From positions 30,995-94,994 of IMG/VR virus record IMGVR_UViG_3300032296_003821: a stretch of DNA of 64,000 nucleotides. One strand, given 5' to 3'. The DNA is from a virus. Numbering within the stretch: the stretch's first letter is position 1; the number at the start of each line of letters is the position of its first letter. Position numbers and translations under genes: made by a program. The notes below the pieces were generated by a model. That model ran no database searches and had not been told where the DNA came from. It was given only the letters and a program-made list of their open reading frames with translations. Below are positions 1 through 64,000 of the stretch, piece after piece.

Positions 1-97
1 AGCAGCTGATCTAGGAGCTGAACTCCCAGGAGCAGAAGCCCCAGCAGCAGAAACCCCACCAGCTGAAACACCAGAAGAAACACCAGCAGAAGCATAA
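1..97 (+). CDS. 3' end of an Ala/Pro/Glu-rich protein (partial)
   Basis: An open frame enters from the left edge (codons in phase with base 2) and ends at the TAA at 95-97. The visible 31 residues are a low-complexity tail of Ala, Pro, Glu and Thr with repeated PAE/TPE units. The stop shares its last base with the ATG of the next gene (TAATG), which indicates translational coupling. The body of the protein lies outside the window, so no function can be given. Confidence 0.7.
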   Translation, partial: AADLGAELPGAEAPAAETPPAETPEETPAEA

Positions 98-1095
98 TGG
101 ATATTTTAGAACAATTTATACGAAGCGTATCTTACAAATTTCCAAAAGGATACCCTGATATGAAGGATCCTAAGGATGTTGAATTTCTTAATAAACTAAT
201 AAGTGAAGTAGTTGATCCTAAAATGGTTATCAACGAACAACAAACCGAATACGATGATCGTATTAAAGAAGCTTTAGGTGTAGAACAAATTCCAATATGT
301 CAAACACCACTTGAGATAGGAAAAGATTTTAATTTAAGTGGAAAAGATGCTGAAATTTGGAAAAAATTATTTGGCGTTAAACCAATAGCAGCCAGAACAG
401 GTAAACAAACCGCTGGATCTGGTAATGGTGAAGTTTCTACATATTGGGCATTTCAATACAACAAAACTGGAAAATTCCAAGTAGAAGATAGACGAGGTGC
501 TGACAACCCAGATTTAATAATCAACAACTTAGGTGTTGAAATTAAAGACTATGGTTCCAAAATGATTACCTTAGGTAAATTTTTTGGTGATAAAAAATCA
601 TATGGTCTTTTAAGTAACTTATTTGGATTCAAAAGCTTACTTGAAGCCCTTAAAGAAAACAAATTCCCAGAAGAATCTACAGCCAACCCAGGAACATTTA
701 AATCTTCTGAATTAGTAGATGCTGCTCGTTTAATGTTAAGTTTCTATAAAGAAGCTAAACTAAAAGAATTTGCTGAAAAATATCAATTTGAAATAGTACT
801 AAACCTATTTAAACGTGTAGAAGCTATTTTAAATGAACTTCAACTTGGTTCAGGTGCATCACCAGAAGATGTAGCTGGTGGTATTTTAAAAACCATGATT
901 AAAACAAAACTTAATAAAAAACCATTAATTGGTCAAGCTAAGGGATATGTTTTAAATGTTAATGTGACTGGTTTAGGAGATTTCGTTGAAATTACAAACG
1001 AAAAAATAGATGCACTTAACAATGAAGATTTGTTAAATAATGTAGCTGTTACTTCATCTGAAATGAAAATGAATTTTGATGCTTTATTCAAATAA
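97..1095 (+). CDS. Conserved phage protein with PD-(D/E)XK-like motif
   Basis: 332 aa soluble protein. Residues about 108-150 contain GSGNGE (Glu112), then NPDL (Asp139) and GVEIK (Glu148, Lys150). This order, a helix Glu followed by PD and then ExK across a short hairpin, matches the active-site layout of the PD-(D/E)XK nuclease fold. The rest is helical and has no motif I recognise. It begins the overlapping gene chain 97-3877 and its start overlaps the preceding stop. A nuclease role is inferred from this motif only. It could instead be a structural protein with a chance motif. Confidence 0.6.
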   Translation: MDILEQFIRSVSYKFPKGYPDMKDPKDVEFLNKLISEVVDPKMVINEQQTEYDDRIKEALGVEQIPICQTPLEIGKDFNLSGKDAEIWKKLFGVKPIAARTGKQTAGSGNGEVSTYWAFQYNKTGKFQVEDRRGADNPDLIINNLGVEIKDYGSKMITLGKFFGDKKSYGLLSNLFGFKSLLEALKENKFPEESTANPGTFKSSELVDAARLMLSFYKEAKLKEFAEKYQFEIVLNLFKRVEAILNELQLGSGASPEDVAGGILKTMIKTKLNKKPLIGQAKGYVLNVNVTGLGDFVEITNEKIDALNNEDLLNNVAVTSSEMKMNFDALFK

Positions 1096-1096
1096 T

Positions 1097-1975
1097 ATGG
1101 ACAAGACTCGCCTTAAAAAACTCATCCAAGAAGTATATCACCATGTTACAGAAGAAAAATGTAGCTGTGGTTGTAACACTTGTGAAAACGTAGGTAACGC
1201 TGGCGTTATCTTAAACGAAAGTATAGCTCCAAGGGAAATATTATCGGAAAATCTGCGTTATCACGTGGAAAATAAACTCCCACTTACTGAAAATACGTTC
1301 CGATATGGTTCCAAATCGTTTCTTAATTTATGGGCAGAAGCTCGTTCATTGTATTTACGTGAAGTAATTCATGTTAACGATGATGATAAAGAAATTTTAG
1401 AGGAAACTGATCTTGGAAACTATGGAATGTATGAAGGTGTTAAAGTACCTTTAGACTTACCTATGTTAGAGGAAGGTGAAGAAGAATTAAATATAGGAGA
1501 TATCATTGAAATTAACCCTAAAGAATTTCCTAACTTTGAATTCCCATATGGCACTGAAGGTGAAATTGAAGATATAAACAAAGCAGATTACGCTAGTGAC
1601 GATTTAGTCTATACAGTTAAAATCAAATATATTGATAGTCAAGGAGATGAAGCTAATACTTTACATATTGAAAATTCATCTCAATATTTGAATGAAACTG
1701 AGAAAAAGAAAACACCACCAATTGGAAAACCAAAACGTGGTGGATCTAAAAAATTCTACGTTTACGTTAGAGATAAAGGAAAAGTTAAAAAAGTATCTTT
1801 CGGACAAGCAGGTATGTCTGCTAAAATAAATGACCCAAAAGCACGCCGTGCATTTGCTGCTCGTCATGATTGTAAAAATAAAAAAGACAGAACAAAACCA
1901 TCTTATTGGTCATGTCGCTTACCAAGATATGCTAAATTACTTGGATTAAAATCATCTTTTTCAGGATTCTGGTGA
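1097..1975 (+). CDS. Multi-domain phage protein with Cys cluster and SYWSCR C-terminal module
   Basis: 292 aa from ATG 1097; an in-frame TTG at 1076 would add seven residues inside the previous gene, so the ATG two bases after that gene's stop is preferred. It starts with the amphipathic helix MDKTRLKKLIQEV seen on several proteins here. A Cys cluster CSCGCNTC follows at about residues 22-29. A central region (about 54-130, with YHVENKLPLTEN and KVPLDLPM) and a C-terminal basic Cys-containing module (KKFYVYV...SFGQAG...RHDCKNKKDR...SYWSCRLPRYAKLLGL) are patterns I associate with marine T4-like phage virion proteins. The Cys/His/basic tail suggests metal or nucleic-acid binding, by inference. 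The stop overlaps the next start (GTGATG). Confidence 0.65.
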   Translation: MDKTRLKKLIQEVYHHVTEEKCSCGCNTCENVGNAGVILNESIAPREILSENLRYHVENKLPLTENTFRYGSKSFLNLWAEARSLYLREVIHVNDDDKEILEETDLGNYGMYEGVKVPLDLPMLEEGEEELNIGDIIEINPKEFPNFEFPYGTEGEIEDINKADYASDDLVYTVKIKYIDSQGDEANTLHIENSSQYLNETEKKKTPPIGKPKRGGSKKFYVYVRDKGKVKKVSFGQAGMSAKINDPKARRAFAARHDCKNKKDRTKPSYWSCRLPRYAKLLGLKSSFSGFW

Positions 1976-2382
1976 TGGATAGATTAGATAAACTTATCAA
2001 CGAAGTTCTTTCTGAAGAAAAGAAAAAACGTGACAGATGTCTTCGTATTGCAGACCGCAAATACGACAAACCATCTGCTTACAAATCTGGCGCTGTTGTA
2101 AAATGCCGCAAAGGAATGATTTGGAAAGGCTTAAAAGAAGAAGTTATTCAAGAAAAAGTAAAAGAAACCCTCCGCACTTGGTTCAAACGTAAAGGAACAC
2201 CTGGTAAAAAAGGTGGATGGGTTGATTGTAATGCACCAATCAGAAAAGATGGTAAAGTAACAGGATATAAAGCATGTGGACGTGAAGAAGGTGAAAAACG
2301 TTCAAAATATCCATCATGTCGTCCTACACCTGCTCAATGTAAAACACCTGGTAAAGGTAAAAAATGGGGAAAAACAAAATGA
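1975..2382 (+). CDS. Small basic Cys-rich protein, DUF5872-like
   Basis: 135 aa from ATG 1975, which overlaps the preceding TGA; a GTG one codon earlier is less likely. It has an N-terminal helix MDRLDKLINEVLSEE, then a basic KSGAVVKCRKGMIWK segment. The C-terminal block GGWVDCNAP...KACGREEGEKR...YPSCRPTPAQC resembles DUF5872, a short Cys/Arg-rich domain that I recall from T4-like phages and large DNA viruses. A DNA-associated or packaged head protein is plausible because of the charge and the shared leader helix, but this is inference. Confidence 0.65.
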   Translation: MDRLDKLINEVLSEEKKKRDRCLRIADRKYDKPSAYKSGAVVKCRKGMIWKGLKEEVIQEKVKETLRTWFKRKGTPGKKGGWVDCNAPIRKDGKVTGYKACGREEGEKRSKYPSCRPTPAQCKTPGKGKKWGKTK

Positions 2383-2624
2383 TTAGTTTATTAGAGTTAT
2401 TGAAACAACAGGAATCACCTGAATCTCCACCTTACATGTATTCACCTGTGGGGTTTGGATGCCATGTTTGTAAATTTTATTATATGGAAGACGACAAACA
2501 TATGTGCGGCAATTCATATTACAAACATTATATGAAAACTAATGAACTTATAGATGAAGAAGGAAATCAAATTAAAGATCCTTCAAAATGGTGTTCAAAT
2601 TGGTTTTTACCAAAAGATGAATGA
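2379..2624 (+). CDS. Small four-cysteine protein, HiPIP-like
   Basis: 81 aa from ATG 2379, which forms an ATGA overlap with the previous stop; an earlier in-frame ATG at 2364 would add five residues. Cysteines at 28, 31, 43 and 72 occur as GCHVCKFY, MCGN and KWCSNW. The C-x2-C, then Gly-adjacent Cys, then W-C-S order resembles the [4Fe-4S] ligand pattern of high-potential iron-sulfur proteins. A zinc site is the main alternative. There is no signal peptide or membrane segment. It sits inside the overlapping chain of putative virion genes. Confidence 0.6.
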   Translation: MISLLELLKQQESPESPPYMYSPVGFGCHVCKFYYMEDDKHMCGNSYYKHYMKTNELIDEEGNQIKDPSKWCSNWFLPKDE

Positions 2625-2881
2625 GACCCTATATAGACATAGAAGTTACTGACAAATATATTATTCGCGAATTTAGCGAAAATATAGACCCAATTGAACT
2701 ATTATGGCATCGTGATGATGAAGATAGAACAGTTGAAATCCTAGAAGATACAGACTGGAAACTCCAATTAGAAGATCAGTTGCCTACCTCCCTAAAAGAA
2801 CGTATATTTATACCAAGACACGAATGGCATAGAGTCATTAAAGGAACTGGTACTTTAAAATTAAAAATACATAAATCATGA
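2621..2881 (+). CDS. Small cupin-like conserved phage protein
   Basis: 86 aa, starting in an ATGA overlap with the previous stop. The sequence is beta-rich: IIREFSENIDPIELLWHRD, WKLQLEDQLP, then IFIPRHEWHRVIKG. The spaced H/E residues and the IFIP...HRVIKG segment recall the second half of a small cupin barrel. I recall similar short proteins in T4-like phages, always uncharacterised. No enzymatic role can be assigned. The last four bases (ATGA) overlap the next gene. Confidence 0.55.
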   Translation: MRPYIDIEVTDKYIIREFSENIDPIELLWHRDDEDRTVEILEDTDWKLQLEDQLPTSLKERIFIPRHEWHRVIKGTGTLKLKIHKS

Positions 2882-3147
2882 AGCTAGACGGCTTAAAACA
2901 ATTGGTAAAAGAAGAACTTAAACGTGCTTTAAATGAAGAACTTAAAGACCAAGTTCCTACTGAACCTGGAAAATATAAAGTAGAATATACTATTGATGGT
3001 GGTTCAGGTGGTGATGATGAAATAGTAACTATCACTCAAGAAGATATAGATAATGCTGAGGGCTCAACAAAAATATGGCAATATAAAATTGATAACCATC
3101 TTTTTGGACGTGGTGATAGAGTAATGAGTGTTAAAAAAATAACATAA
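2878..3147 (+). CDS. Small protein with amphipathic leader helix (capsid-targeting candidate)
   Basis: 89 aa. The first 25 residues (MKLDGLKQLVKEELKRALNEE onward) are nearly the same as those of the gene at 49962, although the remainders differ. This leader contains an LNE tripeptide that matches the (L/I)xE site cut by T4-type prohead proteases. The remainder is a short acidic beta-rich domain (YKVEYTIDGG, EIVTITQEDID). An internal or packaged head protein is inferred. The biochemical function is unknown. Confidence 0.6.
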   Translation: MKLDGLKQLVKEELKRALNEELKDQVPTEPGKYKVEYTIDGGSGGDDEIVTITQEDIDNAEGSTKIWQYKIDNHLFGRGDRVMSVKKIT

Positions 3148-3148
3148 A

Positions 3149-3877
3149 ATGAATAAAGAAACTTTACGTATGCAAATGTTGGCTGGTATTATTACAGAGA
3201 GTCAATATAAAGAAAAAATGAATGAAAATAATGTTGGGAGTGTTGATGTTTCTCTAGTAAAAGATTTAATGAATGATCCCAATGTTAAAAAAATAACTGC
3301 TAAACTTAAAGCGGATCCTGAAGCACTTAAAAAAACCATTAAATTTGTTTCAACATATGCTAATAAAGAAGTCCCATTAAATGAAAATGATAAAATAACT
3401 AATTTAATGATGCAAAAACTAGCAGTAGATGAAATTCCATGGAAAGAATTTGTTAAAAAGGGAGATATATTATACTTAGGTGATAAACCTCTTGAATCTT
3501 ACACAACAGAAGAATTAGCTAGTTTAATTAAAGCTTCTCGAGCTGATAAAGAAGCTCAAACAGCAGCAGAAAAAGCAAGAGAAGAAAAAGCAAGAGAAGA
3601 GGCTAAAAAACAGCTTCAAATGAATAAAAAAGATAAATTATATTCTATTGCTAGTTGGTTAGGATTTCCTGCTCTTTTAGGATCAATGATGGCTGGATTT
3701 GTAGATTCTGCTGCACCCGGAGGAGTAGTGTTAGTAAGTGCTTTAACGGCGGCATTGCTTGGTTTAGGAGTTGGAGCTCTTGCTACTAAAGGATTTAAAG
3801 AAAAAGTATTACATGAAGAAGATATGAGTATTGAAGACCAAATTCAAAAAATTATTGATTTAGGAAAATCAATGTAA
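3149..3877 (+). CDS. Membrane-associated phage protein with RMQxLAG leader
   Basis: 242 aa. The N-terminus ETLRMQMLAGIITESQYKEK carries the same RMQxLAG motif that ends the scaffold protein at 16270. The middle (about 75-160) is charged and coiled-coil-like with EEKAREEAKK repeats. Two hydrophobic segments follow (about 163-185 and 190-212, rich in Gly/Ala), so the C-terminal part can span or insert into a membrane. It ends the first gene chain, upstream of a strong terminator. A head-packaged, membrane-active protein is one possibility; function unknown. Confidence 0.6.
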   Translation: MNKETLRMQMLAGIITESQYKEKMNENNVGSVDVSLVKDLMNDPNVKKITAKLKADPEALKKTIKFVSTYANKEVPLNENDKITNLMMQKLAVDEIPWKEFVKKGDILYLGDKPLESYTTEELASLIKASRADKEAQTAAEKAREEKAREEAKKQLQMNKKDKLYSIASWLGFPALLGSMMAGFVDSAAPGGVVLVSALTAALLGLGVGALATKGFKEKVLHEEDMSIEDQIQKIIDLGKSM

Positions 3878-3927
3878 TATATAGACAGATTCATAGCCTG
3901 TCGACTTAAAAAAAAATTAATAGAGCT

Positions 3928-3961
3928 GTGGCCTAATCTTTGGATTAGGTCACTTTTTTTT
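3928..3961 (+). terminator. Intrinsic terminator after the first gene chain
   Basis: An 11-bp stem (3928-3938 with 3943-3953, one G-T pair) around CCTAATC/GATTAGG with a TTTG loop is followed by a run of eight T. It separates genes 97-3877 from the FAD dehydrogenase gene. The loop also supplies the TTTG of the following promoter. Confidence 0.85.
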
Positions 3962-3970
3962 GTATCTTTA
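3939..3970 (+). promoter_or_regulatory. Host-type (Bacteroidota) promoter
   Basis: TTTG at 3939-3942, exactly 20 bp, then TATCTTTA at 3963-3970. This fits the Bacteroidota housekeeping consensus TTTG - 19-21 bp - TAnnTTTG. It lies 16 bases upstream of the FAD dehydrogenase ATG and overlaps the terminator hairpin, so termination and re-initiation occur at one point. Confidence 0.6.
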
Positions 3971-3985
3971 AATATAAAATAGAAT

Positions 3986-5281
3986 ATGGACAAGAAAATA
4001 GTAATAGTAGGAGCCGGAGTAGCAGGTGTGAATGCGGCAACAAAATTAGTGGATAACGGTTATCCTGGAGAATTAATCACAGTAATTGATATGGGTAAAG
4101 ATCCATACAAACGTAAACCTGAAGAAGTAATGACAGGTTTTCTTGGTGCTGGAGGTTGGTCAGATGGTAAATTGACTTATCATACTGCAATTGGAGGACA
4201 GTTATCAAAATACTGTGGTGATGATAAAGCAATGGAATTGATGGATCAAGTGATTACCAATTTCAAACGTTTTCACCCTAAACCTGAAGAAGTACAATGT
4301 TCAAACCCTGTTGAGGAACCTGAATTTATCAAACCATATTTTGGTCTACGTTTATTCCCAGTATGGCACGTTGGAACAGATTATCTATCTGAAATTGCTA
4401 AAAACTGGTACGATTATTTAGTATCTAAAGGTGTTGTATTTCATTGGGAAACTAAAGTAGAATCTATTGATTTTAAAAATAACCGAGCTTACACACATAA
4501 TGCTGATATCACATATGATGAACTTATTTTCGGTGTAGGCAAATCAGGTATTGACTTTGCTCAAGAATTAGCCCAAGAATATAAACTCCCAGATGAACCT
4601 AAATCAGTTCAAATCGGAGTACGTTTTGAAGCACCACAAGAACACTTTCAAAAACTAATCGATATTTCATATGACTTTAAGTTATATAGAAAATTTGATG
4701 ATGAAGGAGTATCGTTACGTTCATTCTGTACAAACAATAATGCCGCTTATGTTGCTGTAGAAGAAACATATGGAGATCACAGTTACAATGGTCACGCTAA
4801 GAAAGATGAAGCGTATAGAAACAACATGACTAACTTCGGTATATTGATGGAAATCAATGGTATTGAAGATCCATTTACTTGGTCACGAGAAGTTGTAAAT
4901 AAACTACAATCAAATGGAACTGGTTTGTATTATAGTCCATCTCGTCAACCATCTACTACATCTGAAGGTAATAATGTAACTGCTACTCAAATTAGTTTAG
5001 ATACATTAACTCATGTTGTAGAACCTGCTATGGGTGGTTATTTTAAGTATGTAATGGATTTTATTATGGATATGAAAAAAGTATTTCCAACACTGCAAAA
5101 TGATTGGGGTATGTATATTCCTGAAGTAAAATACTTGTCACCTGAAGTGAAAGTAGATTATAGTAATCTTAGTTTAGTAGATTATCCTAACGTACATTTC
5201 GTAGGTGATGCTTTGAGTGCACGTGGTATTACAGTGTCAGGAGCGCAAGCAATTTATGTAGCAGAAAGTTTTTTAAAATAA
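3986..5281 (+). CDS. FAD-dependent dehydrogenase (COG2509-like)
   Basis: 431 aa flavoprotein. The N-terminal Rossmann motif GAGVAG (residues 9-14) after a beta strand binds the FAD ADP moiety. A GAGGWSDGKL segment at about residue 55 is the SDGKL signature I associate with COG2509-type FAD dehydrogenases. The C-terminal NVHFVGDALSARGI block holds the GD motif that contacts the FAD ribityl chain. There is no signal peptide, so it should act in the host cytoplasm. The substrate is unknown. It is transcribed from its own host-like promoter and is followed six bases later by a P-loop kinase, suggesting an auxiliary metabolic pair expressed before the late genes. Confidence 0.8.
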   Translation: MDKKIVIVGAGVAGVNAATKLVDNGYPGELITVIDMGKDPYKRKPEEVMTGFLGAGGWSDGKLTYHTAIGGQLSKYCGDDKAMELMDQVITNFKRFHPKPEEVQCSNPVEEPEFIKPYFGLRLFPVWHVGTDYLSEIAKNWYDYLVSKGVVFHWETKVESIDFKNNRAYTHNADITYDELIFGVGKSGIDFAQELAQEYKLPDEPKSVQIGVRFEAPQEHFQKLIDISYDFKLYRKFDDEGVSLRSFCTNNNAAYVAVEETYGDHSYNGHAKKDEAYRNNMTNFGILMEINGIEDPFTWSREVVNKLQSNGTGLYYSPSRQPSTTSEGNNVTATQISLDTLTHVVEPAMGGYFKYVMDFIMDMKKVFPTLQNDWGMYIPEVKYLSPEVKVDYSNLSLVDYPNVHFVGDALSARGITVSGAQAIYVAESFLK

Positions 5282-5286
5282 AAGTT

Positions 5287-5817
5287 ATGAGAATAGGATT
5301 TTGTGGAACAATTTCAGTTGGTAAAACAACATTAGTTAATGCATTAAGAGAATTACCTGAATTTGCTGATTATGAATTTAGAACAGAGCGTTCAAAATAC
5401 TTACGTGATTTAGGTATTCCATTAAACACTGACTCAACATTAAAAGGTCAATTTGTATTTTTGGCTGAACGTTCAAGTGAATTATATTTAGAAAATGTAA
5501 TTACTGATCGTACTGTTATTGATGTAATGGCATTTACGCGTTTAGCTGATTCAATTCCATATTATATAGGTGATACATTAAACGAAGTTGCTGCTCATTT
5601 ATTGCGCGAATATGACTATATTTTCTATGTTTCACCTGAGGGTGTTGAATTAGAAGATAATGGAGTGCGTGCTATAGATGAAAAATATCGAATGGAAATT
5701 GACCAAGAGATTTGTAAAATTATCGAGAAACATAAAACTAAAATCCCTCATTTCTCCAGATTATCAGGTACTACCGAGGAAAGAATCAAGAAATTGAAAC
5801 AAGTAATGGGTCTCTAA
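5287..5817 (+). CDS. P-loop nucleotide/nucleoside kinase-like ATPase
   Basis: 176 aa. The Walker A motif GTISVGKT is at residues 7-14, right after the first strand. DRTVIDVMAFTRL (about 79-91) looks like the acidic/DR motif of deoxynucleoside or NadR-type ribosylnicotinamide kinases. The size fits the small AAA_28-type kinases found in phages. Possible substrates are a nucleoside or nicotinamide riboside; the sequence does not decide. It lies five bases after the FAD dehydrogenase gene and is probably co-transcribed with it. Its stop codon overlaps the late promoter motif of the next gene. Confidence 0.65.
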   Translation: MRIGFCGTISVGKTTLVNALRELPEFADYEFRTERSKYLRDLGIPLNTDSTLKGQFVFLAERSSELYLENVITDRTVIDVMAFTRLADSIPYYIGDTLNEVAAHLLREYDYIFYVSPEGVELEDNGVRAIDEKYRMEIDQEICKIIEKHKTKIPHFSRLSGTTEERIKKLKQVMGL

Positions 5818-5826
5818 TATTTATAA
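5817..5826 (+). promoter_or_regulatory. Late promoter motif ATATTTATAA
   Basis: ATATTTATAA extended by ATAAA, giving an exact T4 late element TATAAATA at 5822-5829. It begins in the stop codon of the kinase gene and lies 13 bases before the ATG at 5840. Confidence 0.7.
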
Positions 5827-5839
5827 ATAAAATTAGACA

Positions 5840-6685
5840 ATGAAAAAATCTCGTTTACTCGAAATCATACGTGAAGAAATTAGTGCTGTTTTACATGAAG
5901 GTGAAGCAGAAGAAAAAGCAGCAAAAGCTGCTGCTATCAAAGCTACAGATTTAGAAATTAAAGCTCTAGAAAAGAAAAAAGCTGACATGATGAAAAGCGG
6001 TGTCGCTGAATCAGAAGAACTTAATGAAATTCCAGATTTCGGTGGTCGATTTGATAAGCAAGTAGCAGCAAAATATGGTGAAGAAGATACACTAGAAGCA
6101 GCTATGGAAAAAGTTGTTAACAGAACACTTTCGGATAGAGGAATATCTAAAGCAGATGTATCTAAAATGGATAAAGAAGGTTTAAAAGGTCTTTTGAAAG
6201 CTATCCGTCAACAAATTTCTGGTAAAGGTCAAACTTCTGCTGTTGCTCAAGCTTTGAAAAAACAAACAGAATTTGATGATTCAGGAAGCAAATTACAAGA
6301 TAACCAAACAAATAATGCTATCTTAAAAGCATTAGGTTTAAAAGAACCAGGACAACGTGGTAGAAAAGCTGCTGAAAAACCTGCTGAAGCACCTAAAGCT
6401 AAAAAAGAAACAACTCCAAAAGCAGCATCTAAAGCAGAACCTGCAGATGATGAAGATGCAGCAGCAACAAAAGCAGCAGCTAGCGATTCAACAGCAAAAG
6501 AATTAGCTTCTACCCCAGAAGAAAAGAAAATTAAATTCAATCAATTCCTAGCTTCAGTTAAGAAAAATAAAGACGATAAAGCTAAAATTGATGGTATTTT
6601 AAAACTAGCAAAAGATAAATTCAAATTCGCTAAATCAATGATGGACGATTTGAAACGTGCTGCTGGTAGAGAAGTTGAAGCATGA
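5840..6685 (+). CDS. Ala/Lys-rich internal head protein candidate
   Basis: 281 aa. The N-terminal leader MKKSRLLEIIREEISAVLHE belongs to the recurring amphipathic helix family and contains IRE, a possible prohead-protease site. The body is low-complexity: KAAEKPAEAPKAKKE-type Ala/Lys/Pro/Glu stretches (about 175-235) between helical regions. Such highly charged, packaged-looking proteins resemble T4 internal proteins in style, not in sequence. It is the first gene after a late promoter. The stop (TGA) overlaps the ATG of the next gene. Confidence 0.6.
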   Translation: MKKSRLLEIIREEISAVLHEGEAEEKAAKAAAIKATDLEIKALEKKKADMMKSGVAESEELNEIPDFGGRFDKQVAAKYGEEDTLEAAMEKVVNRTLSDRGISKADVSKMDKEGLKGLLKAIRQQISGKGQTSAVAQALKKQTEFDDSGSKLQDNQTNNAILKALGLKEPGQRGRKAAEKPAEAPKAKKETTPKAASKAEPADDEDAAATKAAASDSTAKELASTPEEKKIKFNQFLASVKKNKDDKAKIDGILKLAKDKFKFAKSMMDDLKRAAGREVEA

Positions 6686-7047
6686 TCCAAAATAAAACAT
6701 TCCAACTAAAGCTATCCCATCTTATCATAGGTGGGATACTTTTATTGTTACTAGTATTTTTAGTTAAGTGTGATGTTGAAAAACCTACCCCAACTGACAA
6801 ATACGAAAAACAAAAACAGGAAATTGAGCGACTAAGAAACAATATTGAAGTATTGAAATTTGGTCAAAAAGTTTTAAACAAACAACTCGATCAACAAAAT
6901 CACATTGTTGATTCATTGAATATAGAAATTAAACACACCGAAAAAGAGCTACAACAAACACGCACATATTATGGCAACAAAATTAAAGATCTTACTAGTG
7001 CTTCTAATACTGAGCTCGAGCAGTTTTTCTCAGACCGTTACAGATAA
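6682..7047 (+). CDS. Inner-membrane spanin-like protein (candidate i-spanin)
   Basis: 121 aa. Residues 12-29 form a single N-terminal transmembrane segment (LSHLIIGGILLLLLVFLV), followed by a long heptad-rich periplasmic region (YEKQKQEIERLRNNIEVLKF onward). This N-in/C-out anchor with coiled coil is the architecture of phage inner-membrane spanins, which help fuse inner and outer membranes during lysis of Gram-negative hosts. The last 77 bases overlap the next gene in another frame, a hallmark of nested spanin pairs. There is no sequence signature for spanins, so the call rests on architecture and overlap. Confidence 0.5.
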   Translation: MIQNKTFQLKLSHLIIGGILLLLLVFLVKCDVEKPTPTDKYEKQKQEIERLRNNIEVLKFGQKVLNKQLDQQNHIVDSLNIEIKHTEKELQQTRTYYGNKIKDLTSASNTELEQFFSDRYR

Positions 7048-7399
7048 AATTTGTTTTTCACACGATAAAGCACGAGCTATTGCAATTGACCTTACACGAG
7101 GTGATTCTGCTATTGCTGAATTGAAAGTTGTAAATAAAATGGTATGGCAGTTGAATGAAAAAATTGACGCCAAAGATAGCACAATCAGCATTTACGTATC
7201 TAAAGAAAAAAATTATCTTAAGCAAGTAGCAGACTATGAAAAGATTGTTACTGTACAAGATACTGTAATTAAAGGACTAGAAAAAGACGTTAAAGATCTT
7301 ACTCGCAAAAACGCTAACTTAAAGAAAGGTATTAAATGGTTAGGTGGAGGATTCGTGGCTTCCCTACTTGTTATTCTTACATTGGTGGCAGTTAAATAA
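6971..7399 (+). CDS. Secreted coiled-coil protein with C-terminal TM (candidate spanin partner)
   Basis: 142 aa, starting inside the 3' part of the previous gene in a different frame. Residues 1-20 look like a signal peptide (KILLVLLILSSSSFSQ), without a lipobox Cys, so it is not a classical outer-membrane lipoprotein spanin. A coiled-coil periplasmic region follows (about 45-115), then a C-terminal transmembrane helix (about 121-140, [17 protein letters not shown]). It may work with the overlapping partner in disrupting the envelope, or be an unrelated membrane protein. The TAA stop shares its last base with the terminase ATG. Confidence 0.5.
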   Translation: MATKLKILLVLLILSSSSFSQTVTDKICFSHDKARAIAIDLTRGDSAIAELKVVNKMVWQLNEKIDAKDSTISIYVSKEKNYLKQVADYEKIVTVQDTVIKGLEKDVKDLTRKNANLKKGIKWLGGGFVASLLVILTLVAVK

Positions 7400-9000
7400 T
7401 GGAAGAAAAAAGTCTAAAACAAGTCGTCCGCGAGGAGTATATAAAGTGCGCCCAATCCCCGGCATATTTTATGAAAAAATACTGCCAGATCCAGCATCCA
7501 AAGCGTGGACGAATGCCTTTTAACCTTTATCCATTCCAAGAAAAAGTACTTACTCTATTCCAAGAGAACCCATACTCAATAGTACTTAAATCTCGCCAGT
7601 TAGGTATCTCAACATTAGCAGCAGGTTATTCACTGTGGATGATGATCTTCCATGAAGATAAAAACATCCTTTGTATTGCAACAAAACAGGAAACCGCTAA
7701 AAACATGGTTACTAAGGTAAAATTTATGTATGAAAGCTTACCTTCCTGGTTGAAATTTGCAAACAAACCTGACGAAGCAAATAAATTAACACTTCGACTG
7801 CCAAATGGATCTCAAATTAAAGCAGTTGGTGCATCAGCAGATGCAGGTCGATCAGAAGCCGTTTCATTGTTGATTATAGATGAGGCCGCCTTTATTCACA
7901 ATATTGGTGAGATTTGGGCCTCAGCTCAACAAACCTTAGCTACCGGTGGTGGATGTATTGCATTATCTACACCTTATGGTACAGGTAACTGGTTCCATCA
8001 AACGTGGGTTGCTGCTGAAATGGGTGACAATAGTTTCTTACCTATTAGATTACCTTGGGAAGTTCACCCTGAACGAGATCAATCATGGAGAGACCAACAA
8101 GATAAAGATTTAGGTATTCGAATGGCAGCACAAGAATGTGACTGTGATTTTACAACATCGGGTGATACAGTATTCACCCCTGAAGACATTACTTTTTACG
8201 AACAATTTCACGTGAAAGAACCTCTAGAAAAACGTGGTATTGATCAAAACCTATGGATTTGGGAACCAGCGGATTATTCGAGGAGTTATCTGATCGTAGC
8301 TGATGTAGCGCGTGGCGATGGCAAGGATTATTCGGCGTTTCACATCTTTGATGTCGAAACATTCACTCAGGTAGGTGAATATAAGGGCCAAATTAATACA
8401 AAAGATTATGGACATTTACTAGTAAGCATTGCAACAGAATACAACAATGCCTTATTAGCAGTCGAAAATCAAAGCGTAGGTTGGTCAACCGTACAAACCA
8501 TTTTAGACAGAGGTTATCAAAATTTCTATTACTCACCAAAAGGTGGAGCAAATAATGTAGATTCTTTCTTTGATCCCTACATGGACCATAGCAAAATGAC
8601 CCCAGGCTTTACAATGTCAAATACAACTCGTCCTATAGCAATTGGAAAATTCCAAGAAGCTGTTATGGATAAAGGAGTAGTTTTCCATTCAGCTCGCCTA
8701 TTAGAGGAAATGAAAGTATTTATATGGAGAAACGGTAGAGCAGAAGCACAAGCAGGATACAACGATGACCTAGTAATGGCATTTTGTATTGGTTGTTACT
8801 TACGTGAAACCGCATTTAAACTTAGAACAAGTAATATGGAAATGACTAAAAGTATGTTAAATGGTATTGGTAATTCCAAAACCGCATATGCTGGAGGTTA
8901 TTCCAATGGGCCTAGTTATGCTGATAAGTATAACAATAACCCATTTCAAATAGACAACCCTTACTCAAACGGCAAAGAAGACATTTCTTGGCTTTTATAA
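7399..9000 (+). CDS. gp17: Terminase large subunit (T4 gp17-like)
   Basis: 533 aa DNA-packaging motor. The N-terminal ATPase has a deviant Walker A (SRQLGIST, 65-72) and Walker B LLIIDE (157-162), followed by STPYGTGNWFH, the coupling motif region. The C-terminal RNase H-type nuclease begins with IVADVARGDGKDYSAF, giving catalytic Asp302. An Asp-rich NDDLVMAF segment (about 454) provides the later acidic ligand. The length is a little under T4 gp17 (610 aa). It cuts concatemeric DNA and pumps it into proheads through the portal, whose gene follows nine bases downstream. I see no small terminase in the window. Confidence 0.93.
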   Translation: MEEKSLKQVVREEYIKCAQSPAYFMKKYCQIQHPKRGRMPFNLYPFQEKVLTLFQENPYSIVLKSRQLGISTLAAGYSLWMMIFHEDKNILCIATKQETAKNMVTKVKFMYESLPSWLKFANKPDEANKLTLRLPNGSQIKAVGASADAGRSEAVSLLIIDEAAFIHNIGEIWASAQQTLATGGGCIALSTPYGTGNWFHQTWVAAEMGDNSFLPIRLPWEVHPERDQSWRDQQDKDLGIRMAAQECDCDFTTSGDTVFTPEDITFYEQFHVKEPLEKRGIDQNLWIWEPADYSRSYLIVADVARGDGKDYSAFHIFDVETFTQVGEYKGQINTKDYGHLLVSIATEYNNALLAVENQSVGWSTVQTILDRGYQNFYYSPKGGANNVDSFFDPYMDHSKMTPGFTMSNTTRPIAIGKFQEAVMDKGVVFHSARLLEEMKVFIWRNGRAEAQAGYNDDLVMAFCIGCYLRETAFKLRTSNMEMTKSMLNGIGNSKTAYAGGYSNGPSYADKYNNNPFQIDNPYSNGKEDISWLL

Positions 9001-9009
9001 AATAAAAAT

Positions 9010-10908
9010 ATGGCAGATACAGGATTATTTTCACGATTAAGACGATTATTTTCAACTGATGTTATTATCCGTAATGAAGGAGATAACCAATTGAAAGTAT
9101 TTGATATAAACAAGATCCAAGTTTCAGGTGAATATGAAACCAATGCGTTGGTAGATAGATTCAATCGTATCTATACTAACTCACACACCTCAATTTATGG
9201 ATATCAAAGCTCGTTTAATTACCAAACTCTACGCCCCACACTTTATTCCGAATATGATTCAATGGATACAGATGCTATCATTGCTTCTGCCCTAGATATC
9301 TTAGCGGATGAAAGTACATTGCGTAATGACATGGGTGAGGTATTACAAATTCGCTCATCTGATGAAGATGTACAAAAAATTCTATATAATCTATTTTACG
9401 ATGTATTGAATGTAGAATTTAACTTATGGCCTTGGATTCGTAACATGTTAAAATATGGTGATTTCTTCTTGAAACTAGAAATTGCTGAAAAGTTTGGTGT
9501 GTATAATGTAATCCCTTATAATGCATTCCATATTGAAAGACAAGATGGATATGATAAAGATCATCCAAATTCAGTACGTTTTCGTTTTGATCCAGATGGT
9601 ATTTCATCCCCTTCAGACTATGGTTACTACAACGTACCAAATTCAGGTAATCAAGCAAATGCTATTTTCTTTGACAACTATGAAATGGCACACTTCCGTT
9701 TATTAACGGATACTAACTTTTTACCTTATGGTAGATCGTATTTAGAGCCTGCTCGTAAATTGTTTAAACAATATATTATGATGGAAGATGCGATGTTAAT
9801 TCACCGTATTGTTCGCGCACCTGAAAAACGTATCTTCTACATCAATGTTGGAAACATTGCACCTGCTGAGGTAGAAAACTTCATGCAGAAAACAATTTCC
9901 AAAATGAAACGTACTCCTTATATTGACCAAAACACTGGTGATTATAACTTGAAGTACAATATGCAGAATCTACTTGAAGACTTCTATATCCCAGTACGTG
10001 GTAATGATCAAGCAACTAAAATTGATAATTTAGCAGGTTTACAATGGCAAGGTATTGAAGACGTTACCTACTTACGTGATAAATTATTTGCTGCCCTTAA
10101 GGTGCCTAAAGCATTTATGGGTTACGAAAAAGATTTGACTGGTAAAGCTACATTAGCTGCTGAAGATATTCGATTTGCACGTACAATTGAGCGTATTCAA
10201 CGTATTGTAGTATCTGAGTTGACTAAAATTGCTCTTGTTCACTTATATGCTCAAGGTTATCGTGACGAAAGCATGACAAACTTTGAATTGTCATTAACTA
10301 CACCTTCAATCATTTACGATCAAGAAAGAGTAGCATTAATGAAAGAAAAAGTTGATCTAGCTACTCAAATGATGGAAAATAAAATCCTTCCTACTGATTG
10401 GATTTATGAAAACTTATTCCATTTAAGTGAAGATCAATATGATGAATATAGAGATTTGCTTTTACAAGATGCTAAACGTAAATTCCGTATTGCACAAATT
10501 GAAAACGAAGGTAACGACCCACTTGAAACTGGAAAATCTTATGGTACACCACACGATCTAGCTTCTTTATATGGTAGAGGCAGATATGAAGCAACTAATG
10601 TACCTTTAGGGTATGATGAGGAAAAAGATTTAGGTCGCCCTGAGGAAAAAATTACAGATAAAAATACACAAGATAATGCGTTTGGAAAAGACAGACTTGG
10701 AACAGACGGCGTTAAAAAAGACGGAGACGAATCAGATTCAATTAGACCTCAATACAAAGGTGGCAGTCCATTAGCTCTTGAAACTAAAGGTAAACCAAAC
10801 CCTAACAAGAGAATGTTTAACGATATCAAAAATCAACACAAACAAATGATCTTTGAATCAGACATTAGGGGGAATTCACTATTAGATGAATCACAGATAC
10901 GAGAGTAA
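9010..10908 (+). CDS. gp20: Portal protein (T4 gp20-like)
   Basis: 632 aa. The segment YSEYDSMDTDAIIASALDILADEST (about 79-102) and the FMQKTISKMKR...YNLKYNMQNLLEDFYIPVRG block with LAGLQWQGIEDVTYLRDKLF are typical of T4-type portal subunits. The protein would form the dodecameric vertex that nucleates prohead assembly and carries DNA during packaging. The acidic/Gly-rich C-terminus (about 530-632) is likely flexible. It lies directly after the terminase gene as in T4 relatives, and a late promoter follows it. Confidence 0.93.
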   Translation: MADTGLFSRLRRLFSTDVIIRNEGDNQLKVFDINKIQVSGEYETNALVDRFNRIYTNSHTSIYGYQSSFNYQTLRPTLYSEYDSMDTDAIIASALDILADESTLRNDMGEVLQIRSSDEDVQKILYNLFYDVLNVEFNLWPWIRNMLKYGDFFLKLEIAEKFGVYNVIPYNAFHIERQDGYDKDHPNSVRFRFDPDGISSPSDYGYYNVPNSGNQANAIFFDNYEMAHFRLLTDTNFLPYGRSYLEPARKLFKQYIMMEDAMLIHRIVRAPEKRIFYINVGNIAPAEVENFMQKTISKMKRTPYIDQNTGDYNLKYNMQNLLEDFYIPVRGNDQATKIDNLAGLQWQGIEDVTYLRDKLFAALKVPKAFMGYEKDLTGKATLAAEDIRFARTIERIQRIVVSELTKIALVHLYAQGYRDESMTNFELSLTTPSIIYDQERVALMKEKVDLATQMMENKILPTDWIYENLFHLSEDQYDEYRDLLLQDAKRKFRIAQIENEGNDPLETGKSYGTPHDLASLYGRGRYEATNVPLGYDEEKDLGRPEEKITDKNTQDNAFGKDRLGTDGVKKDGDESDSIRPQYKGGSPLALETKGKPNPNKRMFNDIKNQHKQMIFESDIRGNSLLDESQIRE

Positions 10909-10919
10909 GGAAATTCTAT

Positions 10920-10929
10920 ATATTTATAA
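10920..10929 (+). promoter_or_regulatory. Late promoter motif ATATTTATAA
   Basis: ATATTTATAA followed by ATAAA, including an exact TATAAATA at 10925-10932. It sits in the 40-base gap between the portal gene and the ATG at 10949. Confidence 0.7.
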
Positions 10930-10948
10930 ATAAACAAATATTACCAGA

Positions 10949-11812
10949 ATGCAAGTTAAACATTCAAAGTATAAAAACACGGGTATCCTCTTTGAACTTT
11001 TGGTTCGCCAGATCACCACAGACACACTGGATGGAAAGGATTCTCCGGCTAAAGATATACTTAAAAAATATTTCGTTAAGTCGGAATTGGGTCGTGAGTA
11101 TAAGTTATATGAAACGTTACTTAAAAGAACATCATTAACTGAAGGTAAAGCAAACGTTGTAGTAGATACATTAATCGAATCTTCTAAAACATTAAATAGA
11201 GGAGCTATTAAACGTCAGAAATACAATCTGATCAGCGAGATCCAAAAATATTATGATTTAAACGAGTTTTTTAATCATAAGCTACCAAACTATAAAATGT
11301 TTGCTGCATTCTATACGTTGACTGAAATTGCAAACGCCCAACACACTGTTGACCCTGATCAAGCTATCAACAATAAAGTAACTATTTTAGAGCATTTAAC
11401 TGCTGCTAAAATTGAAGAAAATAAAGTACGTGATGAGGTAATGGGTGAATTTGAAAAAGCCGATAAAGACGTTCGTTTTTTAGCATATAAAATGGTATTA
11501 GAAAGCTTTAATACAAAATATAACGACCTACATCCACGTCAAAAAGAAATTCTTAAAGAATTTATTACTTCGGTTGACAATAAACCACGTTTAAAAGAAT
11601 TTTACACTGCCAAGGTAGTTGAAATTAAAGAAGAATTAGCTAAACTCAATGCTAAAACTAAAAACGAAGTAACCAAAATTAAAATCAACGAAATCATCAA
11701 CATTATCCAGATACCTGCTAAAACAGCTAAAATTACTGATAATGATTTAGTTGACTTGTTACAGTATTATGATTTAATCAACGAGTTAGAAACTGTAAAT
11801 GGAAAAAATTAA
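10949..11812 (+). CDS. Conserved head-region protein between portal and protease
   Basis: 287 aa, largely alpha-helical and charged (KNTGILFELLVRQITTDTLDG at the N-terminus; ELAKLNAKTKNEVTKIKINEI near the C-terminus). No catalytic motif or membrane segment is seen. Its position between portal and protease corresponds to that of the T4 prohead core genes 67 and 68. I recall similar proteins in marine T4-like phages at this place, without a known role. A prohead core or assembly function is inferred from position. It overlaps the next gene by 14 bases. Confidence 0.6.
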   Translation: MQVKHSKYKNTGILFELLVRQITTDTLDGKDSPAKDILKKYFVKSELGREYKLYETLLKRTSLTEGKANVVVDTLIESSKTLNRGAIKRQKYNLISEIQKYYDLNEFFNHKLPNYKMFAAFYTLTEIANAQHTVDPDQAINNKVTILEHLTAAKIEENKVRDEVMGEFEKADKDVRFLAYKMVLESFNTKYNDLHPRQKEILKEFITSVDNKPRLKEFYTAKVVEIKEELAKLNAKTKNEVTKIKINEIINIIQIPAKTAKITDNDLVDLLQYYDLINELETVNGKN

Positions 11813-12302
11813 AGAAATAATTCGCAAGAAACTAGCAGAAATGAGCGCTACCGGAATGGGTGGTGCTTCGTTTTCTCCTGGTCAAGGAATGAATTATGCT
11901 ACTCCAAAAGCATTTAAAAAAACAAAAAATATTAAAGAAGGTCCTGGAGCTAGTTTAGGAATGGGTCCAAGTGCTGGTTCCGAAGGTGTAAAAGATAATG
12001 CTTACGTAAAACAATTCAAATATAAACTAGTACCTAAGAAAATTAAAGGATCTGGTTTAGAAGTTAAGCAACTTTGGGAAGATGAAACATTAAACGAAAT
12101 GAATGACGTTCAAAAAAGACGCATTGCTTCGTTAGACGAGATTGAAAAATTAATGAACGAAATTCAACCACTTGTTTCAAACGCAAAAAATGAGACAATT
12201 GAATTATATGGTGGAAATGCTGGTTCATATGATATCAATAAACCAATCGAAATAGTTTTAAGCTATTTAAAAGAAATAAAACAACTCTTATCAGAAAAAT
12301 AA
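11799..12302 (+). CDS. Head-region protein with amphipathic leader helix
   Basis: 167 aa. It begins MEKIKEIIRKKLAEMSATGMGG, a short form of the recurring leader helix with an LAE tripeptide, followed by a Gly/Ser-rich linker with GGASFSPGQG and YATPKAF. A helical C-terminal half (about 95-167) ends in ...YLKEIKQLLSEK. The gene overlaps its upstream neighbour and its TAA shares a base with the next ATG. By position it is likely a prohead core or internal protein. The exact role is unknown. Confidence 0.6.
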   Translation: MEKIKEIIRKKLAEMSATGMGGASFSPGQGMNYATPKAFKKTKNIKEGPGASLGMGPSAGSEGVKDNAYVKQFKYKLVPKKIKGSGLEVKQLWEDETLNEMNDVQKRRIASLDEIEKLMNEIQPLVSNAKNETIELYGGNAGSYDINKPIEIVLSYLKEIKQLLSEK

Positions 12303-14149
12303 TGAAAAAGACATTACAAGATCAGTATTTGTTAATCAAAGAAGGTAAAGGACACGTTGGTGTTTTCCTTACAGAAGCAAAGCGTCAATTCCCAAATATC
12401 GTACGCAATGCTGCTACATTTGATGAAGCAGTAGCATCACTTAAGACCAAAAACATCATCTCAGAAAATGTAATTTCTGTAATGCCTGCTATGATGGATC
12501 GTCCTAAAAAAGAATCTTATGAAACTGCGTTTGAAGCATTCTTAGCTGAAGCAAAAAAGAAAAACGAAGACGAAAAAGTTAAAGCAGAAGAAAAAAAAGT
12601 TTCTAAACCTGTAGAAGAAGATCTTGCCCATAACTACGATAATTCAGATGATAAGAATCCTGACAATATGATCTTTGGTCAAATTATGATGGGTTATTAT
12701 GCTGAAATGAAAGATCCTAAAAATGCTAATAAGACGATGCAAGAACTTAAAGACATCGTATTTAAAAACTTAGAAAAAGACCCAATTTACTATACAAAAA
12801 ATGGTCAATTTGGTGTTAAAGATTTAGGATATGTAACTGAAGCACCTGGTTTGGGTGAGCCAAAAGAAGCTAAAGGTAAATACAAATCATCTGGATACGG
12901 TGACTTAAAAGAAGGTGTAGAAAAATTTAAGTCGGATGTTAAAGATGCTGTAACTAAAAAAAAAGATAGCAAATTTACTGATGAAGAAATTAAAGCTAAA
13001 CTAAAACAAAAACGTGAAGCTGAACTTAAGCGTAGAAAAGAAGCAGGTGAATCACTTGAAGAAATTGCATTGCGTGAAGTAGTTCAAAATATGATTTTTG
13101 AAGAATTGAATTCTGAAGAATTTGAAGATACTCTTTTTAGACTTGAACAACCACATTTAAGTGATAAAGAAGCTTTAACCACAATTCAAAAAATATATGC
13201 TCGTCACAGTCAAGGACTTAATTCAATTTCTCAAAATATAGAAGAAAGTGATGTTGATGAAGCATATCAATTGGTAAACATTAATCCTGTAAAAAGCGAT
13301 AAAGAAAGGGGTGAAAGAGAACCACAACCTTTCAAAATGTCTTATATTGATCCTTCAGTAGTAGATTCACTTACTAAAAACCAACACTTAAGAATCCTTA
13401 GAAGCCCATCTGACCCAGAAAACATTACACTCGCTATTCGTGCTAGATTGGTCCCAACATCTGCTAAAAATTTAGGAAAAACTACAGATAATTTAAATAA
13501 ACTTCCATTAGATATTCCATCAGATTTTAAAAACTTTTTAACTGATACAAACAATATTTCTGGAGAAAAACAACTTCCAACAAGAGAAGGTGTTGCTGAA
13601 TTGTATAAAGTACTTAGCAATGCTACTTTAAATAAAAATGGTAGTCTTGTATTGAAGGTTCCAAACCCAAATTACGAAAAATCACCTGAATCTTTAAAAG
13701 AAAGTGTTGAAAAGGATTTAGCAGATATCAACAAAGAAGCAGAACACGAAGTTCTACAAGCTAAATTAGACAAAATTGACGCTCTAATCGACCATAGACG
13801 TTCTAAACTTTCAAAACTTGACGAGGATGAGGATATGAAAGCCTTAACTGACAAGAAAAAAGTTAAAGAACTTGAAAAAGACATTAAAAAACTAGAGGTA
13901 GCTCGTAAAAAAGTTGAAAAAATGATGTCGAAATTTAAAGGTAAAAAAGCAGCCTCTAAAGAAGTAATTGACGAAATGGAAGATGAACCATCAACTGAAT
14001 ATCTAGAATATAAAGAAGATGCTGAAAATCGTTACGACGCTGGAGAAAGCATCGATTCAATCCTTGGCAACTATAACAATATCTCTCAAGATATGAAAGA
14101 TATGTTACGTAATGATCTAGAAGGTAAAATGGACGGAATGGATTATTAA
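12302..14149 (+). CDS. Large charged prohead-core/internal protein candidate
   Basis: 615 aa, rich in Lys and Glu with several coiled-coil stretches (about 70-110, 215-260 and 500-555). The N-terminus QYLLIKEGKGHVGVFLTEAKRQFP contains LTE, the tripeptide class at which T4 gp21 cuts, and a second helical segment (SLEEIALREVVQNMIFEELN) lies near 255-275. No enzyme motif is visible. Its place directly upstream of the protease and scaffold genes suggests a structural or scaffolding role in the prohead. The C-terminus is acidic (GKMDGMDY). Confidence 0.55.
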   Translation: MKKTLQDQYLLIKEGKGHVGVFLTEAKRQFPNIVRNAATFDEAVASLKTKNIISENVISVMPAMMDRPKKESYETAFEAFLAEAKKKNEDEKVKAEEKKVSKPVEEDLAHNYDNSDDKNPDNMIFGQIMMGYYAEMKDPKNANKTMQELKDIVFKNLEKDPIYYTKNGQFGVKDLGYVTEAPGLGEPKEAKGKYKSSGYGDLKEGVEKFKSDVKDAVTKKKDSKFTDEEIKAKLKQKREAELKRRKEAGESLEEIALREVVQNMIFEELNSEEFEDTLFRLEQPHLSDKEALTTIQKIYARHSQGLNSISQNIEESDVDEAYQLVNINPVKSDKERGEREPQPFKMSYIDPSVVDSLTKNQHLRILRSPSDPENITLAIRARLVPTSAKNLGKTTDNLNKLPLDIPSDFKNFLTDTNNISGEKQLPTREGVAELYKVLSNATLNKNGSLVLKVPNPNYEKSPESLKESVEKDLADINKEAEHEVLQAKLDKIDALIDHRRSKLSKLDEDEDMKALTDKKKVKELEKDIKKLEVARKKVEKMMSKFKGKKAASKEVIDEMEDEPSTEYLEYKEDAENRYDAGESIDSILGNYNNISQDMKDMLRNDLEGKMDGMDY

Positions 14150-14150
14150 T

Positions 14151-14783
14151 ATGAGCAAACAACTTTTAATAGAAACCAGACATTTTGATCCAAAACCAAT
14201 GAAATTGGTTGAGGGTATGAGCAAAAGCGGTAACGTTTTTGTTGAAGGGATATTGGCTACTGTAGAGGTAAAAAATGGAAATGGTCGCTATTACAAACGT
14301 GAATTGTGGGAACGCGAAATTGATAACTTTACACGCAAAATCCAAATGAAATCTACCGAAACGGTAGGTGAGTTGGATCATCCTGATTCGCAAGTAATCA
14401 ACCTTAAAAACGCATCTCATGCTATACGTGAAGTATGGTGGAGAGGGGATGAAATTTGGGGTAAAGTAGAAATATTCTCTGATATGGGTGATTTAGGCAC
14501 TACATCAGGTCGTATTGCAGGTGCATTAGTCAAAAATGGCTTAATCATTGGTATTTCTTCTCGTGGAATGGGTTCCCTAAAACAAATGGGTGAGGTAATG
14601 GAAGTACAAGACGACTTTGAATTACTTACTTGGGATTTAGTTTCCAACCCATCTAACCCAGATTCATGGATGAAAAATGGTGCTTTAAATGAATCAAGAT
14701 CAACATATTTGCATGATTACGCACGTACAAATTCAATAGTTACTGAAATATTATGTGCTAAAGGTACATGTCCGATATTTTAA
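14151..14783 (+). CDS. gp21: Prohead core protease (T4 gp21-like)
   Basis: 210 aa, near the T4 gp21 length. The fold signature is present: NGNGRYYKRELWEREI (about 42-57), GELDHPDS with candidate catalytic His77, and GISSRGMGS with candidate nucleophile Ser136/137. T4-type prohead proteases are serine proteases that degrade the scaffold and clip capsid and internal proteins after (L/I)xE. The many LxE/IxE leader peptides in this window are its predicted substrates. It is followed by an intrinsic terminator and then the scaffold gene. Confidence 0.9.
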   Translation: MSKQLLIETRHFDPKPMKLVEGMSKSGNVFVEGILATVEVKNGNGRYYKRELWEREIDNFTRKIQMKSTETVGELDHPDSQVINLKNASHAIREVWWRGDEIWGKVEIFSDMGDLGTTSGRIAGALVKNGLIIGISSRGMGSLKQMGEVMEVQDDFELLTWDLVSNPSNPDSWMKNGALNESRSTYLHDYARTNSIVTEILCAKGTCPIF

Positions 14784-14805
14784 AACATGCAAACCGGTGA
14801 AAATT

Positions 14806-14832
14806 AGCCCTCTTTTTGAGGGCTTTTTTTTT
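14806..14832 (+). terminator. Intrinsic terminator after the protease gene
   Basis: The perfect 7-bp stem AGCCCTC/GAGGGCT with a TTTTT loop is followed by a run of T to 14832. It lies 23 bases after the protease stop and isolates the scaffold-capsid pair from upstream transcription. Confidence 0.9.
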
Positions 14833-14875
14833 CTTTGCGACTTTGAGTATATCAACACATATATATAACTCGAAT

Positions 14876-14944
14876 ATGCCACCCCCCCTCACATCTTATG
14901 TGGCATCGATATAAAAAATTCTATTACGTTTCTTAATAAACGTA
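14876..14944 (+). promoter_or_regulatory. Two inverted repeats in the scaffold leader
   Basis: In the 188-base gap before the scaffold gene there are two perfect inverted repeats: ATGCCAC/GTGGCAT (14876-14906, 17-base loop containing a C run) and TACGTTT/AAACGTA (14925-14944, 6-base loop). Neither has a T run, so they are not typical terminators. No copy of the late motif occurs in this gap, though an AT-rich CATATATATAAC lies at about 14858. They could form mRNA structures that stabilise or tune scaffold and capsid expression. Confidence 0.4.
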
Positions 14945-14971
14945 TTTTCCCAACAAAATAATTTAGGAAAA

Positions 14972-16270
14972 ATGGCAACAAACAGAGACTTGCTCAAAGA
15001 AGCAATTGCTGATGCTAAAGCTGTTAAAGAAACCGCTATCGCAAACGCAAAAGCAGCTCTAGAAGAAGCCTTCACACCTCAATTGAAAACAATGTTCGCT
15101 GCAAAACTCCAAGAAATGGAAAAAGAAGAACTCGAAGAAGAAGGATTTGGTAAAGCCAATGCCGATTCAGACGAAGGATTCAGCCAAGGAATGGATGAAA
15201 AAGCATTAGACGAATATGCAGAACTACAACCAGATAGAGATATAGATGGTGATGGTGATGTAGATGCTCAAGATGCAGCAATGATGGAAATTGATTTGGA
15301 AGAGCTTTTACGCGAGCTAGAAGAAGAGGAAACAGCGGAAGGCCTTTACGAAGCCGAAGAAGAGGAAGAAGAATCTGAAGAAGAGGAAGAAGAATCTGAA
15401 GAAGGTGAAGACGAAGGTGAACCACTTGACCTCGAAGACATGACCGATGAGGATCTTAAATCAATGATTGAAGATGTTATCAAAGACATGATCGAAGCAG
15501 GCGAACTCGAAGCTGGCCACGAAGGTGGTGAAGAAGAGGAAGCTGAAGAAACAGGCATAGAAGACGAAGAAGAAGTCGACTTAGCAGAACTTTTAAGAGA
15601 AATTGAAGAAATGGAAGAAATGAAAGAACCAGTTGATGAACTTTTTGGTATTAAATCAAGAGCTGTCAGAGACTTTGAAAGAGCAAACCCAGGTTTACTC
15701 GACAAAGTTAAATCAGCTCAAGATGAAAAATCCAAAATTTCCATGATGAAAGATGCTATGGATAAATTTAGAGCAGATTACATCAGAGATACTAAAAGCC
15801 CAGGTGTAGCCAATGCCGCAGTAGCTAGAGTGTGGGAATATGTAGGAGTTGAACCTGCTACTATTCCATCATCATCAGGAGATACAGCAGCAGGAATGTT
15901 AGGCCAAAGAGAATCTATGGAACCTGAATTGGCTGAAGCATTGAAAACTATTGAAGCTCTTAAGTCTGAATTGAACGAAATCAATTTGTTAAATGCTAAA
16001 TTGCTTTATACAAATAAAATCTTCAAAGCTAAAAACTTAAACGAAAACCAAAAAGTGAAAGTGTTGAGTTCTTTTGACAAAGCAACAACTGTAGGTGAAG
16101 TTAAGATGGTATTTGAAACTTTAAATGAGGGAATCAAAGTTTCTAAAAATACAATCAAAGAAAACCTAGGTAGTGCTTCAAAAGCAATGGTAACACCTAA
16201 CGCTAAAAAACCAATCGTAGAGTCAAACGATGCATTCTTACGTATGCAAAAATTGGCAGGATTACTTTAA
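14972..16270 (+). CDS. gp22: Prohead scaffold protein (T4 gp22-like) with EF-hand-type loop
   Basis: 432 aa, very acidic. The helical N-terminus (NRDLLKEAIADAKAVKE) and a helical C-terminal half from about residue 310 suit a prohead scaffold. Residues 90-101 (DIDGDGDVDAQD) have Asp at positions 1, 3, 5, 7, 9 and 12 with Gly at 6, an EF-hand/dockerin-like calcium loop. Glu-rich tracts cover about 110-210. The C-terminus ends LRMQKLAGLL, a motif repeated near the N-terminus of the 3149-3877 product. Position between protease and capsid genes supports the call. Its many LxE/IxE sites fit breakdown by the protease during maturation. Confidence 0.85.
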   Translation: MATNRDLLKEAIADAKAVKETAIANAKAALEEAFTPQLKTMFAAKLQEMEKEELEEEGFGKANADSDEGFSQGMDEKALDEYAELQPDRDIDGDGDVDAQDAAMMEIDLEELLRELEEEETAEGLYEAEEEEEESEEEEEESEEGEDEGEPLDLEDMTDEDLKSMIEDVIKDMIEAGELEAGHEGGEEEEAEETGIEDEEEVDLAELLREIEEMEEMKEPVDELFGIKSRAVRDFERANPGLLDKVKSAQDEKSKISMMKDAMDKFRADYIRDTKSPGVANAAVARVWEYVGVEPATIPSSSGDTAAGMLGQRESMEPELAEALKTIEALKSELNEINLLNAKLLYTNKIFKAKNLNENQKVKVLSSFDKATTVGEVKMVFETLNEGIKVSKNTIKENLGSASKAMVTPNAKKPIVESNDAFLRMQKLAGLL

Positions 16271-16298
16271 TTAATTTAATAAAAAACAAAAACAGAAA

Positions 16299-17996
16299 AT
16301 GTCAAACATTAATTCTCTTTTAGAAAGCGCAGCTGGCAGTTGGAAAAACATGCAAAGCGACGCAGCTCGTATGGCCGCAAAATGGGGCAAAACGGGTCTT
16401 TTGGAAGGATTGAGCACAGAAGTTGAGAAAAACAACATGGCTTTGATCCTCGAAAACCAAGCAAAACAACTTGTTGTTGAGCAATCTTCTACAAACGTAG
16501 GTGGTGCTACCTTTACAGTAGGTCAAGGTGAGCAGTGGGCTGGTGTAGCTCTTCCATTGGTACGTAAAGTATTCGGTTCTTTATCATCTAAAGAATTCGT
16601 TTCTGTACAACCAATGAATTTGCCTTCTGGTCTAGTATTCTTCTTAGATTTCCAATATGGTGATGCTAACGGTAAAATTGCTCCTACTGGTCCATTTGGT
16701 CCTGGTGGTGATACTTACGGTGCTACTTCATCTATGTATGGTAACACAAACCCAGCTAATGGTGGTGACCCAACTAACGGTTTATATGGTGCAGGTCGTT
16801 TTGCATACTCAATCAACCAATTCTCAGCTTCAGCAGTTACTACATGTACTACAGCTTCTTGGTCTGATGTTGAATATAATTCTGACTTATCATCTTCTAT
16901 CGCTGCTGGTTACTGGACTAAAGTTGCAGTTCCTGTAACTTCATTATCTGGTTCAGACCTTAAAGGTGTTCGTGCATTCGTAGTAGCTTCAGGTTCAGTA
17001 GTAACTCCAACTCAACAAGCTAAATACCTTCCACAGTATACTTACACTGATGGTACTAATGTATACTTTATTGCAACTGGTTCAGTTAACACTGCTAACC
17101 TTCCATTGAATGGTGGTACTAACACAGTATTCTACAACCTTCAACCAGCTGACAACTACCGTGGTGATTTTGAAGATCAATCATCTGCAAATCGTGGTGG
17201 TTATCCAAATGCTAATTCTACATCTGCAGATCAATTAGCTATTCCACAAATCAACATCCAAATGAAATCTGAGGCTATTGTTGCTAAAACTCGCAAGTTG
17301 AAAGCACAATGGACACCAGAATTCGCTCAAGATTTGAACGCATACCAATCTTTGGATGCTGAAGCTGAATTGACTTCAATCATGAGCGAGTACATTGCAT
17401 TGGAAATCGATCTTGAAGTATTGGATATGTTGATCCAAGACGCATCTGCAGCAGATGAGTACTGGTCAACTAAAAACAACAACTACTTGAATGCTGATAA
17501 AACAGCTTGGGAAAACAACGCTGGTTACTACAACACTCAAGGTCAGTGGTTCCAAACTTTAGGTACTAAAATGCAGAAAGTTTCTAACAAAATTCACCAA
17601 AAAACTCTACGTGGTGGTGCAAACTTCATCGTATGTGCTCCAAGTGTAGCAACTATCCTCGAGTCAATCCCAGGATTTGCTTCATCTTCTGATGGTGATG
17701 TAACTAAAGCTAGCTACGCATTCGGTATCCAGAAAGCTGGTCAAATGAACAACCGTTATACAGTTTACAAAAACCCTTACATGACTGAAAATGTAATGTT
17801 GATGGGTTATAGAGGATCACAATTCCTTGAAACTGGTGCGGTATTTGCTCCGTATGTTCCATTAATCATGACACCTCTTGTGTACGATCCAGATACATTT
17901 ACTCCACGTAAAGGACTCTTGACTCGTTACGCTAAGAAAATGATCCGTCCTGAATTCTTCGGTCGTATCTATGTTAACGATTTGAACGTACTTTAA
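16299..17996 (+). CDS. gp23: Major capsid protein (T4 gp23-like)
   Basis: 565 aa, the HK97-fold shell protein. Matches to the T4 gp23 pattern include SLSSKEFVSVQPMNLPSGLVF, IVAKTRKLKAQWTPEFAQDL, LDAEAELTSIMSEYIALEID and the C-terminal LIMTPLVYDPDTFTPRKGLLTRYAKK. An N-terminal propeptide ends near residues 52-61 (ALILENQAKQLVVE), which lines up with the T4 segment removed by gp21; ILE52 or VVE61 are candidate cut sites. The codon choice is less extreme than in neighbours, as expected for the most abundant protein. It is followed by a strong terminator. Confidence 0.95.
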   Translation: MSNINSLLESAAGSWKNMQSDAARMAAKWGKTGLLEGLSTEVEKNNMALILENQAKQLVVEQSSTNVGGATFTVGQGEQWAGVALPLVRKVFGSLSSKEFVSVQPMNLPSGLVFFLDFQYGDANGKIAPTGPFGPGGDTYGATSSMYGNTNPANGGDPTNGLYGAGRFAYSINQFSASAVTTCTTASWSDVEYNSDLSSSIAAGYWTKVAVPVTSLSGSDLKGVRAFVVASGSVVTPTQQAKYLPQYTYTDGTNVYFIATGSVNTANLPLNGGTNTVFYNLQPADNYRGDFEDQSSANRGGYPNANSTSADQLAIPQINIQMKSEAIVAKTRKLKAQWTPEFAQDLNAYQSLDAEAELTSIMSEYIALEIDLEVLDMLIQDASAADEYWSTKNNNYLNADKTAWENNAGYYNTQGQWFQTLGTKMQKVSNKIHQKTLRGGANFIVCAPSVATILESIPGFASSSDGDVTKASYAFGIQKAGQMNNRYTVYKNPYMTENVMLMGYRGSQFLETGAVFAPYVPLIMTPLVYDPDTFTPRKGLLTRYAKKMIRPEFFGRIYVNDLNVL

Positions 17997-18022
17997 TCGG
18001 TAGTAAATAATCGAATATGAAG

Positions 18023-18046
18023 AGCCTGGCGAAAGCCAGGCTTTTC
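18023..18046 (+). terminator. Intrinsic terminator after the capsid gene
   Basis: The perfect 8-bp stem AGCCTGGC/GCCAGGCT with a GAAA tetraloop is followed by TTTTCTATTTT. It lies 26 bases after the capsid stop. Confidence 0.9.
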
Positions 18047-18058
18047 TATTTTCTCCCA

Positions 18059-18068
18059 ATATTTATTA
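18059..18068 (+). promoter_or_regulatory. Late promoter motif variant ATATTTATTA
   Basis: A one-base variant of the recurring motif, placed between the capsid terminator and the phoH ATG at 18083. Its position decides the PhoH start: an upstream in-frame ATG at 18017 would place the terminator hairpin inside the coding region. Confidence 0.55.
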
Positions 18069-18082
18069 GCAAATATAGTTAT

Positions 18083-18781
18083 ATGACAGATTTTAACAGA
18101 ACTCCTGAAGCGCAGGAAGTATTTAAAGCAAAAAGAAAACCAAAAGGTCCTATCAAGTTCAACATTCAATTGAATGAAGAACAAAAAACCGCTAAATCTA
18201 AAATTTTAACCAATACAGTAACCATATTACGTGGTAAAGCAGGTTCTGGTAAATCTTTATTAGCAGCTAACGTAGCACTTGATTTGTTATTTAGTCGTGA
18301 AATTGAAAAGATTATCATTACACGACCAACTGTAGTAGCAGGACAAGATATTGGTTTCCTACCAGGAGATGTTAATGAAAAATTAGCCCCATTTACTGCT
18401 CCAGTGTATGAAAATATGCACCGTTTATACAACAAAGATAAAATCGAAAAATGTATAGCAGATGGTGAAATTGAAATTGTACCTGTATCATTTATGCGAG
18501 GTAGAAACTTTACTGATTGTTTAGTTGTAGTAGATGAAGCACAAAATTTAACAGACAATCAAACAGAACTTTTATTAACTCGTATATGCTCAGGTAGTAA
18601 AATGATCTTTTGTGGTGATGGTGCTCAAATTGACTTGAAAGATAAGAAAACATCTGGGTTCGATGTTGTATGTAAACATATGAAAGAAGTACCTGGATTT
18701 GAGGTAGTTACATTAGAGAGAAATCACAGACATCCAATAGTAGATGATATTTTAGAGGTATACAAATCTTTCAGAGGATAG
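18083..18781 (+). CDS. phoH: PhoH-like P-loop ATPase
   Basis: 232 aa from ATG 18083 (MTDFNRTPEAQ). Walker A GKAGSGKS is at 51-58, IITRPTVVAGQDIGFLPGD at about 76-94 is the PhoH family signature, and Walker B VVVDEAQNL lies at about 142-150. The C-terminal GDGAQIDL...ERNHRHPIVDDIL completes the family pattern. PhoH proteins are ATPases with proposed RNA helicase-type activity and are common in marine T4-like phages; their role in infection is not settled. It stands alone between the capsid terminator and a late promoter. Confidence 0.92.
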   Translation: MTDFNRTPEAQEVFKAKRKPKGPIKFNIQLNEEQKTAKSKILTNTVTILRGKAGSGKSLLAANVALDLLFSREIEKIIITRPTVVAGQDIGFLPGDVNEKLAPFTAPVYENMHRLYNKDKIEKCIADGEIEIVPVSFMRGRNFTDCLVVVDEAQNLTDNQTELLLTRICSGSKMIFCGDGAQIDLKDKKTSGFDVVCKHMKEVPGFEVVTLERNHRHPIVDDILEVYKSFRG

Positions 18782-18783
18782 CC

Positions 18784-18793
18784 ATATTTATAA
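18784..18793 (+). promoter_or_regulatory. Late promoter motif ATATTTATAA
   Basis: ATATTTATAAATAAA with an exact TATAAATA at 18789-18796, twelve bases before the ATG at 18805. Confidence 0.7.
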
Positions 18794-18804
18794 ATAAAAG
18801 ATAA

Positions 18805-19293
18805 ATGGCTAATCTATATGTAACCATTACGGAAGAAATCACTCTCCCTAATACCACTACAGAAAAAACAACCACATTTAAAACTATATCGAACATTAAT
18901 CAAATTGTTCGACGTGTAGATACCATTGCCACTACATTTAGTGGTTCAGGTATTGAAATTTTACGTTTTTGTGATAGTGAAGAAGAGCAAACAGGTGGTG
19001 CTTTTGTAAAATCAGATACACAGTATGTTAGAATTACCAATTTATCTACACAATATAATACTTTAATATATTTAATAGCTAATGATAACACTGAAAGTGC
19101 TATTTTTAGTTTAGATCCTGGAAAAACATTAATGTTAGGAGATGCTGATATTAATACTCCTTCAATTGGTGATTATGTAGTGGATGGATATGTAGATGAA
19201 ACTTATTATAGCCCATTAACCTATATCAGTTCAGTAAAAGCAAAAGCAATTTCAGGAAGTACACAATTAGAGTATTTTGTAGCATCAACTTAA
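18805..19293 (+). CDS. Small virion protein of unknown function
   Basis: 162 aa, beta-rich, with no signal peptide and no Gly-repeat fibre segments. Segments such as FSLDPGKTLMLGDADI and TQYVRITNLSTQYNTLIYLIAND suggest a beta-sandwich like those of head-decoration or neck-associated proteins. It has its own late promoter and is followed by another before the first fibre gene, so it is expressed with structural genes. A decoration-protein role is a guess from fold and position. Confidence 0.55.
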   Translation: MANLYVTITEEITLPNTTTEKTTTFKTISNINQIVRRVDTIATTFSGSGIEILRFCDSEEEQTGGAFVKSDTQYVRITNLSTQYNTLIYLIANDNTESAIFSLDPGKTLMLGDADINTPSIGDYVVDGYVDETYYSPLTYISSVKAKAISGSTQLEYFVAST

Positions 19294-19302
19294 TATTTAT
19301 AA
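19293..19302 (+). promoter_or_regulatory. Late promoter motif ATATTTATAA
   Basis: ATATTTATAAATAAA with an exact TATAAATA at 19298-19305, ten bases before the ATG at 19313 and overlapping the previous stop codon. Confidence 0.7.
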
Positions 19303-19312
19303 ATAAAAGAAA

Positions 19313-19591
19313 ATGGCAAATTTAACATTAAGAGCAGTAAAAGGTTCTCCACTTACCAATGCCGAATTGGATGGTAACTTTGAATATTTTACTGGGTCAC
19401 ACGCGATAACAGGTTCATTAACAATAACTAATAATTTAACGGTAACAGGATCTACCTCACTTTCAGGTTCCCTCGCATTACCTCAATTATTAACTTTTGA
19501 ATGTGTTGATAATGCAACAGCAGCAGCTGCAGGTGTTCCTGTAGGTGGGTTATATAGAAATGGTAATATTATTCAAATAAGAACAGCTTAA
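19313..19591 (+). CDS. Short fibre-associated protein
   Basis: 92 aa. The N-terminus LTLRAVKGSPLTNAELDGNF is a short attachment-type motif that I recall at the start of many marine phage fibre proteins. It is followed by GSLTITNNLTVTGSTSLSGSL, the T/S-G repeat also present in the large fibres here, and a small C-terminal cap with AAAGVPVGGLYRNGN. It may be a truncated fibre or a separate tip or adaptor for the following fibre gene, which starts 19 bases downstream. Confidence 0.55.
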   Translation: MANLTLRAVKGSPLTNAELDGNFEYFTGSHAITGSLTITNNLTVTGSTSLSGSLALPQLLTFECVDNATAAAAGVPVGGLYRNGNIIQIRTA

Positions 19592-19610
19592 CCCTTTAAA
19601 ACTTTATAAA

Positions 19611-21581
19611 ATGCCATTCTTTTCAGGATCATTAAATCTCTCAGGATCAATTATAGCAACAGGTGTTATAACCAGTAATGGTTCACCTGTAGTTACTACT
19701 AGTAATACTAGCTCATTTGTAATTAATACCGGATCATTTGCAACCACCGGATCAAATACCTTTATAGGTAACCAAACTATAACAGGAAGTGTAACAAGCA
19801 CTAGTGGATTTGTAGGATCTCTTACAGGAACTGCAACTACAGCTTCCTATATCAACCCAACCTTTATTTCAGCATCTGCTGCTGCTTCTGGATTTGGTTC
19901 TAGTGGTGGGAGCGTAACTACAGGTTCAAATAATTTTGTAGGTACTCAAAGAATAACAGGTAGTGTTATAGTTACAGGGTCTCTTATCGTTTCTGGTTCA
20001 AATACATTTATTAATATAGGACCTGCTGAATTTACAGGAAGTGTTTCAAGTACAGGTGGATTTACAGGTTCACTACAGGGAACAGCAGCTACTGCTTCAT
20101 ATGTAGAAGTCGCTCAAACAGCATCTTATTTTAATGGAAATTCTATTAGTTCTTCATATGCATTAACCGCTCAAACCTTATTAGGAAGTGTTGTAAGTGC
20201 TTCTTATGCAGAATCATCTTCATATGTACCTTATGTTGATTACTCAGGCCAAACAGATACTATCTTTATGAGCACCTCAGGACTCGCTTCAGATAATTAT
20301 CCTGTAGTATTTTCAGCTAACGTAGGAAATAATTATACTAGTGTATATGGAGATGTTAATAATTTAAATTACAACCCTGTTTCTAACAATTTAAGTATAT
20401 CTGGTAGTCTTACCATTACAGGATCGTTATCCCAAGGCTCTAGAAACTCAACCTCAGGAATTTTTTCTCATGCTCAAGGATCTAGTTCTTTATCTTCTGG
20501 AGTAAGTTCTCATGCTGAAGGTTTTAGAACCACAGCTTCAGGTAACTATTCACATGCTGAAGGTCAACAAACAATTGCTCTTGGTTCAGTTTCCCATGCT
20601 GAAGGACAAATTACTTTATCAAGTGGTCAATATTCTCACGCTGAAGGATATAATACTACTTCATCAGGTTTTTACTCCCATGCCGAAGGGGAAAATACCC
20701 AAGCAACAGGTCAAGGTTCTCATGCTGAAGGATCTTATACTATTTCTTCAGGTGGTAATTCTCATGCCGAAGGAGGATTTACTGTTGCTTCAGGTACTAA
20801 TTCTCATGCTGAAGGAGCTTACACTACTGCATCAGGTATTTTTTCTCATGCTGAAGGAAGTTTCACTAAAGCATTAGGTTTTTATTCACATGCTGAAGGT
20901 GGTGATGGAATATCAAATGGTGGTATTGCTTTTGGTAATGGATCACATGCTGAAGGAAGACTTACAATAGCATCCGGTTCAAACTCACATGCCGAAGGTA
21001 GTTATTCAATATCTATAGGTTATGGATCTCATGCTGAAGGAGACACTACCATAGCATCAGGTTCCCACGCTCATACCGAAGGATTTAGCACTTCAGCTTC
21101 AGGTAATTTTTCCCATGCTGAAGGGGTTGGAACATTTTCCCTAGGAATGGGTTCCCATGCAGAAGGAAATTATACAACTTCATCAGGTTATGTATCTCAT
21201 GCTGAAGGAGAATATACTAAAGCATTAGGACAAGGTTCCCATGCTGAAGGAAATTATACCATTGCATTAGGAGATTGGTCTCATGCTGAAGGAAACCAAA
21301 CAATAGCTTCAGGATCTTATCAACTTGTAGTAGGACAATATAATAAACGTGGAGATTCAACTTCATTAATGATTGTAGGAAATGGTAATGGTGATAATGA
21401 TGTTAGCCGTAGAGACGCCTTTAAAGTAAGAATGTCTGGTTCAATCGTTCTACCAACTACACAGTCAGCTGCTCCATCTTGGACAGGTACCGATGGTGAA
21501 ATGGTATTTGCAACCGTAACAGGAAACTATTTATTCTATGTTTGGATGGGTGGTGCTTGGAGATCAGGCTCATTATCATAA
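19611..21581 (+). CDS. Trimeric fibre with SHAEG (YadA-head-like) repeats
   Basis: 656 aa appendage protein. Residues 1-275 are Ser/Thr/Gly-rich with ITGS/VTGS and SASYA-type repeats. Residues about 284-570 hold about 20 tandem 14-residue repeats of the form YSHAEGxxTxASG, related to YadA/haemagglutinin head repeats that form a left-handed parallel beta-roll trimer. A C-terminal cap follows (YNKRGDSTSLMIVGNGNGDND). Such a protein likely forms a side or tail fibre for host recognition. It is followed by a terminator. A second protein with the same repeat is encoded at 24810. Confidence 0.75.
   Translation: MPFFSGSLNLSGSIIATGVITSNGSPVVTTSNTSSFVINTGSFATTGSNTFIGNQTITGSVTSTSGFVGSLTGTATTASYINPTFISASAAASGFGSSGGSVTTGSNNFVGTQRITGSVIVTGSLIVSGSNTFINIGPAEFTGSVSSTGGFTGSLQGTAATASYVEVAQTASYFNGNSISSSYALTAQTLLGSVVSASYAESSSYVPYVDYSGQTDTIFMSTSGLASDNYPVVFSANVGNNYTSVYGDVNNLNYNPVSNNLSISGSLTITGSLSQGSRNSTSGIFSHAQGSSSLSSGVSSHAEGFRTTASGNYSHAEGQQTIALGSVSHAEGQITLSSGQYSHAEGYNTTSSGFYSHAEGENTQATGQGSHAEGSYTISSGGNSHAEGGFTVASGTNSHAEGAYTTASGIFSHAEGSFTKALGFYSHAEGGDGISNGGIAFGNGSHAEGRLTIASGSNSHAEGSYSISIGYGSHAEGDTTIASGSHAHTEGFSTSASGNFSHAEGVGTFSLGMGSHAEGNYTTSSGYVSHAEGEYTKALGQGSHAEGNYTIALGDWSHAEGNQTIASGSYQLVVGQYNKRGDSTSLMIVGNGNGDNDVSRRDAFKVRMSGSIVLPTTQSAAPSWTGTDGEMVFATVTGNYLFYVWMGGAWRSGSLS
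20461..21316 (+). repeat. 42-base tandem coding repeats (SHAEG array 1)
   Basis: About 20 degenerate 42-bp units, each carrying a TCTCATGCTGAAGG-like core that encodes SHAEG. One unit is expanded (at about 20880-20945, SHAEGGDGISNGGIAFGNG) and one is altered to AHTEG. The arrangement allows unit gain and loss by recombination, which would change fibre length. Confidence 0.8.
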
Positions 21582-21605
21582 CAAAAAACACAACATAATT
21601 AAAAT

Positions 21606-21630
21606 GGGCCTCTAAATGAGGCCCTTTTTT
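21606..21630 (+). terminator. Intrinsic terminator after SHAEG fibre 1
   Basis: The perfect 7-bp stem GGGCCTC/GAGGCCC with a TAAAT loop is followed by six T. It separates the fibre gene from the neck genes. Confidence 0.9.
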
Positions 21631-21634
21631 ATTC

Positions 21635-21644
21635 ATATTTATAA
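21635..21644 (+). promoter_or_regulatory. Late promoter motif ATATTTATAA
   Basis: Directly downstream of the terminator and 12 bases before the ATG at 21657; it drives the neck gene group. Confidence 0.7.
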
Positions 21645-21656
21645 CAAAATAGAAAC

Positions 21657-22805
21657 ATGAACATTCCAATTTGGCCAGGCTCAAGTTCATTTCAACCCGG
21701 AGATACTCCATTTGGGTTCTACGACTATGATCCACAATTCCAATCCGATGCTGATAAATTTGCAAAATTTGCTGCACAACGTTTGGGATATCCTTTAGTT
21801 GAAGTTGAATTACAAGATATAAACTTTTATACCGCACTTGAAGATGCTGTAACAACTTATGGAAATGAATTGTATGCTTACCAAGTAGCAGAAAACTTAT
21901 TATCTTTTCAAGGTGCTCCTACAACTATTGGTGCTGCTAATAATGAGGTTATTCAAGAAAATATGGCCTCCATTGTTCGCTTGTCTCAACAATATGGTGA
22001 AGAAGCAGGTGTTGGAGGTACAATAACATACCGATCTGGTTCAATTAAACTCCAATCAGGGGTTCAAGAATATGATATGAATAAATGGGCCCTTGATAAT
22101 GGAATCCAAGGTCGTATTGAAATTAAACGTATCTATTATGAAGCACCACCTGCAATCATGCGATATTTTGATCCATATGCTGGTACAGGTACAGGTATGA
22201 TGCAAATGCTTGATAGTTTTGGTTGGGGTTCATATTCACCAGCTATTAACTTTATGTTGATGCCAATCAACTATGACTTACAGAAAATTCAAGCAATTGA
22301 ATTTAACGATCAAATTCGTAAATCACAATATACATTTGAATTGGTAAACAATCAATTAAAAATATTCCCTATTCCGATTGTACACTACCAAGATTTATGG
22401 TTCCAATATATTTTAGAATCAGACAGAAACCAACCATATGCTGAACGAAATGGTCAAAGTTTAATTACTAATGCTTCTAATGTACCTTATGAAAACCCAG
22501 TTTATTCACAAATAAATTCAATTGGACGTTCATGGATATTTGAATATGCTTTAGCTTTAGCAAAAGAAATGCTAGGATATGTTCGTGGAAAATACCAAAC
22601 AGTCCCAATCCCAGGATCTGAAATTACATTAAACCAAAGTGATTTGATTACTGCTGCAACAAGTGAAAGAACAGCATTAATTGAACGTTTAAGAGCATAT
22701 TTTGACACTACTTCTCGTAAATCTTTATTAGCAAATAAAGAAGCAGAAGCCGCTAGTCAAAAGAATATATTAGCAGATGTTCCAATGACAATTTTTATAG
22801 GATAA
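21657..22805 (+). CDS. gp13: Neck protein (T4 gp13-like)
   Basis: 382 aa (T4 gp13 is 309 aa). The C-terminal region with SWIFEYALALAKEMLGYVRGKY, TVPIPGSEITLNQSDLI and ERLRAYFDTTSRKSLLANKEAEAASQK matches the pattern of gp13-type neck proteins in T4-like phages. The N-terminal YDPQFQSDADKFAKFAAQRLGYP is also typical. gp13 and gp14 seal the filled head and connect it to the tail. The following gene is gp14-like with only one base between, which supports the pairing. Confidence 0.75.
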   Translation: MNIPIWPGSSSFQPGDTPFGFYDYDPQFQSDADKFAKFAAQRLGYPLVEVELQDINFYTALEDAVTTYGNELYAYQVAENLLSFQGAPTTIGAANNEVIQENMASIVRLSQQYGEEAGVGGTITYRSGSIKLQSGVQEYDMNKWALDNGIQGRIEIKRIYYEAPPAIMRYFDPYAGTGTGMMQMLDSFGWGSYSPAINFMLMPINYDLQKIQAIEFNDQIRKSQYTFELVNNQLKIFPIPIVHYQDLWFQYILESDRNQPYAERNGQSLITNASNVPYENPVYSQINSIGRSWIFEYALALAKEMLGYVRGKYQTVPIPGSEITLNQSDLITAATSERTALIERLRAYFDTTSRKSLLANKEAEAASQKNILADVPMTIFIG

Positions 22806-22806
22806 T

Positions 22807-23379
22807 ATGGCATTATTTGGCACTCAACGTGATGTTTCCTTATTCAGACACCTCAGCCGTGAGTTGATGTGGGATATTATTTCCCAACAATGTGCTTATT
22901 ATCAATTAATTGCTGACCAAACTAAAGTAAATATTTACGGTGAAGCAGCAGGTGCTAAATATTATAATGGTCCCGTTTTACTTAATGTTTTAATTGAAAG
23001 AGGAGACAATGCTTCTCCAGTAGATGATTTTGGTGTAAGCTTTGATCGTCCTATGACATTTAGATTTTTACGTGATGATTTACGTGGTAAAAATCCTGTT
23101 AACTCTGGTGGCGGTCCTGATATAGGTAATTATGATAATACATCTTATGGAGCAGATATATTGCCTGAAGTAGGAGATATAATTATGTGGAATGAATCAT
23201 ACTGGGAAGTTGATAATGTAAATGATAATCAATTATTTGTTGGAAAAGACCCAGCATACCCATATGCAGAAAATCCTATTAATCCTGGATTAGAAAACTA
23301 CGGTTCAAACTATTCAATTATTTGTACAGCACATTACGTACCTGCAGATAAAGTTCAGATTACAAGAGAAAGATTATAA
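22807..23379 (+). CDS. gp14: Neck protein (T4 gp14-like)
   Basis: 190 aa, shorter than T4 gp14 (256 aa). Its N-terminus MALFGTQRDVSLFRHLSRELM and the FRDDLR, PEVGDIIMWNESYWEVDNV and CTAHYVPADKVQI segments correspond to the gp14-like neck family. It should form the head-tail joint collar with the upstream gp13-like protein. The next gene begins three bases after its stop. Confidence 0.75.
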   Translation: MALFGTQRDVSLFRHLSRELMWDIISQQCAYYQLIADQTKVNIYGEAAGAKYYNGPVLLNVLIERGDNASPVDDFGVSFDRPMTFRFLRDDLRGKNPVNSGGGPDIGNYDNTSYGADILPEVGDIIMWNESYWEVDNVNDNQLFVGKDPAYPYAENPINPGLENYGSNYSIICTAHYVPADKVQITRERL

Positions 23380-23382
23380 AAT

Positions 23383-24648
23383 ATGCCATCAGTAAGAAAA
23401 CCTAATCCAAAATCTCAACAAGAGATATCAAATAATCAGGTAGATCCATATGTGTTTCCTGAAACGGGGGAATCTTATGGTAATCCTAATATTCCTTCTG
23501 ATTTTAGGCAATTTACTCCTGATCAACAAAGTGGAGTAGATTTTAATCGTTCCTATGAAATGTCATTTAAGGGAGATACTGTTAAACCTTTTACAGTAGG
23601 TCTTCAAGATATTGACGAATCTATAATGTACTATTTTCAAAACGTTATACGTCCATTTGTTTACCAGAATGGTGTACGAATTGAAGTACCTGTAATATAT
23701 GGTTCTCCTGAAAAATGGAAATCTGTACAAAAAGATGGATTTTATAAAGACAAAAATGGTGCTATAATGGCTCCACTAATTATGTTTAAAAGAGATACTG
23801 TTGATAAAAATCGTTCTCTTACAAATAAATTAGATGCTAATCACCCACATCTTTATACTTCTTGGGCTAAATCATATAACCCAAAAAATTCATATTCAAA
23901 TTTTAACGTATTAACAAACCGTATACCTGTTAAACAATTTATTACTAATGTAGTGCCTGATTACGTTAATTTAACGTATACATGTGCTATTCAAACGTAC
24001 TATGTTGAGCAGATGAATAAAATAATTGAAGCAATCAATTACGCATCTGATTCATATTGGGGTGATCCTGAGCGCTTTAAATTTAAGGCCTCTATTGATT
24101 CATATAGTACCGCGATTGAAATGTCTGATAATTCAAATCGCATTATAAAAGGCACTTTTACCATTAAATTGTTTGGTTATATCGTGCCTGATACAGTACA
24201 AAAAGATGTAACAGCAATTAAAAAATATAATAGTAAAGCCCAAGTAATTATTGGAATGGAAACGGTTGATAGTTTAGCAGAAGTTAAACCACCAATTAAA
24301 AAACTTTCTCCTATATTTATAGACGATCAACAACTTGTAGTAAATTATATAGACCCTACCGTGCTTAATTACATAAATACCAACATACAAAAATTAGGAA
24401 CATATGTAGACCCAATTACAGTAACATTTGCTAGTGGTTGGTTAACAGCCCCCTCAGGCCTTCCAGCAACATCATTAAATAATTTTTCTATATTTTGTAA
24501 TGGTGCATTGATAGAAAATGCAGCAATAGTTTCCTTTACCGTAAATGGTGCAAATAACTTAACAACTTTAGTAATTAATCCGAATGAACTAGGATATAGT
24601 TTTGATTCTCAAGACGAAGTTGTAGCAATTGGTAAATTTAATAGTTAA
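23383..24648 (+). CDS. gp15: Tail terminator/sheath stabiliser (T4 gp15-like)
   Basis: 421 aa, longer than T4 gp15 (272 aa). VRIEVPVIYGSPEKW aligns in pattern with the RVPITYASKEHF segment of T4 gp15, and YTCAIQTYYVEQMNKIIEAINY with its FTRYEDDMFQIVEQI helix. The central core therefore fits the proximal tail-sheath stabiliser. About 130 C-terminal residues (from the ETVDSLAEV segment) are an added beta-rich domain. It follows the gp13/gp14-like genes, the same functional order as in T4. Confidence 0.7.
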   Translation: MPSVRKPNPKSQQEISNNQVDPYVFPETGESYGNPNIPSDFRQFTPDQQSGVDFNRSYEMSFKGDTVKPFTVGLQDIDESIMYYFQNVIRPFVYQNGVRIEVPVIYGSPEKWKSVQKDGFYKDKNGAIMAPLIMFKRDTVDKNRSLTNKLDANHPHLYTSWAKSYNPKNSYSNFNVLTNRIPVKQFITNVVPDYVNLTYTCAIQTYYVEQMNKIIEAINYASDSYWGDPERFKFKASIDSYSTAIEMSDNSNRIIKGTFTIKLFGYIVPDTVQKDVTAIKKYNSKAQVIIGMETVDSLAEVKPPIKKLSPIFIDDQQLVVNYIDPTVLNYINTNIQKLGTYVDPITVTFASGWLTAPSGLPATSLNNFSIFCNGALIENAAIVSFTVNGANNLTTLVINPNELGYSFDSQDEVVAIGKFNS

Positions 24649-24664
24649 CGTAAAATAGTTTAAA

Positions 24665-24808
24665 ATGGCAAAAGCAAAAGCACAAGCATCAGTTTCATTT
24701 ATTAAAAAATCAAGAAAAAGAAGACCAGGCGTTCATGCAAAGTCTAAAACAAGTAAAAGTAAAAATAGTAAAAATTACGTTAAAAAATACGTAGCCCAAG
24801 GAAAATAA
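24665..24808 (+). CDS. Very small basic protein
   Basis: 47 aa from ATG 24665 to TAA 24808, dominated by Lys, Arg and Ser (IKKSRKRRPGVHAKSKTSK) with a KKYVAQGK end. It is too short for standard gene finders but is well placed: 16 bases after the gp15-like stop and one base before the next ATG. I recall similar RRPGVHAKSKTS proteins in T4-like phages from aquatic samples. The charge suggests binding to nucleic acid or to acidic proteins. Function unknown. Confidence 0.7.
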   Translation: MAKAKAQASVSFIKKSRKRRPGVHAKSKTSKSKNSKNYVKKYVAQGK

Positions 24809-24809
24809 G

Positions 24810-26813
24810 ATGTCATTAATTAAACCGGAACAGTTACGATCAGGATCATATAATATAACGGGTTCGTTATTTGGTACTTCTTCCTTTGCTACAACTGCGT
24901 CATATGCTTTAAATGTAGCTAATATAGACACAGGAAGTTTACTTATAACTGCTTCCGCTACTAATGACACTATTACTTTTACTAAAGGAGATGGATCAAC
25001 ATTTCCTATAGTAATAGATAATGTTGCAAGTGCTTCATATGCTTTAACAGCATCATATGCTGTTTCTGCTTCATATGAAATTAACTATGAAGTTTCTTCA
25101 TCATATGCTGAAACCGCTTCATTTGCTATTACAGCATCTTATGCTTTAAATGCACTTTCAAGTTCATATTCATTAACTTCTTCATATGCTGCAACTGCTT
25201 CATATATTGATACTCTCTATAGTAGTAATTATACACAATCATTTACAAATCAATCTACTTGGACAGTAATTCATAATTTAGATACTCGTTATGTTATTGT
25301 ACAAGTATATGATACAGCATTTGATGAAGTAATCCCACAAAACATTGATTTAACAGATGACAATACTGTTACTATCACATTCCCTACCCCAGAAAGCGGA
25401 ACTGCAGTTGTAACTGTAGGAGGTGCTTTACAAAATTCAGGAGCTGTATCTTCTTCATATGCTTTAAATTCTACAAGTGCATCATTTACTTTAACAGCAT
25501 CATATATTAACCCAACCTTTATTTCAGCTTCAGCAGCTGCTGCTGGGTTCGGTTCTGGAGGTACTATTACTATTCCTGGTAGTAATACTCAAATATTATT
25601 TAACAGTGCAAGTGCATTAGGAGCATCATCTAATTTCATATTTGATTATACTCTTGGAAGTTTACAACAAGGTTTTAATAACCTTGCTTCAGGACAATAT
25701 TCACATGCTGAAGGACAATTAGCAACAGCATCTGCAGTGTATTCACATGCCGAAGGAGGTGTTACTAGAGCAACTAATTTTTATGCTCATGCTGAGGGAG
25801 CTGACACTACTGCTGCTGGAATAGCAGCTCATTCTGAAGGTAATTATACTTCAGCACAAGGAAATTATTCTCATGCTGAAGGAGTAAGTAATATATCCAC
25901 AGGGCTAGGCTCTCATGCTGAAGGTCAACAAACTACATCCCAAGGAAATTATTCTCATACCGAAGGATATAGCACTAGTACTCTCGCAATATATTCACAT
26001 GCTGAAGGATCAGGTACTACAACTCAAGGAGTAGGTTCTCATGCTGAAGGAAATTTAACTTATGCTAATGGCCCTTATTCACATGCTGAAGGTAATTCAA
26101 CAATAGCAACTGGAAATTATTCTCATGCTGAGGGGTTTAGAACTTTAGCTAGTGGTCAATATTCACATACTGAAGGATATTATACTACTGCTTCGGGAAA
26201 TGGAGCCCATACCGAAGGATACTATACAATAGCTTTAAATGAATTTTCCCATGCTGAAGGTAGATCTACAATAACCTCAGGACAATATTCTCATGCTGAA
26301 GGATATGGAACCATAACCTCTGCACTTTATCAACATACCCAAGGTACTTTTAATCTTACTAGTTCAATAACCGGAGCATTTATTCATGGTAATGGTGCTG
26401 ATGATTTGAATAGATCTAACTTAATATTTGCTGCAGGTAACCAAGTTCAAATTACTGGATCACTTGCAGTAACAGGATCACTAATTGTAACTGGATCTAC
26501 TCAAGGAAATGTAGCTGCTTTAACAATATCTTCAAATACTGCATCTGTAGATTTAACTAGAGCTAGTTTCTTTACAATCACACTTACTTCAGGTGTTACT
26601 ACACATATTAGTGCAAGTAATATTTTACCTGGTTCTACTAGCACAATACTAGTTACAACGGATGGAACTTCAAATGTATCTTTTCCATCAAACGTAAAAC
26701 AACCATCTGGTTCTTTTTATACTGCCTCTGCAGTATCTGCAAAAGATATATTGACATTTATATCATATGACTCAACAAATCTATATTTAGCAAGTGTTAA
26801 AAATTTAATATGA
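24810..26813 (+). CDS. Second trimeric fibre with SHAEG repeats
   Basis: 667 aa. The N-terminal 60 residues include LRSGSYNITGSLFGTSSFATTASYAL. Residues about 70-135 are heptad-like SSYAxTASYA repeats. A small globular domain (about 150-210, SWTVIHNLDTRYVIVQVYD) follows. Residues about 296-515 hold about 16 units of YSHAEGxxTxxSG. The C-terminal part (about 570-667) has ITGSLAVTGSLIVTGS and a capping beta domain. It parallels the fibre at 19611 in architecture but differs in sequence, so the two probably form different fibres or a hetero-assembly for host attachment. Confidence 0.75.
   Translation: MSLIKPEQLRSGSYNITGSLFGTSSFATTASYALNVANIDTGSLLITASATNDTITFTKGDGSTFPIVIDNVASASYALTASYAVSASYEINYEVSSSYAETASFAITASYALNALSSSYSLTSSYAATASYIDTLYSSNYTQSFTNQSTWTVIHNLDTRYVIVQVYDTAFDEVIPQNIDLTDDNTVTITFPTPESGTAVVTVGGALQNSGAVSSSYALNSTSASFTLTASYINPTFISASAAAAGFGSGGTITIPGSNTQILFNSASALGASSNFIFDYTLGSLQQGFNNLASGQYSHAEGQLATASAVYSHAEGGVTRATNFYAHAEGADTTAAGIAAHSEGNYTSAQGNYSHAEGVSNISTGLGSHAEGQQTTSQGNYSHTEGYSTSTLAIYSHAEGSGTTTQGVGSHAEGNLTYANGPYSHAEGNSTIATGNYSHAEGFRTLASGQYSHTEGYYTTASGNGAHTEGYYTIALNEFSHAEGRSTITSGQYSHAEGYGTITSALYQHTQGTFNLTSSITGAFIHGNGADDLNRSNLIFAAGNQVQITGSLAVTGSLIVTGSTQGNVAALTISSNTASVDLTRASFFTITLTSGVTTHISASNILPGSTSTILVTTDGTSNVSFPSNVKQPSGSFYTASAVSAKDILTFISYDSTNLYLASVKNLI
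25696..26352 (+). repeat. 42-base tandem coding repeats (SHAEG array 2)
   Basis: About 16 degenerate 42-bp units encoding SHAEG or variants (AHAEG, AHSEG, SHTEG, QHTQG at the end). The unit length equals that of array 1, which gives recombination targets between the two genes, about 5 kb apart. Confidence 0.75.
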
Positions 26814-26814
26814 T

Positions 26815-27666
26815 ATGTTTATTCCATTTGGTTTTTTTCAAAATTACTCACTAGCTTCTGCTATTACTTCTTCAATTACAGGTTCTCCTTGGCAACAAAT
26901 TGATACTATTGTTTCAACTTTACGAAGCAATGTTACCGATTTTAGAAATCCAAGATTTTTTGTTTATCGATTAGATGGTAATGCTTTCAATATTAATGAT
27001 GGTGGTAATGATATGTTTGATAGTGGAAATAGCACTATTCCTTGGCTCCGTTCCAATACAGTATACTGGAACCCAGGATCAGCAACTTATACTGCTTCAC
27101 CGGCAATGTCATATGCATTACAAACTAGTTCATTAACTGATACAAATTTATATTATGCCTCAATTGGGTATACCCAATCAGCAGGAACATTCCCAGCAGC
27201 ACAAAGCGCAATATACCATCCGTTAACAATGATTAGTGCTCGTAGTGGTTCAGGACCAATTGGATGGCAAAAAACAGGAAATATTGGAGCTGATGGGGCC
27301 GGAAGTATTTTAACAGGAAGTATATATACTGGTTCTGTAGTAAATGGATTTACAACATATGCTTACTTTAGGCAAACATATGGTCAAGCATCTGATCCAA
27401 ACATATGTGATGTTTATATGTTATTTGGACATCCAAACTGGGATTCTAATTTTGGAACTGTTGTTTGGTCTGCAAGTTTAAGTACTCAAGGACAGGGAGC
27501 TACATTATATGCTACAGGATCTGCTTCTAATTTATTAGCAGTAACTACTCTATTAAGTCAAACAGGTAGTACTCCATCTGGTGCTAGTTTACCAATTAGT
27601 GCTAGTGATATTGCTACAGTCGTAGATAATTTTGCATTACGAATTAAACAATCACTATCTTATTAA
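26815..27666 (+). CDS. Fibre-cluster protein of unknown function
   Basis: 283 aa, starting one base after the previous stop. Beta-rich with many Ser, Thr, Gly and aromatic residues (NTVYWNPGSATYTASPAMSY, CDVYMLFGHPNWDSNFGTVVWSASL) and no Gly-X-Y or SHAEG repeats. It resembles a globular carbohydrate-binding or tip domain more than a stalk. Context suggests a receptor-binding tip for the preceding fibre. No family is recognised. Confidence 0.5.
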   Translation: MFIPFGFFQNYSLASAITSSITGSPWQQIDTIVSTLRSNVTDFRNPRFFVYRLDGNAFNINDGGNDMFDSGNSTIPWLRSNTVYWNPGSATYTASPAMSYALQTSSLTDTNLYYASIGYTQSAGTFPAAQSAIYHPLTMISARSGSGPIGWQKTGNIGADGAGSILTGSIYTGSVVNGFTTYAYFRQTYGQASDPNICDVYMLFGHPNWDSNFGTVVWSASLSTQGQGATLYATGSASNLLAVTTLLSQTGSTPSGASLPISASDIATVVDNFALRIKQSLSY

Positions 27667-27672
27667 CCCATA

Positions 27673-27682
27673 ATATTTATAA
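27673..27682 (+). promoter_or_regulatory. Late promoter motif ATATTTATAA
   Basis: Followed by CAAAATAAATTA, 12 bases before the ATG at 27695. Confidence 0.65.
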
Positions 27683-27694
27683 CAAAATAAATTA

Positions 27695-27946
27695 ATGAGA
27701 TTATTTTCCCCTGTCATAACCGGATCTTTAGATGTTACAGGCTCAGCATCTATAACTGGTTCTTTATTCGTAAAGAGTGATTCTAATGATATTTTTCTCA
27801 TTAAAAATTCAAATAATACTCCTGTTTTAACAGTATCCCAAAGTGGAGTAGTAATTTTTTCTACCCAATCTCAGGAGCTTGCAGGTCCTGCTCCAAATGG
27901 CGGGATTTATTTTACTTCTGCATCATTTTTTGTTGGTCTCGATTAA
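27695..27946 (+). CDS. Short fibre-like protein
   Basis: 83 aa. It begins with ITGSLDVTGSASITGSLFVKSDSNDIFLIKNSNN, the beta-repeat plus small domain often found near the C-terminal half of Bacteroidota phage fibres, and ends with APNGGIYFTSASFFVGLD. It is either a mini-fibre subunit or the remnant of a larger fibre gene. It has its own late promoter, which argues for expression. Confidence 0.5.
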   Translation: MRLFSPVITGSLDVTGSASITGSLFVKSDSNDIFLIKNSNNTPVLTVSQSGVVIFSTQSQELAGPAPNGGIYFTSASFFVGLD

Positions 27947-27989
27947 GGGTAACATATGTATAATAAAACAATTTAAATAAGAAAACAAT

Positions 27990-29252
27990 ATGGCAACTTG
28001 GAAAAAAGTCATTGTCTCGGGTAGTGCAGCAAACCTATCAGCTTTACAAGTAGACAACTTAACTTCCGGTCAGGTAGTAATTGGTGGTGGTACAGGTAAC
28101 TTATCCACAACAGCAGTTAACGGCACCGGAAACATTGTAGCAACTACTGGTGCTACAGGATTATCAGCATCTGGTTCATTTAGTGGTTCATTTCAAGGTA
28201 CTTTTACAGGTACTACGAATTTACCTGATTTAACTCAAGGTACTGGTATTACAGCATTTACGTATGACGGTGGTGCTACAGCAACAGTAGCAGTAAGTGG
28301 TGCATCTGCTTTAAGTACTAATAACATTACAAAATGGACAGGTACAGCATTTGCAAACTCCTCATTAACTGATAATGGTACAGCAATTACAGGTACTACT
28401 TCATTGCAATTATCTGGTGCCAATTCAAGCCTTTCAGGATCATTTAGTGGTTCATTCTTTGGTAATGGTGCTGGCTTAACGGGTGTTACTGCAACTCCAA
28501 TATTCCCAACAATTGCTAAAACTGATTTAACTAGTACTGATCAATTCTTTATTAATGATGGTGCCAATAAGTATATTACTTATGGTAACCTATTAACTGA
28601 TTTAGCTGGTACTAATTTAGCAGTTGAAGGTACAGATAGTTTAACATTAGCTACTACTATTACAGGTATTACTTCAATTAGTTCAACTGCCTTTACAGGA
28701 TCACTTTTAGGTAATGTTAATGGTACTGCAAGTTGGGCTACAAATGCTTTAACAGCATCTAATATTACTCCTTCAATTACTAATAATACAAATAATTATG
28801 TATTAACAGCAACTGGTGGAGGAACAATTAATGGTGAATCTAATTTACAATTTGATGGTACTACATTAACAGTAACAGGTAATCAAGTATTAACTGGTAA
28901 TTTAACAGTACAAGGTACAGCTTCATTCCAACAAACTACTAATTTAGAAGTTGCTGATAGATTTGTATTATTAGCTTCAGGTTCAAATACTGCAGGCGAT
29001 GGTGGTTTAGTAATTCAACAAGGTACTCAAAACGTAGGTGAATTGTTTGGATATGAAAACTCAATTAATCGTTGGGGTTTCACATCAAGTTTTTCAGCAG
29101 GAAATTCTTCATTTTCAGCAGTAGCATATGCAACTACTACAGAAGTTTCTACAGCAGCCCCTGCAGCAGCTCCAATTTATGGTGGTGCTTCTAACGGCTA
29201 TGGTAATATACATGTTAATACAGCTACAGGAGATATTTTTATCTACTCTTAA
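27990..29252 (+). CDS. Tail fibre with WKKVIVSGS attachment module
   Basis: 420 aa. The N-terminus [21 protein letters not shown] is shared with the collagen-like fibre at 29802, so both probably dock to the same virion site. The middle is T/G/S-rich beta repeat (GSFSGSFQGTFTGTTNLPDL). The segment [32 protein letters not shown] is also shared with the two collagen-like fibres. The C-terminal part (VADRFVLLASGSNTAGDGGLVIQQGT) looks like a cap domain. Predicted tail or side fibre. Confidence 0.65.
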   Translation: MATWKKVIVSGSAANLSALQVDNLTSGQVVIGGGTGNLSTTAVNGTGNIVATTGATGLSASGSFSGSFQGTFTGTTNLPDLTQGTGITAFTYDGGATATVAVSGASALSTNNITKWTGTAFANSSLTDNGTAITGTTSLQLSGANSSLSGSFSGSFFGNGAGLTGVTATPIFPTIAKTDLTSTDQFFINDGANKYITYGNLLTDLAGTNLAVEGTDSLTLATTITGITSISSTAFTGSLLGNVNGTASWATNALTASNITPSITNNTNNYVLTATGGGTINGESNLQFDGTTLTVTGNQVLTGNLTVQGTASFQQTTNLEVADRFVLLASGSNTAGDGGLVIQQGTQNVGELFGYENSINRWGFTSSFSAGNSSFSAVAYATTTEVSTAAPAAAPIYGGASNGYGNIHVNTATGDIFIYS

Positions 29253-29271
29253 TAAATTAAATAAATTAGTT

Positions 29272-29472
29272 ATGTCTTTTATCGCAGGTCACGTCGCAGG
29301 TGATAATAATGAGAAAAAACAACAACCTCTATCTTCTAACCAATTAACGGCTAAGGAGATAGAGGTTTTGCTTTCTATGATTAAACGTACAACTTTCCTT
29401 GGAGAGGATATTGAACCTTTATATAATTTGGTTGTAAAATTACAAAACCAATACATAGAACAAACTAAATAA
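29272..29472 (+). CDS. Small protein of unknown function
   Basis: 66 aa from ATG 29272, which has a TTAGTT leader and follows the fibre stop by 19 bases; longer in-frame extensions would overlap that gene. The sequence has a Gly/Asn-rich start (SFIAGHVAGDNNEKKQQ) and a helical body (TAKEIEVLLSMIKRTTFLGEDIEPLYNLVVKLQNQ). It pairs with the following 79 aa gene; both may be fibre chaperones or regulators. No family is recognised. Confidence 0.55.
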   Translation: MSFIAGHVAGDNNEKKQQPLSSNQLTAKEIEVLLSMIKRTTFLGEDIEPLYNLVVKLQNQYIEQTK

Positions 29473-29480
29473 TTTAAGTT

Positions 29481-29720
29481 ATGAACCTATTCTCAGTTGA
29501 CTTTTCCCATGCGGAATTGAACTTTATCCGTCAAGCATTAGAAACAGTTCCAATTCAAGGACGTGATGCTAAATTTTGTGCCTCTATTCAAATTAAGCTA
29601 GAACATGAACTAGAGGAAATTACACAAATGATTAAAGCTGAAGAAGAATCAAAAATGTTAAGTCTTCAACAGATAATCCAACATGAAGAAACAAAAACTT
29701 CAACCAGGAAAAAACAATAA
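29481..29720 (+). CDS. Small helical protein of unknown function
   Basis: 79 aa, mostly helical (FSHAELNFIRQALETVPIQGRDAKFCASIQIKLEHELEEI) with a basic C-terminus (STRKKQ). The start has a TTAAGTT leader like several other genes here. The pattern of a compact two-helix acidic protein beside a fibre gene fits an assembly helper, but this is speculation. Confidence 0.55.
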   Translation: MNLFSVDFSHAELNFIRQALETVPIQGRDAKFCASIQIKLEHELEEITQMIKAEEESKMLSLQQIIQHEETKTSTRKKQ

Positions 29721-29721
29721 T

Positions 29722-29778
29722 ATATTTATTACCGTATTATAGGCCCGAAAAGGGAAGTGGACACAGCATATTCTGTGT
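29722..29778 (+). promoter_or_regulatory. Late promoter variant plus hairpin leader
   Basis: The variant ATATTTATTA is at 29722-29731. Downstream, an inverted repeat ACACAG/CTGTGT (29761-29778, six-base loop) and a short CCC/GGG pair lie in an unusually long 70-base leader of the collagen-like fibre gene. The hairpin could protect the transcript of this highly repetitive gene or control its translation. Confidence 0.4.
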
Positions 29779-29801
29779 AACCAACCGTAATAAACATATA
29801 A

Positions 29802-32090
29802 ATGCCAAACTGGAAAAAAGTCATAGTATCGGGCTCGGATGCAGCCTTAAATTCTTTAAACGTAACATCCCACTTCACGGCAAGTGGTCTTATATATCCA
29901 ACTGTAGATGGTACTGTTGGTCAAGTTATTATAACTGATGGTGCTGGAAATCTTTCATTTTCTCCTATAGAAAATACAGCAATAGTAATTAAAAATGTTT
30001 CAGGAGGTACTATTGCAAAAGGTACTCCATGTTATATTACATCATCTGGTACCTCAGGTAATATTGCTGGTGTTTGGCCTGCAGATGCCTCTAATCCTGC
30101 ACGAATGCCTGCAGGAGTCATTGCAGGAGAGACATTAAATAATGGTGATGAGGGTGTAGGTTTAATTAATGGCTATATTGGAGGTGTAGACACTTCAGCA
30201 TTCGGTGCTGGTGATTCAATATATGTTAAAGCTGGTGGTGGTTATACTAATGTACGCCCAACAGGCTCATCTATTTTAGTACAAAAACTAGGTAATGTTG
30301 AAAAATCAGCTATCAATGGTTCAGGTGTAATCAACGGCCCAGCATATTATAATGATTTACCCAATATACAATCAGGTTATACTTGGGTAGGAAATAGCAA
30401 CGGAGTTGCAGTTGCAGTTGCAACATCTTCAATTCAAAATGTAGTAAGTGCTTCATATGCTACTTCAGCTTCATATGCTCAATTTGCCGCTACTCCAACA
30501 GTAGCAGGTGCAACAGGAGCAACAGGACCTCAAGGTGCTACTGGAATTACTGGCGCAACAGGAGTTACTGGTGCAACTGGACCTACTGGACCTCAAGGTG
30601 CTACTGGTGTAACTGGAGCAACAGGACCACAAGGAATTCAAGGAGCAACTGGGGTAACAGGAGCCACTGGTCCACAAGGAATACAAGGTGCAACAGGAGT
30701 TACTGGAGCTACTGGACCACAAGGGATACAAGGCGCAACAGGTATTACTGGAGCGACAGGCCCACAAGGAATACAAGGCGCAACAGGTATTACTGGAGCA
30801 ACAGGCCCAACTGGACCACAAGGTGCTACTGGTATTACTGGTGCCACTGGTATAACAGGTGCTACTGGAGTTACTGGAGCGACAGGCCCAACTGGACCGC
30901 AAGGTGCAACCGGAGTAACTGGAGCTACTGGACCAACAGGTCCACAAGGCGCAACAGGTGTAACTGGAGCAACTGGTCCACAAGGAATACAAGGTGCAAC
31001 AGGAATCACTGGTGCAACAGGACCACAAGGGATACAAGGTGCAACCGGAGTAACCGGAGCAACAGGTCCTCAAGGTCCACAGGGCGCAACCGGAGTAACA
31101 GGTGCTACTGGAGTTACTGGTGCAACAGGTATTACTGGAGCTACTGGACCACAAGGCCCGCAAGGCGCAACTGGGGTAACAGGTGCTACTGGTCCACAAG
31201 GACCACAGGGCGCAACCGGAGTAACCGGAGCAACAGGGCCACAAGGTCCGCAAGGAGCTACTGGGATAACAGGCGCAACTGGAGTAACTGGTGCTACTGG
31301 GATAACAGGTGCAACCGGAGTAACAGGTGCAACAGGTCCTCAAGGAATACAAGGCGCGACAGGAGTAACTGGAGCTACTGGTCCACAAGGAATACAAGGT
31401 GCTACTGGTGTAACTGGAGCTACTGGACCACAAGGTCCGCAAGGCGCAACAGGAGTAACCGGAGCTACGGGACCGCAAGGTCCACAAGGTGCCACTGGTG
31501 TGACAGGTGCGACAGGTGTAACTGGAGCTACTGGACCGCAAGGCGCAACCGGAGTAACCGGAGCTACTGGAGTTACTGGTGCAACAGGCGTTACTGGAGC
31601 TACTGGTGTTACAGGTGCTACTGGTGCTACATTAGCTGTAAACAATAACGTTAACAACTATGTTATTACCGCTACTGGAGGATCAAGTGTAAATGGTGAA
31701 GCTAACATGACGTTCGATGGTTCTACATTAAATGTTACAGGTACTATCCGCGCTACAACTAAATCCTTTATCATTGACCACCCAACCAAACTCAATAAAA
31801 AATTACAATATGGTGTACTCGAGGGACCTGAACATTCAGTTTACCTTAGAGGACATTTATATAATACTAATGCAATTATATTCCCAGAATATTGGTCTAC
31901 TTTAGTATCAATAGATTCAACAACTGTTTCATTAACACCAGTTGGAAAGTACCAAAATTTATGGGTAAAAGAAATTACAGATACTCACATTATTGTAGGT
32001 TCTGAAACAGAAGAAATCAATTGTTTCTATGCTGTGTTTGCAGAACGTAAAGATGTAGAAAAATTAGTAACAGAATTTGACAAAGAATAA
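29802..32090 (+). CDS. Collagen-like tail fibre
   Basis: 762 aa. Domain order: WKKVIVSGS attachment module (1-30); a globular beta domain (about 60-170, [20 protein letters not shown]...[13 protein letters not shown]); a linker with [11 protein letters not shown]; about 370 residues (236-607) of Gly-X-Y triplets built from [10 protein letters not shown] and GPQGIQ; the shared [17 protein letters not shown] module; and a C-terminal domain (about 650-762, [26 protein letters not shown]) that I recall at the end of many T4-like fibres. The Gly-X-Y stretch should form a trimeric collagen helix without hydroxyproline. Predicted long fibre shaft with a virion-distal tip. Confidence 0.8.
30507..31630 (+). 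repeat. Collagen-like coding repeat (GXY array)
   Basis: About 124 Gly-X-Y triplets in the + frame, with 9-, 18- and 45-base higher-order periodicity (GGTGCAACAGGAGTAACTGGA-type units). The repeats create long artefactual open frames on the opposite strand. Slippage or recombination here should vary shaft length between related phages. Confidence 0.85.
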
Positions 32091-32093
32091 GTT

Positions 32094-32729
32094 ATGGCTC
32101 TAAATTATGGCCCTAATATAGTTACTAATGGATTAATCCTCCATTGGGACCCAGCTGATAAAAATTCTTATCCTGGATCTGGTACTACTATGTATGATTT
32201 AACAGGAAATGGAAACCATGCAACATTATATAATGGTGTAGGATATAATACTACCAATGGTGGTGTTTTAGAATTTGATGGTGCCAATGATATTGCTCAT
32301 GGGGGGCCTAATATGGCATCTTCTAATTATACATTAATGGGAGTTGCTAGATATGTAACAATTACCGGACGAGTTATTGCTGGGTGGTATAATAACTGGT
32401 TATTAGGTCATTGGGCTGGATACACAAATGATCACTATGCTGAAGGATGGGTATATTATAACCCAACTATCCAAAATACCAACTGGGCTATTTATGCTGG
32501 CTCAGGAAATATTACATCAGATTCTTATCAATTTTACATGAATAATGTATTATTAGCTTCAAATAGTGAAGGCAGTCAAGGACCTAATGGGATAACACTT
32601 GGTGCTGGAGGAGGGGGATATGAATATTCAAATGCACAAACAGGACCTATACTGTTATATAACAGAGTGTTAACTCAACAAGAATTAACTCAAAATTACA
32701 ACTCATTAAAATCAAGATTCGGATTATAA
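32094..32729 (+). CDS. LamG/concanavalin-like appendage protein 1
   Basis: 211 aa, a single LamG-type beta-sandwich: LILHWDPADKNSYPG at the first strand, YDLTGNGNHATLYNG, VLEFDGANDIAH, and the C-terminal signature GPILLYNRVLTQQELTQNYNSLKSRF. LamG-3 domains of this type bind glycans. It starts three bases after the collagen-like fibre gene, so it may be the glycan-binding tip of that fibre. It is the first of three adjacent genes with this C-terminal signature. Confidence 0.75.
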   Translation: MALNYGPNIVTNGLILHWDPADKNSYPGSGTTMYDLTGNGNHATLYNGVGYNTTNGGVLEFDGANDIAHGGPNMASSNYTLMGVARYVTITGRVIAGWYNNWLLGHWAGYTNDHYAEGWVYYNPTIQNTNWAIYAGSGNITSDSYQFYMNNVLLASNSEGSQGPNGITLGAGGGGYEYSNAQTGPILLYNRVLTQQELTQNYNSLKSRFGL

Positions 32730-32730
32730 T

Positions 32731-34092
32731 ATGCCAACTTCAGTAGGACCAAATATCGTTAAACAAGAAAACTTAAAAACCGTTTTAGAAGCAGCAGATG
32801 TTAACTCTATGCTTCCTATGTCTACATTTTTAAATATGTCTTCATGGGTTGTAGGAAATGGAGGAATAGGTAATTACTCTGCAAATGGTAATTATGGAGA
32901 AAATGAACGCTTAATAGGAACCGATCCGTGGGGTAATTCTGCAATAGTTTGGCAATCAAATCCTTCTGGAGATAATTATGCTGATGGTGGATGGAATAAT
33001 GGATATTACAGTATTGACAGAACAAAATTATATAGATGGTCAGTTTGGGTAAAACGTACATCTTCAACTACCGGTGGTACTAGTTACCTTGGACTTTATG
33101 GTTCAGGTGGTACTTGGGGAGTTGAACGTTTAGATAATGGAGCTAATGAAGGTAATCCATATTGGGAATGTGCTTCTACTTCTGTTTACACCCAAGATCA
33201 ATGGTATCTTTTAGTAGGCCATTGCTACCCAGCAGGAACAACAGGTGTTCCTGGAAATAAACATCCTGATACAGGAAGATATACAGTTAATGGAAGAGAT
33301 GGAGATTTAAATTATTGTAACATTGGTGGAGATGTACGTTGGTTAAGTGATTCAACTGTGGGTTTACATAGAACATATCACTACTATTGTGCAGATAATA
33401 CAACTCATTTACAATGGTATGATCCTAGATTTGAAATATGTGACGGTACAGAACCAACTATTTCAGAATTACTTTCTAACCCAGCAACATTTTTCAGAGA
33501 TGTTTCAGGTAATAGTATTAAAGGTAATTTAAAAAATGGTGTTCAACAAGATAGATCTAATTTAGGAGCTATGATTTTTGATGGCACTGATGATTATATT
33601 AATATAGGAGCAGGCACTGGATTAAATCAATTTTCTGGAGATTTTACTATTTCTTTATGGGCTATGAGAACAGGAGGTGGTAGTTATGGAAATTTAATTG
33701 GTGATTATTATACAAACACAGTAGCAACAACAGGAGAATGGCAAATAATGATGGGTCCTGAATCCCAATTTAACCTATATAAAGTAGGACCTGGATATGT
33801 TATTGGAAACACAGCATCCGGTTTTTCAAATTATACATGGATAAATGTAGTAGTAACTCGTAGTGGAACAGCTGTTACAATGTATGCTAATGGAAATATA
33901 ATAGCAACAGGTACTGATTCCACTAGTTACGGTACAGTAACTGGAAATCTAAACATTGGAATAGATGGAAATAACACCTCAGAACCATTTCCTGGTAAAA
34001 TTGCTAATATCCAAATATATGATATAGCGTTAACATCAACAGAAGTAAGACAAAACTTCAATAGATATAAAACACGTTTTAATTTAAGTTAA
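32731..34092 (+). CDS. LamG/concanavalin-like appendage protein 2
   Basis: 453 aa. The N-terminal half (about 30-250) is a separate beta-rich domain with many Trp/Tyr residues (KLYRWSVWVKRTSSTTGGTSYLG). The C-terminal half is LamG (AMIFDGTDDYINIGAG, TISLWAMRTGG, IQIYDIALTSTEVRQNFNRYKTRF). The two-domain design suits carbohydrate binding by an appendage. Start is one base after the previous stop; likely co-transcribed with both LamG neighbours. Confidence 0.7.
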   Translation: MPTSVGPNIVKQENLKTVLEAADVNSMLPMSTFLNMSSWVVGNGGIGNYSANGNYGENERLIGTDPWGNSAIVWQSNPSGDNYADGGWNNGYYSIDRTKLYRWSVWVKRTSSTTGGTSYLGLYGSGGTWGVERLDNGANEGNPYWECASTSVYTQDQWYLLVGHCYPAGTTGVPGNKHPDTGRYTVNGRDGDLNYCNIGGDVRWLSDSTVGLHRTYHYYCADNTTHLQWYDPRFEICDGTEPTISELLSNPATFFRDVSGNSIKGNLKNGVQQDRSNLGAMIFDGTDDYINIGAGTGLNQFSGDFTISLWAMRTGGGSYGNLIGDYYTNTVATTGEWQIMMGPESQFNLYKVGPGYVIGNTASGFSNYTWINVVVTRSGTAVTMYANGNIIATGTDSTSYGTVTGNLNIGIDGNNTSEPFPGKIANIQIYDIALTSTEVRQNFNRYKTRFNLS

Positions 34093-34095
34093 GAT

Positions 34096-35325
34096 ATGGC
34101 AGTAGCAAATGGGTTTGGAAAAGTAACAATGTCTGGTTCAGTGTTTATGTATGACACTGGAGATAATGTAAATTCTTATATTGGAGAACCTACTACAAAC
34201 TACCAATGGAATGGAGGGTCTGAAGTAACGCCATCATACAGTGATTGGACAGGAGCCCCAGCTCCCGTTAATGTAACTAATACTGTAAATCAAGGTCCTA
34301 TTAAAGGGGCAAAAACCTGGAAATTTATAAAAAATGGTAATTCAAACCAATGGCATGGTTGGGAAGCTACTTATGGAGGGATTTGGACAGGAAACTCTGG
34401 AGATGTTTGGACCACTAGTTATTGGTACAAAACAACTGCTCCTGCAGGAATTTCTAACTTTGGAATAGGATATTTTTACAAACCAGATTGGTCTGCTCCA
34501 TTTAATACAACAATATTAGCAGATGTTAGTAGTATTATTCCTGATGGGCAATGGCATTATAATTATACCGTAACAAGATTTAATGAAAATTATTCAAATG
34601 CTATTATTGTTGATGGTCCTTCTTGGGGATATAGTGGTCAAGCTGGCGAACTTTATATAAATGGACTACAATGGGAAAAAAAATTTCACTCAACTCCATT
34701 TGCATATGGCACTCGTTCTACTACACAAGGTTTATTACCATTAATAAGTAATTCAACAATTGATTTATCTAATACATCATTTGACTCAAATGCTCAATTG
34801 ATATTTGATGGTACTGATGATAGAATTTTACTTACTAATTTTACTAATAAACCTACTACATCCATTACTTGTGAAACTATAATTAAACCTACTAGACCTT
34901 CAGTAGGTACGGGTACTGTACGAGGTGGTGCTATATCATCAACTAATAGTATGTATTTAGGAATTATTGACTCGATAGACGGGGGAAATACATTTGCAAT
35001 GCATTGGGCTAACCAAACAGTAAATAGTAGGGTTTATAATTGGAACGGGCAAATACCTAATAATGCTTATTCTTATTTAGTTGGAACATATGACGGAACA
35101 ACTGCAAGAGCTTATCTTAATGGTATTGAAATATGGTCAACTTCACAAACTGGAAATATCCCTGATGCAGAATATTATATTGGCACATATGGTGGAGCCC
35201 CAGTTGATGGAGTTCATAATTTTAATGGCTATATCCCTGTAGCTAAAATATATAATAGAGCATTATCCCCCTCAGAAATTAAACAAAACTACAACAAATA
35301 TAAAACACGTTTTAATTTACCATAA
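34096..35325 (+). CDS. LamG/concanavalin-like appendage protein 3
   Basis: 409 aa. The N-terminal half has a carbohydrate-binding-like beta domain (WYKTTAPAGISNFGIGYFYK, GQAGELYINGLQWEKKF). The C-terminal LamG domain contains QLIFDGTDDRILLTNF, YSYLVGTYDGTTARAYLNGIEIW and the ending AKIYNRALSPSEIKQNYNKYKTRF, nearly the same as that of protein 2. The conserved end and divergent front suggest duplication followed by front-domain exchange. Confidence 0.7.
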   Translation: MAVANGFGKVTMSGSVFMYDTGDNVNSYIGEPTTNYQWNGGSEVTPSYSDWTGAPAPVNVTNTVNQGPIKGAKTWKFIKNGNSNQWHGWEATYGGIWTGNSGDVWTTSYWYKTTAPAGISNFGIGYFYKPDWSAPFNTTILADVSSIIPDGQWHYNYTVTRFNENYSNAIIVDGPSWGYSGQAGELYINGLQWEKKFHSTPFAYGTRSTTQGLLPLISNSTIDLSNTSFDSNAQLIFDGTDDRILLTNFTNKPTTSITCETIIKPTRPSVGTGTVRGGAISSTNSMYLGIIDSIDGGNTFAMHWANQTVNSRVYNWNGQIPNNAYSYLVGTYDGTTARAYLNGIEIWSTSQTGNIPDAEYYIGTYGGAPVDGVHNFNGYIPVAKIYNRALSPSEIKQNYNKYKTRFNLP

Positions 35326-35334
35326 TATTTATCA
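35325..35334 (+). promoter_or_regulatory. Possible late promoter variant ATATTTATCA
   Basis: A one-base variant overlapping the previous stop and only four bases before the ATG at 35338. Two exact motifs (42723 and 49948) show the same four-base spacing, so a nearly leaderless transcript is possible. Confidence 0.4.
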
Positions 35335-35337
35335 TAG

Positions 35338-35682
35338 ATGGATATATTTAAAAATAGAAGATGGTTGGTAATTCCAACAACATTAACAGGATCAATTGAC
35401 TTTGGACAAGTTTTAGAATCAGGTCCTGAAGCTTTACGTTTATCAGTAGATGGTACTCAAACATTTGTAAAATATGATATTAATATTGTAGAAGAAGATT
35501 ATACAGTAGTAGTACCAAACCCCGAAACTGGACAAGAAGATTCATATGTTGTATATGCTGGACTTTATGGAAGACCAGATATTTATTCCCCAGAATACCC
35601 AGAATATACACATCAACCAATGTTAGAATTACTAGCAACACCGGAATGGACACAACCATTACCTACAGAACCAATAAAGTAA
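35338..35682 (+). CDS. Small fibre-cluster protein
   Basis: 114 aa. Sequence begins [36 protein letters not shown] and contains the acidic stretch [15 protein letters not shown] and a Pro-rich end. There is no repeat or membrane segment. Similar short proteins accompany fibres in marine T4-like phages and may be fibre assembly or accessory proteins. The role is unknown. Confidence 0.5.
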
Positions 35683-35683
35683 C

Positions 35684-38572
<2,889 letters not shown>

Positions 38573-38584
38573 AATAATTAATTT

Positions 38585-39088
38585 ATGGCAATTATAATAA
38601 ATGGCTTTAATACAGGTGCACCTAAAATAGTAGGTCTTCAAGTAGGAAATGGTACCACAGTAACAGGTACTACCTCAGCAACCCTAAGTGCAACTATTAC
38701 TATCCCTGCAAATACTTTAGCTACTAACTCAATTTTAGAGGTAGTTTGGTCTACTGTTAGATCTAGTGGTGCAAATAATGTTATTCAAGGACAAGTATAT
38801 GTTAATACATCAAATTCATTAACAGGTGCTACCCAAATTGCATTAGGTGCCAATATAGCAGCAGCATCCTCAGCAGTTAAAGGTGCTAGGGATATACAGA
38901 AACTAAACACTAGTTGTCAAATAATGCAAGTTACTCAATTTGCCTCAGATTTTTCTGTTACAGCCGCTCCTTCAACCTTTACTTTAAATAATGCAAATAC
39001 TATATATTTTCTTTTTGCTTGCCTAAATTTATCAGCATCAGATTCATCCTATATAAACAGAATAAGAATTACAGAATATGCCCCTTAA
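38585..39088 (+). CDS. Fibre-cluster beta-sandwich protein
   Basis: 167 aa, beta-rich: VGLQVGNGTTVTGTTSATLSATITIPANTLATNSILEVVWST near the N-terminus and SSYINRIRITEYAP at the end. Alternating hydrophobic strands without repeats suggest a jelly-roll or cap domain, similar in style to the C-terminal halves of the three paralogues at 42736-44733. It overlaps the next gene by 11 bases. Probably a fibre tip or cap; unproven. Confidence 0.5.
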   Translation: MAIIINGFNTGAPKIVGLQVGNGTTVTGTTSATLSATITIPANTLATNSILEVVWSTVRSSGANNVIQGQVYVNTSNSLTGATQIALGANIAAASSAVKGARDIQKLNTSCQIMQVTQFASDFSVTAAPSTFTLNNANTIYFLFACLNLSASDSSYINRIRITEYAP

Positions 39089-39314
39089 TTTAACTAAAAT
39101 TGAAAATGGGTTTGAGATGAATGAATCTCCCTATTTATTTGAAAACTTTGACCATGAAGGTCAATCAGTTAGATACTATATCCAATCCACAGATCAAGTT
39201 CTTGTAGGAACCGATCAAGGAATTATATTATTTGATTTAACGGTATCTATTGATAACGTATTTTATAATACTATTCAAGAATTTACTGATAAGTTATTTG
39301 AACCTTTATCTTAA
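39078..39314 (+). CDS. Small protein of unknown function
   Basis: 78 aa, acidic, starting within the end of the previous gene (ATGCCCC). Contains NGFEMNESPYLFENFDHEGQ and a short beta region (YYIQSTDQVLVGTDQGIILFDLTV). No motif is recognised. It is the last gene before the sulfation cassette. Confidence 0.5.
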   Translation: MPLNLTKIENGFEMNESPYLFENFDHEGQSVRYYIQSTDQVLVGTDQGIILFDLTVSIDNVFYNTIQEFTDKLFEPLS

Positions 39315-39370
39315 TAGATATTTGGTTATTTAAAAAATAGTTTTTATATTATTGTTATATTTAATTTGTT

Positions 39371-40267
39371 ATGGAAAAAAAATATTCAATTTTTCATATT
39401 GAAGGTGGACTAGGCAAACATATTGCAGCAACTGCTGTTGCACGTTGTATTAAGAAAAACCACCCCAATAGAGATCTTATTATAGTTTGTGCTTACCCAC
39501 AAATATTTTTAAATTTAGACTTTGTATCTCGTGTGTATAGAATAGGACATACTCCTTATTTCTATAAAGATTACATTGATCAAAAAGATTCAATGATTTT
39601 CAAACATGAACCATATTTTACAACAGAACATATCCACAAGAAACTCCCATTAATTGAAAATTGGTGTAAGTTATTTGGTTTAAAATACAATGGTGAACAA
39701 CCCGAAATTGTATTTAACAAAAGAGAGCTTCAAAAATATCGTCAAATTTGGCAAGCAGAAAAACCAATATTTGTAATCCAAAGTAATGGAGGTATGCTAC
39801 CTTCTGATAGTGGCTTACCTTATCGTTGGACTAGAGATATTCCTTTTAATATCGTACAAAATATTGTAGAAAGATATAAAGAACAATACACAATCTATCA
39901 AGTCACTAGACCAGGATCCCCAGTAGCATCCGGTGTTATACAAATATCACATGAAATGGCTTCAATGGAATTTCTTTCTATTCTTTTAAATTCCGAAAAA
40001 CGATTATTGATAGATTCTTCATTGCAACATGCCGCGGCTGCTTTAAATTTACCTTCAACAGTACTGTGGGCAGGCACATCTCCAAAAGTATTTGGATATG
40101 ATATTCACGATAATATTGTAGCTAAAATACCTGAAGGTCAAAAACTACCTGATAGTTATTTATTTGATTATGATTTTGAAGGTCAAGTCCATGAATACCC
40201 ATATACAGAAGACTTTATATTTGATGTAGATACCATAGTAAAATCATTAACACGACAAAGTTTATAA
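39371..40267 (+). CDS. GT9-like glycosyltransferase (heptosyltransferase-type)
   Basis: 298 aa, GT-B fold. The N-terminal EGGLGKHIAATAVARCIKK resembles the glycine-rich opening of ADP-heptose:LPS heptosyltransferases (GT9). Midway, IQSNGGMLPSDSGLPYRWTRD starts the donor-binding half. RLLIDSSLQHAAAALNLPSTVLWAGTSPKVFGYD is the GT9 D-S-x-x-x-H-x-A-A-A-L pattern with the P-x-x-x-L-W-x-G loop. There is no membrane segment, so it acts in the cytoplasm. The stop shares a base with the sulfotransferase ATG, so the two are translationally coupled. The donor and acceptor are unknown; host LPS/capsule precursors or virion fibres are candidates. Confidence 0.7.
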   Translation: MEKKYSIFHIEGGLGKHIAATAVARCIKKNHPNRDLIIVCAYPQIFLNLDFVSRVYRIGHTPYFYKDYIDQKDSMIFKHEPYFTTEHIHKKLPLIENWCKLFGLKYNGEQPEIVFNKRELQKYRQIWQAEKPIFVIQSNGGMLPSDSGLPYRWTRDIPFNIVQNIVERYKEQYTIYQVTRPGSPVASGVIQISHEMASMEFLSILLNSEKRLLIDSSLQHAAAALNLPSTVLWAGTSPKVFGYDIHDNIVAKIPEGQKLPDSYLFDYDFEGQVHEYPYTEDFIFDVDTIVKSLTRQSL

Positions 40268-41082
40268 TGCAAAAGTTATTTTTTCAATCTAGTTTACCTA
40301 GAGCAGGTTCAACCCTATTACAAAATATTTTAGGACAAAACCCAGATTTTTATGTAACACCAACTTCCGGTGTTTTAGAATTGGTTTATGCCGCACGTAA
40401 CAATTATTCAAATTCTGCTGAATTTAAAGCACAAGATGATAACTTGATGCGAGAAGGATTTAGACAATTTTGCCATGATGGTGTTACTGGATTTTTTAAA
40501 GCAGTAACAGATAAACCATACGTAATAGACAAAAGTAGAGGATGGGGATACCATAGAGATTTCCTTGATTTCTTCTATCCAAACCCAAAAATTGTTTGTA
40601 TGATTAGAGATCCTAGAGCAATATTTGCCTCTATGGAAAAAAACTTTAGAAAATCCCCCGAATTAGATAAAGGTATAGTTAACCATGCAGAAATGTCAGG
40701 TGTAACCACGGAACAACGCATTGATATATGGGCTGCAGGTGTCCCGGTAGGAATGGCATTTCAGCGTTTATATCAAATGATTAAAGAGGGAACAGATAAA
40801 AATATGTTATTTGTAAAATATGAAGATTTAATGAAAGATCCTCAAGGTGAAATGAATCGTATTTACAAATATTTAGAAATTCCTTCATACACACACGATT
40901 TTGATAATATAGAACAAATTACTCAAGAAGATGATGCTGTATATGGTGTTTATGGTGACCATGTTATTAAACCTAAATTAACTCCTGTAAAACCTGATTG
41001 GAACGAAGTTTTAGGAAAAAATGCAAGTGGTTGGATCAAAAACAACTATGCATGGTTCTATGAATATTTCGGATATATTTAA
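40267..41082 (+). CDS. Sulfotransferase (PAPS-dependent)
   Basis: 271 aa. The 5'-phosphosulfate loop is LPRAGSTLLQNIL (10-22) and the 3'-phosphate motif is CMIRDPRAIFASM (111-123), with VKYEDLMKDPQGEMNRIYKYLEIP further on, all hallmarks of the sulfotransferase family. It moves sulfate from PAPS to a hydroxyl or amine, usually of a sugar, peptide or small molecule. An APS kinase encoded about 370 bases downstream can make PAPS. Coupled upstream to a GT9-like gene, so a sulfated glycan is a likely product (inference). Confidence 0.85.
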   Translation: MQKLFFQSSLPRAGSTLLQNILGQNPDFYVTPTSGVLELVYAARNNYSNSAEFKAQDDNLMREGFRQFCHDGVTGFFKAVTDKPYVIDKSRGWGYHRDFLDFFYPNPKIVCMIRDPRAIFASMEKNFRKSPELDKGIVNHAEMSGVTTEQRIDIWAAGVPVGMAFQRLYQMIKEGTDKNMLFVKYEDLMKDPQGEMNRIYKYLEIPSYTHDFDNIEQITQEDDAVYGVYGDHVIKPKLTPVKPDWNEVLGKNASGWIKNNYAWFYEYFGYI

Positions 41083-41091
41083 TATTTATAA
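41082..41091 (+). promoter_or_regulatory. Late promoter motif ATATTTATAA
   Basis: Begins in the sulfotransferase stop and lies nine bases before the ATG at 41101. Confidence 0.65.
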
Positions 41092-41100
41092 ACAAAAAAT

Positions 41101-41433
41101 ATGACAACAACCTGGACAATCCCAAGCTTAAAACGTTTAACTGATGACGGTTTAGTAGTACAAGCAACTTACATTTTTCAAGCTCAAGAACAGAATTTTA
41201 TCAACCGTAAAGTAGGTGATATGACTTTTTCTGGTAGTATAGATGAGCCTGGATTTATTCCTTACGATCAACTTACTCAAGATGATGTATTAGGGTGGGT
41301 ATTTGCTGAATTAGGTGATCAAAAAGCTGTTATTGAAGCCGAAATCACCCTAGCAACTGAAACCCAATACTCAGCATCAATTGCAAATCCATATTCAAAT
41401 GGAGTTCCTTGGAATTCACAACCACAAGGATAA
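41101..41433 (+). CDS. Small conserved phage protein (DUF7936-like)
   Basis: 110 aa. The pattern TTTWTIPSLKRL...VVQATYIFQAQE...MTFSGSI...FIPYDQLTQDDVLGWVFAELG...NPYSNGVPWN resembles a short conserved protein near tail-fibre genes of cyanophages and other marine T4-like phages. No enzymatic motif is seen. Because it has its own late promoter and sits between the sulfotransferase and APS kinase genes, it is likely a virion component and not part of sulfate metabolism. Confidence 0.55.
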   Translation: MTTTWTIPSLKRLTDDGLVVQATYIFQAQEQNFINRKVGDMTFSGSIDEPGFIPYDQLTQDDVLGWVFAELGDQKAVIEAEITLATETQYSASIANPYSNGVPWNSQPQG

Positions 41434-41451
41434 TATAAAATTTAAATAGTT

Positions 41452-41922
41452 ATGATTTATTGGTTTACCGGACAACCTGGAGCAGGCAAAACAGTTTTAG
41501 CAACTGCTCTAAAACAAGAATTGGACAATACTTTCCATGTAGATGGAGATGATTTACGTGCCATTTTTGATAACAAAGATTATAGTGAAACTGGTAGAAG
41601 AAAAAATATTGAGCTAGCACAACAACTAGCTCATTTTCTTCACAATAAAGGAAACAATGTAGTTGTTTCCCTTGTTTCGCCCTATAAAGATCAACGCGAA
41701 GAATTCAAAAACAAACTTGGAGAATCGTTAAAGGAGTTTTATGTTCATACTACTGAAATACGAGGTAGGGAAAATTTTCATGTTGAAAACTATCAACAAC
41801 CAACAGAAAATTATCTTGATCTAGACACTACAAATATTTCAGTTGAAGAATGTTTACAAAAAATTAGAAGTTATGCAGAATTGGAGCAAAAAAGTACACG
41901 TACAGTCATCACTGAAATCTAA
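41452..41922 (+). CDS. cysC: Adenylylsulfate (APS) kinase
   Basis: 156 aa, shorter than typical CysC (about 200 aa). P-loop GQPGAGKT (7-14), VDGDDLRAIF (30-39) and YSETGRRKNIELAQQLAHFL (44-63) are the APS-kinase signature, including the FSETGRR-like substrate loop. The reaction is APS + ATP to PAPS + ADP in the cytoplasm. The adjacent nucleotidyltransferase, DUF2061 protein and nearby sulfotransferase point to making and using PAPS. A leader AATAGTT precedes the ATG. The following gene overlaps in the +1 frame if its longer form is used. Confidence 0.85.
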   Translation: MIYWFTGQPGAGKTVLATALKQELDNTFHVDGDDLRAIFDNKDYSETGRRKNIELAQQLAHFLHNKGNNVVVSLVSPYKDQREEFKNKLGESLKEFYVHTTEIRGRENFHVENYQQPTENYLDLDTTNISVEECLQKIRSYAELEQKSTRTVITEI

Positions 41923-41938
41923 ACCTAATCAATATGCT

Positions 41939-42277
41939 ATGTTTATTGGTAGGTGGCAACCACTACACGATGGGCATAAAGCATTATTTCAACAAGCTTT
42001 AGATAAAGGAAAAAATGTTTGGATTGCGATTAGAGATGTTGAAACAACTGAATCAAATCCATTTAATGCCCAAGAAGTACTTAAAAATATTGGAGAAGAA
42101 TATAAAGAACTTTGTGGACAAGGTCGAGTTAAAGTTAGTATTATTCCTGATATATGTTCCGTTGAGTTTGGTAGAGGAGTGGGCTATGATATTATTGAGC
42201 ATATACCCCCTACTCAAGTAGCAGAAATCTCAGCTACAAAAGTACGTGAACAAATGCGTAAAGAAGGTAAGCTATGA
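41939..42277 (+). CDS. HxGH-motif nucleotidyltransferase
   Basis: 112 aa from ATG 41939. It opens with MFIGRWQPLHDGHKALFQQAL, the HxGH nucleotidyltransferase motif, and ends with ISATKVREQMRKEGKL, the ISxTxxR motif. These define the cytidylyl/adenylyltransferase superfamily, which includes NMN adenylyltransferase and, more distantly, ATP sulfurylase. An upstream ATG (41873) would add 22 residues and overlap cysC. Context suggests it might supply APS for CysC, but NAD or sugar-nucleotide chemistry is equally compatible with the motifs. It overlaps the next gene (ATGA). Confidence 0.75.
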   Translation: MFIGRWQPLHDGHKALFQQALDKGKNVWIAIRDVETTESNPFNAQEVLKNIGEEYKELCGQGRVKVSIIPDICSVEFGRGVGYDIIEHIPPTQVAEISATKVREQMRKEGKL

Positions 42278-42720
42278 AAACAAAAATAAAAAAATTCCAA
42301 ATTCGCTTTAATGTTAATAGCCAATCAGAACATGAACGTTGGCGCCTTATTGAAGATGGTAAAGAATATTTAGTATCTGACATCATCATTGATGGCCACA
42401 CATATACTACAATGGATTGGATGGAAGATCTTCAAGAATATAAATGGCATATCAGCTGTGAGGGATACGTTAATGTCCAAAACAATGTAGCATATGTTGT
42501 AACAGTGAAAGAAGAAGCTGTAATGACACGACATATTCTAAAAACATTATCTTATCGTATTTTAGGTACTTTAACAACTGTTTTAACTGCCTATGCTTTA
42601 GGAGTTTCACTTGAATTATCTTCATTATTAGGTGTAGGAGAACTTATGATTAAACCTACATTATATTTTTTCCATGAACGTGTTTGGTACAAATATATTA
42701 GGATAGGAAAAAAGAAATAA
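42274..42720 (+). CDS. DUF2061-type membrane protein with N-terminal phage domain
   Basis: 148 aa. The N-terminal part (1-80, KFQIRFNVNS...RWRLIEDGKEYLVSDIIIDG) is a soluble beta domain I recall as a stand-alone protein in marine T4-like phages. The C-terminal part (about 85-145) has two hydrophobic helices with the pattern KTLSYRILGTLTTVLTAYALGVSLELSSLLGVGELMIKPTLYFFHERVWYK, matching DUF2061. DUF2061 genes occur near sulfate-assimilation genes in Bacteroidota (from memory). The ATGA overlap with the nucleotidyltransferase ties it to the cassette. Confidence 0.65.
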   Translation: MKTKIKKFQIRFNVNSQSEHERWRLIEDGKEYLVSDIIIDGHTYTTMDWMEDLQEYKWHISCEGYVNVQNNVAYVVTVKEEAVMTRHILKTLSYRILGTLTTVLTAYALGVSLELSSLLGVGELMIKPTLYFFHERVWYKYIRIGKKK

Positions 42721-42722
42721 CC

Positions 42723-42732
42723 ATATTTATAA
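42723..42732 (+). promoter_or_regulatory. Late promoter motif ATATTTATAA
   Basis: Lies between the DUF2061 gene and the first of three fibre paralogues, only four bases before the ATG at 42736, so the transcript would be almost leaderless. Confidence 0.6.
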
Positions 42733-42735
42733 CAT

Positions 42736-43389
42736 ATGGCACAAACCTTATCAACTTCTGGAATAGTTACTGGACAAGATGTTCAAGCATGGCATGTTAC
42801 TCAATCAATAGATGCTTTTACTGGAGTAAGTGATTTTGATATTAGAGTATCTGGTTCATTTACATTGACTGGTAGTTTAAAAGTTAGTGGAAGTGTTTTA
42901 GGTAAAACATCTGAATCTGCTTCAATTGCTATAACATCTTCTTATACTAATCAAGTTAGTGTTGCTAATTCATCCTCATTTGCAGTAGTTAATTCTGGGG
43001 ATTTATTAACTTTACAACTATATGCTCCTCAAATTGCTACTTTAGCAGCAAGTACTATATATTTTATGGGGGTAGGAACTAGTCTTATGACTGCTAATAG
43101 AACAGGAATAGTTGTTCCTATAAATGCGGTTATAGTTAAAGCAGTTATTATTTCTACAATAAAAGGATCCCTTACAGGTATGACATCAGCCCCATCTATT
43201 ATGAAAAATAATAGTTCTATTGCTTCTCTTGAAAGTTTAAGATATATTAATCCTATAAATCATGTATTATCTAATATTAATCAAGAAGTATCAGCAGGAG
43301 ATATATTAAGTATTCGTATAGTAACTGATTCGGGACCAACCCCAACTAACGTTACTCATAAAATGATTTTAACCTTAAAACCTCTTTAA
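42736..43389 (+). CDS. Fibre paralogue 1 (WHVTQSIDAFTG family)
   Basis: 217 aa. The N-terminal module SGIVTGQDVQAWHVTQSIDAFTG is shared by this and the next two genes and is followed by the GSFTLTGSLKVSGS beta-repeat. The C-terminal half (about 95-217) is a jelly-roll-like domain ending PTPTNVTHKMILTLKPL. The three tandem copies keep the module and the TPTNV end but diverge between. Probably attached to the virion by the N-terminus with a receptor- or cap-forming C-terminus. Confidence 0.6.
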   Translation: MAQTLSTSGIVTGQDVQAWHVTQSIDAFTGVSDFDIRVSGSFTLTGSLKVSGSVLGKTSESASIAITSSYTNQVSVANSSSFAVVNSGDLLTLQLYAPQIATLAASTIYFMGVGTSLMTANRTGIVVPINAVIVKAVIISTIKGSLTGMTSAPSIMKNNSSIASLESLRYINPINHVLSNINQEVSAGDILSIRIVTDSGPTPTNVTHKMILTLKPL

Positions 43390-44042
43390 TGGCATCTATC
43401 CTATCAAATAGTGGAATATCTTCGGGTAGTATAGTTGAAACAACTCATATTACTCAAATAGTTGATGCTTTTACAAATACTCAAGCATATGATATCACTT
43501 TATCTGGTTCTTTAACAGTAACAGGTAGTGTAATTTTAGATACTACTATTAATAAAAACTTTTTTGGTACTGCATCTTTTGTAACAACATCATCATTTTC
43601 TCTTTCGGCAAGTAATGTATCATATGCTCATACAACTTCATTTGCAAATAATGATACTACATTTTTAGAACTATACCATCCTGTAACCACATTTAATTCA
43701 GCATCTACTTTTTATTTCGCTGATGGAGACCCAGCTATAGGTTCCCCTGAAGGTGTAGGAACTATTTTACCATTTAATGGGTTAATAGTTAGTGCTAGTG
43801 CTACTTCAATTGTAAATGGATCTACAGGAACTTATCAATCTAGTCTTTTTCTAGTTTCAGAAAGTGCTCAAGTTCAAATTGGAGATTTAACCTATACCGC
43901 TAAAAACCAATCAACAAGAGGAGTAATTAACCTCCCATTTACTTCAGGAAGTAGAATATATTGTAGACTTACTACTGATAATGGTACTACTCCAACAAAT
44001 GTTATACATAACGTGATTTTATATATTAAATATAATGGCTAA
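43389..44042 (+). CDS. Fibre paralogue 2 (WHVTQSIDAFTG family)
   Basis: 217 aa, start shares a base with the previous stop. It begins SGISSGSIVETTHITQIVDAFTNTQAYDITLSGSL, a diverged copy of the module in paralogues 1 and 3, then SASNVSYAHTTSFAN repeat and a jelly-roll-like C-terminal half that ends TPTNVIHNVILYIKYNG. The next gene overlaps by eight bases. Confidence 0.6.
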   Translation: MASILSNSGISSGSIVETTHITQIVDAFTNTQAYDITLSGSLTVTGSVILDTTINKNFFGTASFVTTSSFSLSASNVSYAHTTSFANNDTTFLELYHPVTTFNSASTFYFADGDPAIGSPEGVGTILPFNGLIVSASATSIVNGSTGTYQSSLFLVSESAQVQIGDLTYTAKNQSTRGVINLPFTSGSRIYCRLTTDNGTTPTNVIHNVILYIKYNG

Positions 44043-44733
44043 TACATTATCTAAAACAGGTATCCAAATTAATAATGTCATACAACCATGGCATGTTACT
44101 CAATCTATAGATGCTTTTACAGGAGTATCAGCTTATGATATTACTTTATCTGGTTCATTAGATATAATTGGCCCTTTAAATTTAGATTCTCCTGTAACAG
44201 GAAACTTAATTACAAGTGCTTCTTATGCTGTTACGTCTTCATTTGCTTTAACTGCTGTTTCTGCAAGTAATGTAAATTATGCTTTGACATCATCTGATAG
44301 TACTTTTTTACAATTGCATCATGGATTATTTCAAAATCCTGCTCAAAATACAATATATTATTTTGCCCTTGAACCATTATCTGGATCAGGAATTACATTA
44401 ACAACCGACTCAGGTAAAGTAGGAACATATTTTCCTAAAACAGGGATTACTTTTAATAAATGTTCTATCACTACAACAGTACAAGGAACAGCTGGATCAT
44501 CAGAAGCATCAGCTTATACTTTAGTTATAGGAGGATCAAGTGTATCTTTACCTAGTTTAACTCATAATCAACCTGTTTCTTCTAGCACCAATATCATTTC
44601 AGATATTTCTTTAAGTACTCTTGATTCAAGAATTTATGTTGTTTGGAGAACTCCCACAACATGGGCAACTGCACCAACTAATGTTTCTCATAACATAGTT
44701 TTATATGGAACTCGAGGAACAGCAAATATATAA
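44035..44733 (+). CDS. Fibre paralogue 3 (WHVTQSIDAFTG family)
   Basis: 232 aa. It has the module GIQINNVIQPWHVTQSIDAFTGVSAYDITLSGSL, a SASYAVTSSFALTAVSASNV repeat and a C-terminal domain ending APTNVSHNIVLYGTRGTANI. Compared with paralogue 1 it has an extended middle (GTAGSSEASAYTLVIGGSS). The three genes overlap or abut, which implies recent tandem duplication and co-translation. A late promoter starts in its stop codon. Confidence 0.6.
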   Translation: MANTLSKTGIQINNVIQPWHVTQSIDAFTGVSAYDITLSGSLDIIGPLNLDSPVTGNLITSASYAVTSSFALTAVSASNVNYALTSSDSTFLQLHHGLFQNPAQNTIYYFALEPLSGSGITLTTDSGKVGTYFPKTGITFNKCSITTTVQGTAGSSEASAYTLVIGGSSVSLPSLTHNQPVSSSTNIISDISLSTLDSRIYVVWRTPTTWATAPTNVSHNIVLYGTRGTANI

Positions 44734-44742
44734 TATTTATAA
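44733..44742 (+). promoter_or_regulatory. Late promoter motif ATATTTATAA
   Basis: Overlaps the stop of paralogue 3, 16 bases before the ATG at 44759. Confidence 0.65.
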
Positions 44743-44758
44743 ACAAAACCCTTAAATT

Positions 44759-45022
44759 ATGTCAATCGTTTCAGAAAAAAAGTTCTTAACAGAAGAAGAA
44801 TTAACAACTTTAAAAGAAATTCAATCAAACACCCGCATTCTTATTTCTGAGTTAGGTGAAATTGAATTAATTAAAATTCAAGTAGAAAATCGTTATAATA
44901 ATGCAAAACAATTTTTAAGCGATCTATCTACTAAAGAACAAGAATTTACCCAATCCATGCTTCAAAAATATGGTAGAGTTAATATCAGCCCAGAAGACGG
45001 TGAAATTACTTTATTAGATTAA
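44759..45022 (+). CDS. Small coiled-coil protein upstream of tail sheath
   Basis: 87 aa, almost entirely helical with heptads (FLTEEELTTLKEIQSNTRILISELGEIELIKIQVENRYNNAKQFL). The C-terminus is acidic. I recall similar short proteins in many Bacteroidota and aquatic phages without a known role. Its promoter-flanked position before the sheath genes may point to a tail-assembly chaperone; no direct evidence. Confidence 0.55.
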   Translation: MSIVSEKKFLTEEELTTLKEIQSNTRILISELGEIELIKIQVENRYNNAKQFLSDLSTKEQEFTQSMLQKYGRVNISPEDGEITLLD

Positions 45023-45040
45023 TCTAGATTGAAATACACC

Positions 45041-45050
45041 ATATTTATAA
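45041..45050 (+). promoter_or_regulatory. Late promoter motif ATATTTATAA
   Basis: Exact motif followed by TAAAATAATTTATT, 18 bases before the first sheath ATG at 45069. Confidence 0.7.
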
Positions 45051-45068
45051 TAAAATAATTTATTTACA

Positions 45069-47177
45069 ATGGCAGAAACAATTGTATCACCTGGTGTATT
45101 AGCAATAGAGAACGACCAATCATTTATCACTCAAGGACCTGTTACAGCGGGTGCCGCTATTGTAGGACCAACAGTTAAAGGTAAAGTAGGAATTCCTACT
45201 ATTGTAACTTCATATAGTGATTATTTAAATAAATTTGGTGCTACTTTTATTAGTGGTAGCCAAACTTATACTTACTTTACTTCAATCTCAGCATATAACT
45301 ATTTTAATAATGGTGGTACTAGTTTACTAGTTACTCGTGTTGTAAGTGGATCATTTACCCCAGCAACATCTTCTACAATTCCAACTTCAACTGCATTAAC
45401 ATCGGCATCAGCAAATATAGATTTAACATTTATTTCTGCTAGTGTAGCAGCAGTAGGATCAGGATCTTTTAATTTAAATGGAATTACTTTATTTTATTCT
45501 GGTTCTGCACCTGCAAATACTGCTAATACAATATATTTAAATACTGCTTCATTTGCAGGAGCAACAGTAGCTCATTATGTCGCTACCTCCTCTCAATATG
45601 TTAATTTTAGTAGTTCAGTAGCTCCATATAGTTCATCTTGGCAAAACATTAGTTCAAGTATTAACTCACCTAATTTAGTGTTAACTTCTACTGGTTCTAA
45701 TGGATTACTAGGAAATTCTTATTTTTATACTTCAGGAAGTACTACAGTATATTTTTCTGGAGGTACAAATACAGAAGCATTCATTTTAGAAACACTATCC
45801 GAAGGTGAAATAATGAATAGTACTGGCCCTTCAGGTGCTTTTGGTACTTTATTAAGTGGATCTTCCGAAAATATTAGATGGCAAGTTACTAATACTAATA
45901 TTAATACAGGTACATTTACTTTAATAATTCGTCAAGGTAACGATTCAACTATTTCTCCATCTATTTTAGAAACTTGGACAAATTTATCACTTGACCCATT
46001 TGCTTCAAATTATATTGAAAAAGTAATTGGTAATCAAGTTGAAACTGTTCAATTTGACTCTTCAACCGGTGAATATTATGTTGAATTAGTAGGCAATTAT
46101 CCTAATAGATCACGTTATGTACGTGTTAAACAAGTATTAGTAACTACTCCTAATTATTTAGATAATTTAGGAACCCCTAAACCAGAATACACCGGTTCAA
46201 TTTGTTGGTTCTCAAGCGGATCTTTTGGTGCTGCTTCAGGAAAAAATACTCCTACAGGAATTGCTGGGGGATATTATGAAAATATTTCTAATAATAATAT
46301 TCAAGGACTTTCAGCAAACAATTATACTCAGTCTATTTCTTTGCTATCTAATCAAGATGCTTATAATTACAATTTATTAACTGCTCCTGGTTTAATAGCA
46401 GATTCTGTAAATTATCCTTCTCATACTTCTGTAATCAATACTATGATTTCTACAGTTCAAAATAGAGGAGATGCTATGACAGTATTTGATTTAGTCGGAT
46501 ATGGTGCTAATGTTCTTGAAGTTACATCAAATGCTTCAGGATACGATACTTCATATGCTGCTACTTACTGGCCTTGGGTTAAAACAATTGACCCAAATAC
46601 AGGAACTCAAGTTTGGGTACCATCTACTGTTATGATTCCTGGTGTATATGCCTTTAATGATAGTGTTGCTGAACCTTGGTTTGCTCCTGCTGGTATTAAC
46701 CGTGGAGTATTAACTAACGTTATTCAAGCAGAACGTTCATTGACTCAAGGAAATAGAGATTTACTTTACGAAAGTAATATTAATTCAATTGCTACTTTCC
46801 CTAATACAGGTGTAGTAGTATTTGGTCAAAAGACATTACAGAAAAAACCTAGTGCTCTTGATCGTGTAAATGTACGTCGCTTATTAATTGAACTTAAAAA
46901 CTACATTTCTCAAGTAGCAGATACTTTAGTATTTGAACAAAATAATGTAATTACACGAAATAATTTCTTATCTCAAGTTAATCCTTATTTAGCATCAGTT
47001 CAACAAAGACAAGGTTTAACAGCTTTTAGAGTAGTAATGGATGAATCTAATAACCCTCCTTCAGTAGTAGATCAAAATCAATTAATTGGTCAAATTTATC
47101 TACAACCTACTAGAACAGCGGAATTTATTATATTAGATTTCAATGTATTACCTACTGGTGCAACATTTCCTGCTTAA
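45069..47177 (+). CDS. gp18: Tail sheath protein A (T4 gp18-like)
   Basis: 702 aa (T4 gp18 is 659 aa). The N-terminus VSPGVLAIENDQSFITQGPVTAGAAIVGP and the C-terminal SALDRVNVRRLLIELKNYISQVADTLVFEQNNVITRNNFLSQVNPYL plus QPTRTAEFIILDFNVLPTGATF are diagnostic of contractile sheath proteins. The middle (about 100-260) is a variable Ser/Thr-rich outer domain. Polymerises around the tube and contracts during infection. A second sheath gene follows 46 bases downstream, with its own promoter. Confidence 0.93.
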   Translation: MAETIVSPGVLAIENDQSFITQGPVTAGAAIVGPTVKGKVGIPTIVTSYSDYLNKFGATFISGSQTYTYFTSISAYNYFNNGGTSLLVTRVVSGSFTPATSSTIPTSTALTSASANIDLTFISASVAAVGSGSFNLNGITLFYSGSAPANTANTIYLNTASFAGATVAHYVATSSQYVNFSSSVAPYSSSWQNISSSINSPNLVLTSTGSNGLLGNSYFYTSGSTTVYFSGGTNTEAFILETLSEGEIMNSTGPSGAFGTLLSGSSENIRWQVTNTNINTGTFTLIIRQGNDSTISPSILETWTNLSLDPFASNYIEKVIGNQVETVQFDSSTGEYYVELVGNYPNRSRYVRVKQVLVTTPNYLDNLGTPKPEYTGSICWFSSGSFGAASGKNTPTGIAGGYYENISNNNIQGLSANNYTQSISLLSNQDAYNYNLLTAPGLIADSVNYPSHTSVINTMISTVQNRGDAMTVFDLVGYGANVLEVTSNASGYDTSYAATYWPWVKTIDPNTGTQVWVPSTVMIPGVYAFNDSVAEPWFAPAGINRGVLTNVIQAERSLTQGNRDLLYESNINSIATFPNTGVVVFGQKTLQKKPSALDRVNVRRLLIELKNYISQVADTLVFEQNNVITRNNFLSQVNPYLASVQQRQGLTAFRVVMDESNNPPSVVDQNQLIGQIYLQPTRTAEFIILDFNVLPTGATFPA

Positions 47178-47201
47178 TAACATATTTTAAGGAAGTTTTA
47201 G

Positions 47202-47211
47202 ATATTTATAA
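47202..47211 (+). promoter_or_regulatory. Late promoter motif ATATTTATAA
   Basis: Exact motif in the gap between the two sheath genes, 12 bases before the ATG at 47224, allowing independent expression of the second sheath. Confidence 0.7.
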
Positions 47212-47223
47212 TAAAAAAATACA

Positions 47224-49347
47224 ATGGCAAATTTCACAGTTTCCCCTGGAGTAGCAATTAGCGAAATAGACAACACATTTTTGGCTGGATTACCAATCCC
47301 TCCTGGAGCCGCAATTATCGGCCCAACAGTAAAAGGACCAGTTGAAGTACCAACATTGGTTACTTCATATTCTGATTTTACAACATTATTTGGAGATACT
47401 TTTATTAGTGGTGGTAATTCATACTCTTATCTAACTTCACAAGCTGCTTTTAATTATTTTAATTATGGTGGAACAGCATTATGGGTAGCAAGAGTTGCTA
47501 GTGGATCTTTTACTCCCGCAACTAGTACTACTATTTCGAATAATGTAATAGCTGTTACAGGAGCTTTTTCATCAGCATCATTTAATGCTTCTTCATTTTT
47601 TACAGGATCTGCTACAGGATCTTGGTCAGGAATGAGGATTGAAATTCCTGGGGTGAATGACTATTATGTAGTTCCGAATAATAGTTCATATAACTATTTT
47701 AATAATTTAATAGACACATATTATTCTTCTAGTGGTGCTGCGACTAACAACAATACTGATAATTATATGGCTGTTGTAGTTTCTACTATTAATAACCCAA
47801 CAGCAGAACTTAAAACAATAGGCCTAACAGCTTCATACGACTCAGGAACTGATATCTTTACCCTTTCCGCTATCAACTCAGGAGTTTCTTTAAATGGTGT
47901 AAATATTTACAAAGATGCATATGCTGGAGGTGTTGGTACTTTAGTAGCTACTTTAGCAGGTGGTACTACTAATATAACTTCAAATTCATTTACTCTTGAA
48001 ACCCTTTCTGAAGGTATTATTATGAATAATTCAGGTTCGGAAGTTGCGGGAGCTCTAGTTTCAGGAAGTATAGCTAATATAAGATTTGAAATTACCAACC
48101 CAAATACTGGTTCAGGTACTTTTAACTTAATAATTCGTCGCGGAGATGATACAACTACTAATAAAATAGTATTAGAAACATGGAATAATTTAACATTAGA
48201 TCCAAATTCACCTAGATTTATTTCTAAAGTAATCGGTAATCAATTGCTTTCTTACAATTCTGTTACTAACCAAATGGACGTAACTGGTGATTATCCAAAC
48301 CAATCACGTTATGTTCGTGTAAAAGCCGTTAATTCATTAACTCCAAATTACTTAAACTCAAATGGTTTCCCTCAATCACAATACACTGGCTCAATCCCAG
48401 CTGCTCAAAGTGGTTCATTTACTGGTGCTATAGGTACTGTAAATCCTGTTATCAATTTGAATGAAAATATTACTCAAACAAATACTCAAGGATTAGCAGC
48501 AAGTGATTATAATAATATGATCGCACTTTTAAGTAACGCCGATTTCTACCAATACAACGTAATATTCACCCCAGGACTAATAGCTTCATATCATGCATCT
48601 CAAGTTAATAGCTTAATTGCTAATTCACAGAACAGAGGTGATTGTTTGTATATTCCTGATATGGTTGAATATTCAAGTAATGTTGCTAGTGCAGTAAGTA
48701 CAGCCCAATCATTTGACAACTCATATGCAGCAACATATTGGCCTTGGGTTCGTTTAGCAGATTCAGCTACTGGAAAATTAGTTTGGGCACCGGCTTCAAC
48801 AGTAATTCCGGGTGTATATGCATTTAACGATAGAGTATCTGCTCCATGGTTTGCACCAGCAGGTATTAATCGAGGTGGTTTAGGTACTGTATCATATGCA
48901 CAATATAAATTAACTCAAGCAGAAAGAGATACATTATATGCAAATAACATTAACCCAATTGCAACATTACCTAAACAAGGTGTGGTAGTATTTGGACAAA
49001 AAACATTACAAAAATCCCAATCAGCTCTTGATCGTGTAAATGTACGTCGTTTGATGATTGAATTAAAAGGATATATTCGTCAAATTGCTGATACGATTGT
49101 ATTTGAACAAAATACTATTACAACAAGAAATGTATTCCTTTCTAAAGTTACTCCATACTTAGAAAATATTCAACAAAAACAAGGATTATACGCATTTAAA
49201 GTTGTAATGGATGAATCTAACAACGGACCAGCAGTAATTGACCAAAATCAATTAATCGGCCAGATTTATATTCAACCAACACGCACAGCTGAATTTATTT
49301 CCCTAGATTTCATCTTACTACCAACAGGAGCTGAATTTCCGGGATAA
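47224..49347 (+). CDS. gp18: Tail sheath protein B (T4 gp18-like paralogue)
   Basis: 707 aa. It shares both ends with sheath A (VSPGVAISEIDNTFLAGLPIPPGAAIIGP; SALDRVNVRRLMIELKGYIRQIADTIVFEQN; QPTRTAEFISLDFILLPTGAEF), but the exposed middle differs (about 100-250). The core is clearly homologous while outer domains have diverged, as if the two make a mixed or alternative sheath surface. Both genes have intact reading frames and a late promoter, so neither looks like a pseudogene. Confidence 0.92.
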   Translation: MANFTVSPGVAISEIDNTFLAGLPIPPGAAIIGPTVKGPVEVPTLVTSYSDFTTLFGDTFISGGNSYSYLTSQAAFNYFNYGGTALWVARVASGSFTPATSTTISNNVIAVTGAFSSASFNASSFFTGSATGSWSGMRIEIPGVNDYYVVPNNSSYNYFNNLIDTYYSSSGAATNNNTDNYMAVVVSTINNPTAELKTIGLTASYDSGTDIFTLSAINSGVSLNGVNIYKDAYAGGVGTLVATLAGGTTNITSNSFTLETLSEGIIMNNSGSEVAGALVSGSIANIRFEITNPNTGSGTFNLIIRRGDDTTTNKIVLETWNNLTLDPNSPRFISKVIGNQLLSYNSVTNQMDVTGDYPNQSRYVRVKAVNSLTPNYLNSNGFPQSQYTGSIPAAQSGSFTGAIGTVNPVINLNENITQTNTQGLAASDYNNMIALLSNADFYQYNVIFTPGLIASYHASQVNSLIANSQNRGDCLYIPDMVEYSSNVASAVSTAQSFDNSYAATYWPWVRLADSATGKLVWAPASTVIPGVYAFNDRVSAPWFAPAGINRGGLGTVSYAQYKLTQAERDTLYANNINPIATLPKQGVVVFGQKTLQKSQSALDRVNVRRLMIELKGYIRQIADTIVFEQNTITTRNVFLSKVTPYLENIQQKQGLYAFKVVMDESNNGPAVIDQNQLIGQIYIQPTRTAEFISLDFILLPTGAEFPG

Positions 49348-49362
49348 AAAAATAAAAATTGA

Positions 49363-49372
49363 ATATTTATAA
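49363..49372 (+). promoter_or_regulatory. Late promoter motif ATATTTATAA
   Basis: Exact motif, 21 bases before the tube ATG at 49394. Confidence 0.65.
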
Positions 49373-49393
49373 TAGAATTAAAATATAAAACAA

Positions 49394-49882
49394 ATGGCAA
49401 TTTTAAATCCAAACGAAATCTTTTATACAGCGTTTGAACCTAAACAAACAAACCGATTTATCCTTTATATGGATGGTGTTCCATCATATTTGGTAAAAGG
49501 AGTAGGAGCAGTGTCTTTAACACAAACAGCAGTTGCCCTTAATCACATCAACGTTCAACGTTATGTAAAAGGAAAAACTGTTTGGAACACTATTCAATTT
49601 ACCCTCTATGATTCAATTACACCTTCTGGTGCACAAGCAGTAATGGAATGGGTACGTTTAGGCCACGAATCAGTAACTGGCCGTGATGGTTATTCAGATT
49701 TCTATAAAAAAGATATTACGTTTAACGTATTAGGACCTGTAGGTGATATTGTTTCTGAATGGATTGTTAAAGGAGCCGTTATTACAGAAGCTAACTTTGG
49801 TGATTACAACTGGGATGATGATGGAACCCCAGTAAATGTTACAGTAACTGTACAACCTGACTACTGTATCTTGAACTATTAA
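49394..49882 (+). CDS. gp19: Tail tube protein (T4 gp19-like)
   Basis: 162 aa, practically the T4 gp19 length (163 aa). The segments PKQTNRFILYMDGVPSYLVKG, VWNTIQFTLYDSITPSGAQAVMEWVRLGHES and DGYSDFYKKDITFNVLGPVGDIVSEW match the T4 tube family. Hexameric rings stack to form the inner tube through which DNA leaves. It is followed by a strong terminator, so it can be expressed at a level different from downstream baseplate genes. Confidence 0.92.
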   Translation: MAILNPNEIFYTAFEPKQTNRFILYMDGVPSYLVKGVGAVSLTQTAVALNHINVQRYVKGKTVWNTIQFTLYDSITPSGAQAVMEWVRLGHESVTGRDGYSDFYKKDITFNVLGPVGDIVSEWIVKGAVITEANFGDYNWDDDGTPVNVTVTVQPDYCILNY

Positions 49883-49909
49883 TATTAGGTTAAACAATAA
49901 ACATGTAAG

Positions 49910-49940
49910 AGCTCCAAAGAAATTTGGAGCTTTTATTTTC
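49910..49940 (+). terminator. Intrinsic terminator after the tail tube gene
   Basis: The perfect 9-bp stem AGCTCCAAA/TTTGGAGCT with a GAAA loop is followed by TTTATTTTC. Confidence 0.88.
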
Positions 49941-49947
49941 TTTCAAT

Positions 49948-49957
49948 ATATTTATAA
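49948..49957 (+). promoter_or_regulatory. Late promoter motif ATATTTATAA
   Basis: Eight bases after the tail tube terminator and four bases before the ATG at 49962. Confidence 0.65.
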
Positions 49958-49961
49958 CCAT

Positions 49962-50333
49962 ATGAAACTAGATAGCTTACGTACTTTAGTTAAAGAGGAG
50001 CTTAGCAAGCGACTAAATGAGGAATACCAAGACAAGTTCAAAATGGTAGGTATGCTTATTACTAATATTAAAAAACGCCCTCAAAAAGAAATTTTCTCAG
50101 ATATTCGTTCCATTCCAGGTGTTACAGTAGCATCTGTAAAAGAACCAATGGAATATAGTGAGCAAGATACAGAAAAATTTCAATCTATAATGACCGTTAA
50201 AGTAGATGGTCATCCATGGATTGCATCTAGTGGATTCGACCGTTCAAAAATGGAAGACATTCGCAAAGCTATATTAAAAGTAGAAGGAGTATTATCATAT
50301 AATGTAAATCCTGATAATATTTCTGCTCTTTAA
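49962..50333 (+). CDS. Small protein with capsid-targeting-like leader and ferredoxin-like body
   Basis: 123 aa. The leader MKLDSLRTLVKEELSKRLNEE is almost identical to that of the gene at 2878, 47 kb away, and contains LNE. The rest (about 28-123) has the beta-alpha-beta look of a ferredoxin-like/ACT fold: MVGMLITNIKKRPQKEIFSDIRSIPGVTVASVKEP and SIMTVKVDG...DRSKMEDIRKAILKVEGVLSYNV. It lies among tail genes yet carries a head-type leader, so packaging into the capsid is one hypothesis. Function unknown. Confidence 0.6.
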   Translation: MKLDSLRTLVKEELSKRLNEEYQDKFKMVGMLITNIKKRPQKEIFSDIRSIPGVTVASVKEPMEYSEQDTEKFQSIMTVKVDGHPWIASSGFDRSKMEDIRKAILKVEGVLSYNVNPDNISAL

Positions 50334-50334
50334 T

Positions 50335-50344
50335 ATATTTATAT
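50335..50344 (+). promoter_or_regulatory. Late promoter variant ATATTTATAT
   Basis: A one-base variant right after the previous stop, 30 bases before the ATG at 50375. Confidence 0.5.
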
Positions 50345-50374
50345 AAGACAATTAAGTTATAATAAATAAAAATT

Positions 50375-51103
50375 ATGAGTGAATTTAAATTACCTACTGA
50401 AGTAGTTGAATTGCCTTCTAAAGGTTTACTTTATCCTGAAGATTCTGAATTAGCAAAAGGTACAGTTGAAATCAAATATATGACTGCTAAGGAAGAAGAC
50501 ATCCTTACAAATCAATCATATATTAAAAATGGTACAGTACTTGACAAATTACTTAAATCATTGATTGTATCAAAAATTAATTTTGATGATCTACTAATTG
50601 GTGATAAAAATGCAATTATGATTGCAGCCCGTATTCTAGGATATGGTTCAGAATATTCGTTTGACTATTTAGGAGAATCCCATACTGTAGATTTATCCCA
50701 AATGGAAAATAAACCTCTTAAAGAAGAATTATTTAAAGATCGCAAAAACGAATTTTTATTTACCCTCCCTAAATCAGGTAATGTAGTTACTTTTAAAATT
50801 TTAACTCATAAAGATGAACAAGATATTTCTCGTGAATTAGAAGGTCTAAAGAAAATTAATAAAGATGCATCTCCCGAACTTTCAACTCGTTTAAAATATA
50901 TTATTACCTCAGTAAATGGAGATTATGAACGAAAATCTGTTCGAGAGTTTGTCGATGGGTATTTGTTAGCCCAAGATTCTCGGGCATTAAGAGAATATAT
51001 TAAAGAAGTTCAGCCAGATGTTGATCTAACTTTTTTTCCCGACGGGTCTGACATTAGAATCAATATCCCAATTGGGGTTAGCTTTTTTTGGCCTGACATT
51101 TGA
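50375..51103 (+). CDS. gp26: Baseplate/tail-assembly protein (T4 gp26-like)
   Basis: 242 aa. The opening LPTEVVELPSKGLLYPEDSELAKGTVEIKYMTAKEEDILTNQSYIKNGTVLDKLLKSLIVSK is the recognisable pattern of gp26-type proteins of T4-like phages. The C-terminus is IRINIPIGVSFFWPDI. Proteins of this group sit directly upstream of the tape measure gene and resemble tail-assembly chaperones. At 51083-51089 a T7 run lies in the codons AGC TTT TTT TGG, and the next frame (gp51-like) lacks an ATG, so a fraction of ribosomes may shift +1 to make a fusion of about 344 aa. Confidence 0.75.
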   Translation: MSEFKLPTEVVELPSKGLLYPEDSELAKGTVEIKYMTAKEEDILTNQSYIKNGTVLDKLLKSLIVSKINFDDLLIGDKNAIMIAARILGYGSEYSFDYLGESHTVDLSQMENKPLKEELFKDRKNEFLFTLPKSGNVVTFKILTHKDEQDISRELEGLKKINKDASPELSTRLKYIITSVNGDYERKSVREFVDGYLLAQDSRALREYIKEVQPDVDLTFFPDGSDIRINIPIGVSFFWPDI

Positions 51104-51410
51104 TGCAGCAGCTCAAGTAAGAGCAGCTTTGTTTAAACAAATTCACGAAATAGTTTTCCACGGTAAAGGAGGATATGATTGGAATACAATCTATAATATG
51201 CCTGTTTGGCTTCGTCGTTTTACTTTTAATGAAATACAAAAGTATTACAAAGAAGAAAAAGAAGTTATAGAAAATAAAGGCAAAAAAGGCAGCCAAACTG
51301 TAATCAGTTCTGATGGTAAGATTAAAACCCCAGAACTTCTACAAAAATCAGTAAACCAACCACCACAAAAATTTACTCCCCCACCAAAAAGACCAATAAG
51401 TTATAAATAA
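51072..51410 (+). CDS. gp51: gp51-like protein, possibly made by +1 frameshift
   Basis: Open frame of up to 112 aa with only a TTG (51072) as a possible start before a late internal Met. Core AAAQVRAALFKQIHEIVFHGKGGYDWNTIYNMPVWLRRFTFNEIQKYY is the pattern I recall for gp51-type baseplate hub assembly proteins. The tail is Lys/Pro-rich. It overlaps the end of the gp26-like gene by 32 bases in the +1 frame with T7 in the overlap, so it is likely expressed as a fusion, as in phage tail chaperone pairs, or by weak TTG initiation. Confidence 0.65.
   Translation: MGLAFFGLTFDAAAQVRAALFKQIHEIVFHGKGGYDWNTIYNMPVWLRRFTFNEIQKYYKEEKEVIENKGKKGSQTVISSDGKIKTPELLQKSVNQPPQKFTPPPKRPISYK
51080..51091 (+). other. 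Candidate +1 ribosomal frameshift site (T7)
   Basis: In the gp26 frame the codons are AGC TTT TTT TGG. A P-site Phe-tRNA on the second TTT can slip +1 and re-pair with TTT without mismatch, entering the gp51 frame at GGC CTG ACA. The zero-frame stop (TGA, 51101-51103) is four codons further. Confidence 0.5.
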
Positions 51411-51413
51411 TTA

Positions 51414-51423
51414 ATATTTATAA
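51414..51423 (+). promoter_or_regulatory. Late promoter motif ATATTTATAA
   Basis: Exact motif after the gp51-like stop, ten bases before the tape measure ATG at 51434. Confidence 0.7.
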
Positions 51424-51433
51424 TAAAAAATAA

Positions 51434-54043
51434 ATGGCTTTAACTCCTGAAGAACAACAACGAAAATTAAATAGTCTTATACGGGAAGGTATTCAATTGG
51501 CTAGACAGTTGAATGACACTCAACAAGAGGCAAGTTTTCAAAACTTTACTGGAAGTCTTACTGATGCTGAACGTTTAGTTGGTTCTTTAAGAGATGAATG
51601 GGCTGAATATACTAGAGATGTTGCTGGGACTGCTTTAAATTTTCAAAGAATTGTAGATGAAATTAAAGCCATGAACAGTGGCACCAAAATTTCCCAACAA
51701 GCATTTTCAGGTTTAAATAGTTTAGCTCAAAGATTACAATCCCATCAAGAAGGGATAAGTAAATTATCTTCTAAAGAAATTAAAAATTTAAAAGATAAGG
51801 TAAAAAACAAAGTAAACGAATTAAAACTTGCTAAAGATCTTTTATCTGATCAATTATCCCAATCTAACCTTTCAGATGCTGAAAGAGCAAAAGCCCAAGC
51901 AGCATATGATAATATTGAAAACTCTCTTTATAATACTACCAGTGCTCTTCATCAACTTAACACTCAACTAAAAGTAGCAGCTGAAGAAGCTGAGACATTA
52001 GAAGATGCTTTAGGATTAGGAGGTAATGCCTTAAAAGGCATGCAAGAAACCATGAGCAAACTTGGTCTTGGTGGTTTAGCAGATAAATTAGGTTTAGATG
52101 AAGCTAATGAAGCCATGGAAGAAATGGCTGCTAAGTTAACTAATAATGGTGAAAAAGTTGCAACTTTAGGAGATAAATTTAAGATATTAGGAGCAGGAAT
52201 GAAATCTGCTTTTTCAAATTTATCAAAAAATCTATTAGACCCTAAAGTATTAATTACAGAATTTGTAGCTACATTACAACAAGCAGATGAAGCTACGGGC
52301 AAATTAGCTAAAGATTTTAACCTGACATATTCTGAAGCTCTCTCTACTCGAAGAGAACTTAGTAATATGGCTGCATTATCTGGAGACGTAGCAGTTAATA
52401 CTAAAGGTTTACAAGAATCTATGGTAGCTGTTGGACAATCTTTAGGTACTAATGCCCAACTTAATCAAAAAGATTTAATAACATTTACTAAATTACGTGA
52501 ACAAGCTGGATTTACTAATGATGAATTAGTAGGAATACAAAAATTATCTTTAGTAAATAATAAAACATTAGAAGAAAATACAAAAGAAATTTTAGGTGGT
52601 GCCGAGGCATATGCTACTAGAAATGGATTTGTTGTAAATGAAAAAGATGTACTACGAGAAGTATCAAAAGCATCAGCTTCATTAAAGTTAACATTAGGTG
52701 GAAGTGCTGAAGCCGTAGCTGTTGCTGCTGTTAAAGCTAAACAATTTGGTTTAAATCTAGAACAAGCTGAAAAAATATCTGAAAGCTTACTTCAATTTGA
52801 ATCCTCTATTGAAAATGAATTAAGTGCCGAATTACTAACTGGTAAAAATTTAAATCTTGAACGAGCAAGATCATTAGCTTTAGAAGGTAAAACAGCAGAT
52901 GCTGCCGCTGAAATAGCAAAACAAGTAGGTACTTCTAGGGATTTTGCTAAAATGAACGTTATTCAACAAGAAGCTTTAGCTAAAGCAGCGGGAATGACTA
53001 GAGATGAATTAGCCCAATCTTTAATGGACCGAGAAGCTCTTACCAAACTATCAGCTAAAGAAGGAGAAACAGCACAACAGGCATTTGATAGAAGAGTTAA
53101 AGAAGTAGGTTTAGAACAAGCTAAAAAAGAATTAGGTGATGAAGCTCTTTCAAATCAATTCGCTCAACAATCTGTTCAAGAACGATTTTTACAAGCTACT
53201 GAAAAATTAAAAGAAGTATTTGTTAGTATGGCTGAGCCTGTATTAGCTATTTTATCTCCTTTGTCTGATATAGTTTCTAGTGTTTTACCTTTAATCAATG
53301 TACTATTACAACCCATATTATTTACATTTCAAACTATAGGAAGTGTTGTATCTAGTATTTTTACTTGGCTTTCTGAATCTGAAGGATTAATATTAGGTTT
53401 AACATCTGCTGCTGTTGGTTTAGGAGTAGCTATGAATTATAATGCTCTAAAAGCAGGTGCTATGGTTGCTTACGAGGAAACTTTACTTCTGCTTAAAGGA
53501 GAAGGACTCCTCATGGAAAAAGGTAAAGCAGCAATCCAAGCAGTTCAATTAGGATACCAGGCTGCTATGGGAAGTATGGAAGCTAAAAGAGCTCTTATAG
53601 AAAAAGGAGGATTTATGAGATCTATAGGTGAAGCTATTATGAAAGTAATAAGCTCCCTAGCTAGCATCCCAGTAGTTGGTTGGGCTTTAGGTTTAGCAGC
53701 TGCTGGTACTGTAGCTGCATTAGGTTACAAATATATGAATGATGGAGTTATTTCTCCATCTTCCGGGGGTAGTGGATATGGTGATAGAGTTCTTTATGGT
53801 CCTGAAGGTGCGATTTCTTTTAATAATAAAGATACCATTGTAGCAGGAACAGATTTATTTAAAAAAGGTGATGATGTAGTATCTGCTCCTAAGAGCGCTA
53901 TAACTGTTGCTAACAGTACTGCACCTAAACCTGCACCTGTTGATTCTAACACATTATTAGCTAGTCAAATGAAACGTTCTAACGATTTAAAAGAACAAGA
54001 AATGAGAAGAGATAGAACAGTTTCAACATTGAGAATTCAATAA
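51434..54043 (+). CDS. gp29: Tail tape measure protein (T4 gp29 equivalent)
   Basis: 869 aa, helical throughout the first 590 residues with coiled coils (QQRKLNSLIREGIQLARQLNDTQ onward). Hydrophobic segments occur at about 605-660 and 740-770 (ILSPLSDIVSSVLPLINVLL, SIPVVGWALGLAAAGTVAAL). The C-terminal block SGYGDRVLYGPEGAISFNNKDTIVAG is typical of the end of phage tape measures. It sets tail length and is ejected into the envelope. It directly follows the putative chaperone pair, the standard arrangement. Confidence 0.85.
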   Translation: MALTPEEQQRKLNSLIREGIQLARQLNDTQQEASFQNFTGSLTDAERLVGSLRDEWAEYTRDVAGTALNFQRIVDEIKAMNSGTKISQQAFSGLNSLAQRLQSHQEGISKLSSKEIKNLKDKVKNKVNELKLAKDLLSDQLSQSNLSDAERAKAQAAYDNIENSLYNTTSALHQLNTQLKVAAEEAETLEDALGLGGNALKGMQETMSKLGLGGLADKLGLDEANEAMEEMAAKLTNNGEKVATLGDKFKILGAGMKSAFSNLSKNLLDPKVLITEFVATLQQADEATGKLAKDFNLTYSEALSTRRELSNMAALSGDVAVNTKGLQESMVAVGQSLGTNAQLNQKDLITFTKLREQAGFTNDELVGIQKLSLVNNKTLEENTKEILGGAEAYATRNGFVVNEKDVLREVSKASASLKLTLGGSAEAVAVAAVKAKQFGLNLEQAEKISESLLQFESSIENELSAELLTGKNLNLERARSLALEGKTADAAAEIAKQVGTSRDFAKMNVIQQEALAKAAGMTRDELAQSLMDREALTKLSAKEGETAQQAFDRRVKEVGLEQAKKELGDEALSNQFAQQSVQERFLQATEKLKEVFVSMAEPVLAILSPLSDIVSSVLPLINVLLQPILFTFQTIGSVVSSIFTWLSESEGLILGLTSAAVGLGVAMNYNALKAGAMVAYEETLLLLKGEGLLMEKGKAAIQAVQLGYQAAMGSMEAKRALIEKGGFMRSIGEAIMKVISSLASIPVVGWALGLAAAGTVAALGYKYMNDGVISPSSGGSGYGDRVLYGPEGAISFNNKDTIVAGTDLFKKGDDVVSAPKSAITVANSTAPKPAPVDSNTLLASQMKRSNDLKEQEMRRDRTVSTLRIQ

Positions 54044-54049
54044 TATACA

Positions 54050-54059
54050 ATATTTATAA
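54050..54059 (+). promoter_or_regulatory. Late promoter motif ATATTTATAA
   Basis: Exact motif, 14 bases before the ATG at 54074, after the tape measure stop. Confidence 0.65.
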
Positions 54060-54073
54060 TAAATTTATTAACT

Positions 54074-54289
54074 ATGGGACTTTTAGACAAATTAACTAAT
54101 GAAGGATCAGTATTGAGTGAATTTGATGGTACTACACCAAGTACTACTATTTATAATACACCTCAATCACCATTACACAACCAATATTCACTTAATGGTG
54201 CTCCGACTTTAACTGGGTTTCCAACACCATCACAGTTGGATTTAAATGGTGTAACTCCACCACAATACTTAAACAACCTACCTGAATAA
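54074..54289 (+). CDS. Small Pro/Thr-rich baseplate-region protein
   Basis: 71 aa: MGLLDKLTNEGSVLSEFDG followed by a Pro/Thr/Asn-rich, probably extended chain with TPSTTIYNTPQSPLHNQYS. It shares MGLL with the next gene start. There is no recognisable domain. Its location between tape measure and tube-cap-like genes suggests a small tail or baseplate component. Confidence 0.55.
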   Translation: MGLLDKLTNEGSVLSEFDGTTPSTTIYNTPQSPLHNQYSLNGAPTLTGFPTPSQLDLNGVTPPQYLNNLPE

Positions 54290-54296
54290 AACTTGA

Positions 54297-56369
54297 ATGG
54301 GGCTTTTAATTAAATTACAAGATGGGGATACCCAACTGAAATCACTCAAGTTTGGTAAAGATAGACCAAATGGGGGTGATAGTGGTCAACCATTTGTACA
54401 AAAGTCCATTGATGGTAAACAAGGATCATTTACACAATTAGATAATGATTTTTTATGGCGTGGTGGTATTCGTGCTCCTTTAGCAGCAGCACAAGATACA
54501 TCTCGCTTAACTCAATTTTTGTTTAATATAAAAAGCCCTGACGGGTTTCTTTTTACTACAAAGCAAAATCTTTTATCTAGAACAGGTACTAAAACGGAAG
54601 CATCTAAAGGACTTGCTTATGGTAACAGTACAGTAAATGAAGGGATTTATAATCCATTATCTACAATTGCTCAAGCAGGAGTAAATTATCTTGGATTTCA
54701 TTACAACAAACAAGGAATTGACCCTACAGGAAATTTTCCTAATCTAGGAATCATAACCTACCAGGAAGCTTTACGTGATCAATCTGTTGAAAATTTTCAA
54801 GAAACTAATCGTTTAGTTAAACTAAATAATTTATTAGTTACTAATGATAATAGTACAACAGATTTTAATGGAGTTAAAAAATATAGTTTAAATGGTCCTG
54901 GAGAAAGTATAATACTTTCTTATAGTGGTGGTCCTGGTTCTCAAATCGGAACAGGTACAACATATATAAAATATGCAACTGATAATAAAGGAGTTGCCCC
55001 ATTAAAGACCGGAGTTAACCTCCCCCAACCAGGAAAACCTTTAGACCAAATTGAACAGTCTAAATTTCAATTACCCGTAGGAGTATCTTCTTTGTTTAAT
55101 AGTGCTTCAACCCAACAAGTACCTATTTTAGCCAACGAACAAACTAATGGTTTAGCCAATATACCTGGGTATAATTCATATGAATATAATTTTTCAAATG
55201 ATGTTTACCAATCAGGATCTTTAACACCTGTTGTAGGTATAGATTCTTATTTAACCCGTTCCCAAGCAATAATTGAAAGATCATCAGGAAGTGCAATATA
55301 TGTTTCTCCAATAAATAATCTTTTACGTGTTGCTGGAATAGGAACTACACCTGGAGTAGATGGTAGTGGGAGACAAATTGTAGTTGACCCAATTTACAAT
55401 GTTGCTTTAGGTCATTTTGTAGCAGTAGGAGCTAAAGATTCGGGAGATACATCACCTGGTACTATTTTAGGGCAATACTCATCTGAAAATACATTATTTA
55501 ATGATAATTTAAATCAAAAATATACAACTTCTCCTAAAGATCATAAAAAAGGATATTTAGCTAATTTAGATAAAAATAGTGGTTACTATTATGATCCACA
55601 AGGAAAACTTTCTTATGTACTAAATCAATACCCTAGAGGTATAGCTCCTGACTTTAGAAAAACTTCTCGTAAAATTAGAGGATTTAACGATACCCCTGAA
55701 GGTGATTTCACTAACTACGATAAAATCACTGAATCTTCAGATTACATCAGTGTAGGTGCAAAATTAGTTGATAAAATATATTATGGTTCAAATGCCCAAA
55801 AACGCATTTCGGCTCCTATTAATAATGGAAAAGATATAATCCCATTTAGAATTACTATAGTAGATCCATTAGCTCCAAATTCAAAATCTACTCCATTAAA
55901 TTTTAGAGCCTATATTGATGATTTTTCAGATGATTATTCAGCCGATTGGACTAGTCAAACATATATGGGTAGAGCAGAAAAATTTTATCGTTACACCGGA
56001 TTTGATAGAAGTATTAATTTAAGTTTTACAATTGTTGCTGATAGTAAAAATAATCATTCAATAATGTATGAACAATTAAATACTTTAGCTGCATCTTTAG
56101 CCCCAACATATACAAGTGCTGGTTATATGGCTGGTAATTTACATCAGATTACCTTAGGAGATTATTTAGTTAATCAATGGGGTGTACTAACAGGCCTATC
56201 TTTCACCCCAGATGATGAATCTCCTTGGGGAGTTGAATCAGGAATGCAACTTCCCTTTTATATTAAAGTAACTGGTCTTAAATTTAATGTCATTCATAAC
56301 TTTAGACCTGAATCGTATTTTAATAAACCTCATAGATATATAGCACAAACCGCAGATACTAATGGCTAG
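54297..56369 (+). CDS. Baseplate/tail-tube-cap-like protein (gp48/gp54-type candidate)
   Basis: 690 aa. The C-terminal 180 residues include LNFRAYIDDFSDDYSADWTSQTYMGRAEKFYRYTGFDRSINLSFTIVADSK and GNLHQITLGDYLVNQWGVLTGLSFTPDDESPWGVESGMQLPFYIKVTGLKF, the pattern of tube-like baseplate caps or initiators in T4-like and contractile systems. The N-terminal 400 residues are a long beta-rich region not seen in T4 gp48 or gp54, which are about half this length. It probably nucleates the tube on the baseplate. The exact T4 equivalent is uncertain. It overlaps the next gene by eight bases. Confidence 0.5.
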   Translation: MGLLIKLQDGDTQLKSLKFGKDRPNGGDSGQPFVQKSIDGKQGSFTQLDNDFLWRGGIRAPLAAAQDTSRLTQFLFNIKSPDGFLFTTKQNLLSRTGTKTEASKGLAYGNSTVNEGIYNPLSTIAQAGVNYLGFHYNKQGIDPTGNFPNLGIITYQEALRDQSVENFQETNRLVKLNNLLVTNDNSTTDFNGVKKYSLNGPGESIILSYSGGPGSQIGTGTTYIKYATDNKGVAPLKTGVNLPQPGKPLDQIEQSKFQLPVGVSSLFNSASTQQVPILANEQTNGLANIPGYNSYEYNFSNDVYQSGSLTPVVGIDSYLTRSQAIIERSSGSAIYVSPINNLLRVAGIGTTPGVDGSGRQIVVDPIYNVALGHFVAVGAKDSGDTSPGTILGQYSSENTLFNDNLNQKYTTSPKDHKKGYLANLDKNSGYYYDPQGKLSYVLNQYPRGIAPDFRKTSRKIRGFNDTPEGDFTNYDKITESSDYISVGAKLVDKIYYGSNAQKRISAPINNGKDIIPFRITIVDPLAPNSKSTPLNFRAYIDDFSDDYSADWTSQTYMGRAEKFYRYTGFDRSINLSFTIVADSKNNHSIMYEQLNTLAASLAPTYTSAGYMAGNLHQITLGDYLVNQWGVLTGLSFTPDDESPWGVESGMQLPFYIKVTGLKFNVIHNFRPESYFNKPHRYIAQTADTNG

Positions 56370-56679
56370 ATATACTCAAATACCAATCATATCAACACCT
56401 GAAAATACTAATAGAAGATATATAAAGGTTAAATACCCTGAAATCCCCCGTGGACCTCAGGATATCTATGTGTATACTACTAAAGGTGATAGATTTGATT
56501 TATTAGCTCAATCATACTATGGAGATTCTTCTTTATGGTGGATTATAGCACTATGTAATTTAAATAATACAACCCCAGATTCAATTTATCCAAACGTTGG
56601 AGAACAAATTAGAATCCCTGCTTCTTCTAGAGTTGCAGGAATATTATCTGAATATGAAATTTTAAATAAAATAGTATAA
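56362..56679 (+). CDS. gp53: LysM-like baseplate protein (T4 gp53-like)
   Basis: 105 aa. The second half, IYVYTTKGDRFDLLAQSYYGDSSLWWIIALCNLNNTTPDSIYPNVGEQIRIPA, has the LysM-like fold pattern found in T4 gp53 and in P2 gpX-type tail proteins. The N-terminal 40 residues (RRYIKVKYPEIPRGPQD) are an extended arm. It would link the baseplate wedges or hub. It overlaps the tube-cap-like gene and is followed by the hub gene. Confidence 0.7.
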   Translation: MARYTQIPIISTPENTNRRYIKVKYPEIPRGPQDIYVYTTKGDRFDLLAQSYYGDSSLWWIIALCNLNNTTPDSIYPNVGEQIRIPASSRVAGILSEYEILNKIV

Positions 56680-56684
56680 TTGTT

Positions 56685-59600
56685 ATGCCAAATATTATAG
56701 GGGAACCTTTAAGACCATATGTCCAATCTCAAATCAAAGCACGTCAAGCTGCCCATGGTTCTGGGGTAAATGGAAATCGTACTCCTGAACAATTATCTTA
56801 TTTAAATTCCAAATCAGCCTGGGTAAAACTAGCTTCAGGTATTGCTGCTTCTGGTACAAGAACTCAATCAGAAAATCTTAGAAGTGGATTAAGCGGAATT
56901 ACTCTAGCTAAAAATTATGTTTTATTTGGAGGTATATCTCGTTTAGAAGGAAATAAATTAACCCCTAGAGGAAATGCTTCTAATAAAAATAATATATATG
57001 ATTGGTTTGATGGAGTTTATAATATAAATGCTCAAAACGACGCTCAATACAGTGGAGAAATGGGACTTGTTCCTATGCCTGGAATAATAGACGCCTCTAT
57101 AAAATGTGAAAACCGAGGATCTATTAAAAAAGCTACAGTAAACATTAAATGTTACAGTCCGGAACAATTTAAAATTTTAGATTTACTATATCTTAGAATC
57201 GGATATACAATGCTTCTTGAATGGGGTTGGGCTCCGTATTTAAATAATGGTGGAGGTTTAGAAAAAGGTTATTCTACTTTAATTGAAAATGAATTTTTTT
57301 CTAGTGATAAAGTATCTAATTTAGAATTTTTAGAAAAAATAGAAAATAAAAGAAAAGAACTTGATGGTAATTATGATGGATTACTATGTAGGGTAACAAA
57401 TTTTTCTTGGAATTTTAACCAAGATGGAACATATGATATTCAATTAAATCTAATTAGTTTAGGAGATATCATTGAATCTTTAAAAATTAATTTATCTCCT
57501 ACTAAAGAACTTTCTGAATATATTATAGGAGCATATAAACTTTATGGGGAAGAAACAATTGATGAAGAACAACTCAAAGAAAATCCTCCAGCACCATCAA
57601 CTAATATTATCTCAGCATATTTTTTTGTTCAAAGAATTTACTTAACTGAAAATTCAGAAAATGATAATTATTGGACTCATAATGATTGTGCTAGTACTGC
57701 GAATGGGGAAATAATTCAAGTTCCAACTAAAAAAATTATTCCTCCTGCAAAACAAATAATAGAAAGTAACCAAACAAAAGATGATTTTGTTTATTTTAAC
57801 TACAATACATTAGTAGATGATGAAGATGTATTAAATGATGATGGTTTTTACGTAAGATTTGGTCATCTTCTTGAATTTATTCAAGATAATTGTATATTTA
57901 AAATTAAAAATAAATTTGAAGATAGTATAAAAATAGATTTTGATGAGGAATCAAATAAAATGTATGTTTTTCCTTACCAAGTATCTTTAGATCCTCGTGT
58001 TTGTATAGTATCTAATACAGAAGAACTTGTAAAAACTAAAGAATATTATAAAGGACTCAAACCGTGGAAAGTTTTAGGAAGTAATCCCTATGGAAAAATG
58101 ATGAACATTTACCTTAATTGTAATATGGTAAATAGGATTATTACTGAAAAACAAGATGAAAATGGAAATATAGCTTTATTTGAATTGTTAGATAGTATAT
58201 GTACTGAATTAAATAAAGCTTTAGGAAATTTAAATAATTTAGATGTTTCTATAGATGAAGATACTTCTATTATCAAAATAATAGATGCTAGTTATGTTCC
58301 TGATATTTCAACAAATAATCAAGTATTAGAACTTTATGGATATGATGGTTCTACTTCTAATTTCGTTTATGATTTTAATATAAAAACAGAAATTACTAAT
58401 GATTTTGCTACAATGGCTTCCATTGGTTCAACAGCTGGGGGTTATGTTAAGGGAACAGAAAATACAATGTTTTCAAAATGGAATAAAGGATTAGTAGATC
58501 GATTTAAAGACGAATATGTCCCCCCAGCAAAATCGGTAGCTAAAAGTGAAGATATTAAAAAAGAACCCCCAATAATTTATGCTGAGGAGTTTTGGAATAA
58601 AAAATATGCTCCTTTTGGATTAACTCCTCCTCAAGATGTTGAAGCTGATCTTTTTACCTCAGATATTTGTGCATTAAGTGCTGAAAATATAGATAAAAAT
58701 TTAACTGTAGTTGATGAATTTTATAAATATTGCCAATATAAAATCCAACAACAACAAGAAAAATATGCATCTCCATCAACCGGTTTTATTCCTATTAGTT
58801 TAGGAATTACTCTTGAAGGGATCTCAGGAATCAAAATTTATAATTATATAGAAGTTTCTACTAGAATCCTCCCAGCTAATTACCCTGATTCATTAAAATT
58901 TATTATAAAAGGGGTTAACCATAAAATTGCTGATGGGAAATGGGAAACTGGAATTGAAACAGTTGTTATAGCTAATAATTTTAAAGAAGATGGTTCTCCT
59001 ATACTTTCTTATTCCCAAATAAAAGATATTGTATTAGCAACCATTAATGAAGGAGTTGCTAGCTCTAACAATCAAGACGCTGAAAGTAGAACATATACTC
59101 CTCCTGTAAGATTAGCTAATACTTCCCCTGAAGCATTAGCTGTAGCCGTATCTAGTGGAGCAGGACTTGCAGCAACTACTATAGGAGGTATTGGAAATAA
59201 AACCCTTGGAACAGCCGGTAAAAATGCATCTGTTGCTGATTTAAGTAGAGATGCTCTTTCTGCTCAAACAATTGAACAAATTGTTAAAGATTCTGGAGCT
59301 GGTAATTCTGTAACCGGGGGGATAATTAGATCTCGAATAGTAAAAATTGCAGCTTCATACGTAGGCCAATTCGAAATTGAAAACCCAGGAAAAAATATCC
59401 ATGGAGATGGCAGAACATACAGCCAAAACCCAGGGTGGTGGGATCCTGACTATCAAGCAAAATTTGCAAAAGCAAATCCTATTCTACAATATGGTAACTG
59501 GACTCCATCCCAACCTTGGTGTGCTTGGTTTTGTCAAGTTGTTTGGAGAGAAGCATATACTACTGGAAACGCATATGTTGATCCTCCTACTCAATATGCA

Positions 59601-60392
59601 ACTGAATATAAAAATATTTGGAATAATTATCTTTCTGCAGGGGGTGCTATAACTGCTGGTGTAGCATATGCTAAAACTAACTTCCAAAGACTTAAAAAGT
59701 TTATTACTTTGCAGGATGCTATAACTGGAAGATCTCTCCCTGAACCAGGTGATATAGCAGTTTATAGTTATGGTCACGTAGATTTAGTAGTTAAACCATT
59801 TATCACTGATGGTAAATTAACTGGATTCTCAGCTATTGGAGGAAATACAGGAGCAGGAGATGCTCGAAATGGTGGAGAAACTAAATATTATGCAAGAAAA
59901 GGAGATTGGAAATCCGTTGTTGGTTTTTGTAAAGTAATTGACCCTTTCAATCAAACCACAGACTACTCCTCAGCCCCTCCATCAGGATTACCTTCTGCTA
60001 ATAACTCAAATTCAACATCAAATTCTACTTCAAATCAACCAACATTTGAAGAACTTCAAGAAAAATCTGCAAGTGCATTTAATTCATTAGTATATCGTTT
60101 AGCTTTAATTTGGACATTAAAAGATAATTATGGTTCAAATGGAAAATATTTATTTTATAATTATAAAGGGGCAAATGATGATGAAGATGGAGCTGTAGAA
60201 GCTGCTAAAAATTGGATGAAAAAATCTGAACAACAAAATTTATTAAATAAATTAACTGATAAGGATCGAGAACAATTCAATAAATATCTTATTCAACTTT
60301 ATCAAAGAACCAAGTACGGAGGAAATAATATAACCTTTAAATCAGCATATAATAAAAAAGTTAAAGATAAAACTATAGACCCTGACTTTTAA
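56685..60392 (+). CDS. Baseplate hub with C-terminal CHAP-like hydrolase
   Basis: 1235 aa. The N-terminal part to about residue 780 is a beta-rich hub-like region (MGLVPMPGIIDASIKCENRGSIKKATVNIKCYSPEQF; YLRIGYTMLLEWGWAPYL; ITLEGISGIKIYNYIEVSTRILP). The segment about 880-1090 is a CHAP/NlpC-P60-like cysteine peptidase or amidase: SQPWCAWFCQVVWREA with Cys946, SYGHVDLVV with His1031 and the GGNTG loop. A Ser/Asn-rich linker and a helical tail complete it. It probably opens the peptidoglycan at infection, like T4 gp5/gp27 but with a different catalytic domain fused to the hub. Confidence 0.75.
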   Translation: MPNIIGEPLRPYVQSQIKARQAAHGSGVNGNRTPEQLSYLNSKSAWVKLASGIAASGTRTQSENLRSGLSGITLAKNYVLFGGISRLEGNKLTPRGNASNKNNIYDWFDGVYNINAQNDAQYSGEMGLVPMPGIIDASIKCENRGSIKKATVNIKCYSPEQFKILDLLYLRIGYTMLLEWGWAPYLNNGGGLEKGYSTLIENEFFSSDKVSNLEFLEKIENKRKELDGNYDGLLCRVTNFSWNFNQDGTYDIQLNLISLGDIIESLKINLSPTKELSEYIIGAYKLYGEETIDEEQLKENPPAPSTNIISAYFFVQRIYLTENSENDNYWTHNDCASTANGEIIQVPTKKIIPPAKQIIESNQTKDDFVYFNYNTLVDDEDVLNDDGFYVRFGHLLEFIQDNCIFKIKNKFEDSIKIDFDEESNKMYVFPYQVSLDPRVCIVSNTEELVKTKEYYKGLKPWKVLGSNPYGKMMNIYLNCNMVNRIITEKQDENGNIALFELLDSICTELNKALGNLNNLDVSIDEDTSIIKIIDASYVPDISTNNQVLELYGYDGSTSNFVYDFNIKTEITNDFATMASIGSTAGGYVKGTENTMFSKWNKGLVDRFKDEYVPPAKSVAKSEDIKKEPPIIYAEEFWNKKYAPFGLTPPQDVEADLFTSDICALSAENIDKNLTVVDEFYKYCQYKIQQQQEKYASPSTGFIPISLGITLEGISGIKIYNYIEVSTRILPANYPDSLKFIIKGVNHKIADGKWETGIETVVIANNFKEDGSPILSYSQIKDIVLATINEGVASSNNQDAESRTYTPPVRLANTSPEALAVAVSSGAGLAATTIGGIGNKTLGTAGKNASVADLSRDALSAQTIEQIVKDSGAGNSVTGGIIRSRIVKIAASYVGQFEIENPGKNIHGDGRTYSQNPGWWDPDYQAKFAKANPILQYGNWTPSQPWCAWFCQVVWREAYTTGNAYVDPPTQYATEYKNIWNNYLSAGGAITAGVAYAKTNFQRLKKFITLQDAITGRSLPEPGDIAVYSYGHVDLVVKPFITDGKLTGFSAIGGNTGAGDARNGGETKYYARKGDWKSVVGFCKVIDPFNQTTDYSSAPPSGLPSANNSNSTSNSTSNQPTFEELQEKSASAFNSLVYRLALIWTLKDNYGSNGKYLFYNYKGANDDEDGAVEAAKNWMKKSEQQNLLNKLTDKDREQFNKYLIQLYQRTKYGGNNITFKSAYNKKVKDKTIDPDF

Positions 60393-60403
60393 TACTTATT
60401 AAC

Positions 60404-61084
60404 ATGCCGTATTACCCATTATCCCAAATAAAATCTAATTTATACACTAATGGTGATGAATATATTTTATCTACTACTAAAGAAAATTATGTAGGATACT
60501 ACTATGAAGTTTCAAACGGAAAAAAATACACAGGAAAAACCCCACAAGATGGTTTAAATATTCTTCTTTTAAATTTAGTAAAAGATTTAAATGATTTTCC
60601 TAGAATTTCCCCAAATTCACCAGGTCTTACTCCATTTACATATTATAATTCGGTATTAACTTATTCTAAAACCCTATCTAATGGACAAACTCAAGAAGTA
60701 AGTTACCCTAGTGATGCTATTGATAAAAGTTATATCCAATCAAAACCATTACAACCAAGGGCTTTACCAACCCCCTCAGTAACTCAACCAACTCAAAAAG
60801 ACTACCAATTAGGAACATTTCAAAGATATTTTTGCAAAAAAAATAATGAAAATACTTATTTTGAAATAAATAAAAATACTTATGATTTACTTTCTACTAA
60901 TAACAATTCAATAGCTTGGGATCTTTATTCAGCAATTTATATAATGTGGTATCTTACAGGTAATAAAGATACAGTATTTAAAGCAAATAAAGGTTTAGTA
61001 GATGTAACTGAACGTACTCAAAAATGGTACGGATTCTCTCAATATTTTAAAGGCGATTTCTTAAAATATTACTTGGGTTCTTAA
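60404..61084 (+). CDS. Baseplate-region structural protein
   Basis: 226 aa. The opening PYYPLSQIKSNLYTNGDEYILSTTKENYVGYYYEVSNGKKYTG is one I recall from virion proteins of aquatic T4-like phages next to hub genes. The C-terminal half includes YQLGTFQRYFCKKNNENTYFEIN and WKWYGFSQYFKGDFL-like aromatic segments. No catalytic motif is seen. It is probably a baseplate component. It is the last structural gene before the replication genes. Confidence 0.6.
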   Translation: MPYYPLSQIKSNLYTNGDEYILSTTKENYVGYYYEVSNGKKYTGKTPQDGLNILLLNLVKDLNDFPRISPNSPGLTPFTYYNSVLTYSKTLSNGQTQEVSYPSDAIDKSYIQSKPLQPRALPTPSVTQPTQKDYQLGTFQRYFCKKNNENTYFEINKNTYDLLSTNNNSIAWDLYSAIYIMWYLTGNKDTVFKANKGLVDVTERTQKWYGFSQYFKGDFLKYYLGS

Positions 61085-61103
61085 AAATATGTTAGTATCT
61101 TTA
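61072..61103 (+). promoter_or_regulatory. Host-type (Bacteroidota) promoter
   Basis: CTTG ending at 61075, exactly 20 bp, then TATCTTTA at 61096-61103, the same -7 octamer and spacing as at 3939-3970. The ATG at 61108 follows four bases later, implying a very short leader. It marks the switch from late structural to replication genes. Confidence 0.6.
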
Positions 61104-61107
61104 CAGC

Positions 61108-62358
61108 ATGTACTGGCTGATAGAAGATCCTAAACATATTGAATTACTCGCAAGTTTAAAACATGATATAGCTTATGTTGAGGTAATACCCAACTCACAT
61201 AATTTACATGCTGTTGAAAACGATGTATGTGCTTTATATATCCGTCCAAAAGATGATTCAAAAGGATATATTATTCCGGTAAACCATAGCGAAACAATAA
61301 ATGCAACGATAGAGGATTGTTTAAAAGTATTAAACAGTATAAAACACATTTACGTAAGAGATAGAAAAGAATTTCTACATTATTTCCCTATTAAGCACTG
61401 TTACCAACCCTCACCCTCCCCCAATACGTATATACCTCAATTAACAACAGCTCACACACAAATTTACAATAGGTATCCGGAGATACAAAATTTAAACACT
61501 ATTGTACCGATAGTAAAACATTATGAGGTATGTGAGCAAAACTTTGCAAACTACGAAAAAATAAGATTTAACTCGTTTTATGATAAGGCGGCATTGGTGT
61601 TTAATCAACTAGAACGAGCGGGTATAAAAATAGACCAAGAGTTATTTGAACAGTACTTTGACAAAGAAGCAAACGAGTTTATATACACTCACTATAACCT
61701 AAACACATTAACAACAAGACCCTCAAATACTTTTAATAACATAAATTTTTCAGCATTACATAAATTCAATGGAGAAAGAAAATTTATTATACCGCGCAAT
61801 GATTCGTTTATCGAGATGGATATTAGTGCTTATCACCCTACCCTTCTTGCTAATTTACTTGACTACACTTTCGATAGCAGTGATATCCATGGCAGTTTTG
61901 CTAAGATGTATGGAGTGGATTACGCCCGAGCAAAAGAGATCACATTTAAGCAACTTTATGGTGGAGTTTGGAAAGAGTATAGGGAACTTCCCTTCTTTAA
62001 AAAAGTAGTAGCATATACGGACGATTTGTGGGAATCATTTAATTATGCGGGACATATCAAATGCCCAATTTCAGATCATAAGTTTTACAACAACGAACTG
62101 GAAGATATGAATCCACAAAAGTTGTTGAATTACGTGTTACAAAACTTGGAGACCGCAAATAACGTTAATATATTATATGAAATATTTAAGATATTGCGCG
62201 GGAAAAATACTAAACTCGTATTATATGTGTACGATTCGTTTTTATTTGATTATGATGAAAATGAACCGGACGTAATGCTTCAAATATTAGGAATATTTAA
62301 CAAATATAAATTACAAGTTAAAACCAAAAAAGGTACAAACTACGATAATATTAAATAA
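61108..62358 (+). CDS. Small family A DNA polymerase-like protein
   Basis: 416 aa. Palm motifs fit pol I: motif A FIEMDISAYHPTLLA (Asp238), motif B RAKEITFKQLYGG (Arg274, Lys276, Phe280, Tyr284) and motif C LYVYDSFLF (Asp376). LTTRPSNTFNNINFSAL (about 201-217) corresponds to the TGRLSS...NLQNIP region. The first 100 residues resemble a 3'-5' exonuclease fold (VCALYIRP...YIIPVNHSE) but lack the DxE motif. It is much shorter than phage pol I (about 600-700 aa). Motif C has Ser in place of the usual Glu/Asp, so activity is uncertain. T4 itself uses a family B polymerase. Confidence 0.65.
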   Translation: MYWLIEDPKHIELLASLKHDIAYVEVIPNSHNLHAVENDVCALYIRPKDDSKGYIIPVNHSETINATIEDCLKVLNSIKHIYVRDRKEFLHYFPIKHCYQPSPSPNTYIPQLTTAHTQIYNRYPEIQNLNTIVPIVKHYEVCEQNFANYEKIRFNSFYDKAALVFNQLERAGIKIDQELFEQYFDKEANEFIYTHYNLNTLTTRPSNTFNNINFSALHKFNGERKFIIPRNDSFIEMDISAYHPTLLANLLDYTFDSSDIHGSFAKMYGVDYARAKEITFKQLYGGVWKEYRELPFFKKVVAYTDDLWESFNYAGHIKCPISDHKFYNNELEDMNPQKLLNYVLQNLETANNVNILYEIFKILRGKNTKLVLYVYDSFLFDYDENEPDVMLQILGIFNKYKLQVKTKKGTNYDNIK

Positions 62359-62363
62359 AAGTT

Positions 62364-62825
62364 ATGAACATCACTTTGGAACAACCCCGTCATATGTATA
62401 ATCAATTCGACTATGATTTTACATTTGATACGTTATTGATGAACAATAGATTGTTTTGCACATTTACTTCCTTGGATGATTTAGAGGCGTTGGTTGGAGA
62501 ACTGTCAAGACGCTATTCCATTATGTACAATAAAATGTTTGTGTTGCATGTTAAAAGCAACAATGAATATGTTATTACATATAATGTTGACCAAGGCAAC
62601 ATAAATGATATTCCCGATAATACCATTTTGGTACATAGAAAAAAAGAATCAAACACACTATATACAATAAATGCCTTAAACGAGTTAATTAAAAAACTCA
62701 ATGGAGGAGCAGTTGATACAAATTTTCCAGTAAACTGGCAACACTACAGAAATTGTATATTGCTTACTCAACATAATGAGATAAAGCAACTAAACACAAA
62801 GATTTTCAAGATAGTTGAAATCTAG
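62364..62825 (+). CDS. Conserved replication-region protein of unknown function
   Basis: 153 aa, starting five bases after the polymerase-like gene with an AAAGTT leader. It has mixed alpha/beta content (YDFTFDTLLMNNRLFCTFTSLDDLEALVGELSRRY...YITYNVDQGN). No helicase or nuclease motif appears. Its place between a polymerase-like gene and gp32 suggests a DNA-transactions or gp59/loader-type accessory role, by position only. Confidence 0.5.
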   Translation: MNITLEQPRHMYNQFDYDFTFDTLLMNNRLFCTFTSLDDLEALVGELSRRYSIMYNKMFVLHVKSNNEYVITYNVDQGNINDIPDNTILVHRKKESNTLYTINALNELIKKLNGGAVDTNFPVNWQHYRNCILLTQHNEIKQLNTKIFKIVEI

Positions 62826-62857
62826 TTTGGTTTAGTGAATAAAGGTTATTATATTAA
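62826..62857 (+). promoter_or_regulatory. Host-type promoter before gp32
   Basis: TTTG at 62826-62829, exactly 20 bp, then TATATTAA at 62850-62857, a partial match to TAnnTTTG. It sits immediately after the stop of the previous gene and 28 bases before the gp32 ATG. Confidence 0.5.
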
Positions 62858-62885
62858 AGTTGTAAACAAATAAATTAGTTATATT

Positions 62886-63716
62886 ATGAATCTTGATGCT
62901 ATTAAGAAAAAGCTTGAGTCCATGCAAAAACAACCCTCATCAGGTGGTGGCTCAAACAACCAAACAAAGCGCTTTAAACCGCAAGTTGGTAAACAAACGG
63001 TTCGTGTTGTTCCTTTCAAATACAACAAAGACTTTCCATTTACGGAAATGAAATTCTACTATGGTATTGGTAGTAAAAAGGTAATCGCTTCTCCTTTGAA
63101 CTGGGGTGAAAAAGATCCAATTGCTGAATTTGCAAAACAACTTCGTGGTACAAACGACAAAGAAAACTGGCGCTTGGCTAAGAAATTAGATCCGAAAGTT
63201 CGTATCTTTGCTCCTGTAATTGTTCGTGGACAAGAATCTGAAGGTGTTCACTTGTGGGAATTTGGTAAAGAAATTTACGAGGCATTCTTGCAAATGGCTG
63301 CTGATGAAGAAGTAGGTGACTTCACAGACATCATGACTGGCCGTGACATTAAATTGGTTACTGTAGGTCCTGAATCAACAGGTACTGTGTACAACAAAAC
63401 TACTATTCAACCGTCAATGAAAACATCCCCATTATCTGAAGATAATAAAGAATTGGAATTGTGGTTGGATGATCAAGTTAATCCAAAAGACATTTACAAA
63501 ATGCTTCCTTTTGATGAGATCAAAGCAGCACTTCAAGAATGGTTAAACCCTGAAGAAGATGAAGACTTTACTCCATCAGATGGCCTATTAGTAGTAGAAG
63601 AAAAGGAAGAAAAACCTCAATCAAACTATAGCTTGTCTGCTAAACCAGCAGCTAAAAAATCAAAAGCAGAAACTTTTGACGATTTGTTTGAAGAGGATGA
63701 TGACATGCCATTTTAA
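62886..63716 (+). CDS. gp32: Single-stranded DNA-binding protein (T4 gp32-like)
   Basis: 276 aa. N-terminal KKKLESMQKQ, core FPFTEMKFYYGIGSKKVIASPLNWGEKDPIAEF and the acidic C-terminus ETFDDLFEEDDDMPF, which recruits partner proteins in T4, define the family. The core aromatic strand YYGIG is present. Unlike T4 gp32 there is no Cys anywhere, so the zinc site between strands has been lost. It coats ssDNA in replication and recombination, alongside the adjacent uvsX. Strong A-rich leader. Confidence 0.9.
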   Translation: MNLDAIKKKLESMQKQPSSGGGSNNQTKRFKPQVGKQTVRVVPFKYNKDFPFTEMKFYYGIGSKKVIASPLNWGEKDPIAEFAKQLRGTNDKENWRLAKKLDPKVRIFAPVIVRGQESEGVHLWEFGKEIYEAFLQMAADEEVGDFTDIMTGRDIKLVTVGPESTGTVYNKTTIQPSMKTSPLSEDNKELELWLDDQVNPKDIYKMLPFDEIKAALQEWLNPEEDEDFTPSDGLLVVEEKEEKPQSNYSLSAKPAAKKSKAETFDDLFEEDDDMPF

Positions 63717-63730
63717 TTTGAACTAAGGTT

Positions 63731-64000
63731 ATGGCTAAAGGAAGAAAATCGCTAACAGAGGCGGCGGACAGAGAACTGAAAACCGCCTTTAGTTTAGACA
63801 AATTTAAGGCAAATAAGGGTTTAGCGTCAAACGTTAAGTTCAAGGAGCAAAAGTGGATTCCATTTTCTCCGGCTTTACAAGAAGCACTATCTATCCCTGG
63901 AATTCCTATGGGCCATAACTCAATGGTTCGAGGAAAATCAAATACAGGGAAATCTACTATGACCATTGAAGTAGCAGTTAATGCTCAAAAAATGGGAGTA
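63731..64000 (+). CDS. uvsX: UvsX recombinase, 5' end (partial)
   Basis: The first 90 codons, running off the right edge. MAKGRKSLTEAADRELKTAF starts the protein; then IPFSPALQEALSIPGIPMGH leads into the Walker A GKSNTGKST (about residues 71-79), the arrangement of T4 UvsX/RecA strand-exchange proteins. It follows gp32 by 14 bases, matching the functional pairing of UvsX with gp32 in recombination-dependent replication. Confidence 0.85.
   Translation, partial: MAKGRKSLTEAADRELKTAFSLDKFKANKGLASNVKFKEQKWIPFSPALQEALSIPGIPMGHNSMVRGKSNTGKSTMTIEVAVNAQKMGV

Follow-up and report, generated by a model that had tools for sequence, protein, structure and literature searches.

A compact phage gene cassette proposed to activate sulfate through a small NadM-like nucleotidyltransferase and to use it in sulfation

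ATP sulfurylase catalyzes the entry step of sulfate assimilation and sulfation, and to our knowledge two unrelated types of this enzyme are known, Sat and CysDN. In PAPS synthetases (human PAPSS1/2; the Aquifex Sat-APS kinase fusion), an HxxH adenylyltransferase is combined with an APS kinase for the production of PAPS, an arrangement also seen, in one protein or in neighboring genes, in the system described here. A second point of reference is the CysC-CysD-CysN operon, in which the sulfurylase slot lies beside cysC, cysQ, and sulfotransferase genes, and a third is the NadM-type NMN adenylyltransferase (1EJ2), with its HxGH and SxTxxR signatures. Viral cysC and cysH are usually annotated as auxiliary genes of assimilatory sulfate reduction (PMC10914622, PMC9529941); the available parts of these two accounts report viral CysC as distinct from prokaryotic CysC and mention neither a nucleotidyltransferase partner nor DUF2061 or a sulfotransferase. 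Finally, phrog_10255, a “kinase” of Stenotrophomonas and Xanthomonas phages, unites kinase and nucleotidyltransferase domains in a single protein of ~245 aa. A literature search covering open-access journal papers recovered no published report of any non-canonical ATP sulfurylase, nor of a PAPS module in phages.

At 39371-42720 of the window, a 64,000-nucleotide stretch of viral DNA, six genes lie on the + strand, adjoining the tail-fiber genes of the phage among fiber-like neighbors. They encode, in order, a GT9-like protein, a sulfotransferase (ST), a DUF7936 protein, an APS kinase (KIN), a nucleotidyltransferase (NT), and a DUF2061 protein. They are genuine genes that constitute a module. 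The original prediction had named five of them, all of which are present on this strand at the coordinates it gave, together with every motif it quoted, but it had overlooked the DUF7936 protein. Its reading of the cassette as a sulfate activation and transfer set is supported for the making and use of PAPS, as indicated by the structural matches of KIN, the ST motifs, and the genomic context of NT, while the interpretation as a whole is only partly supported.

KIN (41452..41922, +; 156 aa; Pfam APS_kinase, 7.4e-16) matches the APS kinase family, with the P-loop, DGDxxR, GR..NI, and SPY...R motifs, and its AlphaFold2 model (pLDDT 92) adopts the corresponding fold: the best 50 PDB matches in Foldseek are all APS kinases or chains with an APS-kinase-like domain. 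It is, however, without the RDxKGLYxKA..GEIKxFTGI lid segment of ordinary CysC, a feature that also sets it apart from PAPS synthetases, and it scores below the TIGR00455 cut-off. In phage KIN and most Marinimicrobia KIN, the lid is replaced by RGRExFHVxxYxxP, whereas most other bacterial kinases partnered with NT retain it. Phage KIN is described here as a lidless APS-kinase-like protein that is predicted to phosphorylate APS.

NT (41873..42277, +; 134 aa, with the core domain from 41939; CTP_transf_like, 4.2e-6) most likely begins at ATG 41873, and its open reading frame overlaps the KIN gene by 50 bp. Because this overlap recurs in relatives, which keep two overlapping genes, a frameshift artifact in the A-run of the overlap, splitting a single kinase-NT gene, is ruled out; the two domains do form one protein in other phages and in bacteria. 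The conserved motifs of NT are GRWQ..H.GH, IRD, NP, IPDI..S...GRGVGY, and ISxTxxR. Among proteins of solved structure, the NT family comes nearest to NMN adenylyltransferases (5e-8), and NadM is its closest sequence family, yet NT scores 28.1 bits against a cut-off of 181.2 for NadM (TIGR01527) and thus falls outside that family. It differs from NadM in an intervening segment of about half the length, in IRD for GSA, in the new IPDIxSxxxGRGVGY motif, and in having an APS kinase as its genomic partner. Likewise, it stays below the cut-off for Sat (PF01747, E 0.018), carries GRWQPxHxGH in place of QxRNPxHxxH, and, at ~110-160 aa across the family, is without the large Sat domains of PAPS synthetases. 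Judged by its sequence, NT therefore lies outside the known Sat family; the proposal is that it would work like an ATP sulfurylase. In the structural comparison suggested alongside the original prediction, the NT model matches ATP sulfurylases at a Foldseek E of ~0.2 only. As this model is moderate (pLDDT 78, with residues 99-110 below 50), no active-site or residue-level argument is built on it.

The guess that NT replaces ATP sulfurylase instead draws good circumstantial support from bacteria. NT and APS kinase are fused there in both orders (KIN-NT and NT-KIN), alongside DUF2061-KIN fusions, in several phyla, and the NT-partner kinases tested pass the NCBIfam apsK cut-off. In a sample of 30 genomes from one marine Flavobacteriales family, 27 encode an APS kinase; CysD is present in 20 and NT in 7, never both. 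The NT-bearing genomes are devoid of CysD or Sat (0/7), the remaining APS-kinase genomes have CysD (20/20) and no NT, and Sat was found in none of the 27. The exclusion of CysD and NT is significant (Fisher, 1.1e-6), although the sample consists of related genomes and MAGs and the p-value accordingly overstates independence. Moreover, a single syntenic locus, flanked by cysQ, flippase, and sulfotransferase genes, reads cysC-cysD-cysN in some genomes and cysC-NT in others, so that one small nucleotidyltransferase occupies the slot of the two-subunit CysDN. Taken together, the fusions and the replacement of cysD-cysN leave no other known source of APS in those genomes; by both distribution and synteny, NT occurs where APS is needed and Sat and CysDN are missing. 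Across 50 NT-bearing genomes from many phyla, Sat and CysD over the cut-off are limited to 7 and 3, respectively. NT and Sat occur together in three Nitrospirota genomes, and in Nitrospiraceae NT lies downstream of sulfite reductase and APS reductase in a true assimilatory operon. NT was rare in further surveys (6/248 at the order level and 1/101 in a second family), which ruled out a second complementarity test.

Co-occurrence in related phages, another check proposed with the original prediction, is borne out and exceeds chance: NT accompanies KIN in all 80 related viral loci and is adjacent to it in 76, the exceptions being three with one small gene between them (L029, L035, and L036) and one with a spacing of 2.3 kb (L062). 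One phage (L245) has a lidless KIN beside an NT 73% identical to an NT standing in for CysDN. A set of tail-sheath relatives considered as a control was dropped because the contigs were too short. ST (40267..41082, +; 271 aa; Sulfotransfer_3, 5.6e-25) belongs to the PAPS-dependent sulfotransferases by family match and by both PAPS-binding motif regions, PRAGST and RDxRAIFASMEK, which are conserved across 22 relatives. KIN lies on the same strand as ST in each of the 23 ST-centered loci that contain it, directly abutting in 17. The GT9-like (heptosyltransferase-like) putative glycosyltransferase (39371..40267, +; 298 aa) accompanies ST in 57 of 80 ST-centered viral loci. This protein is only GT9-like: its Glyco_transf_9 match is sub-threshold (16.2 bits against a cut-off of 22; E 0.0066), and its sequence found no counterpart in the PDB at E<=0.1. 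The GG.GK, Y.W.RD, and KR..IDS motifs are invariant in its 13-member family.

Sulfotransfer_3 domains are present in 26 of the 50 triad phage contigs and Sulfotransfer_2 over the cut-off in one, whereas a PAPS reductase domain over the cut-off was found in none. About half of these contigs are without a Sulfotransfer_3 match; many are fragments, and some encode divergent PRCAST/PRSGST proteins, which were not counted as sulfotransferases since Pfam and PHROGs do not settle them (with L054 a weak exception). Given the 26/50 and 0/50 counts, phage PAPS most likely feeds sulfation rather than assimilatory reduction. The fused phrog_10255 form is very diverged, and no annotated sulfotransferase was found within 6 kb of it in the isolate phages DLP_6 and Bhz60 (Stenotrophomonas) and AhaSv (Xanthomonas).

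We propose that the cassette is probably a compact phage module for sulfate activation and sulfation, with DUF2061 as an accessory. NT would convert sulfate and ATP to APS, a NadM-like enzyme performing the ATP sulfurylase step in place of Sat or CysDN; the lidless KIN encoded next door would phosphorylate APS to PAPS; and ST would pass the sulfuryl group of PAPS on to an acceptor located on the virion fibers or the host surface. The GT9-like gene adjoining ST, itself weakly assigned to its family, makes a glycan assembled with the GT9-like enzyme the most likely acceptor.

The last step might differ, with ST sulfating tyrosines of fiber proteins. Protein-tyrosine sulfotransferases are its closest counterparts by sequence in the PDB (4e-10), and the cassette sits among fiber-like genes, but Sulfotransfer_3 is a broad family and the frequent glycosyltransferase-like companion of ST speaks for a glycan, making this variant unlikely. 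Another reading concerns the fate of PAPS: phage CysC would raise host PAPS for cysteine synthesis, as in the published annotation of viral cysC/cysH (PMC10914622, PMC9529941) and in keeping with the Nitrospiraceae operon. The contig counts for PAPS reductase and sulfotransferase and the consistent pairing of KIN with ST on one strand render this quite unlikely.

Other readings assign NT a different chemistry. HxGH enzymes activate many substrates, and with a GT9-like gene close by, NT could activate another compound for a glycan, such as a sugar phosphate, while KIN made PAPS from host APS. This is highly improbable in view of the both-order fusions and the cysD-cysN slot swap in genomes with no other known APS source. 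Alternatively, the proximity of NT to NadM, with GRxQPxHxGH and NPF common to both, could signify NAD salvage, perhaps against an NAD-depleting defense, in which NT would act on NMN as an adenylyltransferase and KIN would phosphorylate nucleosides; NadR, too, combines an adenylyltransferase with a P-loop kinase. Yet the 50 best structural matches of KIN are to APS kinases, and bacterial NT is fused to proteins above the apsK cut-off and alternates with CysD. Furthermore, IRD stands where NadM has GSA, and the NT profile has 22 columns between the DI motif and S.T..R, against 46 residues in NadM 1EJ2, a segment that in NadM holds part of the NMN site. NAD salvage is thus very unlikely.

Returning to sulfate activation, we consider it likely that NT founds a third family of ATP sulfurylases, one that has no relation to CysDN and is distinct from Sat. 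In some marine Flavobacteriales this family would have displaced CysDN; it is found alongside APS kinase across several bacterial phyla, and phages would have acquired it as a minimal unit for making PAPS, one that supplies viral sulfotransferases. If so, this type of ~110-160 residues would be the smallest ATP sulfurylase and would explain the APS supply of organisms with an APS kinase but without Sat or CysDN. Viral cysC would then belong to a module that sulfates the surface or the virion, instead of to assimilatory sulfate reduction.

The DUF2061 protein (42274..42720, +; 148 aa; 1.9e-14) consists of two ~75-aa modules, an N-terminal domain of ~80 aa preceding the C-terminal DUF2061 membrane domain, which covers residues 88-138 only (54.3 bits against a cut-off of 23.1); in L020 and L061, each half has a gene of its own. 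DUF2061 lies 3' of NT in 67 of the 80 viral loci, is fused to CysC in L190/L191, and is found upstream of cysC-cysD-cysN in L206 and L207. It thus keeps company with both CysDN and NT, and may be an accessory of sulfate activation. By comparison, the DUF7936/phrog_7802 protein (41101..41433, +; 110 aa; Pfam DUF7936, 3.5e-16) is probably outside the module, being present in only 6 of 81 loci, those of the closest relatives.

All five genes of the sulfation set in the original prediction are present on the plus strand of the window, together with a sixth that it had missed, encoding a DUF7936 protein (41101-41433). The others encode a GT9-like protein (39371-40267), so termed because its Pfam match falls below threshold, and, like the DUF7936 gene identified by family matches, a sulfotransferase (ST, 40267-41082), an APS-kinase-like protein (KIN, 41452-41922), a nucleotidyltransferase (NT, 41873-42277) and a DUF2061 protein (42274-42720). 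Several of these genes overlap or abut one another in an operon-like arrangement. The source record is 94,994 bp long in IMG/VR, and the window (30995-94994) has a G+C content of 34%. On one side, the cassette is flanked by fibre-like genes carrying TGSLxxSGS and collagen-like GATG repeats; in a 962-aa fibre-like protein (35684-38572), the GATG repeats are followed by many short NTASGxYS/GGG repeats. On the other side are two long, adjacent tail-sheath-like genes (45069-47177, 702 aa; 47224-49347, 707 aa).

Members of the set recur in related phages: in the 80 viral loci recovered by searching from KIN, a count that leaves out the window's own locus, NT is present in all 80 and DUF2061 in 67, with close ST homologues in 37 and GT9-like genes in 31. 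Sulfotransfer_3 scores over cut-off in 26 of 50 KIN-locus contigs, and a PAPS reductase domain in none of the same 50. Since a search from ST yields GT9-like genes in 57 of 80 loci but KIN in only 23, ST and the GT9-like protein form the core pair, while KIN-NT-DUF2061 (the triad) is an addition to it and would provide the donor. KIN is on the same strand as ST in all 23 and lies within 64 nt of it in 17, measured between frame ends. As background, tblastn found relatives of the window ST in only 10 of 50,697 phage records. PRCAST/PRSGST-type N-termini occur near triads without Sulfotransfer_3 (contigs L079, 10932-12248; L064, 2410-3057 and 8033-8605; L058, 13165-13953; L054, 12919-13623); these proteins are possibly divergent sulfotransferases, a suggestion weakly supported for L054 only.

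An alignment of 33 viral KIN sequences retains the P-loop, DGDDxR, NKDYSxxGRRxNI and SLVSPYxDQR, and the best 50 PDB matches to the AlphaFold2 model of KIN (pLDDT 92) are all APS kinases or chains with an APS-kinase-like domain. Alignment with bacterial partners shows that the lid stretch RDxKGLYxKA..GEIK is missing from KIN of phages and of most Marinimicrobia, where RGRExFHVxxYxxP occupies its position; they are therefore a lidless subtype. A small HAD-phosphatase-like gene (FCDIDGTI) lies between KIN and NT in L036 (8425-8778); the two genes are spaced much alike in L029 and L035.

A single PHROG, 10255, spans both KIN and NT, which form one protein of ~245 aa in isolate phages. The window lineage encodes them separately, with a 50-bp overlap between the genes, and this layout is retained in relatives, so sequencing error is not required as an explanation. 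Fused, diverged KIN-NT proteins occur in cultured Stenotrophomonas/Xanthomonas phages (L197, 5590-6321; L198, 5584-6324; L199, 5578-6324), with no annotated sulfotransferase in their gene neighbourhoods. By sequence, the nearest family to NT is NadM, though NT scores far below the NMNAT cut-offs, and profile alignment pairs 22 columns with 46 NadM residues. The motifs common to 35 viral rows and to 22 mixed viral and bacterial rows are GRxQ..H.GH, PD..S...GR..GY and IS....R, and both sets also agree in the R at the IRD position and in the P of the NP motif; the predicted structure, which is moderate, was left out of residue-level arguments. Both HxxH histidines are invariant in NT; in human PAPSS1, mutating the histidines of this motif is reported to have abolished ATP sulfurylase activity (PMC11697783). 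A second NadM-like domain (GRFQPFHKGH) opens a 1049-aa viral protein shortly downstream of the triad in L053 (6406-9555).

A single scan across 84,980 species genomes yielded 60 relatives of NT. Kinase-then-NT fusions are seen in Acidobacteriota, some Bacteroidota and others, the reverse order in Omnitrophota, Planctomycetota and WWE3, and unfused NT adjoining the kinase in Marinimicrobia and Bacteroidota. The partner kinases of L172, L165 and L159 pass the apsK equivalog cut-off. The sets of L172 and L174 run on into a CysQ gene (Inositol_P in both; TIGR01331 over cut-off in L172), with Pfam-confirmed sulfotransferases further along in L172. In the Nitrospiraceae locus L163, nitrite/sulfite reductase and APS reductase (TIGR02055 over cut-off) precede NT. 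Among 50 genomes with NT, spread over many phyla, 7 carry Sat and 3 carry CysD over cut-off, figures that are only supporting, as the genomes are partial.

Replacement was tested in the Flavobacteriales family of genome G082, represented by 30 genomes after a completeness filter of 80%. Of these, 27 have APS kinase, each together with either NT (7) or CysD (20; 17 over cut-off and 3 in fragments that mostly lie at the ends of contigs), never both (Fisher 1.1e-6, the true weight being smaller because the genomes are related). Sat occurs in one genome, which lacks APS kinase. The NT search profile included rows from G082 and G084; the other five NT genomes contributed none. By coordinates, the gene right after the kinase is NT in 7/7 NT genomes and CysD in 17/17 with intact CysD. 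In G193, G354 and G178 the order is SprA-like, GcvH, TonB-like, cysC, NT, F6, CysQ-like, flippase and sulfotransferases; G110 matches them in the genes flanking this slot on either side, but the slot itself holds cysC-cysD-cysN, oriented opposite to its flanks. Thus, in the extracted loci NT and cysD-cysN are exchanged in place beside cysC, NT standing where CysDN does.

The 304-kb phage contig L245 links the two settings, combining ST, GT9-like, DUF2061 and a lidless KIN (58% identity with that of the window) with an NT 71-76% identical to Flavobacteriales and Nitrospiraceae NT. Both NT subtypes thus occupy one and the same position next to the same kinase. A tree of NT, built on few columns and with many forks unresolved, places most viral sequences in several groups together with Marinimicrobia and marine Bacteroidota.

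The best reading is a pathway, its chemical steps all inferred, in which NT would convert sulfate and ATP to APS, KIN would use APS and ATP to make PAPS, and ST would transfer the sulfuryl group from PAPS to an acceptor, with the DUF2061 protein as a putative accessory. The observations themselves are sequence, the kinase fold of the predicted model, co-occurrence and replacement. The probable acceptor is a glycan that the GT9-like enzyme helps to make, located on fibres or the host surface, the virion being slightly favoured because the cassette sits among fibre genes. ST also matches tyrosine sulfotransferases, and the acceptor may instead be a protein. Viral sulfotransferases have been reported before (PMC8290583); viral cysC is well reported and interpreted as assimilatory sulfate reduction (PMC10914622, PMC9529941). 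Our literature search found no description of the NT partner, an NT-type alternative ATP sulfurylase or a phage PAPS-sulfation module.

As for the DUF2061 protein, its N-terminal ~77 aa (window 42274-42720; L020, 1514-1967; L061, 8835-9286; L038-L048) constitute a module in its own right, which some phages encode as a gene by itself and others carry without DUF2061. The kinase is fused to DUF2061 in L190 and L191, with NT downstream, and a DUF2061 gene lies upstream of cysC-cysD-cysN in the bacterial genomes G183 (immediately) and G149 (two genes intervening). Finally, many small window proteins (1975-2382, 2878-3147, 5840-6685, 11799-12302, 49962-50333) have in common a short amphipathic stretch at the N-terminus, for example MKLDGLKQLVKEELKRALNE or MDRLDKLINEVLSEE, which may be akin to the peptides that target T4 internal proteins to the capsid.
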